DNA of 33,229 bases from Clostridiales bacterium (GTDB taxonomy: Bacteria > Bacillota > Clostridia > Christensenellales > Aristaeellaceae): positions 1-33,229 of the forward strand of contig SVGK01000004.1 of the NCBI GenBank assembly GCA_015056395.1, written 5' to 3'. Shown here in pieces: positions 1-33,229 of this stretch. Positions within the stretch are counted from its first letter, which is position 1; every line of letters starts with the position of its first letter. The position numbers and the translations under genes were made by a program. The notes under the pieces are model-generated. The model was not told the DNA's origin, did not search any database, and saw only the letters and a list, made by a program, of their open reading frames with translations.

Positions 1-188
1 CGGAAATGGATCCCATAGAGCAGATCTGGAAACAGCTTCGCTCAATGGGATTCAGAAATGAAGTGTTCGAAAACCTCGACCAGGTCGTTGATCGTCTATG
101 TGACACGATCTGTCAATTGACCAATGATACTGTTCGGTCCATTACGGCCAGACAATGGATTATTGATGCATTGTTGGATCGAGATTAG
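1..188 (+). pseudogene. IS630-family transposase, C-terminal fragment (cut by window edge)
   Basis: The reading frame is open from the window edge to the TAG at 186-188. Its first residues, EMDPIEQIWKQLR, match the conserved end of the DDE domain of IS630/Tc1-mariner transposases, where a Glu sits in a P-E-M-N/D-P-I-E-Q motif followed by a tryptophan-containing helix. About 61 residues are visible, including the family-typical tail (VVDRLCDTICQLTND). The ATG at 6 is internal to this motif and is not a real start. Whether the element is complete upstream cannot be seen, so calling it a pseudogene is provisional. No terminal inverted repeat was identified between the stop and the hairpin at 227. 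Confidence 0.75.
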
Positions 189-226
189 TATCATTCATCC
201 CCCTTCATGCTCGGCGCCCATGCGCA

Positions 227-266
227 GGGAGGCTGCCTCGGATCGAGGCAGCCTCCCCCTTTTTTC
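227..266 (+). terminator. Intrinsic terminator (14-bp stem plus T-run)
   Basis: A perfect 14-bp inverted repeat (227-240 with 244-257) has a 3-nt loop and is followed on the plus strand by CC and a run of T. It therefore terminates plus-strand transcription leaving the transposase remnant. The glycerophosphodiesterase gene arriving from the right on the minus strand ends at 275, but in that direction the T-run is on the wrong side, so any effect on it would have to come from the hairpin alone. Confidence 0.8.
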
Positions 267-274
267 GCTTTGAC

Positions 275-1006
275 TTACTTCTGGTGTTCGCCCAGCACCT
301 TGATAGCAACGTCCGGGTAGTTCGATATGATGATGTCCGCGCCGGCTTCGATCGAGAAGCGGATGTCCTTCTCCTCGTTGACCGTCCACACGTTCACGGC
401 CATGCCCAGCGCGTGCGTCTTCTCCGCCTCGCCGGGCACCTGCAGCTCGGAGAAATGCGGGTGTATCGCGTCCGCGCCCAGCTTCTTGGCATAGTCCCAC
501 GGGTCGATCAGCATGCACTCGTACAGAAGGCCCACGGGCAGTTTCGGATCGATCTTCTTGACGCGCAGCATGCTGTAGTGGTTGAAGCTGGAATACAGCA
601 CGTTGTCCGTCATGCCGGTCTCGTACGCAAGCTTTATGCACTTCTCCTCCAGGTTCGGATAGTCGATGATGCTGTTCTTCAGCTCCGCGTTGACCTTGAG
701 GCCGTAGGGCTTGAGCAGCTCGTACACCTCGCGCAGCGTGGGGATCGTCGCGTGCTCATACTCCGGATGCGTGCGGTTGAATTTGATCTTCTTGAGCTCC
801 GCCGTGGTCATGTCCGCCACCAGCCCGCTGCCGAACGCCACGCGGTCGATCTTCTCGTCGTGGGTGACGACCAGCTCGCCGTCGCGCGCGATGTGCACGT
901 CCAGCTCCACGCCCGTCGCGCCCATCTTTGCCGCCAGCTCGAAGGCCTCCAGCGTGTTCTCCGGCGCATAGCCTGAAGCGCCCCTGTGTCCATAGATGAC
1001 CTGCAT
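275..1006 (-). CDS. ugpQ: Glycerophosphodiester phosphodiesterase
   Basis: A 243-residue protein of the GDPD TIM-barrel family, which hydrolyses glycerophosphodiesters to sn-glycerol 3-phosphate and an alcohol. The diagnostic motifs are present: HRGASGYAPENT at residues 7-18 (catalytic His7 and Arg8), VELDVHIARDG near 33-43 (metal-binding Glu34 and Asp36) and THDE near 48-51 (second catalytic His49). Length is typical of the short cytosolic UgpQ-like class. There is no signal peptide or membrane segment, so it should act in the cytoplasm on imported or lipid-derived glycerophosphodiesters. A strong AGGAGGA ribosome binding site lies 8 nt before the ATG. The gene follows the degraded toxin gene on the same strand with a gap of about 70 nt, and no clear promoter was seen. 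The gene symbol is by family resemblance; no transporter genes are adjacent. Confidence 0.93.
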   Translation of the reverse strand: MQVIYGHRGASGYAPENTLEAFELAAKMGATGVELDVHIARDGELVVTHDEKIDRVAFGSGLVADMTTAELKKIKFNRTHPEYEHATIPTLREVYELLKPYGLKVNAELKNSIIDYPNLEEKCIKLAYETGMTDNVLYSSFNHYSMLRVKKIDPKLPVGLLYECMLIDPWDYAKKLGADAIHPHFSELQVPGEAEKTHALGMAVNVWTVNEEKDIRFSIEAGADIIISNYPDVAIKVLGEHQK

Positions 1007-1073
1007 TGTTCCATTCCTCCTCGTTTTTGATATGTGGTCATGTGACTGTTTGCACCCTGCACTCGATGGCCGT

Positions 1074-1309
1074 TCACTTTCCGGCCAAACTCCGTATCGA
1101 TCGCTTCAATTCGTTTGAAAAGTATATCCCGCAGGCTTCCATCTGCGAAACCATGGGCATGACGGCTTCCAACAGGCAGTCTTTTTTTGCTCTGACCAGT
1201 ACGCCAAGCGTCCCCGTCAACGGAAGTCTCAGATATTCGGCGGTGCGTCTTGCGGCATGATCGTCTATGATCACCAGCTCGGCCGCGATCTTCTGGGCCA
1301 GAAACGACC
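1074..1309 (-). pseudogene. DUF3368 (PIN-like) toxin, N-terminally truncated remnant
   Basis: The frame encodes [20 protein letters not shown] and then a [11 protein letters not shown] segment, ending SLAGK at a TGA at 1074-1076. This matches the C-terminal half of DUF3368 proteins, PIN-domain-like partners of UPF0175 antitoxins (family knowledge). The N-terminal half, which in intact members carries the SDxSPLI motif and a variable region of roughly 80-100 residues, is absent: recognisable homology begins at about 1300, directly at the stop codon of the UPF0175 gene. The frame stays open upstream through the antitoxin gene but no longer resembles the family. An in-frame GTG within VIIDD could start a 66-residue product, but it would lack half of the PIN active site. 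An internal deletion that removed the toxin 5' half is the simplest explanation. Confidence 0.75.
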
Positions 1310-1564
1310 TTACGCATTTGCAATGTCCCTCATCAATTCTTCTTCTGTCAGCCGGTCGAAGATACCTATGCCGTGCCGGCCAAGGAACACGATGAAGTCC
1401 TCCTCACTAAGGCCGGCGATCTTTGCGCAGTAGCCGATCGACAGTTGATTCTGCGTATAGTAGCCCAGAGCGACCATCTTTCGAGCAAAATCAGCCGCCT
1501 CGGCGTTGCTCATGTGCGTATCGTACAGCACCTCGTTCGGGATATCCACCGAAACCATGCACAT
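1310..1564 (-). CDS. UPF0175 family antitoxin-like protein
   Basis: An 84-residue protein with the UPF0175 pattern: an N-terminal strand ([12 protein letters not shown]), a helix, then [30 protein letters not shown], which is the family's DNA-binding-like helix pair. UPF0175 proteins are usually encoded just before DUF3368 PIN-like proteins and are presumed antitoxins; here the partner is only a C-terminal remnant that begins at this gene's stop. The ATG at 1564 is preferred over the GTG at 1573 because GGGAGG lies 8 nt upstream of it, whereas the GTG overlaps that site. The C-terminus ([11 protein letters not shown]) appears intact. It probably survives as an orphan antitoxin or local autoregulator (inference). 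The tmk gene ends 73 nt upstream on the same strand. Confidence 0.8.
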
Positions 1565-1636
1565 GTTCCACACCTCCCGCGGAACATCGAGGACGTTCCT
1601 CTTTGTCCCATCTTTAACGCACTCCCCCGCCGCCCG

Positions 1637-2308
1637 TCAGAGCAGCCCCTCAGCTTCGAGCCTCTGCATGAGCTCTGCGTGGATATCCTCGACGGTGCGC
1701 ATGGCGCCACCCGCCGTGCAGTCCACGGCCATCCAGCCGAGCCTGTCCGCGCAGTACTCGGCCGCCAGCGCGGAACGCCTGAGATAGTCCAGGTTGCGCT
1801 CGTGTATGTCCTTTTTGCTCTCATCGCCGTGATAGCGCTTCGACATGAGCTCCTGCGACACGGCAGGATCCATGCGCAGGTAGACCACGCCGTTGGGCGC
1901 GGGTATGCCCATCAGGCGGTATTCGAAGTCGAACAGCCACTCAAGGTAGCCGTCCCACTCGTCGCGCGGCAGCTTGGAGCACTGGTGCACGGCGTTGGAC
2001 GTGGTGTATCGGTCCGCTATCACGATGCCGCCGGCGCGGTAGAAGTCGCCCCAGTCCGCCTTGAAGCCCGCGTACCTGTCCACCGCAAAGAACACGGAGG
2101 CCGCGTAGGCGTTCACGTCGCCGGGGTCGCCGCCGAACGCGCCGGAGAGGTACATGCGCACCAGCGCGGAGGAGTCGCTTTCGTAGTTCGGGAACGACAC
2201 CTTGCGCACGTCGCGCCCCATGCCACTGAGCGCGCGGGCCAGCCGCTCCGCCTGCGTCGCCTTGCCGGAGCCGTCCAGCCCTTCGATGATCAAAAGCTTC
2301 CCGTGCAA
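1637..2308 (-). CDS. tmk: Thymidylate kinase (dTMP kinase), Clostridia-type
   Basis: A 223-residue P-loop kinase that phosphorylates dTMP to dTDP. The P-loop GLDGSGKATQ (residues 10-19) carries Ala where Walker A usually has Ser or Thr. I recall this substitution from the divergent Clostridia thymidylate kinase branch, so it is probably not inactivating. The substrate-binding DRYTTSNAVHQ motif is at 99-109, and an SFPNYES segment near 38-44 matches the family. A lid-like SKRYHGDESKKDIHERN segment is present. The start is the TTG at 2306-2308: the family N-terminus (GKLLIIEG) begins right after it and G-rich sequence lies about 8 nt upstream. A promoter at 2335-2363 places transcription about 20 nt upstream of the start, so the gene is likely expressed independently of the operon before it. 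Confidence 0.9.
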   Translation of the reverse strand: MHGKLLIIEGLDGSGKATQAERLARALSGMGRDVRKVSFPNYESDSSALVRMYLSGAFGGDPGDVNAYAASVFFAVDRYAGFKADWGDFYRAGGIVIADRYTTSNAVHQCSKLPRDEWDGYLEWLFDFEYRLMGIPAPNGVVYLRMDPAVSQELMSKRYHGDESKKDIHERNLDYLRRSALAAEYCADRLGWMAVDCTAGGAMRTVEDIHAELMQRLEAEGLL

Positions 2309-2334
2309 AAGGACCTACCCCCTGTCTCAGGGAC

Positions 2335-2363
2335 ATTATACCACGTTTTCGTCCGTTTGTGAA
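2335..2363 (-). promoter_or_regulatory. Sigma-A-type promoter of tmk
   Basis: On the minus strand a -35 box TTCACA (2358-2363) and a perfect -10 box TATAAT (2335-2340) are separated by 17 nt. The predicted transcript start lies about 20 nt before the TTG start codon of tmk. Confidence 0.7.
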
Positions 2364-2400
2364 TGGAAAACGGGGAATTATGTGCGGGCGTCGGAAGGGA

Positions 2401-3144
2401 TCACGCCTCGCCCTTCCGTGATCTCCACGTCTCCAGGTATTCCTCCACCGATCGCGTCATCTCGCGGGAGAAGTCGCAGTCGTACTTGCGCGCGCAGTGC
2501 CTGCGCATCCATTCCTCATAGCCCAGGGCCTGCGTGCGCTCCGCGAACATCGCCCTGAGCGCGCGGCCGTCCTTTCGCGCGTAGACATCCCTCATCACGA
2601 TGTCTTCAAGCGGGAAGCGCGCCGGCTTCTTCCTTTCGAGCTGTCCCTCGGCGGGCATGCCGAACACGGCCATCGCCGCGGGGAACGCATATGCGGGCAG
2701 GCCCAGCAGCGCGCGGTGATACGCGCAGTGCTCCGACACGTCGCCTATGTAGCAGCTGCCCACGCCAAGGCTCCACGCGGCGGTCACCGCGTTCTGCGCC
2801 GCGATGCACGCGTCCGACACGGCCAGCATCAGGTCGCCCGCGCCGGGCCGCCTGTGCGCGATGCCCGCTTCGTCGAAGGCGTCCACCCACTTCTGGTAGT
2901 CCGCCAGGAACACGAGCACCATGTCCGCCTCCGCTATGAACGGCTGGTGGTCGCAGCTCTCGGCAAGCTTCTGTTTGATCGCGGGATCGGTGATGTCCAG
3001 TATCGTGTAGAGCTGCATGTTGCCCGCGCTGGGCGCCTGACACGCCGCCTCCAGTATCGCGCGCCGCGCGTCGGGCGGTATCGGCGCGCCGGACCAGGCG
3101 CGCACGGACACGCGCGCGCGGAGCTGTCGCATGACTTCGTTCAT
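2401..3144 (-). CDS. Nitroreductase family protein (FMN-dependent, NfsA/FRP-like)
   Basis: A 247-residue flavin oxidoreductase-like protein. The N-terminal RVSVRAWSGAPI and QAPSAGNMQLYTI segments form the FMN-phosphate binding signature of the nitroreductase fold, and the mid region (DACIAAQNAVTAAWSLGVGSCYIGDV, residues near 120-145) is the dimer-interface helix plus flavin loop typical of NfsA/FRP-like members. The longer frame reaching 3387 is not used: homology begins at MNEVMRQLRARVS, whose ATG overlaps the stop of the preceding small membrane protein gene as ATGA (3141-3144), which implies translational coupling. It is the last gene of a tightly packed unit that holds a second nitroreductase. 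The natural substrate (quinone, nitro compound or flavin) cannot be predicted. Confidence 0.88.
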   Translation of the reverse strand: MNEVMRQLRARVSVRAWSGAPIPPDARRAILEAACQAPSAGNMQLYTILDITDPAIKQKLAESCDHQPFIAEADMVLVFLADYQKWVDAFDEAGIAHRRPGAGDLMLAVSDACIAAQNAVTAAWSLGVGSCYIGDVSEHCAYHRALLGLPAYAFPAAMAVFGMPAEGQLERKKPARFPLEDIVMRDVYARKDGRALRAMFAERTQALGYEEWMRRHCARKYDCDFSREMTRSVEEYLETWRSRKGEA

Positions 3145-3356
3145 CGTCCGAACCTCCATTCGGCAAGCATGGTCTGTGCCCTTCTGAGCATCTCTGATGT
3201 GAACGCGCCCACGGCCGGCACGTACAGACCGACCAGGTATACCGCCGCGCACACGATCACGGCGAACAGCACGGCCCGCAGCGCCAGCAGCACGACCGTG
3301 CGCAGCAAGCCGCCCAGGCAGCCGTGCCGCCGGGGCGTGTAGGGATCGTAGTACAC
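3141..3356 (-). CDS. Small single-pass membrane protein, function unknown
   Basis: A 71-residue protein starting at GTG (3354-3356), only 3 nt after the stop of the CAP-domain gene, with a GGGAGGG ribosome binding site inside the end of that gene. Residues about 17-50 form a long hydrophobic stretch (LLRTVVLLALRAVLFAVIVCAAVYLVGLYV) flanked by basic residues (RR near 9-10, RR near 58-59), consistent with one membrane-spanning helix. I recognise no family. The tight spacing on both sides (3-nt gap, then a 4-nt ATGA overlap with the nitroreductase) is the main evidence that it is a real gene. It may anchor or accompany its neighbours at the membrane, but this is inference. Confidence 0.7.
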   Translation of the reverse strand: MYYDPYTPRRHGCLGGLLRTVVLLALRAVLFAVIVCAAVYLVGLYVPAVGAFTSEMLRRAQTMLAEWRFGR

Positions 3357-3359
3357 GGG

Positions 3360-4598
3360 CTATCCCTCCCTGACCGTCACGAGGCACGCGTCGCTGCGGC
3401 CGTTCGCGCTCTCAGCGGTGACGGACGCCGTGCCCGGCGCGACGGCCTCGACCGTGCCGTCCGCATATACGCGCACCACCGCCTCGTCCGAGGAATGCCA
3501 CGTGAGCGCGAGGTCGTCCGCATAATCGGGCACCACCTGCGCGCTGAGCGCGGCGCGTTCTCCGGGGACGAGCGAGAGCTCGTTTACGGACATGTCGACG
3601 CTCGCCGCCTCCTGCACGTAGAGCGACGCCATCTGAACGGCGTATTCGATGGTCGCTTCTCTCCCTTCGAGATCCTTCAGGCCCTCCAGCCGCACCGTCC
3701 ACACCTGGTTTTGCAGGTAGTCCGAAAACGCCGTGCCCGTGAAGCCGGGGCGGAATATCACCGCGGGGCCGCTGCCGCAGCGGTCGAAGCTGACCGCACA
3801 CTCTCCGTCCCCCTTGCCCGCCGTGCAGTCGAAGCTGAAGATGAGGCCCAGGCTCTCCTCAGAAAGCGTGACCGTGATCGAAGAGCCGGCGACATCGTAC
3901 ACATCCTCGTTGAGCGATACGGACCACGGCAGATGCCCGTGCATGAGCTCCGCCGGGAACACGCCCGCCGAGGGCCACGCGACGTGGTCCCACGCCCCGC
4001 CGTCCCCGGCATGATCCACCGCGTACATGAGCGCATAGCTCGACCCGCTCCCGGACACCGCCATGCCGAAGCCCGTCTCGCGCATGGCCGGATCAAGGAG
4101 CCACCGCCTGTGGCCCAGCTCGGTCAGGTTCAGGTCGCCGTCGTCGCGCGCAAAGTAGAGCACGGCTTCCTCGAGCATGGTCGGCCGCGTCCAGTTGAAC
4201 TTCGCGACGTTCGAGCCGCGCGTCGCCTGCACGGCCGTGCGATAGAATTCCGCGTCGACGCCCTCGGGCTGCGGCACGTCGTGAGCTGCGTAGTCCAGGC
4301 AGGCGAGCAGCGTCGCGCCGTGTTGGCATTCAAGCGTGTAGATGGGTGAAAGCGACACCGGCGAAAGCCCCGCAAGCCCGCGCAGGAAGTTGACCGTGTC
4401 CACAGCGCCGTCCAGCGCGGCGTCCGACAGCGCGCCCGCCTCGAGGGGCGGCACGGCGCGGGGCTCGGCCGTGAACGGCGCGTCCGTGCCGATCGAGCGT
4501 ATCGCGCGCCAGGCGGCGCGCATGTCGTCGCGCGTCCCCTCGGCCCCGGCCGTGACCGCCATGAGCAGCGTGAGCAGCAGGCAGATCGTCCTGTTCAT
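3360..4598 (-). CDS. Secreted CAP/SCP-domain protein with C-terminal Big_2 (Ig-like) domain
   Basis: A 412-residue exported protein. Residues 1-20 are a signal peptide (MNRTICLLLTLLMAVTAGAEG). A divergent CAP (SCP/PR-1-like) domain follows: VNFLRGLAGLSPVSLSP, an ECQHGATLLA helix, an AKFNWTRPTMLEEAVLYF segment, and LTELGHRRWLLDPAMRETGFGMAV, which is the HRRxLLxP-G-G hallmark of bacterial CAP proteins. The last 80 residues (VNELSLVPGERAALSAQVVPDYADDLALTWHSSDEAVVRVYADGTVEAVAPGTASVTA) form a Big_2 bacterial Ig-like domain. The start is placed at ATG 4598, which begins the signal peptide and has AGAGG 7 nt upstream; the frame is open to a GTG at 4619. It probably acts at the cell surface. The biochemical role of bacterial CAP proteins is unsettled. 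The next gene follows after 3 nt. Confidence 0.88.
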   Translation of the reverse strand: MNRTICLLLTLLMAVTAGAEGTRDDMRAAWRAIRSIGTDAPFTAEPRAVPPLEAGALSDAALDGAVDTVNFLRGLAGLSPVSLSPIYTLECQHGATLLACLDYAAHDVPQPEGVDAEFYRTAVQATRGSNVAKFNWTRPTMLEEAVLYFARDDGDLNLTELGHRRWLLDPAMRETGFGMAVSGSGSSYALMYAVDHAGDGGAWDHVAWPSAGVFPAELMHGHLPWSVSLNEDVYDVAGSSITVTLSEESLGLIFSFDCTAGKGDGECAVSFDRCGSGPAVIFRPGFTGTAFSDYLQNQVWTVRLEGLKDLEGREATIEYAVQMASLYVQEAASVDMSVNELSLVPGERAALSAQVVPDYADDLALTWHSSDEAVVRVYADGTVEAVAPGTASVTAESANGRSDACLVTVREG

Positions 4599-4615
4599 CG
4601 TCGAACCTCTGTATG

Positions 4616-5149
4616 TCACAATGTCTCAGGAAAGCCGTTGAACCAAGCGCGCGCCTCGAACGGCTTCCTGCGCGGCGGCACGGGCTCCGCCTCGGCGACG
4701 CCTATGGGCAGGAAGCACACCAGGTCGTAACCTTCCGGCACGCCCAGCACGTCCGCCATGCTGCGGCCTATGTCATCGTCGTCGGTGATGTGCCCCTCGT
4801 ACCAGCAGCTCTGGTAGCCCAGCGCCACCGCCGCAAGCAGCATGTTCTCGATTGCCGCCGAATAGTCCTGCACGGAAAAGCACTTGTCGCGATAGGCGTT
4901 CACGCGCTCGGTCAGCACGCAGATCGCGGCGGGCGCCGTCTCGCCCACGGGCGGGTCGATCACCGCCTTGAGCGCGCGCAGCACCTGAGGATCGTCCACG
5001 CCGATCAGGCTGGTGGTCTGCTTGTTGCAGCCCGAGGGCGCAGCCAGCCCTGCGCGCATGATCGCCGCCAGGTCCTCTCTCGGCACGGGTATGGGCTTGT
5101 ACGGCCCCCTGTAGCTGCGCCTCGTCAGTATCGCCGTCATCGCGTCCAT
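4616..5149 (-). CDS. Nitroreductase family protein, short form
   Basis: A 177-residue FMN-dependent nitroreductase-fold protein. The motif LTRRSYRGPYKPIPV near the N-terminus binds the flavin phosphate, LAAPSGCNKQTTSLIGVDD follows, and SVQDYSAAIENMLLAAVALGYQSCWYEGHITDDDD is the flavin-contacting helix-loop. FLPIGVAEAEPVPPRRKPFE is the usual C-terminal strand that completes the active site. The start at ATG 5149 is chosen because GGAGG is 6 nt upstream. An alternative ATG at 5170 overlaps the stop of the vWA gene as ATGA but would add seven residues that carry this ribosome binding site. It lies in the same unit as the second nitroreductase (2401-3144) but the two are not recent duplicates. 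Redox substrate unknown. Confidence 0.88.
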   Translation of the reverse strand: MDAMTAILTRRSYRGPYKPIPVPREDLAAIMRAGLAAPSGCNKQTTSLIGVDDPQVLRALKAVIDPPVGETAPAAICVLTERVNAYRDKCFSVQDYSAAIENMLLAAVALGYQSCWYEGHITDDDDIGRSMADVLGVPEGYDLVCFLPIGVAEAEPVPPRRKPFEARAWFNGFPETL

Positions 5150-5166
5150 GTCTTTCCTCCCACGGA

Positions 5167-5811
5167 TCATCCGCGTTTCGTCTTGTCCTCGCGTATGCGC
5201 ACGCTCCAGTCGGCCGACAACGTCCTCTGCGCGCGCACCTGTGAGATGGCCTCGCCCAGCACCTCGTAGTTGAGCGCCGTGCCCTGTGCGTCGGCCTTGT
5301 AGTCCACGGCGTGCGCCGCGTCTATGCCGAAGCCGGCCGCCGTGCCTACGGCGTCGATGTTCGCACCCAGGAACAGGAACTCCCAGCCGTACTTCGCCTG
5401 CTGGCGCTCGATCATGGCCTTGACCTTCTTCAGATCGTAGATGTGGCTGGCGTTCTCCATGCCGTCGGTCGTGATCACGACGAGCGTCTTCTCCGGCACG
5501 TCCTCCGCGCGCGCGTACTTGTGCACGTTGCCTATGTGGTGTATCGCGCCGCCTATGGCGTCCAGCAGCGCGGTCGAGCCGCGCACGAAGTATTCGCGCT
5601 CTGTCAGGGGCGCCACCTTGGCCAGCGGCACGCGGTCGTGTATCACGTCCGTCTCATGGTCGAACAGCACCGTGGAGACCAGCGCCTCGCCCGGCTCGCG
5701 CCGCTGCTTTTCGATCATGCTGTTGAAGCCGCCGATCGTGTCGCGCTCCAGCCCCCTCATCGAGCCGCTGCGGTCGAGTATGAAAACCAGTTCCGTAAGA
5801 CCCTTTTTCAT
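5167..5811 (-). CDS. von Willebrand factor A (vWA) domain protein
   Basis: A 214-residue cytoplasmic protein consisting almost entirely of one vWA domain. The metal-ion-dependent adhesion site is complete: DRSGS at residues 13-17, Thr80 in RGSTALLD and Asp116 in ITTDGMEN. No signal peptide or membrane helix is present, so it is an intracellular vWA like those acting as scaffolds in stress and chaperone-type modules rather than an adhesin. AGGAGGAAAA precedes the ATG. The next gene starts at or near its stop (ATGA overlap at 5167-5170), so this is probably the first gene of a five-gene unit. Upstream, after 98 nt, is the macrodomain-HTH gene. I recall close relatives of both being neighbours in other gut Clostridia, which suggests a joint function. 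Binding partner unknown. Confidence 0.88.
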   Translation of the reverse strand: MKKGLTELVFILDRSGSMRGLERDTIGGFNSMIEKQRREPGEALVSTVLFDHETDVIHDRVPLAKVAPLTEREYFVRGSTALLDAIGGAIHHIGNVHKYARAEDVPEKTLVVITTDGMENASHIYDLKKVKAMIERQQAKYGWEFLFLGANIDAVGTAAGFGIDAAHAVDYKADAQGTALNYEVLGEAISQVRAQRTLSADWSVRIREDKTKRG

Positions 5812-5888
5812 CGCGTTTTCCTCCTTTTGTCGTCGCGAGCTTGTTCCCTGTTACGACGATGATTATATCGGAAAACGCGGTGGATGTG

Positions 5889-5905
5889 GTCGCCTGCGAG
5901 GCGAC
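5889..5905 (-). other. Short hairpin between the macrodomain and vWA genes
   Basis: A perfect 7-bp inverted repeat (5889-5895 with 5899-5905) with a 3-nt loop lies immediately after the macrodomain gene. No T-run follows on the minus strand, so it would be at most a weak terminator or RNA-stabilising hairpin. A TATAAT at 5862-5867 (minus) lacks a convincing -35 box. Confidence 0.4.
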
Positions 5906-5909
5906 AAAT

Positions 5910-6896
5910 TCAGCTCCCCAGCAGCGGCAGGTCGAACTTGAACAGCACCTGGTCGATCTCTATGATGTCGTATATGCCGTTCTTTATGCAGTACTCCACG
6001 ACGATGTCCTGCTTGCTCGAATGTGTCAGCGCGTAGCCCGCCTTCATCAGAAGCTGCTTCGTCTCATCTATGCTTAGTCTGAGCGCGACCGCGAACGCGA
6101 GCGCCGTGGATTTCGTCGGCTTGTAGGACGGGTTGTTCTTGATCTTGTTGAAATGGCGCCTGTCCATGTTCGCGCGCTTGTAGCACTCGGCGTCCGTGAA
6201 GCCCTTTTCGTCGATCATGCGCAAAAGCGTCTCGGAAAAGCCGTCCTCGATGTCTGAGAGCATGTCGTCAAGCGAGGCGGGCGCCGCGGCGGCAGTGGCA
6301 GGCTCCGCCATCATCGCGTCGAACACGCGCACGCTGCGCTGCTGCTCGCGGCGCATATCCGTGTGCCGGTCGACATAGACATCGTCGATATACGCCTTCA
6401 CGTCGTTGAACAGCCGACCCGATATCTCGAAGGCGTCTCTGGAGAACACGACGATGTACACGGTCATGTCGTGGTCCAGCAGGAACGCGGTGACCGCGTC
6501 GACCGCCACCCGCATGGCTTGGGCGGCGGGATAGCCGTACACGCCCGTCGAGATCATCGGGAACGCGACCGTCTCGCAGCGATGTTCCGCCGCAAGCAGC
6601 AGCGATTCCCTGTAGCACGAGGCCAGCAGCTTTGCCTCGCCGAAGCGCCCGCCGCGCCAAACGGGCCCCACCGTGTGTATGACATAGCGGCAGGGCAAGT
6701 CGTAGCCCTTCGTAAGCTTCGCCCGGCCCGTCTCGCAGCCGCCCAGCTTCCTGCATTCCTGCAAAAGCTTCGGCCCCGCGGCGCGGTGTATCGCGCCGTC
6801 CACGCCGCCCCCGCCCAGGAGCGTCTCGTTCGCGGCGTTGACGATGGCGTCCACCTTCATCTTCGTGATGTCGTTGCGCACGATCCTGAGCGGCAT
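5910..6896 (-). CDS. Macrodomain protein with C-terminal helix-turn-helix-like domain
   Basis: A 328-residue protein. Residues 1-165 are a MacroD-type macrodomain: [27 protein letters not shown] at 15-41 carries the ADP-ribose-binding Asn/Asp residues and the glycine-rich catalytic loop, and [11 protein letters not shown] at 113-123 is the second ligand loop. Such domains bind or hydrolyse ADP-ribose esters or O-acetyl-ADP-ribose. After an Ala-rich linker (about 198-207), residues 215-328 form an all-helical XRE-like region ([19 protein letters not shown], then [28 protein letters not shown]), ending in the DLPLLGS tail that I recall from this architecture in gut Firmicutes. The C-terminal domain may bind DNA or RNA or sense a partner. 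AAGGAG lies about 8 nt before the ATG. Its likely partner is the vWA gene 98 nt downstream. Confidence 0.9.
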
Positions 6897-6940
6897 GGCG
6901 CTTCACTCCTTCTCATCATATGCGCGGCGTCAAGTTTTCC

Positions 6941-6969
6941 TTTTCAATTCGAACAAACTGTGTTATAAT
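6941..6969 (+). promoter_or_regulatory. Promoter of the coiled-coil membrane protein gene
   Basis: A perfect -10 box TATAAT (6964-6969) is preceded, after a 17-nt spacer, by TTTTCA (6941-6946, 4 of 6 matches to the -35 consensus). The gene's ribosome binding site begins 28 nt downstream. Confidence 0.65.
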
Positions 6970-7010
6970 ATCGACAGTTTAACCAGACCATAGCAGTGGA
7001 GGATTGCCAA

Positions 7011-7583
7011 GTGAATTTCTGGATGATCGCCACGATCGTGCTGGCGCTTGCGTGCATCGTGCTCGCGATATTGTGGATACAGGAGCAGCGCAGCGGCGAA
7101 CTGCACGCGCGCCAGCTCGAGAACGAACGCCGCGCCAGCGAGCGCAGCCTCACGCGCCTGAAGAGCGACCAGGCGCGCCGCGCCGAGGAGATGGCGCTGC
7201 TGCGCCGCGAGCTGGAGATACTGCGCGACCGCGTGCGCTGGCTCGAGAAGGACGTGTCCGAGCGCGCGGAGCGCTACCGCACGGCGGTCGAGCGCGGCCA
7301 GCGCGAGGAGAAGCGCCGCATGGCGGCCGAGCGCGACCTGAGCGCCGTCCGTATGCGCGAGGACCAGCTCGAGAAGCAGCGCACCATGCTCACGCACGAG
7401 CGCGAATCGCTGCTGAGCGAGCGCACCGAGATGGAGCGCTTCTATTCGGACCTTCTGCGCGAAAGCGAGGAGACCATCGTGAAGCTGCAGGGCACGCAGG
7501 CCAGGCACACAAAGCGCAAGGCTGAGGTGCTGGAAGACCAGGTGACGCTCGAAGAGGCCATGGGGCAGCCGCCCGTTCAGTGA
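7011..7583 (+). CDS. Membrane-anchored coiled-coil protein, function unknown
   Basis: A 190-residue protein with an N-terminal membrane anchor (FWMIATIVLALACIVLAILWI, about residues 3-23) followed by an almost uninterrupted, highly charged coiled coil from residue 25 to 165, rich in Arg, Glu and Leu (for example RRELEILRDRVRWLEKDVSERAERY). It resembles cell-envelope or division scaffolds of the RmuC, EzrA or GpsB type only in general build; no specific family is recognised. The start is the GTG at 7011, because GGAGGA (6998-7003) lies 7 nt upstream; the ATG at 6996 overlaps that site. It has its own promoter at 6941-6969. The gene converges on the EF-G-like gene, with a shared hairpin at 7613-7641 between them. 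Confidence 0.75.
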   Translation: MNFWMIATIVLALACIVLAILWIQEQRSGELHARQLENERRASERSLTRLKSDQARRAEEMALLRRELEILRDRVRWLEKDVSERAERYRTAVERGQREEKRRMAAERDLSAVRMREDQLEKQRTMLTHERESLLSERTEMERFYSDLLRESEETIVKLQGTQARHTKRKAEVLEDQVTLEEAMGQPPVQ

Positions 7584-7612
7584 ACGCCCTCTGCGGAGCC
7601 TCATGATTTTGA

Positions 7613-7641
7613 CAGCCCCGGCGCAATGCTCGCCGGGGCTG
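7613..7641. terminator. Bidirectional hairpin between convergent genes, no U-tract
   Basis: An 11-bp perfect GC-rich stem (7613-7623 with 7631-7641) with a 7-nt loop sits between the end of the coiled-coil gene (7583) and the end of the EF-G-like gene (7661). Neither side has a T-run. Position and symmetry suggest a shared terminator or 3'-end protecting hairpin. Confidence 0.55.
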
Positions 7642-7660
7642 CCGTATTCATGTCCTTAGA

Positions 7661-9742
7661 TCAATCGTCGTCCTCGTCCTCGCGCTTGTAGGCCTCGATG
7701 ACCTTCTTCGCATCGGCGGCGGGAACTTCTTCATAGCGCTCGAAGCGCATCGTGAACGAGCCGCGCGCCTGCGTCATGGAGCGCAGGTCCGTGGCGTACT
7801 TGAACATCTCGCTCAGCGGCGCCTCTGCGGTGACGCGCTGCTGGTCGCCGACCTTGTCCATGCCCATGATGCGGCCGCGGCGCTTGTTCATGTCGCCGAT
7901 CACGTCGCCCATGTACTGGTCCGGCACGTCCACTTCAACGTGGTAGATGGGCTCAAGCAGCACGGGGTTCGCGCCGGTCAGCTGCTTGAACGCCAGGCGG
8001 GCCGCGGTCTTGAACGCCATTTCAGACGAGTCGACCGGGTGATAGGAGCCGTCGTACAGCTCCGCCGTCAGGCCGACCACCGGGAAGCCTGCCAGCACGC
8101 CGTGCTTGATGTTGTCGATCAGGCCCTTTTCGACCGCGGGGATGAAGTTGCGCGGGACGGTGCCGCCCACGACGGAATCCACAAAGTGGAACTCGGTGTC
8201 GGAGGGATCGGCGTTCGGGCGGAACTTGATCTTGACATCGCCGAACTGGCCGTGGCCGCCGGACTGCTTCTTGTGGCGTCCCTGCACGTCGATGGGCTTG
8301 CGGATGGACTCGCGGTACGGGATCTTGGGATCCTGCAGGTTGCACTCGACCTTGAACTTGGAGGCGAGCTTGGCGGCGATGACGTCGATGTGCATCTCGC
8401 CCAGGCCGGACAGCACGCTCTCGGCGGTCTCGACGTTCTTCTCGAGCTTGATGGTGGGATCTTCTTCCATCAGGCGGTTCAGGCCGGAGAATATCTTGTC
8501 TTCCTCGCCCGCCTTCTTGGCGTACACCGCCTTGGAGATGCAGGGGGCCGGGAAGTCCATGTCGGGATACTGTATCGGGTTGTTCGCGTCGCACAGGGTG
8601 TTGCCCGTGGCGACGGACTGCAGCTTGGCCAGCGCGCACAGGTCGCCCGCGCACACCTTCTGGGTGGTGGACTGCTGCTTGCCCTTGAGGAAGTATATGC
8701 TGCCGGGCTTCTCGGACTTCTCCGCGTTGACGTTGTACAGCGTGGTGGAGGCGTCCAGCGTGCCGGACATGACCTTGATCAGGCTCAGCTTGCCCACGAA
8801 CGGGTCGGCCATGGTCTTGAACACGCGCGCGGAGAAGGGCTGGTCGTCGGCGCAGGTGCGCTCGGCGGCGTCGCCGGTCTTCGGGTCGGTGCCTTCCGTG
8901 ACCTTGCCGGCCGGGGAGGGCATCAGGTCGATGATGTTGTCCAGCAGCTTCGCCATGCCTATGCGGGTCAGCGAAGAGCAGCACACGACGGGCACGACGG
9001 AGCCGTCCTCGATGCCCTTGCGCAGGCCGTGCATCATCTCGTCGAAGGAGAGCTCGCCTTCTTCGAAGTACTTCTCCATGAGCTCGTCCTCGGCGCCGGC
9101 GGCCGCTTCCATGATGGCTTCGCGCGCCGCCTCGACCTCGTCAGCCAGATCCGCGGGGATGTCGATGGCCTTCAGGTTCTTGCCCTCGCCCACGAACGCC
9201 TTGTTCTCCAGCACGCAGACCACGCCGGTGAACTTGCCGTTTTCGACGATCGGCACCTCGATGGGCGCGATGTGGCTGCCGTACTTGTCGGTGATGGAGG
9301 TGAGCGCCTTCTGGAAGTTGGCGTTCTCCTGGTCCATCTTGGTGACGACGATCATGCGGGAGGACTGGGTCTTGTCGCACATGGCCCACGCCTTTTCCGC
9401 GCCCACGTCCAGGCCGGAGACCGCGCCGACGGTGATCAGCGCGCCTTCGCACACGGTCATGGGGCCGACCTGCTCGCCCGCAAAGTCAAAGTAGCCGGGG
9501 ATGTCGACTAAGTTGACCTTGGTGTTCTTCCACTCCAGCGGCGCCATGGCGGCGGAGAGGGAGATATGGCGCTTGGTCTCTTCAGCCTCGTAGTCCATGG
9601 TGGCTGCGCCATCCTCCACACGGCCCTGGCGGTCGATCGCGCCGGCGGTGAACAGAAGCGCCTCCGCCAGCGTGGTCTTGCCTACGCTGCCGTGGCCCAC
9701 GATGGTCAGGTTGCGGATGTTGCGGGCCTGATAATCTTTCAT
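7661..9742 (-). CDS. Elongation factor G-like GTPase (EF-G paralogue, type 2)
   Basis: A 693-residue translational GTPase with the full EF-G domain order (G, II, III, IV, V); the C-terminal part includes YRESIRKPIDVQGRHKKQSGGHGQFGDVKIKF and MGMDKVGDQQRVTAEAPLSEMFKYATDLRSMTQARGSF. It differs from canonical EF-G at key positions: the P-loop is GHGSVGKTT (16-24) instead of AHIDAGKTT, switch II is DIPGYFDF (80-87) with Tyr84 where the catalytic His normally sits, and the guanine motif is TKMD (134-137) rather than NKMD. These changes fit the EF-G-like subfamily that accompanies true EF-G in many Clostridia, so it is probably a specialised paralogue (ribosome rescue, recycling or stress) and not the housekeeping fusA. 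No rpsL, rpsG or tufA is adjacent. AGGAGGAATTCCC precedes the ATG. Confidence is high for family, low for role. Confidence 0.88.
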   Translation of the reverse strand: MKDYQARNIRNLTIVGHGSVGKTTLAEALLFTAGAIDRQGRVEDGAATMDYEAEETKRHISLSAAMAPLEWKNTKVNLVDIPGYFDFAGEQVGPMTVCEGALITVGAVSGLDVGAEKAWAMCDKTQSSRMIVVTKMDQENANFQKALTSITDKYGSHIAPIEVPIVENGKFTGVVCVLENKAFVGEGKNLKAIDIPADLADEVEAAREAIMEAAAGAEDELMEKYFEEGELSFDEMMHGLRKGIEDGSVVPVVCCSSLTRIGMAKLLDNIIDLMPSPAGKVTEGTDPKTGDAAERTCADDQPFSARVFKTMADPFVGKLSLIKVMSGTLDASTTLYNVNAEKSEKPGSIYFLKGKQQSTTQKVCAGDLCALAKLQSVATGNTLCDANNPIQYPDMDFPAPCISKAVYAKKAGEEDKIFSGLNRLMEEDPTIKLEKNVETAESVLSGLGEMHIDVIAAKLASKFKVECNLQDPKIPYRESIRKPIDVQGRHKKQSGGHGQFGDVKIKFRPNADPSDTEFHFVDSVVGGTVPRNFIPAVEKGLIDNIKHGVLAGFPVVGLTAELYDGSYHPVDSSEMAFKTAARLAFKQLTGANPVLLEPIYHVEVDVPDQYMGDVIGDMNKRRGRIMGMDKVGDQQRVTAEAPLSEMFKYATDLRSMTQARGSFTMRFERYEEVPAADAKKVIEAYKREDEDDD

Positions 9743-9836
9743 GGGAATTCCTCCTGTAGTGTATTGTCCTGCACGTTTCGTTTGAATGCAGCTTTACGGC
9801 CAAAGGCAAAACTGCCTTCCATACCATAGTATACCC

Positions 9837-9865
9837 ATTGTAACAGAAATCCGCCGATTTGAAAA
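9837..9865 (-). promoter_or_regulatory. Probable promoter of the EF-G-like gene
   Basis: On the minus strand TTTTCA (9860-9865) and TACAAT (9837-9842) are 17 nt apart, about 95 nt upstream of the start codon. A second -10-like TATACT lies just downstream without a good -35 box. Confidence 0.45.
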
Positions 9866-9967
9866 GACCTTTTTTCAAAAATGGATTTCTGAAATGCAAG
9901 TGTCCATGAAATTTAACCTGTGTCGATATGCGGGCGTATGCATGTCATGCGAACCATAAGAGAAAGA

Positions 9968-9996
9968 TTGACTAAGAACTAAAGAAGGATTATAAT
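9968..9996 (+). promoter_or_regulatory. Strong orphan promoter
   Basis: TTGACT (9968-9973) and TATAAT (9991-9996) are separated by exactly 17 nt. Downstream lies an AAGGTGAG ribosome-binding-like site and an ATG at 10011 that opens only 18 codons and runs through the first palindrome. No real gene follows until dprA at 10862. The promoter may drive an RNA that includes structured element A, or be the remains of a gene lost to repeat insertion. Confidence 0.6.
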
Positions 9997-10029
9997 TGTA
10001 AGGTGAGATCATGGGCGCTGCGACCGGGC

Positions 10030-10056
10030 GGACGCCATTAATGGCGTCCCTACGGG
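10030..10056 (+). repeat. CTACGG-tagged palindrome, copy 1
   Basis: A perfect 20-bp palindrome (GGACGCCATTAATGGCGTCC, 10030-10049) followed by the CTACGG tag that marks this repeat family. Orientation plus (tag on the right). Confidence 0.8.
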
Positions 10057-10141
10057 AGGACGGATAGTCGTTCGCCGATCGTTTACGCACAGTTGCGTTT
10101 CATTGGACGTTGCAAAAGAAGTGATCGGCCTGCGGTCGCGC

Positions 10142-10169
10142 CGTAGGGGCGCCGCTTGTCGCGCCCCCG
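10142..10169 (-). repeat. CTACGG-tagged palindrome, copy 2 (reverse orientation, variant core)
   Basis: CCGTAG followed by GGGGCG and, after a short spacer, CGCCCC. The tag lies on the left, so the unit is inverted relative to copy 1, and the arm sequence differs while the palindromic form is kept. Confidence 0.6.
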
Positions 10170-10261
10170 TTCAGCCATGTGAACGCCGCAGCGGCGGATA
10201 GCCGTTCGTCGATGGCGGACAATACTGTGGTATGGACAGTGGTGCAATAAGCATAGTACCC

Positions 10262-10504
10262 CGACCGGCCGCCATCCTTGACGAACCTCCTCCTGTCTGC
10301 TTGTAAGGGTTCACGGCGACGGGTGAGAGGTTGGAAACGGGACCTTCTCCCGCCGCCGTGGACTTAAGTTTAGCAGACAGGAGGAGAACCCTCAAGGACG
10401 CTTCGCGCCGCGCCTGCGGCGCGGTGGCTGGGACAGTGCGTGATCCAATGGGTCACGTCAGCTCGGGAATCAAGGTTGGAAACAGTGGGTAACTTGAGGT
10501 CACG
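10262..10504 (+). repeat. Structured element, copy A (putative structured RNA or hairpin element)
   Basis: A 243-bp sequence with clear similarity, in reverse orientation, to 32129-32364. Its outer stem is a perfect 15-bp pair (10287-10301 with 10372-10386). Inside is a second stem (10312-10323 with 10349-10360, 11 of 12 pairs). Two smaller hairpins follow: 7 bp with a 4-nt loop (10405-10411 with 10416-10422) and 7 bp with an AAT loop (10440-10446 with 10450-10456). Copy B keeps all four stems with different bases in several pairs. No coding frame is conserved between the copies. It could be a non-coding RNA or a non-autonomous mobile hairpin; no Rfam family is recognised from memory. Confidence 0.75.
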
Positions 10505-10508
10505 TCGC

Positions 10509-10536
10509 GGAGGCGGCGTCGACAAGACGCCGCTCC
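10509..10536. repeat. GC-rich inverted repeat next to element A
   Basis: GGAG plus CGGCGTC (10514-10520) pairs with GACGCCG (10526-10532) plus CTCC around a GACAA loop. The arms resemble the GGCGGCGT variant of the CTACGG-tagged palindromes, but the tag itself is missing. Confidence 0.5.
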
Positions 10537-10643
10537 GGTCGAGGTCTGTGCGCAACGATACCGTGGGATGAGCCGTTTGTGATCCATCTGTCACACTGTT
10601 TGCTGACAATCACCGATCGTTTTCACACATCCGCTGAACGGGC

Positions 10644-10669
10644 GGACGCCATGAATGGCGTCCCTACGG
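10644..10669 (+). repeat. CTACGG-tagged palindrome, copy 3
   Basis: GGACGCCATGAATGGCGTCC (10644-10663) plus CTACGG. It is nearly identical to copy 1 with one asymmetric central base, and its core is identical to the copy at 29129. Confidence 0.8.
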
Positions 10670-10756
10670 CATATCAGTCGACTTTATCGGGGTTTTGCAC
10701 GCATCGGAGCGTACACCGTGAATGCCCTCCCGACGTGACTTCAATTCGTCCGGCCA

Positions 10757-10847
10757 TCAACTGTTAACTGTTAATTGTTAATTGTTAACTGCTCTCCGTC
10801 AACTGTCCAACTCAAACTCCTAACTCCTAACTCCTAACTCCTAACTC
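10757..10847. repeat. Degenerate heptanucleotide array A (13 units)
   Basis: Ninety-one bases form exactly 13 consecutive 7-mers in one unbroken register. Units change along the array from the ttaactg/ttaattg type to the ctaactc type, passing through dissimilar units such as ctctccg, yet the 7-nt phase never slips. It ends 2 nt before the ribosome binding site of dprA. Confidence 0.8.
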
Positions 10848-10861
10848 ACCCGGAGGTCCCC

Positions 10862-11962
10862 ATGCCCTACACCGAAACAGAGCTCTACTGGATCTGGCTT
10901 TCCAACGTCGAAGGCATTGGCCTGAAGCGCTTCTACCAGCTGCTGACCATATTCGAGGACCCGCGCGCCGTGTGGGACAACGTGGGCGCGCCCGAGCTGC
11001 GCTTTCTGGGCAGGAAGACATGGGACAGCCTGCGCGCCGCGCGCAGCGAGGAGAACGTCGACAGGCTGCTCAAGGCGCTCGAACGCGCCGGATGCCGCGC
11101 GCTCACGCGCGTGAGCGCGGACTACCCCGGGCGTCTGGCGGAGATCTACGATCCGCCCGCCACGCTGTACGTGCGCGGCAGCAGCCCGTTGGACGACGAG
11201 CGCATGTTCGGCGTGGTGGGCTCGCGGCGCTGCACGCGCGACGGACAGCGCGCCGCGCGCGAGATCGCGCGGGGACTTGCGCGCAACGGCGTCACCGTGG
11301 TATCGGGACTGGCGCGCGGCACCGACACCTGCGCGCACGAGGGCGCGCTCGAGGGCGAGGGGCGCACGATCGCCGCGCTGGGCTCGGGCGTGGACGTGAT
11401 CTATCCGCCGGAGAACGCGGACCTGGCGGAACGCATACTGGACGCAGGCGGCGCGCTGATCAGCGAATACCCGCCCGGCACGCAGCCGCTGCAGGGGCAC
11501 TTCCCCGCGCGCAACCGCATCATATCCGGCCTCACGCAGGGCACGCTGATCGTCGAAGGCGCGAAGGGCTCCGGCGCGATGATCACGGTCAACTGCGCGC
11601 TGGACCAGGGGCGCGACGTGTTCGCCGTGCCCGGCTCGATCTACTCGCCCCAAAGCGCCATGCCCAACAGGCTGATCGTCGACGGCGCCGTGCCGGTGCT
11701 GTCCGAGTGGGAGATACTGAGCCACTACCGCTGGGCGGAGCCGCCCGCGCAGGCGCCCGCGCCGGATATGACCGCACAGTTAGACGACGCGGAGAGGGCC
11801 ATCGTCGAACCGCTGCTTGCGCAGGAACTCACGTTCGAAGAGCTGCGCGCCGAGACGGGCCTGGCCCCCGGCACGCTGAACGCGCGGCTGACGCTGTTAG
11901 AGCTGCGCGGCATCGTGCTCAAGGTGCCCGGCGGCATGTACAGGGCGTATCTCGGGCGATGA
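10862..11962 (+). CDS. dprA: DNA processing protein DprA (Smf)
   Basis: A 366-residue protein that in other bacteria loads RecA onto incoming single-stranded DNA during transformation. The N-terminal region (residues 1-60) is helical and SAM-like. The Rossmann-type domain (about 70-280) shows the family motifs FGVVGSRRCTRDGQ, GLARGTDTCAHEGAL, ALGSGVDVIYPPEN and FPARNRIISGLTQGTLIVEGAKGSGAM. The C-terminus (ERAIVEPLLAQELTFEELRAETGLAPGTLNARLTLLELRGIV) is the winged-helix DprA_WH domain. Length is normal. GGAGG lies 6 nt before the ATG and heptad array A ends right before that site. No other competence gene is in the window. The next gene follows after 110 nt and has a possible promoter of its own. 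Confidence 0.95.
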   Translation: MPYTETELYWIWLSNVEGIGLKRFYQLLTIFEDPRAVWDNVGAPELRFLGRKTWDSLRAARSEENVDRLLKALERAGCRALTRVSADYPGRLAEIYDPPATLYVRGSSPLDDERMFGVVGSRRCTRDGQRAAREIARGLARNGVTVVSGLARGTDTCAHEGALEGEGRTIAALGSGVDVIYPPENADLAERILDAGGALISEYPPGTQPLQGHFPARNRIISGLTQGTLIVEGAKGSGAMITVNCALDQGRDVFAVPGSIYSPQSAMPNRLIVDGAVPVLSEWEILSHYRWAEPPAQAPAPDMTAQLDDAERAIVEPLLAQELTFEELRAETGLAPGTLNARLTLLELRGIVLKVPGGMYRAYLGR

Positions 11963-12007
11963 CGCGCCGACAGACGCGCATTCCTTGCAAAAATACGCGC
12001 CGCCCTA

Positions 12008-12036
12008 TTGCATTGCGGGGCGGTATGCGTTATCAT
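12008..12036 (+). promoter_or_regulatory. Possible promoter of the M16C peptidase gene
   Basis: TTGCAT (12008-12013) and TATCAT (12031-12036) are 17 nt apart, 36 nt before the start codon. An imperfect GC hairpin (12000-12005 with 12018-12023) lies across the spacer and could instead terminate dprA transcripts. The -35 match is weak. Confidence 0.4.
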
Positions 12037-12072
12037 TCATTCGTTACACTCGATCAAATTCAGGAGGTTCCC

Positions 12073-15000
12073 ATGAGACGCATACTTTCCATACTGCTGA
12101 TACTTGCGCTGCTGCCCGTTTCGGCCCTTGCGGCGGACGACCCCAAAGCGCTTCCCGCCGTCGGCGACGTCGTGGAGGGCTTCAAGGTGGTCGACTCGCG
12201 CGACTTCCCGCTGATCGGCGGCACGGCCGTGCTGTTCGAGCACGAGCGCACGGGCGCTCTTCTGATGTATCTGGCCAACGAGGACACGGACCGCGCGTTC
12301 GACCTGACGTTTCGGACGCAGCCCATCGACAACACGGGCCTTCCGCACGTGTTCGAGCATTCGACATTGGACGGCTCGGAGAAGTATCCTTCCAAGGCGC
12401 TGTTCTTCAACCTGTCCAGCCAGACCTACAACACGTTCATGAACGCCATGACGCTGCCCACGATGACGACCTATCCCGTGGCCAGCCTTTCCGAGGCGCA
12501 GCTGCTCAAATATGCCGACTACTACACGGACAGCTGCCTGAATCCCGTCATCATGGATGACGAGAGCATATTCCGCGAGGAGGCGTGGCGCTACCGCCTG
12601 CCCGACATGGACGGCGAGCTGACCATCGAGGGCACCGTCTACTCCGAGATGCTGGGCGCGATCACGCTGGAGCGCGCCGCGAACATCAACCTGATGGGCA
12701 CGGCGTTCCCCGGCAGCGTCGCGGCCAACGACCACGGCGGGCTTCCGGAGGACATCCCCTCGATGACGTTCGAGTCCCTGTGCGCCTATCACGACCTGTA
12801 CTACCATCCCTCCAACCTGATCGCCTATCTCTACGGCGACTTCGAGGACTACGCCGCGTTCCTCAGGCTGCTGGACCGCGCGTTCGAGCCGTTCGAAAGG
12901 CGCGACTTCACATTCGAAGACGCCGGCTATACCCCGCTTACGGAGTCCGTCGAGGCGGAATACGGCTTCCCGGTCGAGGCCGGCTCCGACACGGCCAACG
13001 CCTCCGCGGTCCACTACGCCTATGTCTGTCCCGGCCTCAACAGGGACCGCGAGGCCGAGCGCACCGTCAACCTGCTGATGAACCTGTTCTCGTCCAGCGC
13101 CTCCAGGCTCATGCAGAACCTCGAGAAGGCGCTGCCCAAGGCGACGTTCAGCGTGGGCTTCGACATGACCGGGCCTGAAGACCTGGTGCTGTTCGTCGCG
13201 GAGAACGTCGACAGGGAGGACGCCGCGCTGTTCAAGCAGACCGTGGATGAAAGCATCGCCCAGACCCTCGAGGAGGGCTTCCCGCAGGACATCGTCGACG
13301 GCATCACCGCCTCGATCGAGCTCTCGACCGCGCTGCTGATGGAGAACTCCGGCGTTGGCGTCAACATGATCGAGAGCGTCGCCTATGAGTACGTGAACTC
13401 CGGCGACCCCTACTGCTACATGGATTATGTCGAGGGACTGGATACCATCGACGAGCTGAACGCGCAGGGCGCGTACCGGGAGGCGATCGCCGCCTGGCTT
13501 GCCCCCGACCAGATCACGGCGCTGGCCGTCACGTATCCCGTGCCCGGGCTCAAGGAAGAGAACGACGCCGCGCTCAGGGAACGGCTGGCGCAGGTCAAGG
13601 CCGACATGACGGAGGAGGAGCTCCAGGCCATCATCGACAGGAGCAATGCGACCGAGGCCGAGCCCGACGACGCGGCGAAATACATATCGGAGCTGCAGGC
13701 GGTCACCGTGGAGAGCCTGCCCGAGGAGGTGCGCGAATACGCGCTGAGCGACGAGACCGGCGAGGACGGCGTGCGCCGCCTGAACGTCGAGGCCGCCGTG
13801 GACGGCATAGGGCGCACGGACGTCTGGCTGGACGGCGCGGGCTTCACGGAGGAGGAGCTGCTGTGGCTGCATCTGTTCACATCCGTGCTGGGCGAGATGG
13901 ACACGGACGCGCACACGCGCGACGAGCTGGACGCGCTGGTCGAACGGTACTTCTACGACACGGTGCTGCGCATGTCGATATTAGGGCGCGACGAAACGTG
14001 CCACGTGTGCCTGCGCCTCGGCTGGATCGCGCGCGAGGAGGATCTCGAGGCCGGCTACGACCTGATGTATGAGCTGCTGTACGGCACGGACCTCACGGAC
14101 GTCGAGCGCCTCAAGGAGCTGGTCGGCGAAGAGCGCGCCTCGCTCAAGTCCTCGTTCAAGTCCATGCCCTATTCCATAGGCCTCTATCGCGGGCTGGCGC
14201 GCTACGACAGGGGCTCGCTGATCTCGGACCACTACAACTACTTAGACTATTACGAGTTCCTGGGCGAGGCGGAGCGCATGCTCGAAGAAGAGCCCGAGCG
14301 CGTCGTGGAGAAGCTCGAGCACATACAGGCCTCGCTCAACAACCGCGCGAATGCCGTCACCGCCTATGCGGGCACGAAGGAGGGCATCGCGCTGAACCGC
14401 ACGCTCGCGGACGCGTTCCTGGCGAAGCTCGGCGAAGCGCCCGTGGAGGCCGTGGAGCTGGATCTGCCCGTGCCCGCCGACAGCGAGGGCATCATCATAG
14501 ACAGCAACGCGCAGTACAACGGCCATGTGATCGACCTGGAAAGCTGCGGCTTCGAAGAGTATGACGCCGCGCTGAACGTCGTGACCACCGCCGTCTACGA
14601 CGCCTACCTGATCCCGCAGCTGCGCGACCGCTACGGCGCATACGGCGTGCTGCACGCCGCGACCGAGGACAGCCTGTACCTGCTCTCCTACCGCGACCCG
14701 AACGTGGCCGAGACGTTCGCAGTATACGAAGGGCTCGGCGACTTCATGCGCGGTCTCGAAATGGATCAGGACACGCTGGACGGCTACATACTTTCGGCCT
14801 ATGTGGGCTATGCGATGCCCACCGGCGTGCTGAGCGGCGCGCTGGACGCGATTGTGGACGCGCTGACCGAGGAGGACCCGGACAGCACGCTGGAGAACAT
14901 GCGCGCGCTGAAGGCGCTGAAGGTGGAGGACCTGGGCCGCTATGCGGACATGTACGACGCGCTCGTCGAAAACGGCTACAAGGTGACCGTGGGCGGCGCC

Positions 15001-15474
15001 TCCGTGATCAACGAGAACGGTGAGCTGTATGACGCGGTGCTCGACCCGCTGGGCGCGAAGGACGCCGGCCCCGCGGTCATGGAGGACGTGCAGGACGACG
15101 ACCCCAGCGCCACGGCCGTGCACTTCGCGGTGGGCTCCGGCTTCATGCTGCCGCTGAGCGACACCGAATTCGGCGTGCACGAGCCCGCCACCGTGGGCGA
15201 CCTCGCAGGGGCGCTCTACTGCATGACCGGCGGCGACCCGGAGGACCAGGACAACGCGCTCCAGGCGCTCCAGGGCTACGGCCTGTTCCCGCAGGACCTG
15301 ACCGTGGGCGACCCGCTCACGGACGAGGCGGCCGACGGGCTGCTCTCGGACTTCTCACAGGCCGTAGGCCTTTCCTATGAACGCGATCACGAGCTGACAG
15401 GCGAACCGCTCACGCGCGGGGAGCTCGCGGGCGTGATCATGGTGTTCGTCGAGATGCTCGACACGGACGAATGA
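12073..15474 (+). CDS. Secreted M16C (PreP/Cym1-like) zinc metallopeptidase with SLH-like C-terminal tail
   Basis: An 1133-residue protein. Residues 1-21 are a signal peptide (MRRILSILLILALLPVSALAA). The inverted zinc motif HVFEH is at 92-96 (zinc ligands His92 and His96, catalytic Glu95), with the third ligand Glu192 in VYSEMLG, so the first M16 half is active-type. The middle region (LNVEAAVDGIGRTDVWL onward) matches the second M16C half, giving the two-half clamshell that degrades peptides of intermediate length. After about residue 1010 the chain leaves the PreP pattern: EPATVGDLAGALYCM with LQGYGLFPQDLTVGDPLT, and again EPLTRGELAGVIMVF, look like degenerate S-layer-homology repeats that could hold the enzyme at the cell wall. 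The start at 12073 has AGGAGG 5 nt upstream; the same frame is open back to 10972 only as a shadow of dprA. pepD follows after 21 nt, suggesting an extracellular-then-intracellular peptide degradation pair. Confidence 0.9.
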   Translation: MRRILSILLILALLPVSALAADDPKALPAVGDVVEGFKVVDSRDFPLIGGTAVLFEHERTGALLMYLANEDTDRAFDLTFRTQPIDNTGLPHVFEHSTLDGSEKYPSKALFFNLSSQTYNTFMNAMTLPTMTTYPVASLSEAQLLKYADYYTDSCLNPVIMDDESIFREEAWRYRLPDMDGELTIEGTVYSEMLGAITLERAANINLMGTAFPGSVAANDHGGLPEDIPSMTFESLCAYHDLYYHPSNLIAYLYGDFEDYAAFLRLLDRAFEPFERRDFTFEDAGYTPLTESVEAEYGFPVEAGSDTANASAVHYAYVCPGLNRDREAERTVNLLMNLFSSSASRLMQNLEKALPKATFSVGFDMTGPEDLVLFVAENVDREDAALFKQTVDESIAQTLEEGFPQDIVDGITASIELSTALLMENSGVGVNMIESVAYEYVNSGDPYCYMDYVEGLDTIDELNAQGAYREAIAAWLAPDQITALAVTYPVPGLKEENDAALRERLAQVKADMTEEELQAIIDRSNATEAEPDDAAKYISELQAVTVESLPEEVREYALSDETGEDGVRRLNVEAAVDGIGRTDVWLDGAGFTEEELLWLHLFTSVLGEMDTDAHTRDELDALVERYFYDTVLRMSILGRDETCHVCLRLGWIAREEDLEAGYDLMYELLYGTDLTDVERLKELVGEERASLKSSFKSMPYSIGLYRGLARYDRGSLISDHYNYLDYYEFLGEAERMLEEEPERVVEKLEHIQASLNNRANAVTAYAGTKEGIALNRTLADAFLAKLGEAPVEAVELDLPVPADSEGIIIDSNAQYNGHVIDLESCGFEEYDAALNVVTTAVYDAYLIPQLRDRYGAYGVLHAATEDSLYLLSYRDPNVAETFAVYEGLGDFMRGLEMDQDTLDGYILSAYVGYAMPTGVLSGALDAIVDALTEEDPDSTLENMRALKALKVEDLGRYADMYDALVENGYKVTVGGASVINENGELYDAVLDPLGAKDAGPAVMEDVQDDDPSATAVHFAVGSGFMLPLSDTEFGVHEPATVGDLAGALYCMTGGDPEDQDNALQALQGYGLFPQDLTVGDPLTDEAADGLLSDFSQAVGLSYERDHELTGEPLTRGELAGVIMVFVEMLDTDE

Positions 15475-15495
15475 CAGAAAGGAACGTGAACCGAC

Positions 15496-16926
15496 ATGAC
15501 CCCGTTTGTCCCTTCCACGGATATAGAGAGATACTTTGCCTGGCTGAGCGCCATACCGCGCGGATCCCGCAACGAACAGGCCGCCTCCGACGCCATAAAG
15601 GTCATGATGGAGGCCCGCGGCCTTGCGACGTTCCAGGACGCCATGGGGAACCTGCTGGTGACCAAACCCGCGGCGCCGGGCTATGAGGCCGCCGCGCCGG
15701 TGCTGCTGCAGGCGCATCTGGACATGGTCTGCACGAAGGTGCCCGGCTGCGAGCATGACTTTGAAAAGGACCCTCTCGAGCTGGCGGTCGATGAGGAAGG
15801 CTGGCTGCACGCCGTCGGCACGACGCTGGGCGCGGACGACGGCTACGGCGTAGCGTACATGATGGCGCTGCTGCTGGATGAAGGCGCGAAGCACCCCTTG
15901 CTCGAATGCCTGTTCACCGTGCAGGAGGAGATCGGCCTGCTGGGCGCGGCGCAGTTCGACACCTCAAAGATCAAAAGCCGCCGCATGGTGTCGCTGGACG
16001 GCGGCGGCGAAAGCACGACCACCGTATCCACCTGCGGCGGGCGGCGCGTGTGCTTCTCGCTGCCCCTTGAGCCGGCGGAGCGCGACGGGCAGTGCTTCCT
16101 GCTGTCCGTGAACGGCCTGACCGGCGGGCACTCCGCGGCGGAGATACACCGCGGCCGCGCGAACGCCATACAGCTGCTGGGCCACCTGATGATGGCGCTG
16201 GAGGGCACGGGCGCGGCGCTGATCCACGCGGAGGGCGGCGAGGCCGCCAACGCGATACCGCGCGACGCGAGCGCGGTGCTTAAGATACCCGCGGAGCGCG
16301 CGGGATTCGCGCGCGAGCGCGTCATCAACCTGCGCAGCCGCTTCCGCAGGCTGTATCGCGAGACAGACCCCGCGCTGGATGTGCGCCTGGACGCGATACC
16401 CGACGAGGAAGGCCCCGCCTACGGCCTGGCCTGCGGGCGCATGCTGCTGGCGCTGCCCAACGGCGTGCGCATGATGGACGCCGCGCGCCCCGGCGTCGTG
16501 GCGCTGAGCGACAACATAGGCGTGCTCAGCACGCAGGACGGCGCGCTCAGGGTCACGCTGATGATACGAAGCGCCACGTCCGAACACCGCGCGATGCTGT
16601 CCGAGGAGATACTGGCCGCCGGCGAGGCGTTCGGCGCGGAGGGCGTCACGGACAGCGACTATCCAGGCTTCGAATACATGCCCGATTCCCCGCTGCGTGA
16701 GAAGTACATGGCGCTGGCGGAGCGCATGCTGGGCGCGCGCCCCGAGGAGGAAGCCAGCCACGGCGGCATGGAGATCGGCTATTTCTCGCGCACGATGCCC
16801 GGCATGGACATCGTGACGATCGGTCCGGACGCCGAGGGCTGCCACTCGCCCGCGGAAAGGATGCGGCTGGATTCGTTCAACAGGACGTACGCGCTGCTCA
16901 GGGCATTGCTCGAGGAGATGGACTGA
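15496..16926 (+). CDS. pepD: Aminoacyl-histidine dipeptidase, M20C family
   Basis: A 476-residue cytosolic dinuclear zinc peptidase that cleaves Xaa-His and other dipeptides. The M20 motifs are complete: LLQAHLDMVC (His74 ligand, Asp76 orienting residue), GADDGYGVAY with the metal-bridging Asp at about 114, VQEEIGLLGA with the catalytic base Glu144 and ligand Glu145, SLDGGGE with ligand Asp168, and a C-terminal GCHSPAERM His ligand. The lid domain (about 185-380) includes LTGGHSAAEIHRGRANAI. Length matches the family. A weak AAAGGA site lies about 11 nt before the ATG. The gene is 21 nt after the M16C peptidase and is probably co-transcribed with it. It is followed by a long hairpin at 16953-16990. 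Confidence 0.95.
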   Translation: MTPFVPSTDIERYFAWLSAIPRGSRNEQAASDAIKVMMEARGLATFQDAMGNLLVTKPAAPGYEAAAPVLLQAHLDMVCTKVPGCEHDFEKDPLELAVDEEGWLHAVGTTLGADDGYGVAYMMALLLDEGAKHPLLECLFTVQEEIGLLGAAQFDTSKIKSRRMVSLDGGGESTTTVSTCGGRRVCFSLPLEPAERDGQCFLLSVNGLTGGHSAAEIHRGRANAIQLLGHLMMALEGTGAALIHAEGGEAANAIPRDASAVLKIPAERAGFARERVINLRSRFRRLYRETDPALDVRLDAIPDEEGPAYGLACGRMLLALPNGVRMMDAARPGVVALSDNIGVLSTQDGALRVTLMIRSATSEHRAMLSEEILAAGEAFGAEGVTDSDYPGFEYMPDSPLREKYMALAERMLGARPEEEASHGGMEIGYFSRTMPGMDIVTIGPDAEGCHSPAERMRLDSFNRTYALLRALLEEMD

Positions 16927-16954
16927 GCATAAGTTACACGACGATCGATCCTGC

Positions 16955-16988
16955 GGGGAACGGGCGAGACTTGTCTCGCCCGTTCCCC
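16955..16988. terminator. Long GC hairpin after pepD, no U-tract
   Basis: A perfect 16-bp stem (16955-16970 with 16973-16988) has only two bases between the arms and is followed by CG and no T-run. By position it ends the M16C-pepD transcript. Its GGGCGAGAC arm also resembles palindromic repeats, so it may be a captured repeat. Confidence 0.55.
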
Positions 16989-17018
16989 CGCATGGTCGAT
17001 ACCGCGCACCCGGGGGAC

Positions 17019-17044
17019 GGGCGCCATGGATGGCGCCCCTACGG
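17019..17044 (+). repeat. CTACGG-tagged palindrome, copy 4 (GGGCGCC core)
   Basis: GGGCGCCATGGATGGCGCCC (17019-17038) followed by CTACGG. Relative to copy 1 the third base of the left arm is G instead of A and the matching base of the right arm is C instead of T, so pairing is kept. Confidence 0.8.
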
Positions 17045-17105
17045 GATGTACGTCATCCGACGATCGGTCCTGCGAGCATGGCCTGCGTCTTCCCCTGCGG
17101 GACAT

Positions 17106-17130
17106 GGCGGCGTAGACGCCGCCGCTACGG
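17106..17130 (+). repeat. CTACGG-tagged palindrome, copy 5 (GGCGGC core)
   Basis: GGCGGCGTAGACGCCGCC (17106-17123) followed by GCTACGG. Different arms, same tag on the same side. Confidence 0.75.
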
Positions 17131-17132
17131 GC

Positions 17133-17216
17133 CGCACTCCTAACTCCTAACTCCTAACTCCTAACTCCTAACTCCTCATTCCTAACTCCTCATTCCTCCC
17201 TCCTCATTCCTCATTC
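17133..17216. repeat. Degenerate heptanucleotide array B (12 units)
   Basis: Eighty-four bases read as 12 consecutive 7-mers, mostly ctaactc and ctcattc with single variants such as ctccctc, all in one register. It begins 2 nt after the tag of palindrome copy 5 and ends 34 nt before the alaS promoter. Confidence 0.8.
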
Positions 17217-17250
17217 TCTCAATCTTCACCATTATTTCAACCGCGGCGCG

Positions 17251-17279
17251 TTGACTTTTCGCGCGGCGTTTGCTATAAT
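17251..17279 (+). promoter_or_regulatory. Promoter of the alaS T-box transcript
   Basis: TTGACT (17251-17256), a 17-nt spacer ending in TGC (extended -10) and TATAAT (17274-17279). Transcription should begin near 17286, at the T-box leader. Confidence 0.85.
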
Positions 17280-17286
17280 ACCTTTC

Positions 17287-17535
17287 ACATATTGGCAGGG
17301 GGAAACAGCGTCCCGCGCACGTACCTTCAGAGAGCCGCCGGAAACGGTGCAAGGCGGCGGGCGGGCGGGAATGCGGCCATCCTCCGTGGAATGCCCCGCG
17401 CAGGAAATGGCGCGGCGGGCGGCCCCGTTACAGGCCGTGAAAGTGGGCCTTCCCCGCGCATGGGAAAGGTCAATCAGGGTGGTACCGCGAACGGCATCTT
17501 TTCGTCCTTGAGTCGGAAGGGTGCATTTTATTTTG
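17287..17535 (+). ncRNA. T-box riboswitch leader of alaS with intrinsic terminator
   Basis: The roughly 250-nt leader contains the stem I apical motif AGAGAGCCGCC with GGTGCAAGGCGGC (about 17321-17358), two adjacent alanine codons GCG GCC (17373-17378) in the position expected for the specifier loop, and the hallmark T-box sequence AGGGTGGTACCGCG (17476-17489) that pairs with the ACCA end of uncharged tRNA. The terminator follows: GCATCTTTTC (17494-17503) pairs with GGAAGGGTGC (17515-17524), including three G-T wobbles, before ATTTTATTTT. Uncharged tRNA-Ala should favour antitermination and raise alaS expression. Which of the two alanine codons is read is not certain. Confidence 0.92.
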
Positions 17536-17562
17536 GAACACCGCATTGGAGGAACGATCAAC

Positions 17563-19518
17563 ATGAACATTTCGACCGCAAACGAGCTGCGCGCGCTGTT
17601 CCTGGACTTCTTCAAGTCCAAGGGACACAAGGAGATCCCTTCGGCCTCCGTGATCCCGGAGAACGACCCCACCGTATTGTTCACCACCGCCGGCATGCAT
17701 CCGCTGGTGCCCTACCTGATGGGCGAAAAGCATCCCATGGGCACGCGGCTGACCGACGTGCAGAAGTGCATCCGCACCGGCGACATCGACGAAGTCGGCG
17801 ACCCCAGCCACCTGACCTTCTTCGAAATGCTGGGCAACTGGTCCCTGGGCGACTACTTCAAGAGCGAGATGATCCCCTGGAGCTGGGAATTCCTGACCGG
17901 CAAGGATTGGCTGGGCCTGGACCCCGACAAGCTCGCCTTCACCGTGTTCGAGGGCGACGAGAACGCGCCGCGCGACGAGGAGGCGGCGAACCTCTGGCGC
18001 GCGCAGGGCGTCAAGGACGACCACCTGTTCTACCTGCCCAAGAAGCACAACTGGTGGGGCCCCGCGGGCATCACCGGCCCCTGCGGCCCGGACACGGAGA
18101 TGTTCATCATCACCGACCGCCCGCCGTGCGGCCCGGACTGCTCCCCTGCCTGCTCCTGCGGACGCTACCTCGAGATCTGGAACGACGTGTTCATGCAGTA
18201 TGAGAAGCTGGCGGACGGCTCGTTCGTGCCGCTCAAGCAGAAGAACGTGGACACCGGCATGGGCCTTGAGCGCACCTTCTGCGTGCTGATGGGCGCGAAG
18301 ACCGTGTACGAGACTGAGATATTCTCCCGCATCATAGGCAAGATCGAGGAGCTCTCCGGCAAGAAGTACGGCGAGAGCGAGGAGGTCACGCGCTCCATAC
18401 GCATCATCTCCGACCACATGCGCACCGCCACGTTCATCATAGGCGACGACCGCGGCGTGACGCCCTCCAATGTCGACCAGGGCTACGTGCTGCGCCGCCT
18501 GATACGCCGCGCCGTGCGCCATGGCATGCAGATCGGCGCGCCGCAGGGCTTCACCTGCGAGATCGCCAAGGTCATCATCGACCAGTACAAGGACAACTAT
18601 CCCGAGCTTGAGCGCAACAGCGCCTACATCTTAGAGCAGCTGAAGCTCGAGGAGGACCGCTTCCAGAGGACGCTCAAAAAGGGCATGGCCGAGTTCGAAA
18701 AGGTCTACGGCAACATGACCCGCAGGAAGGCCGCCTTCGAGGCGCTCAAGGCGGACAAGGCGAACGCCGCCTGCATCGAGGCCGTCATGAAGGTGCTGCC
18801 GCCCAGCCCCGAGAACATGCCGATACACGAGCAGGTGCAGGCCGGCACGATCGACGACGCGACGATCGACAGGCTGATCGCCGGCTGCGCGACCATGGAC
18901 AGCCGCAGCGCGTTCAAGCTGTACGACACCTACGGCTTCCCGATCGAGCTCACCTGCGAGATGGCCGCGGAGAAGGGCATCGGCGTGGACACCGAGGGCT
19001 TCGAGCAGCGCTTCAAGGAGCATCAGGAGAAGAGCCACGCCGGCGCGGAGCAGCGCTTCAAGGGCGGCCTGGCCGACAACAGCGAGGAGACCGCGAAGCT
19101 GCACACCGCCACGCACCTGCTGCACGCGGCGCTGCGCAAGGTGCTGGGCCCCGAGGTCGCGCAGAAGGGCTCCAACATCACCGCGGAGCGCCTGCGCTTC
19201 GACTTCTCGTTCGGCCGCAAGATGACCGCCGAGGAGAAGGCCGAGGTCGAGCGCCTGGTCAACGAATCCATAAAGGCCGCGGTGCCCGTGGTCTGCGAGG
19301 AGATGACCGTGGCCGAGGCCAAGGCGCAGGGCGCGATCGGCCTGTTCGAGAGCAAGTACGGCGAGCGCGTCAAGGTCTACACGATGGGCGAGTTCTCCAA
19401 GGAGATCTGCGGAGGTCCCCACGCGGGCAACACCGGCGACCTGAAGAGCTTCAAGATCATGAAGGAAGAGGCCTCCAGCGCGGGCGTCAGACGCATCAAG
19501 GCCGTGATCGGCAAGTAA
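17563..19518 (+). CDS. alaS: Alanine--tRNA ligase, short form lacking the C-terminal C-Ala domain
   Basis: A 651-residue AlaRS, about 220 shorter than the usual 870. The catalytic core is complete (LFTTAGMHPLVPYLMGEKHP, FFEMLGNWSLGDYF, NWWGPAGITGPCGPDTEMF, NVDTGMGLERT). An inserted Cys cluster (Cys189, 193, 197, 199 in PPCGPDCSPACSCG) precedes YLEIWNDVFMQY and is probably a zinc site. The editing domain has HTATH at 514-518 and CGGPH at 616-620, giving the four metal ligands His514, His518, Cys616 and His620 for deacylating Ser-/Gly-tRNA-Ala. The protein stops right after the editing domain (AGVRRIKAVIGK), so the linker and C-Ala/DHHA1 domain are missing. The end looks natural: a hairpin follows and no homologous coding continues. 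The start at 17563 has GGAGG 10 nt upstream. The T-box leader confirms that the gene responds to tRNA-Ala charging. Confidence 0.95.
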   Translation: MNISTANELRALFLDFFKSKGHKEIPSASVIPENDPTVLFTTAGMHPLVPYLMGEKHPMGTRLTDVQKCIRTGDIDEVGDPSHLTFFEMLGNWSLGDYFKSEMIPWSWEFLTGKDWLGLDPDKLAFTVFEGDENAPRDEEAANLWRAQGVKDDHLFYLPKKHNWWGPAGITGPCGPDTEMFIITDRPPCGPDCSPACSCGRYLEIWNDVFMQYEKLADGSFVPLKQKNVDTGMGLERTFCVLMGAKTVYETEIFSRIIGKIEELSGKKYGESEEVTRSIRIISDHMRTATFIIGDDRGVTPSNVDQGYVLRRLIRRAVRHGMQIGAPQGFTCEIAKVIIDQYKDNYPELERNSAYILEQLKLEEDRFQRTLKKGMAEFEKVYGNMTRRKAAFEALKADKANAACIEAVMKVLPPSPENMPIHEQVQAGTIDDATIDRLIAGCATMDSRSAFKLYDTYGFPIELTCEMAAEKGIGVDTEGFEQRFKEHQEKSHAGAEQRFKGGLADNSEETAKLHTATHLLHAALRKVLGPEVAQKGSNITAERLRFDFSFGRKMTAEEKAEVERLVNESIKAAVPVVCEEMTVAEAKAQGAIGLFESKYGERVKVYTMGEFSKEICGGPHAGNTGDLKSFKIMKEEASSAGVRRIKAVIGK

Positions 19519-19537
19519 GCATGGACCGATGATACAA

Positions 19538-19567
19538 GGGGAGCCGCCTCGTTCGAGGCGGCTCCCC
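19538..19567 (+). terminator. Hairpin after alaS, no U-tract
   Basis: A perfect 14-bp stem (19538-19551 with 19554-19567) with a 2-nt loop lies between alaS and the end of the convergent antitoxin gene (19590). No T-run follows on either side. The arms resemble those of the terminator at 227-257. Confidence 0.55.
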
Positions 19568-19589
19568 GGTGTGTCTGTACGGGCGTTCG

Positions 19590-19817
19590 CTATGCGGCCT
19601 TCGTATAGTCGATCACCCTGATCTCATGCATCAGCCGCTTCGCTTCGGCGACCAAAGACTCTATCCTCATGACGACATCGCCGGTATAGGATATCTCATC
19701 GCATTCCTCGCACTTATAGCACGGGATGTTTCGAATGACCAAAAGCCCGAAGCCCAGCTCGATCGCCTCGGATGTCGTGCTCATATAGGCAGGTCTTCCG
19801 CATTTCATGCATTTCAT
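19590..19817 (-). CDS. YgiT/MqsA-type zinc-finger antitoxin
   Basis: A 75-residue protein with two CxxC knuckles (MKCMKCGR at the N-terminus and PCYKCEECDE at 32-41) around a short beta region, followed by a helix (DVVMRIESLVAEAKRL). This is the YgiT-type zinc-finger fold found as the N-terminal half of MqsA antitoxins, but no HTH domain follows, as is normal for the short forms paired with DUF4258 toxins. The ATG at 19817 overlaps the stop of the upstream toxin gene as ATGA (19814-19817), which gives translational coupling, and AGGAG lies 8 nt upstream inside the toxin gene. A longer frame from 19856 is rejected because it would start inside the toxin gene ahead of this site. Confidence 0.85.
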   Translation of the reverse strand: MKCMKCGRPAYMSTTSEAIELGFGLLVIRNIPCYKCEECDEISYTGDVVMRIESLVAEAKRLMHEIRVIDYTKAA

Positions 19818-20131
19818 GGCATGCTCTCCTTTCGCGTCTTTCCGTCGGCCTCCCACTTCTGCGGATTCGGGGCATAGGCTGTGATTATGTAAATCAGCTC
19901 ATCGTCGATGCTTGTTACAATATGCAGCATGCGCTCACCAGAATAACCCATTATCAGGCAGCTCGGAAAGGGTTTGTCGTCGGTATAATGCTCGATTATT
20001 TCTCCCGTCATAATCACATAGTGGATATCTTCGATGCTGATACCACGTTCAGCAAATCGCTTCCTGCTATGCTGTGTCAACACCAATGACTCTGGCTTAT
20101 TCAACAATCGAAACTGTTCGATAGAATACAT
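19814..20131 (-). CDS. DUF4258 family toxin-like protein (MqsR/RelE-related)
   Basis: A 105-residue protein with the DUF4258 pattern: LTQHSRKRFAERGISIEDIHYVIMTGEIIEHY, a variable loop, SCLIMGYSGERMLHIVTSIDDELIYIITAY, then a C-terminal PNPQKW. The His near residue 21 with the following Arg and Lys residues, and the paired strands, match the compact RelE/MqsR-like ribonuclease fold that DUF4258 is thought to share (family-level inference). It is coupled by a 4-nt overlap to the YgiT-type zinc-finger gene, the usual order for this toxin-antitoxin type (toxin first). GGAG lies 7 nt before the ATG. Base composition is clearly lower in GC than the neighbouring genes, as expected for a horizontally moving toxin-antitoxin cassette. 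Confidence 0.82.
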   Translation of the reverse strand: MYSIEQFRLLNKPESLVLTQHSRKRFAERGISIEDIHYVIMTGEIIEHYTDDKPFPSCLIMGYSGERMLHIVTSIDDELIYIITAYAPNPQKWEADGKTRKESMP

Positions 20132-20185
20132 TTCACATCTCCGATCGAATGAAAATCGATAGGTAGCGGATGGATCATCTTAGGT

Positions 20186-20944
20186 CTACCCCTTATACAC
20201 CATCAGCACCGTCTCCACCGCCGCGTCCTGCAGCCGCCCGACCAGCGCCGCCGGGAACACCACGCTCGCCTCGCCGTTCGCGCCCGCCGCGCACTTGACG
20301 GCGATCCATTCGACGCCGTCGCCCCCGATCAGCCCGACCAGCCCCATGGGCCTGTCCTCGGCCGTCAGCGCCGGCACGTAGGGAAAGCCCGCCGTGACGT
20401 CCGCCGAAGGCTCCGCGCCCGTCAGCTCGAAGTCGTAGTACTGCTGCGGCTGATACGCATTGAGATCCATGTTCGGCTGCGCCATGCCCGAGGACATCCA
20501 GTTGAGCAGCGCCTCGTCCGTGAGCATGTCCGCGGCTGAATAGTTAAGTACGCCGTCGATCACTTCGGTCCCCTTTGCGGTCAGGGGCACCAGCCTGATC
20601 GCGCCCGACGTGCTGGTCGGCGCGTCCGCGCCGCCGCTCGCGCGCTGCGCCGCGTCGGTATCCTTTGAAAGATACTCGGTAAGTATGTAGCCCACGCGGT
20701 TCTCGTAGTGGCAATAGGTGAACCGCCCGAGATCCTCGCAGTACTCCACGACCGCGCCCAGCGGCACCTCCATCGCGCGCTCGGACGAGGTGTCCGGCGA
20801 CACGCGCAGCGATACCCATTCGTCGCAGTTGACGACCTTGCAGGCGTAGCGCTCCTTGGGCAGCGTGCCGCCCTCGCCCAGCGCCGTCCACGCGGCCAGT
20901 GTGAGGAGCATGCAGGTCAACAGGAATATCTTCATTCGCTTCAT
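20186..20944 (-). CDS. Secreted protein with bacterial SH3 domain
   Basis: A 252-residue protein. Residues 1-24 are a signal peptide (MKRMKIFLLTCMLLTLAAWTALGEGG). Residues about 33-95 form a bacterial SH3 domain (CKVVNCDEWVSLRVSPDTSSERAMEVPLGAVVEYC with FTYCHYENRVGYILTEYL), usually a wall or peptide-binding module. The rest (about 110-252) is not recognised; it contains an acidic, aromatic-rich stretch (LNAYQPQQYYDFELTGAEPS) and ends in a beta-rich segment. The frame is open to 21124, but the start is set at ATG 20944: it begins the signal peptide, has GGAG 9 nt upstream, and follows a promoter at 21001-21029. A second ATG 9 nt further in is also possible. The gene is divergent from the LRR protein gene, with which it may share an envelope role. 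Confidence 0.8.
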   Translation of the reverse strand: MKRMKIFLLTCMLLTLAAWTALGEGGTLPKERYACKVVNCDEWVSLRVSPDTSSERAMEVPLGAVVEYCEDLGRFTYCHYENRVGYILTEYLSKDTDAAQRASGGADAPTSTSGAIRLVPLTAKGTEVIDGVLNYSAADMLTDEALLNWMSSGMAQPNMDLNAYQPQQYYDFELTGAEPSADVTAGFPYVPALTAEDRPMGLVGLIGGDGVEWIAVKCAAGANGEASVVFPAALVGRLQDAAVETVLMVYKG

Positions 20945-21000
20945 ATCATCGCGCTCCGTTTCATGTTCGTGCTGCCGTGCGTGCATGGCAGGCTGAGGAT

Positions 21001-21029
21001 AGTATACATGAAACGGGCGGGTTTTGCAA
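21001..21029 (-). promoter_or_regulatory. Promoter of the SH3-domain protein gene
   Basis: On the minus strand TTGCAA (21024-21029) and TATACT (21001-21006) are separated by 17 nt, 57 nt before the start codon. Confidence 0.6.
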
Positions 21030-21071
21030 GGGGTCCGCGGCCTCACGATGCGCGGCCCGCACTTTTGCCTG

Positions 21072-21100
21072 TTGCCAAATTTTTGTGGCAGGAGTATAAT
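21072..21100 (+). promoter_or_regulatory. Promoter of the LRR protein gene
   Basis: TTGCCA (21072-21077), a 17-nt spacer and TATAAT (21095-21100), 27 nt before the ATG. It is back-to-back with the promoter at 21001-21029, with 42 bp between the two -35 boxes. Confidence 0.75.
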
Positions 21101-21127
21101 ATCCATCGAAAGAAGAGGTGGCATATC

Positions 21128-23461
21128 ATGCGAAGACAGGCACTGCTTTTTGTACTGCTCGGCTTCATGGCGCTGTGCTTTATGACGGCGCAGGCCAGCC
21201 AGTCCGGTAAGTGCGGCGACAACGTGACCTGGAAGCTCTCCAGTTCCGGCGCGCTGACGATATCGGGCAAGGGCGCCATGTACGACTATGACGAAGCCTC
21301 GCCGTTCCCCGCGGAGAGCGTCAAGACCGCCTCGATCGGCAGCGGCATCACGTCGATCGGCGACGGCGCGTTCTACGACTGCGAGCTGATGACGAAGGTC
21401 ACGATCCCCTCGTCCGTCACACGCATCGGCGAGGCGGCGTTCGGGCAGTGCTACTCTCTCTCGTCCGTGACGCTGCCCTCGGGTCTCAAAACCCTGGGCG
21501 ACGGCGCGTTCTTCGCGTGCGCGATCGAATCGCTCGCGGTGCCCTCAGGGATCACAATCGTGCCGAACTCACTCTGCCTGGGATGCGCCCTGCTTGCGGA
21601 CATCAAGCTTCCGAACGGGCTGCTGCAGATCGGCGAAGGCGCATTCGGGGGCTGTGAGGCGCTCACGCAGATAGAGATACCGTCCACTGTTACCGTGATC
21701 GGCGACGCCGCCTTCGCGCTGTCGCATCTGCAAAGCGTCACGATACCCGCCTCCGCCACACAGCTGGGCGCAGGAGTGTTCATGCAATGCCCGCTGCTCC
21801 AGAGCGTGACGATCAGGGGCGAGGTCACGGAGATCGGCGAATCGATGTTCTCCGAGTGCGAAAGCCTGACGACGGTCACGCTGCCGGACAGCGTGCGCTT
21901 CATAGGCGACAGGGCGTTCTACCAGTGCTCCTCGTTAAAAGGTTTCTATTATCCCTCTTCTCTTATGAACATCGGCGAGAATGCCTTCAGCGGCTGCGCT
22001 GCGTTGACGAACGGCACGCTGCCGGACGGCGTGACCGCCGTCGGGGCCAACGCCTTCGCGGGGTGTGATTCCATCACGTCCATGACGCTTCCCGCGAGGC
22101 TCCAGGACATACCCGTATCCATGTTTCCCCTCTCGGTAAAATCCGTGATCGTGAAGTCCGGCAACGCTAATTATTACACCACTGACGGCGTGCTGTTCAG
22201 GCGCGAGGGCAAGGTGCTGGCGTACTGCCCCAAGGGCCGCACGGGCAAGTACACGGTCCCCTCGGGCACCACATCCATAGGCTCCTCGGCGTTCGCGTGG
22301 TCCGGCATTTCTGAGATCATCATACCCGACAGCGTGACGTACATCGGCGGGAGCGCGTTCTCAAGCTGTGGCTCGCTGACGCGCGTGACGATGGGCAACG
22401 GCGTCGAGGAAATGGGGAGAGCCGTGTTCGAGGAATGTGTCAGTCTGACCAACGTCAGCCTCTCCGGGAAGCTCACCGAGATACCGGAGTATACATTTTC
22501 GATATGTGAAAACCTCGCGCGCATCGACATCCCTGAAGGCATAAAGTCCATAGGCAAAAATGCCTTCTTTGACTGCTATGCCCTTGAGGAGCTGGCGCTG
22601 CCGGACGGCTTTGAGATGCTGGCCCCGGACGCCATGGGCGACTGCTACGCGGTCACGCGCGTGACGATCCCCGCAAGCGCCACGAGCATCGCGGCAAACA
22701 GCTTCGATGCCGCATCCAAACTGTCGACGTTCGAGGTCGATCCTGCAAGCGAAAACTACCGGTGCGTGGACGGCGCGCTGATCGATCTGCGCACGGGCAC
22801 GGTGATCGACACCGCGCGCGGCTATGCCGGCACGTGTGCGCTGCCGCGCGGCGTGAAGGCCATAGGGGCCAACGCCTTCATGTTCTCGAAGGTGAGCGGG
22901 GTCGTGCTGCCGGAGGGGCTTGAGACAATCGGCGAAAGCGCGTTCAACCAATGCAACGCGCTGAAGAGCATCAACATACCCCCCACCGTCACGGAGATCG
23001 GTAAGCTGGCCTTCTATCCCTGCGGCCTTGAGGAGATCGAGGTGCCTGAGACCGTCGCGACGGTCGGCTGGCAGTTCGTCGCCGACGGGCTGCCCATACG
23101 CTGCGTCAAGGATTCCGCCGCACACAAATACGCATTGGAGCATGGTAACCCGGTCGTGCTGATCGAGCCCCGCCTCACGTTCACGTTCTTCCTGCCGGAG
23201 GGGCTGGAGCAGGTCGAGGCCGAGTCGTTCATGAACATCGCCGCCGAGAGCATACGTCTGCCGGACGGCGTGACCGCCATAGGCGCGAGGGCGTTCGCGA
23301 ACTGCGTGAAGCTCGAGCGCGTGTACATCCCTCAAAGCGTGACCACGATCAGTTCGGACGCGTTCGAAGGCGCGCCGGATGGCCTCGTGATCGCGGGCGT
23401 CAAGGGCTCGAAGGCCGAAGCTTTCGCAAAGCAGAAGGGCTACACGTTCAAGGCGCAGTGA
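21128..23461 (+). CDS. BspA-like secreted leucine-rich-repeat (LRR_5) protein
   Basis: A 777-residue protein. Residues 1-23 are a signal peptide (MRRQALLFVLLGFMALCFMTAQA). The segment CGDNVTWKLSSSGALTISGKGAMYDYD is the capping region that precedes LRR_5 repeats in BspA-like proteins. A long series of repeats of about 23 residues follows, each with a core of the type ITxIGDGAFYDCxxLxxVTIPSSV. Two interruptions (about 335-365 and 530-575; for example VKSGNANYYTTDGVLFRREGKVLAYCPKG) are the usual non-repeat modules of this family. No LPXTG, SLH or membrane anchor is visible at the C-terminus (KAEAFAKQKGYTFKAQ). The protein is likely secreted or loosely wall-bound and may take part in adhesion. 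AGAGGTGG precedes the ATG at 21128. Its last 14 bp overlap the end of the convergent XRE regulator gene. Confidence 0.92.
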   Translation: MRRQALLFVLLGFMALCFMTAQASQSGKCGDNVTWKLSSSGALTISGKGAMYDYDEASPFPAESVKTASIGSGITSIGDGAFYDCELMTKVTIPSSVTRIGEAAFGQCYSLSSVTLPSGLKTLGDGAFFACAIESLAVPSGITIVPNSLCLGCALLADIKLPNGLLQIGEGAFGGCEALTQIEIPSTVTVIGDAAFALSHLQSVTIPASATQLGAGVFMQCPLLQSVTIRGEVTEIGESMFSECESLTTVTLPDSVRFIGDRAFYQCSSLKGFYYPSSLMNIGENAFSGCAALTNGTLPDGVTAVGANAFAGCDSITSMTLPARLQDIPVSMFPLSVKSVIVKSGNANYYTTDGVLFRREGKVLAYCPKGRTGKYTVPSGTTSIGSSAFAWSGISEIIIPDSVTYIGGSAFSSCGSLTRVTMGNGVEEMGRAVFEECVSLTNVSLSGKLTEIPEYTFSICENLARIDIPEGIKSIGKNAFFDCYALEELALPDGFEMLAPDAMGDCYAVTRVTIPASATSIAANSFDAASKLSTFEVDPASENYRCVDGALIDLRTGTVIDTARGYAGTCALPRGVKAIGANAFMFSKVSGVVLPEGLETIGESAFNQCNALKSINIPPTVTEIGKLAFYPCGLEEIEVPETVATVGWQFVADGLPIRCVKDSAAHKYALEHGNPVVLIEPRLTFTFFLPEGLEQVEAESFMNIAAESIRLPDGVTAIGARAFANCVKLERVYIPQSVTTISSDAFEGAPDGLVIAGVKGSKAEAFAKQKGYTFKAQ

Positions 23462-23681
23462 CATCCTCCTCCATACGCTCTATCAGCGCGCTCAGCTTGA
23501 GGCCGAGCGCGCTTGCTATGTTGGAAAGCGTGTTCAGCGTCGGCTGCTTCTCCCCCGTCTCGATCATGCTCAGGTGGCTGCGCGCGATGCCGGAAAGCCC
23601 GGAGAGCACCTCCTGCGAAAGGCCGCGCTCCAGCCTGAGGCGGCGTATCGTGCGCCCCGGCGCCCTGTCGTCAAAATTCAT
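23448..23681 (-). CDS. Small XRE-family HTH transcriptional regulator
   Basis: A 77-residue single-domain regulator. Residues 8-65 make up a Cro/CI-type helix-turn-helix: IRRLRLERGLSQEVLSGLSGIARSHLSMIETGEKQPTLNTLSNIASALGLKLSALI, with the recognition helix around ARSHLSMIE. There is no sensor domain. The ATG at 23681 is preferred (GGGAG 10 nt upstream); a GTG at 23690 would sit directly on that site. It is convergent with the LRR gene and overlaps it by 14 bp (23448-23461), and divergent from the kinase-dnaE unit 143 nt away, so it could regulate either or itself. No operator was identified. Confidence 0.88.
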   Translation of the reverse strand: MNFDDRAPGRTIRRLRLERGLSQEVLSGLSGIARSHLSMIETGEKQPTLNTLSNIASALGLKLSALIERMEEDVTAP

Positions 23682-23754
23682 TCGGATCACACTCCCGTCG
23701 TTGATGGGCCTTCGCCCTCATGACAGTCCGTGATCATTTCGCGAGCCGACACGG

Positions 23755-23783
23755 TTGCGCCGTGCGCCCGCATGTGTTATAAT
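23755..23783 (+). promoter_or_regulatory. Extended -10 promoter of the kinase-dnaE unit
   Basis: TATAAT at 23778-23783 is preceded by TGT (extended -10) and, after 17 nt, by TTGCGC (23755-23760). It lies 50 nt before the kinase start codon. Confidence 0.7.
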
Positions 23784-23833
23784 GATGTATACTGTATTTG
23801 GAGGATTATGACCATCCGCAGGGAGGTTTGGAT

Positions 23834-25477
23834 ATGGCACTGATCTTGAACGGCATGGAGATGGCATGCAATCCGCAGGACCGCTGGCTGGACGTCGCAA
23901 GGCGCCTGCCCGACGGGGGCGAGGGCGCGCTGGGCGTCGCCGTGGGCGGCGAGACATATTCGCTGGCGGAGCCCGCGAAGGACGGCGCGCACGCCGTGAC
24001 GCTGACGTTTGCAGATGAGGAGGGGCGGCGCATATACGAGCGTTCGCTACAGATGCTGTTCCTGGCGGCGCTCGAGTACGTCGCGCCGGGCGCGCACGCG
24101 CGCATACTGCACTCGCTGGGCGCGGGGCTGTTGATCCGCGTATCGTGGCCGGACGGCGAGGCGCGCTGGTATGACGTGCGCGAGCGCATGAAGGCGCTGG
24201 TCGCGCTGAACCTGCCCATCGACGTGAAGGTATTCACGAAGGAGGACGCCGGCAAGTACTTCGAGCGCACCGGCCAGGCCGAGCGCGTGCGCCTGAACCG
24301 CTGGCGCAGGTTCGACCACTTCACGCTGTACCGGCTGGACGGCTATGAGGATTACTTCTACGGGAAGATGGCGCCGTCCACGGGCTTCCTCAGCGCGTTC
24401 GAACTGATCGAATACCAGGGCGGCGTGGTGCTGATGCAGCCCGACCCGAAGGATCCGACGAAGCCCGCGCCGTTCCGCGACCAGCCGAAGCTGGTCAGCG
24501 TGTACACCGAGACGGCGCGCTGGCAGTCCATACTGAACTGCGACACCGTCGCCGACCTGAACGACATGATCGAGAGCCACCGGCTGCGCGAGTTCATACG
24601 CGTGAACGAGGCGCTGCAGGAGCACCGCATCGCGCAGATCGCCGAACAGTTCATACGCAGCGGCGCGCGGCTGATGCTGATCGCCGGGCCGTCGTCCTCG
24701 GGCAAGACCACGTTCGCGCACAGGCTGGCCATCGCGCTTCGGGTGCACGGGCTCAGGCCGGTCAAGCTCTCGCTGGACGACTACTACCGCAGCCGCGACA
24801 CGCTGCCGCGCGAGGCGGACGGCTCGATCGACCTGGAAAGGCTCGACACGCTGGACGTGCCGCTGATCAACGAGCACCTGCCCAGGCTGCTGGCTGGCGA
24901 GACCGTCGCGCTGCCGGAGTACGACTTCAAGACGGGCATGCGCACATCGCGCACGCACGACATGGCGCTTGAAGAGGGGCAGCCGCTGATCATAGAGGGC
25001 ATACACGGCCTGAACGAGCAGCTGACCGCCTCCGTGCCGCAGGACCAGAAGTTCAGGATATACATCTCGGCGCTGACCATGATCAACCTGGACGACCACA
25101 ACCGCATACGCACCACGGACGCGCGGCTTTTGAGGCGCATCGTGCGCGACCACCAGTTCCGCGGCACGCTGCCGGAGGAGACCATGGCCATGTGGCAGAG
25201 CGTGCGCCGCGGCGAGGAGAACTACATATTCCCCTATCAGGAGGCGGCGGACGCCATGTTCAATTCGTCGCTGAGCTATGAGCTGCCGATCATGAAGAGA
25301 TACGCCTATCCGCTGCTCAAGGCGGTGAAGCCCTCGAGCCCGCACTACACGCTGGCCATGCGGCTTTGCAAGTTCCTGAACTACATACAGCAGGCGGACG
25401 TCGAGGACGAGGTCCCGGTGAACTCGATACTGCGCGAGTTCATAGGCGGATGCTGCTTCTACCGCGAAGAGGACTGA
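23834..25477 (+). CDS. Nucleoside (uridine) kinase-like protein with ThrRS-type N-terminal region
   Basis: A 547-residue protein. The N-terminal part (about 1-260) resembles the TGS plus second-additional (editing-like) region of threonyl-tRNA synthetases, as in the long uridine kinase-like proteins of Clostridia; DHFTLYRLDGYEDYFYGKMAPSTGFLSAFELIEYQGGVVLMQPDP belongs to it. The C-terminal part (about 270-500) is a PRK/uridine-kinase domain: P-loop GPSSSGKTT from residue 285, LSLDDYYRSRD, PEYDFKTGMR, IIEGIHGLNEQL and RLLRRIVRDHQFRG. It probably phosphorylates a nucleoside or a related small substrate, and the exact substrate is unknown. The ATG at 23834 is chosen because GGGAGG lies 7 nt upstream; an in-frame TTG at 23798 lacks a site of its own. 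dnaE starts 3 nt after the stop, so the two genes are co-transcribed. Confidence 0.87.
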   Translation: MALILNGMEMACNPQDRWLDVARRLPDGGEGALGVAVGGETYSLAEPAKDGAHAVTLTFADEEGRRIYERSLQMLFLAALEYVAPGAHARILHSLGAGLLIRVSWPDGEARWYDVRERMKALVALNLPIDVKVFTKEDAGKYFERTGQAERVRLNRWRRFDHFTLYRLDGYEDYFYGKMAPSTGFLSAFELIEYQGGVVLMQPDPKDPTKPAPFRDQPKLVSVYTETARWQSILNCDTVADLNDMIESHRLREFIRVNEALQEHRIAQIAEQFIRSGARLMLIAGPSSSGKTTFAHRLAIALRVHGLRPVKLSLDDYYRSRDTLPREADGSIDLERLDTLDVPLINEHLPRLLAGETVALPEYDFKTGMRTSRTHDMALEEGQPLIIEGIHGLNEQLTASVPQDQKFRIYISALTMINLDDHNRIRTTDARLLRRIVRDHQFRGTLPEETMAMWQSVRRGEENYIFPYQEAADAMFNSSLSYELPIMKRYAYPLLKAVKPSSPHYTLAMRLCKFLNYIQQADVEDEVPVNSILREFIGGCCFYREED

Positions 25478-25480
25478 CGC

Positions 25481-28400
25481 ATGTTCGCACACCTTCATCT
25501 CCACACGGAATACAGCCTGCTTGACGGCGCGTGCCGCATCAAGCCGCTGATGCAGAAGCTCAAGGCGCTGGGCATGACCTCGTGCGCCGTCACGGACCAC
25601 GGCGTGATGTACGGCGTGGTGGACTTCTACCGCGCCGCGCAGGAGGCGGGGATACACCCCGTGATCGGCTGCGAGGTGTACGTCTGCCCCGACATGGACA
25701 ACAAGACCAGCCTCACGCGCGACTACAGCCACCTGATACTTCTGTGCGAGAACCAGCAGGGCTACAGGAACCTGTCGCACCTCGTGTCCGAGAGCTTCCT
25801 GCGCGGCTACTACTACAGGCCGCGCGTGGACTACGCACTTCTTGAGAAGTACCACGAGGGGCTGATCGCGCTGTCCGCGTGCCTCTCCGGCGACCTGCCC
25901 AAGCTCCTGCTGGACGGGCGCGAGAAGGACGCGCGCGCCATGGCTGAGCGGTACCTCGATATATTCGGGCGCGGGAATTTCTACGTGGAGCTGCAGGACC
26001 ACGGGCTGCCGGACGAGAAGACGGTGCTCCCACGGCTGGTGCGCCTGGCGGGCGACATGGACATACCACTGGTGGTCACGAACGACTGCCACTACCTGGA
26101 CAGGGAGGACGCCGCCGCGCAGGACGTGCTGATGTGCATACAGACCGGCAAGACGCTCTCCGAAGAGAACCGCATGCACATGCATACAGACGAGCTGTAC
26201 GTCAAGAGCGAGGACGAGATGCGCGCGCTGTTCCCGAACTTCCCCGACGCCGTGACGCGCACGGAGGAGATCGCCAGGCGCTGCAACGTTCAGTTCGAAT
26301 TCGACAAGACCTATCTGCCCGCCTATCCGCTGCCGGAGGGCGAGACGAACACGGGCTACCTGCGCAGGCTCACCGAGGAGGGCCTGAAGCGCCGCTACGG
26401 CGACGGCCGCCCCGACGCGGTGAAGCGCATGGAGTACGAGCTGGGCGTCATCATATCCATGGGCTACACGGACTACTTCCTGATCGTCTGGGACTTCATA
26501 CACTATGCGAAGACGCACGGCATAGGCGTGGGCCCCGGCCGCGGCAGCGGCGCGGGCTCCATCGTGGCCTACGCGCTGGGCATCACCGAGATCGACCCGC
26601 TGAAATACGCGCTGGTGTTCGAGCGCTTCCTGAACCCGGAGCGCATATCCATGCCGGATATCGACTGCGACTTCGACTACGAGCGGCGCGGCCGGGTGAT
26701 CGACTACGTGCGCCAGCGCTACGGCGCGGACCACGTGGCGCAGATCATCACCTTCGGCACCATGGCGGCGCGCGCCGTGATACGCGACGTGGGGCGCGTG
26801 ATGGACATGAGCTACCAGCAGACGGACGCCATCGCCAAGATGGTGCCGTTCGAGCTGAACATCACGCTGGACAAGGCGCTTTCGATCAACCCGGAGCTCA
26901 AGAAAGCGTATGACGGCGACGAGCAGGTGCGAAGGCTCATCGACATGGCGCGCAAGCTCGAAGGCATGCCGCGCAACACCTCCACGCACGCCGCGGGCGT
27001 GCTGATCACCGCGGAGCCGGTGGTGGAATACTGCCCGCTGCAGACCAACGACGACGTCGTGACCACGCAGTTCCCGATGACCACGGTCGAGCAGCTGGGC
27101 CTTCTGAAGATGGACTTCCTGGGCCTGCGCACGCTGAACGTCATCATGGACACGATACAGATGGTGCGCGACAACGGAGGCGAATGCCCCGACGCCGCCG
27201 ACATACCGCTGGACGACGACGGCGTGTACCGCATGATATCCGAAGGCGACACGGACGGCGTGTTCCAGCTGGAATCCTCCGGCATGCGCGCGTTTTTGAT
27301 GCAGATGAAGCCCGGGAACTTCGAGGACATCATCGCCGCGATATCGCTCTATCGCCCCGGCCCCATGGATTCGATACCGCGCTACATCGCCGGCAAGCAG
27401 GACCCGTCCTCGGTCCGGTACATCACCGAAAAGCTCAGGCCCATACTGGACGTGACCTACGGCTGCATGGTCTATCAGGAGCAGGTCATGCAGATCGTGC
27501 GCGACCTGGCGGGCTATTCGATGGGGCGCAGCGACCTGGTGCGCCGCGCGATGGCGAAGAAAAAGCACGACGTGATGGCGCGCGAGAAGGAGATATTCAT
27601 ACACGGCCAGCTGGCGGAGGACGGCTCCGTACAGGTGCCGGGCTGCGTGCGCAACGGCGTCTCCGAGGCGGCCGCCACGCAGATATTCGACGAGATGACC
27701 GCCTTCGCAAGCTACGCCTTCAACAAGTCGCACGCGGCGGCGTACGGCGTGGTCGCCGTGCAGACGGCGTATCTGAAGCTGCACCACCCTGTCGAATTCA
27801 TGGCCGCGCTGATGAACTCCATCGTGGGCAACACGTCGAAGGTCGCCTACTACATACAGACCTGCCGCAAACGCGGCATACCCGTGCTGCCGCCCGACGT
27901 GAACCGCTCCGGCGAGCGCTTCATGGTGGACAGCGGCGGCGACGGCAAAAAGGGCATACGCTTCGGGCTGGAGGCCATCAAGAGCCTGGGCCACGCGCCC
28001 GTGGAGGCGCTGGTGAAGGAACGGCAGCGCGGCGGCCCCTACAGGGACCTGTACGACCTGATCGACAGGCTCTCGGAGAGCCAGCTCAACAAGAAGGGCG
28101 TCGAAAGCCTGATCGCCTCCGGCGCCATGGACGCGCTGCCGGGCAACCGCGCGCAGAAGCTCTCCGCCTATGACCGCGCCATGGACAGCGCGTCAAGGCG
28201 CATGAAGAACATGGTCGCCGGGCAGATGTCGCTGTTCGGCATGGACGCGGCGTTCGACGCGCCGCCGCCTCCGCTGCCCGACAGGCCGGACTTCCCGCTG
28301 AGCGAGAAGCTGTCGCTCGAGAAGGAGACCACGGGCGTGTACATCTCCGGGCACCCGCTGGACGAATACGCGGAGGCGCTTGCAAAGCTCAGTTTGAACG

Positions 28401-28984
28401 CGCAGGTGCTTTCGGACATGGCGGAGTCCGACCCGGACGGGCTGATGAAGCTGGACGGGCAGAACGTGCGTCTGGGCGGCATGATCGCCGAAAAGCGCAC
28501 GAAGGCGACCAAGTCCGGCGGCATGATGGCCTTCGTGCAGCTGGAGGACCTCTACGGCACCACGGAGGTGCTGGTGTTCCCGAAAGTGCTGGAGCGCGTG
28601 GGCGCGGAACTGGCGCCGGAGTCCCCGGTGCTGATGTCCGGCAGGCTCTCCGTGCGCGAGGAGGAATCGCCCAAGCTGCTGTTGGACCAGGTCTGGCCGC
28701 TGGGCGCGGACGTGCCGGAGGAGCCGCCGAAGCGCCGCTACGAGCGCCCCGCGCCGCACACGAACAAGGAGTGGACGCAGCGGCTTTACATAAAGCTGCA
28801 CGACGCGGACAGGCAGAACGTGCTCAACGTGCTCAGGGAGACGCCGGGGCATATCCCCGTGGTGCTGTACATCATCGAGGAGAAAAAGGCCTGGATGGCG
28901 CCCCGCGAATACTGGGTCAGCGGCGGCTACGACTTCGGCGCGCTGGCGAAGTACGCCGGCGCGGACGGGATCGTGGTCAAGTAG
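25481..28984 (+). CDS. dnaE: DNA polymerase III alpha subunit
   Basis: A 1167-residue C-family replicative polymerase of the DnaE type. The N-terminal PHP domain keeps its metal ligands (HLHTEYSLLDG, VTDHGVMYG, GCEVYV, NDCHYL), so it could bind metals. The polymerase active site is intact: PDIDCDFDYERR has the catalytic Asp393 and Asp395, the third Asp is in KMDFLGLRT (Asp545), and GVGPGRGSGAGSIVAYALGI is the phosphate-binding loop. An HhH region (about 850-900) and an OB-fold (VRLGGMIAEKRTKATKSGGMMAFVQLEDLYGTTEVLVFP, about 990-1030) follow. There is no DnaQ-type exonuclease insertion, so this is DnaE and not PolC. The start lies 3 nt after the kinase gene, with GAGGA upstream in its last codons. 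Length is normal. Confidence 0.96.
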   Translation: MFAHLHLHTEYSLLDGACRIKPLMQKLKALGMTSCAVTDHGVMYGVVDFYRAAQEAGIHPVIGCEVYVCPDMDNKTSLTRDYSHLILLCENQQGYRNLSHLVSESFLRGYYYRPRVDYALLEKYHEGLIALSACLSGDLPKLLLDGREKDARAMAERYLDIFGRGNFYVELQDHGLPDEKTVLPRLVRLAGDMDIPLVVTNDCHYLDREDAAAQDVLMCIQTGKTLSEENRMHMHTDELYVKSEDEMRALFPNFPDAVTRTEEIARRCNVQFEFDKTYLPAYPLPEGETNTGYLRRLTEEGLKRRYGDGRPDAVKRMEYELGVIISMGYTDYFLIVWDFIHYAKTHGIGVGPGRGSGAGSIVAYALGITEIDPLKYALVFERFLNPERISMPDIDCDFDYERRGRVIDYVRQRYGADHVAQIITFGTMAARAVIRDVGRVMDMSYQQTDAIAKMVPFELNITLDKALSINPELKKAYDGDEQVRRLIDMARKLEGMPRNTSTHAAGVLITAEPVVEYCPLQTNDDVVTTQFPMTTVEQLGLLKMDFLGLRTLNVIMDTIQMVRDNGGECPDAADIPLDDDGVYRMISEGDTDGVFQLESSGMRAFLMQMKPGNFEDIIAAISLYRPGPMDSIPRYIAGKQDPSSVRYITEKLRPILDVTYGCMVYQEQVMQIVRDLAGYSMGRSDLVRRAMAKKKHDVMAREKEIFIHGQLAEDGSVQVPGCVRNGVSEAAATQIFDEMTAFASYAFNKSHAAAYGVVAVQTAYLKLHHPVEFMAALMNSIVGNTSKVAYYIQTCRKRGIPVLPPDVNRSGERFMVDSGGDGKKGIRFGLEAIKSLGHAPVEALVKERQRGGPYRDLYDLIDRLSESQLNKKGVESLIASGAMDALPGNRAQKLSAYDRAMDSASRRMKNMVAGQMSLFGMDAAFDAPPPPLPDRPDFPLSEKLSLEKETTGVYISGHPLDEYAEALAKLSLNAQVLSDMAESDPDGLMKLDGQNVRLGGMIAEKRTKATKSGGMMAFVQLEDLYGTTEVLVFPKVLERVGAELAPESPVLMSGRLSVREEESPKLLLDQVWPLGADVPEEPPKRRYERPAPHTNKEWTQRLYIKLHDADRQNVLNVLRETPGHIPVVLYIIEEKKAWMAPREYWVSGGYDFGALAKYAGADGIVVK

Positions 28985-29018
28985 CGGCGGGAAGAGACGG
29001 GAAAGCGGGACGGTTTTT

Positions 29019-29053
29019 TGATTCAGAATCAAGGATCCAGAATTATGAATCAA
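29019..29053. repeat. Degenerate heptanucleotide array C (5 units)
   Basis: Five consecutive 7-mers of the gaatcaa/gaattat type in one register, directly after a T-run. The first two units form a 15-base palindrome around a central A (29018-29032). Confidence 0.65.
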
Positions 29054-29128
29054 TAGCCTGAGAGCAATTTGTGGTGCGCAATGAGTTTGCGAAGGAAGCC
29101 GTGGCAGGACAGTGCGCTCACGCGCGGC

Positions 29129-29154
29129 GGACGCCATGAATGGCGTCCCTACGG
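29129..29154 (+). repeat. CTACGG-tagged palindrome, copy 6
   Basis: GGACGCCATGAATGGCGTCC (29129-29148) followed by CTACGG; identical to copy 3, 18.5 kb away. Confidence 0.8.
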
Positions 29155-29177
29155 CATGCCCGTTCGTAACGACGCTG

Positions 29178-29216
29178 CCTTCCTCGCTGGGAAAGGTGGC
29201 CCGAAGGGCCGGAAGG
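29178..29216. repeat. Compound hairpin repeat (GGCCCGAAGGGCC)
   Basis: CCTTCC (29178-29183) can pair with GGAAGG (29211-29216), enclosing a perfect GGCCC-GAA-GGGCC hairpin (29198-29210). Similar gggaaaggtggcccgaaggg strings are familiar to me from intergenic repeats of gut Firmicutes, but only one copy is in this window. Confidence 0.5.
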
Positions 29217-29298
29217 GGTCCTGAACGGCGCACATACGATTGGAAACGTCGACCGGGTGGACGCCAGACAACACGTATCGACCAGACAATAAGCGTTA

Positions 29299-29347
29299 AA
29301 ACTCAGAATCTCCGGCTGAAAATTCTGAATTATGAATTATGAATCCA
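29299..29347. repeat. Degenerate heptanucleotide array D (7 units)
   Basis: Seven 7-mers in one register, with clear gaattat, gaattat and gaatcca units at the right end and more diverged units (gaatctc, aaattct) to the left. Confidence 0.65.
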
Positions 29348-29395
29348 AACCCGGGCCCGGCCGCCATATAAACGCAAATACAAAGAGGCCCCCCG

Positions 29396-29430
29396 ACTGA
29401 TAATTCCGAATTCCGAATTCCGAATCAACT
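29396..29430. repeat. Degenerate heptanucleotide array E (5 units)
   Basis: Three identical attccga units flanked by actgata and atcaact in the same 7-nt register. The GT2 ribosome binding site follows 20 nt later. Confidence 0.65.
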
Positions 29431-29464
29431 TACTCCATTCCATACTTGTAAGGTGGTATCAAAA

Positions 29465-30424
29465 ATGTCTTCTCCCATACTTTACATCGTCGTCCCCTGC
29501 TACAACGAGGAGGAGGCGCTGCCCATATCGGCCAGGCGTCTGCTCGAGCTGACGGACGACATGGTCGAAAAAGCGCTGATATCGCCCAAAAGCCGCATCG
29601 TGCTTGTGGACGACGGCAGCAAGGACAGGACGTGGGAGGTCATAAGCGGCCTGCACGAAGAGAACGAGCGCTTCGACGGCATCAAGCTTGCGCACAACGC
29701 CGGCCACATGAACGCGCTTTGGGCGGGCATGACGCTCTCCGCGCCGCGCTGCGACTGCCTGGTCTCCATAGACGCCGACCTGCAGGACGACGTGAACGCC
29801 ATATACGGCTTCCTGAAGGAATACGCCGCCGGCGCGGACGTGGTCTACGGCGTGCGGTCGTCGCGCAAGACGGACACTCCCTTCAAGCGCGGCACGGCGC
29901 AGGGCTTCTACAAGCTCATGCACCGCCTGGGCGTGGAGATGGTGTACAACGCCGCGGACTACAGGCTGCTCTCGCGGCGCGCGCTGGAGGCGCTTCTGTC
30001 CTTTGGCGAGGTGAACATGTTCCTGCGCGGCATGGTGCCCATGCTGGGCTTCAAGACCGCGAAGGTCGAATACGAGCGTGGCGTGCGCGTGGCGGGCGAG
30101 AGCAAGTATCCCCTCAAAAAGATGGTCGCGTTCGCCATAGAGGGCATCACCTCCACCACGAACAAGCCCATACGCTATGTGACGGCGCTGGGGCTTCTGT
30201 GCGTGATACTGGGCCTGGCCATGGCGGTGTACGTGCTGGTTTCCCTCTTCTCCGGGCATACCGTGGCGGGGTGGCCGTCCATCATGATGTCCATATGGAT
30301 GCTGGGCGGGCTGCAGCTCGTGGCGCTGGGCATGATCGGCGAATACGTGGGCAAGATCTACATGGAGACGAAGCGCCGCCCGAAGTTCATACTGGAGGAG
30401 CATCTGACCAGCGATGAAGGCTGA
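29465..30424 (+). CDS. Family 2 glycosyltransferase, membrane-anchored (GtrB/CsbB-like)
   Basis: A 319-residue inverting glycosyltransferase. The GT-A domain shows IVVPCYNEEEALP at the N-terminus, the nucleotide-binding VLVDDGSKD (Asp49, Asp50), and SIDADLQDD, which holds the DxD-type metal-binding motif (Asp103, Asp105). The C-terminus has two membrane helices (YVTALGLLCVILGLAMAVYVLVSLF and WPSIMMSIWMLGGLQLVALGMIGEYVGKIY), the layout of polyprenyl-phosphate glycosyltransferases that load a sugar onto undecaprenyl phosphate. The acceptor and sugar are not determined, and no GtrA-type flippase gene lies next to it. The start at ATG 29465 has AAGGTGG 8 nt upstream; the frame also opens at a GTG within that site. 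The MATE gene begins 50 nt downstream. Confidence 0.9.
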   Translation: MSSPILYIVVPCYNEEEALPISARRLLELTDDMVEKALISPKSRIVLVDDGSKDRTWEVISGLHEENERFDGIKLAHNAGHMNALWAGMTLSAPRCDCLVSIDADLQDDVNAIYGFLKEYAAGADVVYGVRSSRKTDTPFKRGTAQGFYKLMHRLGVEMVYNAADYRLLSRRALEALLSFGEVNMFLRGMVPMLGFKTAKVEYERGVRVAGESKYPLKKMVAFAIEGITSTTNKPIRYVTALGLLCVILGLAMAVYVLVSLFSGHTVAGWPSIMMSIWMLGGLQLVALGMIGEYVGKIYMETKRRPKFILEEHLTSDEG

Positions 30425-30474
30425 TCGCCGCACCATCCATCTACCGATCCCCGTACAAACACCAGGAGGTCCGC

Positions 30475-31863
30475 ATGCGCTCCAGAAGAAATGACATCGA
30501 CATGCTCCACGGCCCGCTCGCGGGCAAGCTGTTCCTGTTCGCGCTGCCGCTGGCGGCCTCCGCGGTGCTGCAGCAGCTGTTCAACGCCGCCGACCTGGCC
30601 GTCGTGGGCAACTTCGCCACGCCCCAGGCCATGGCCGCGGTGGGCAGCAACGGCTCCGTCATATCGCTGCTGGTCAGCCTGTTCGTGGGCATGTCCGTGG
30701 GCGCGAACGTGGTCATCGCCAACCTGATCGGCGCGGGGCGGCGCGAGGACATCAACGACGCCGTGCACACCGTGGTCGCGCTGGCGCTGGCCTCCGGCGC
30801 GTTCCTGATGGCGGCGGGCATGCTGCTCGCGCCCAGGATACTCAGGATGATGGGCGCGCCCGAAGAGGTCATGTCGCTGGCGGTCGTATATCTGCGCATA
30901 TACTTCGTCGGCATGCCCGCCATAATGCTCTACAACTTCGGCTCGGCGGTGCTGCGCAGCCACGGCGATTCGCGCCGCCCGTTCATGAGCCTGACGCTGG
31001 CGGGCATAGTGAACGTGCTGCTCAACCTGCTCTTCGTGATCGTGTTCAGGCTGCACGTGATCGGCGTGGGGCTTGCGACGGTGCTTTCCAACTACCTGGC
31101 CGCGGGCCTGACGGTGGCGTTCTTGATGAACGAGCAGCCCGAATACCGCCTGCGCCCGGCAAAGATACGCTTCAAACGGGAATACCTGGTCAGCGTGCTG
31201 AAGATCGGCGTGCCGGCGGGCATACAGGGCATGGTGTTCTCGCTCAGCAACGTGGTGATACAGACGGCGGTCAACAGCTTCGGCGCGAACTGCATCGCCG
31301 GCAACACGGCGGGGCAGAACTTCGAATTCATCTCCTACTGCATCATAAACGCCTTCGGGCAGACGGTGGTCACGTTCGTGAGCCAGAACTACGGCGCGGG
31401 CGACGCCGCGCGCTGCAAAAAGGCGCTGCGCGAGGGCGCGCTGATCTGCTTAGGCATCGACATCGCGGTGCTCGCGGCGCTCTACGCGGGGCGCTACACC
31501 GCGATACGGCTGTTCACGACCGACCCGGCCATCATCGAATTCGCGATGGTGCGCATACGCTACGCCATGGCGTTCCACTTCCTGTGCATCACCTATGAGC
31601 TGCCCGCGGGCGCGCTGCGCGGGCTGAACTGGAGCGTCGTGCCGGCGCTGATCTCCATGCTGGGCACGTGCGCGTTCAGGCTCGTATACGTGCTGGTATA
31701 CCTCCCGACGCACCGCAGCATGGAGACGCTGATCAGCGTGTACCCGATATCGTGGGTGCTGACGGGCATCGTGATGATCACGGCGTACTTCATCGTGAGC
31801 AGGAAGGCGTTTGGGGAGTTAGGAGTGAGGAGTGAGGAACGAGGAGTCGGGGAAGGCGATTGA
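30475..31863 (+). CDS. MATE family multidrug/sodium antiporter
   Basis: A 462-residue membrane protein with about 12 transmembrane helices in two homologous halves, the MATE (MatE) layout. Typical features are the opening GPLAGKLFLFALPLAASAVLQQLFNAADLAVVGNFA, SVGANVVIANLIGAG, and the second-half counterpart KIGVPAGIQGMVFSLSNVVIQTAVNSFGANCIAGNTAGQNFEFI. It should export cationic compounds or metabolites in exchange for Na+ or H+. AGGAGG lies 5 nt before the ATG. The end is odd: after the last helix and KAF, the final codons (GELGVRSEERGVGEGD) are translated from heptad array F, so the native C-terminus seems to have been replaced by repeat DNA. Transport should not be affected, as these residues lie beyond the last helix. 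Confidence 0.93.
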   Translation: MRSRRNDIDMLHGPLAGKLFLFALPLAASAVLQQLFNAADLAVVGNFATPQAMAAVGSNGSVISLLVSLFVGMSVGANVVIANLIGAGRREDINDAVHTVVALALASGAFLMAAGMLLAPRILRMMGAPEEVMSLAVVYLRIYFVGMPAIMLYNFGSAVLRSHGDSRRPFMSLTLAGIVNVLLNLLFVIVFRLHVIGVGLATVLSNYLAAGLTVAFLMNEQPEYRLRPAKIRFKREYLVSVLKIGVPAGIQGMVFSLSNVVIQTAVNSFGANCIAGNTAGQNFEFISYCIINAFGQTVVTFVSQNYGAGDAARCKKALREGALICLGIDIAVLAALYAGRYTAIRLFTTDPAIIEFAMVRIRYAMAFHFLCITYELPAGALRGLNWSVVPALISMLGTCAFRLVYVLVYLPTHRSMETLISVYPISWVLTGIVMITAYFIVSRKAFGELGVRSEERGVGEGD

Positions 31864-31878
31864 CAATTAATAATCAAC
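31816..31878. repeat. Degenerate heptanucleotide array F (9 units), overlapping the MATE 3' end
   Basis: Nine 7-mers in one register, from gagttag and gagtgag units to aattaat and aatcaac. Forty-eight bases lie inside the MATE reading frame, including its stop. Unit gagttag is the reverse complement of ctaactc in arrays A and B, so this array is inverted relative to them. Confidence 0.75.
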
Positions 31879-32015
31879 AGTGGCGGTGGAAATCGCTTCG
31901 CGATCTCTTTGATTTGTTTGGACGACGGGCGGTCGAGGGGGGGGCGGATGAGGCATCGTTTTTCTGATATGTCGTTATGGGGATGCCCCATGTGACGCCG
32001 CTGAGCTTTTGGTTG

Positions 32016-32050
32016 GTCGAACGAACATCACGCAGGGACGCCATTCATGG
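32016..32050. repeat. 35-bp direct repeat, left copy (truncated palindrome)
   Basis: Matches 32417-32451 at 33 of 35 positions. It begins gtcgaacgaacatc and ends inside the left half and centre of a GGACGCC palindrome whose right arm is missing. Confidence 0.75.
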
Positions 32051-32128
32051 TCAAGAGTGACATGGTTTGCACATTCACCACCGAAAATGTGGTTGAAACA
32101 TCACAGTTCCCGTAGCTTCGTAGCCCCC

Positions 32129-32364
32129 CGTGACCCCTGATCACCTTTTCGTTCCCGAGCCGCGTGACCCCTTTCACATCGGCTCACGCACAGTCGCAGC
32201 CACCGCGCTTTGCGCAGCGCCGCAGGCGTCCTTGACGGTTCTCCTTCGGTCTGCTACACTTTTCTCACGGCGAGGGCGGCGGATGTCCTGACCACCTCTC
32301 CGCCCTTCACCGTGCCTTCAAGACAGCAGACCGGAGGAGGTTCGTCAAGGATGGCAGACGGTCG
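32129..32364 (-). repeat. Structured element, copy B (putative structured RNA or hairpin element)
   Basis: A 236-bp element homologous, on the minus strand, to 10262-10504. Shared landmarks in element orientation are CGACCG, CCATCCTTGACGAACC, the 15-bp outer stem (32325-32339 with 32241-32255, one mismatch), the inner stem (32303-32314 with about 32265-32276), a 5-bp hairpin (32205-32209 with 32216-32220), GCGCGGTGGCTG, a GTGA/TCAC hairpin (32164-32187) and GCTCGGGAA. In the outer stem a T-A pair of copy A is G-C here, and in the inner stem a C-G pair is T-G. It is bracketed by the 35-bp direct repeats. Confidence 0.75.
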
Positions 32365-32416
32365 AGGAACCAAACCTCGATCTGAGTCTGTAATGATCCC
32401 ATATCACCCACGATTT

Positions 32417-32456
32417 GTCGAACGAACATCCCGTAGGGACGCCATTCATGGCGTCC
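32417..32456 (-). repeat. 35-bp direct repeat, right copy, with complete CTACGG-tagged palindrome (copy 7)
   Basis: Direct repeat 32417-32451 overlaps a complete palindrome GGACGCCATTCATGGCGTCC (32437-32456) that carries CCGTAG on its left, i.e. reverse orientation. Confidence 0.8.
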
Positions 32457-32496
32457 GTCCCGTGTGCGTATATCATCGCGTGTACAAGGAAAACGT

Positions 32497-32521
32497 GGCG
32501 GCCTGGAGGCCGCCGCTACGG
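32497..32521 (+). repeat. CTACGG-tagged palindrome, copy 8 (GGCGGCC core)
   Basis: GGCGGCCTGGAGGCCGCC (32497-32514) followed by GCTACGG, the same form as copy 5. Confidence 0.75.
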
Positions 32522-32582
32522 TGTGTACGTTTTTTAGTGTTGGCGCCGCACGAAGGCGCATGGAAGAAAGAGGTCTATCCCG

Positions 32583-33229
32583 ATGAAAAAAAAGCATCGT
32601 TTACTGCTGCTGGCGGCCATACTGCTTTGCGCCGCCGCATACCTGGCTTTTTGGTGCGTATCCTACCACGCGGACGATACGGCGAAGGCCGCGCTTGCGT
32701 CCACGGACCGCGTGATCGTGTCCAACGAGCCCTACGGATGGTTCTTCGACGGGCCTTCCGAGGACAGCGCGCTTGCCTTCTATCCGGGCGCGCTGGTGCA
32801 GGAGACGGCGTACGCGCCGCTGCTCAAGGGACTTGCGGAGGGCGGCCTGGACGTGTGCCTGATCGACATGCCGTTCCACATGGCCATACTGTCGCCGAAC
32901 AAGGCGCGCGTCGCGCTGCAGCGGCACAGCTATGCGCACTGGTATGTCGGCGGACATTCGCTGGGCGGCGCCATGGCCGCACGGTTCGCGCAGCACAACG
33001 CCGCCAATGTGGAAGGCGTCGTGCTGCTCGCCGCCTATCCGGAGGCGCCTTTGGATCCGTCGCTTGCCGAGATCATGATCTACGGCACCGAGGACGGCGT
33101 GCTCAACATGCAAAAGGCCGAGGCGGAACGGGAGACCGCCTCGCCGCGCTTCACGGAGCACATCATACAGGGCGGCAACCACGCGCAGTTCGGATGCTAT
33201 GGCGAACAGCGCGGCGACGGCGCCGCCGC
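32583..33229 (+). CDS. Alpha/beta hydrolase, secreted or membrane-anchored (3' end beyond window)
   Basis: The open frame starts at ATG 32583 (AGAGGT 8 nt upstream) and runs off the window after 215 codons. The N-terminus MKKKHRLLLLAAILLCAAAYLAFWCV is a signal peptide or single membrane anchor. The rest fits the alpha/beta-hydrolase family PF12695-type: FYPGALVQETAYAPLLKGLAEGGLDVCLIDMP, the nucleophile elbow GGHSLGGAMA (catalytic Ser in GHSLG), VEGVVLLAAYPE, a YGTEDGV segment with the likely catalytic Asp, and GGNHAQFGCYG with the catalytic His. All triad residues are visible before the cut, so only the C-terminal end is missing. Substrate unknown; hydrolysis of an ester at the cell surface is likely. 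Confidence 0.88.
   Translation, partial: MKKKHRLLLLAAILLCAAAYLAFWCVSYHADDTAKAALASTDRVIVSNEPYGWFFDGPSEDSALAFYPGALVQETAYAPLLKGLAEGGLDVCLIDMPFHMAILSPNKARVALQRHSYAHWYVGGHSLGGAMAARFAQHNAANVEGVVLLAAYPEAPLDPSLAEIMIYGTEDGVLNMQKAEAERETASPRFTEHIIQGGNHAQFGCYGEQRGDGAA

What the first reader, a model, noticed from the sequence alone, without database searches (positions are those of the whole stretch)
10262..10504. A repeated 240-bp element with compensatory base changes (copy A)
Copies A and B share terminal blocks, four nested or consecutive stems and short conserved single-stranded blocks (GGTGGCTG, GCTCGGGAA), but differ in many paired bases. In the outer stem T-A in A is G-C in B; in the inner stem C-G is T-G; the third hairpin has different bases yet still folds. 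Pair-preserving changes point to selection on an RNA or a folded single-stranded DNA.
Basis: seen in the sequence. Interest (0 to 1): 0.78.

Follow-up and report, generated by a model that had tools for sequence, protein, structure and literature searches.

The report
Hairpin promoter cassette carried by transposons
The repeat is one of about 46 copies of a folded DNA cassette that unrelated transposons in Clostridia carry; it holds a promoter inside a hairpin and a fast-changing 'address' sequence written twice, and it matches no RNA family in Rfam 15.

Summary
Copy A is one of about 46 full or partial copies in its genome. They lie in two repeat families with unrelated ends; family A has inverted ends and roughly 8-bp target duplications. 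Inside both sits one ~220-bp folded cassette, here called X. Covariance models found X in at least 12 more Clostridia genomes, in the 3' flank of unrelated transposase or recombinase genes (IS110, IS256, IS3, ISL3, serine recombinase) or in intergenic repeats; IS256 relatives without X mark the empty site. Stems covary strongly (19 of 33 pairs). Two features recur across lineages: (1) on the opposite strand a sigma70-type promoter, TTGAC[A/G]-N17-TAnnnT, with -35 and spacer inside the stem and -10 mostly unpaired; (2) a lineage-specific 8-16-nt sequence present twice, in the apical loop and 3' of the last conserved block (0 of 200,000 permutations). Mismatches show no G-U preference, so folded single-stranded DNA or a cruciform fits better than RNA. 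Best reading: a hairpin promoter, working like Frpo/sso promoters but not shown to be one. Shown: homology, covariation, promoter layout, duplicated loop. Inferred: activity and the repeat's role. Rfam, plasmid and phage searches found nothing.

The parts
10262..10483 (+). cassette X, copy A (CM match 10269-10475)
   Evidence: R2 E 2e-57
10275..10283 (+). stem P2, 5' arm (pairs with 10390-10398)
10287..10301 (+). stem P3, 5' arm (pairs with 10372-10386); covarying helix
10312..10323 (+). stem P4, 5' arm (pairs with 10349-10360)
10328..10338 (+). apical-loop copy of the duplicated sequence AGGTTGGAAAC
10367..10372 (-). -10-like box (TAAACT on the - strand), unpaired between P3 and P4
10390..10395 (-). 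-35-like box (TTGAGG on the - strand; TTGACG in many copies), in stem P2; 17-bp spacer = P3 3' arm
10405..10430 (+). hairpin P5 ending in the conserved block GGTGGCTG
10461..10473 (+). conserved 3' block GCTCGGGAATCAA
10473..10483 (+). second copy of AGGTTGGAAAC
10590..10614 (+). remnant of the 3' inverted end of repeat family A (GTCACACTGTTTGCTGACAATCACC)
32136..32363 (-). cassette X, copy B
32232..32260 (+). promoter-like TTGACG-N17-TACACT of copy B (opposite strand to the cassette)
32287..32297 (-). copy B loop sequence AGGTGGTCAGG
32136..32146 (-). copy B second copy AGGTGATCAGG

Best explanation
X is a ~200-nt folded cassette that rides as cargo in insertion sequences, MITE-like repeats and at least one integrated conjugative-type region. 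On one strand it folds into a long hairpin. The -35 box and a 17-bp spacer are held as intrastrand duplex (stems P2-P3). The -10 box lies mostly unpaired, as in an already opened promoter, followed by stem P4. I propose that host RNA polymerase recognises this hairpin, as folded single-stranded DNA or an extruded cruciform, and makes a short RNA from P4 and its loop, much as Frpo and sso single-strand promoters do. The loop sequence is repeated just 3' of the last conserved block, so a short RNA copied from the hairpin strand would be complementary to that same strand at the second site and could re-anneal there, for example as a relocated primer. Shown: homology, covariation, promoter position and spacing, the duplicated loop, and location in transposons. 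Inferred: activity on a single strand, the short RNA, and the role of the repeat.
For: Covariation: P3 differs completely between lineages yet stays paired. Promoter: TTGAC[A/G]-N17-TAnnnT at the same place on the opposite strand in about 22 of 24 copies, and, slightly weaker in L156, in L156 and L163, both found after the hypothesis was formed. DNA folds of 13 lineages: -35 paired 5-6/6, spacer paired 12-17 nt, -10 usually 0-3/6. No excess of G-U over A-C mismatches on the presumed RNA strand: 17 v 37, 8 v 15 distinct events. Duplicated loop: 12 of 14 lineages match their own 3' copy best, sum 137.5 against a permutation maximum of 116.5; L163 repeats 12 nt exactly. Cargo status: IS256 relatives without X (L153-L155, L166) against IS256 with X (L122, L156); IS110, IS3, ISL3 and serine-recombinase hosts. 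Published analogue: Frpo folds to mimic double-stranded DNA and is recognised by RNA polymerase (PMC11541004).
Against: No transcript was measured. X was not found in plasmid, phage or viral collections, where single-strand promoters are expected; only one copy sits by conjugation genes (L123). About 10 of the ~46 window-genome copies carry a ~90-nt module between -35 and spacer, which would break the linear promoter. Family A often has a weak -35 (TTGAGG). -10 is partly paired in L123 (4/6) and L146 (5/6). Scanning the F-plasmid leading region for the same layout found no clear equivalent, so that yardstick is inconclusive. Individual promoter scores are only modestly above shuffles; the case rests on the conserved position.
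Confidence: 0.4

Rival explanations
1. X is a structured non-coding RNA read on the cassette strand, for instance the 3' end of transposase mRNA, used by the transposon in trans or cis.
For: Extensive nested structure with covariation; in the IS110, IS256 and one IS3 host it directly follows (in IS3 slightly overlaps) the transposase stop codon in the same orientation; conserved unpaired blocks such as GGTGGCTG.
Against: No conserved promoter on that strand; no G-U preference; it does not explain a -35/N17/-10 pattern on the other strand; orientation is reversed relative to ISL3, the serine recombinase and one IS3 gene; no Rfam match.
Confidence: 0.25
2. An ordinary double-stranded outward or antisense promoter whose transcript starts in P4; the hairpin in the transcript's 5' end gives an antisense or small RNA whose loop recognises the second copy in other transcripts.
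For: Same promoter evidence; loop sequences diversify fast, as in antisense copy-control RNAs (general knowledge).
Against: P2-P3 pairing cannot form in such a transcript, so the covariation of P3 stays unexplained; relation to the host gene is not constant.
Confidence: 0.2
3. A plain MITE-type palindrome without function, with arm identity kept by templated repair between quasi-palindrome arms.
For: MITE-like copies in the window genome with inverted ends and target duplications.
Against: The -10 bubble and, in most lineages, a GAACC-type internal loop persist although templated repair should erase them; X recurs with at least four unrelated transposase families; the duplicated loop.
Confidence: 0.1
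4. Part of the IS110 bridge RNA / seekRNA.
For: Three homologues directly follow IS110-family transposase genes.
Against: IS110 relatives lack X while a different, shared candidate region follows their gene; X occurs with IS256, IS3 and ISL3; the window genome has no PF02371 match.
Confidence: 0.03

Closest known systems
Frpo / ssi single-stranded-DNA promoters and RNA-polymerase-dependent sso of rolling-circle plasmids and ICEs
   Same: Long imperfect hairpin carrying promoter boxes; fold thought to imitate duplex DNA for host RNA polymerase (PMC11541004, PMC4595007).
   Different: No sequence match; found in insertion sequences and MITEs, not in the plasmid, phage or viral sets searched; -10 in a bubble; duplicated variable loop; activity untested.
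MITEs and modular bacterial repeats such as pneumococcal BOX (PMC3049150)
   Same: Short, non-coding, multi-copy, structured; family A has inverted ends and ~8-bp target duplications; optional module in the middle.
   Different: The same core sits in two MITE families with unrelated ends and in several IS families across Clostridia.
IS110/IS1111 bridge RNA (seekRNA)
   Same: Non-coding region next to an IS110-family gene in G107 and G129.
   Different: X is an additional block between the stop codon and a separate candidate seekRNA region, and occurs without any IS110 gene.
6S RNA (from general knowledge)
   Same: Stem with a central bubble that imitates an open promoter and templates a short RNA.
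   Different: X looks like a DNA feature with consensus promoter boxes, many copies, and a mobile-element context.

Membership tests
Frpo/sso single-strand promoter | foldback hairpin carrying -35 and -10 at promoter spacing | tested here: met
Frpo/sso single-strand promoter | located on conjugative or rolling-circle replicons | tested here: not met
   no match in plasmids, phages, viral contigs; one locus beside T4SS coupling and serine recombinase genes
Frpo/sso single-strand promoter | initiates RNA on single-stranded DNA | not testable with these tools
   needs in vitro transcription
Frpo/sso single-strand promoter | same layout as F-plasmid Frpo | tested here: inconclusive
IS110/IS1111 bridge RNA (seekRNA) | constant part of the IS110 non-coding region | tested here: not met
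   IS110 relatives without X; X with other IS families; no PF02371 match in the window genome
HEARO/omega RNA and other Rfam families | covariance model match | tested here: not met
MITE (repeat family A) | terminal inverted repeats with target-site duplications, no coding sequence | tested here: met
   (best duplications C242, C177, C26, C134); autonomous parent not found
Inverton (invertible promoter) | inverted repeats with both orientations of the segment seen | tested here: not met
   copies aligned all have the same orientation
Structured non-coding RNA | covariation with G-U preferred over A-C | tested here: not met
   covariation met; G-U preference absent

The most novel reading that the evidence does not exclude
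X is a programmable hyperparasite of transposons: its loop carries a rapidly changing address of 8-16 nt, matched by a second copy in the cassette, and RNA made from the hairpin promoter uses this address to prime, insert or exchange cassettes among unrelated insertion sequences.
Probability: 0.12. Interest if true: 0.92.

Novelty: categorically new. Interest (0 to 1): 0.74.

Why it matters
A conserved folded cassette that recurs in IS110, IS256, IS3 and ISL3 contexts and in MITEs, and keeps a promoter inside a hairpin plus a duplicated variable loop, is not described by any family tested here. If it is a single-strand promoter, such promoters are not confined to conjugative plasmids and may help transposons during single-stranded phases. 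If the loop is an address, it would be a small nucleic-acid-guided element spreading on top of ordinary transposons. The novelty rating rests on no known family passing its membership tests, not on a proven mechanism; if it proves to be only a hairpin promoter, 'new variant of a known kind' would be the right rating.

Tried and rejected
IS110 seekRNA as the identity: dropped once X proved separate from the candidate seekRNA region and occurred with other IS families. Rfam families: none. GTDB pattern scan: only the already known G107 contigs were real, the rest chance. Viral contigs, phages, plasmids: none real. The second copy as an insertion-target flank: disfavoured because IS256 relatives without X do not carry that sequence, though those relatives are diverged. 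Inverton: no flipped copies. Antisense control of the host transposase as the general role: orientation not constant. F-plasmid Frpo yardstick: inconclusive. Weak R1/R2 hits L079, L080 and L127-L133 were treated as chance.

Full report
OBSERVATION. The two window copies exist as described. A blastn search of the own genome (a 2.82-Mb MAG, 80% complete, window = contig C92) finds about 46 full or partial copies: roughly 31 A-like and 15 B-like. Both families share a core that runs from about CTCGACCGGCCGCCATCCTTGACG to GCTCGGGGATCAAGG but differ outside it. Family A has ends like GGTGTAAGTCAGAGAATGGGGTGACGGA... / ...TCCGTCACCCTATTTTCTGACTTACACC and ~8-bp duplications, for instance AAAACCATA, ATGATTTG, ATGCGAAA, AAAATGAA. 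Family B begins GTATAGTGTAATGACATCCTTTACA and ends ...GTAAACCATGTTGCTTCATAC. In both families a ~90-nt hairpin-rich module may be present at the same place between the 3' arms of P3 and P2.

HOMOLOGUES. Model R1 (162 nt, from 24 A and B copies) finds X in G107 and G129 of another genus, in each case directly after the stop codon of an IS110-family gene. A 3' block outside R1 (CTCGGGATCAAGG) is conserved in G107 too, which is independent confirmation. Model R2 adds G196, G037, G328 and G116 in the same family, G459 in another family of the order, and G676, G876, G883 (five copies) and, weakly, G853 in other families of the class. A protein search then turned up G018 and G014. No member of the window genus other than the window genome gave a match. 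Host genes by Pfam: IS110 (PF01548, PF02371), IS256 (PF00872), IS3 (rve), ISL3 (PF01610) and a serine recombinase next to a T4SS coupling protein. In G883 the copies are intergenic, inside other repeats. IS256 relatives without X have about 30 nt between stop codon and inverted end, while X lies in that gap in L122 and L156: X is optional cargo.

STRUCTURE. On a 10-lineage alignment 90% of cells pair, 19 of 33 pairs have changes on both sides, and stem P3 has them in 14 of 15 pairs; the score is 0.463 against 0.126 +- 0.020 for shuffles and below 0.1 for slid controls. This alignment was fitted to model R2, which favours its structure somewhat; the slid controls and the near-complete sequence turnover of P3 make that an insufficient explanation. 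Mismatches inside stems, read on the cassette strand, are A-C more often than G-T: 37 v 17 in hand-aligned stems and 15 v 8 distinct events in folds made without wobble pairs. A cassette-strand RNA should show the reverse. The counts are small.

PROMOTER. On the opposite strand about 22 of 24 copies have a TTGA-type -35, in nearly all exactly 17 bp (18 in L123, 16 in L150), and TAnnnT at the homologous place: for example TTGACA-N17-TACAAT (L143), TTGACG-N17-TATAAT (L122), TTGACG-N17-TACACT (window copy B). The invariant -10 positions are first, second and last, as in ordinary -10 boxes. L163, found later, has TTGACA-N17-TACAAT (read from its sequence). In DNA folds of that strand the -35 is paired (5-6 of 6), the spacer nearly all paired, and the -10 mostly open. 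Individual scores are only modestly above shuffles; the constancy of place and spacing is the argument.

DUPLICATED LOOP. The apical loop of P4 carries a lineage-specific sequence that recurs as a direct repeat just 3' of the block GGCTC(C)GGGATC(A)A. Among 14 lineages 12 loops match their own 3' copy best; the summed score 137.5 was not reached in 200,000 permutations (maximum 116.5), and reverse-complement matches are at background. Outside the cassette the sequence does not recur in the same locus, apart from a second X copy in L144. L156 and L163 were seen only after the pattern had been described; L163 repeats CAGGGGTTACTG exactly (0 of 20,000 shuffles), L156 repeats AATATCATC (119 of 20,000). 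In some A copies the two copies have drifted apart.

INTERPRETATION. A folded strand in which -35 and spacer are duplex and -10 is open is what a single-strand promoter needs, and it explains why P3 keeps its length and pairing but not its sequence, and why P2 keeps TTGAC in both arms. I therefore favour a hairpin promoter, with about 0.4 confidence. What the direct repeat does is open; since an RNA copied from the loop would be complementary to the same strand at the second copy, primer relocation is one concrete possibility. Against it: no X in plasmid or phage sets, the split promoter in long copies, and no expression data.

COMPARISON. Frpo/sso elements share the layout but not sequence or location; IS110 seekRNA is excluded as the identity; MITE describes the carriers of the window copies, not the cassette. 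No described family passed all tests made here. The literature search was limited to open PMC papers.

Noticed in passing
window 10030-10055, 10644-10669, 17019-17044, 29129-29154 (+), 32431-32456 (-): A second short palindromic repeat, GGACGCCATGAATGGCGTCCCTACGG, five times in the window against none expected, also seen beside several other X copies.
   Followed up: partly
window 10815-10847, 17142-17216, 31815-31850: Arrays of a 7-bp unit (AACTCCT) between genes.
   Followed up: no
G000 contigs C20, C228, C281, C324, C145, C109, C341, C40: A ~90-nt hairpin-rich module present or absent at the same place in both repeat families, splitting -35 from spacer.
   Followed up: partly
L023 (G000:C50:989-1242): A family A copy that lacks P3 and P4, as if the hairpin had been deleted.
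   Followed up: no
L144, L147, L149 (G883): X copies, in L144 and L147 paired in inverted orientation around ~0.8-1 kb of short palindromic repeats (GGTGGCTG...TATATGCCCA units): a large foldback-like repeat of unknown kind.
   Followed up: partly
L153-L155, L166: The IS256 right ends carry an outward TTGACA-type box close to the tip, a likely source of hybrid promoters.
   Followed up: no
window 20708-23461: A long BspA-type leucine-rich repeat protein.
   Followed up: no
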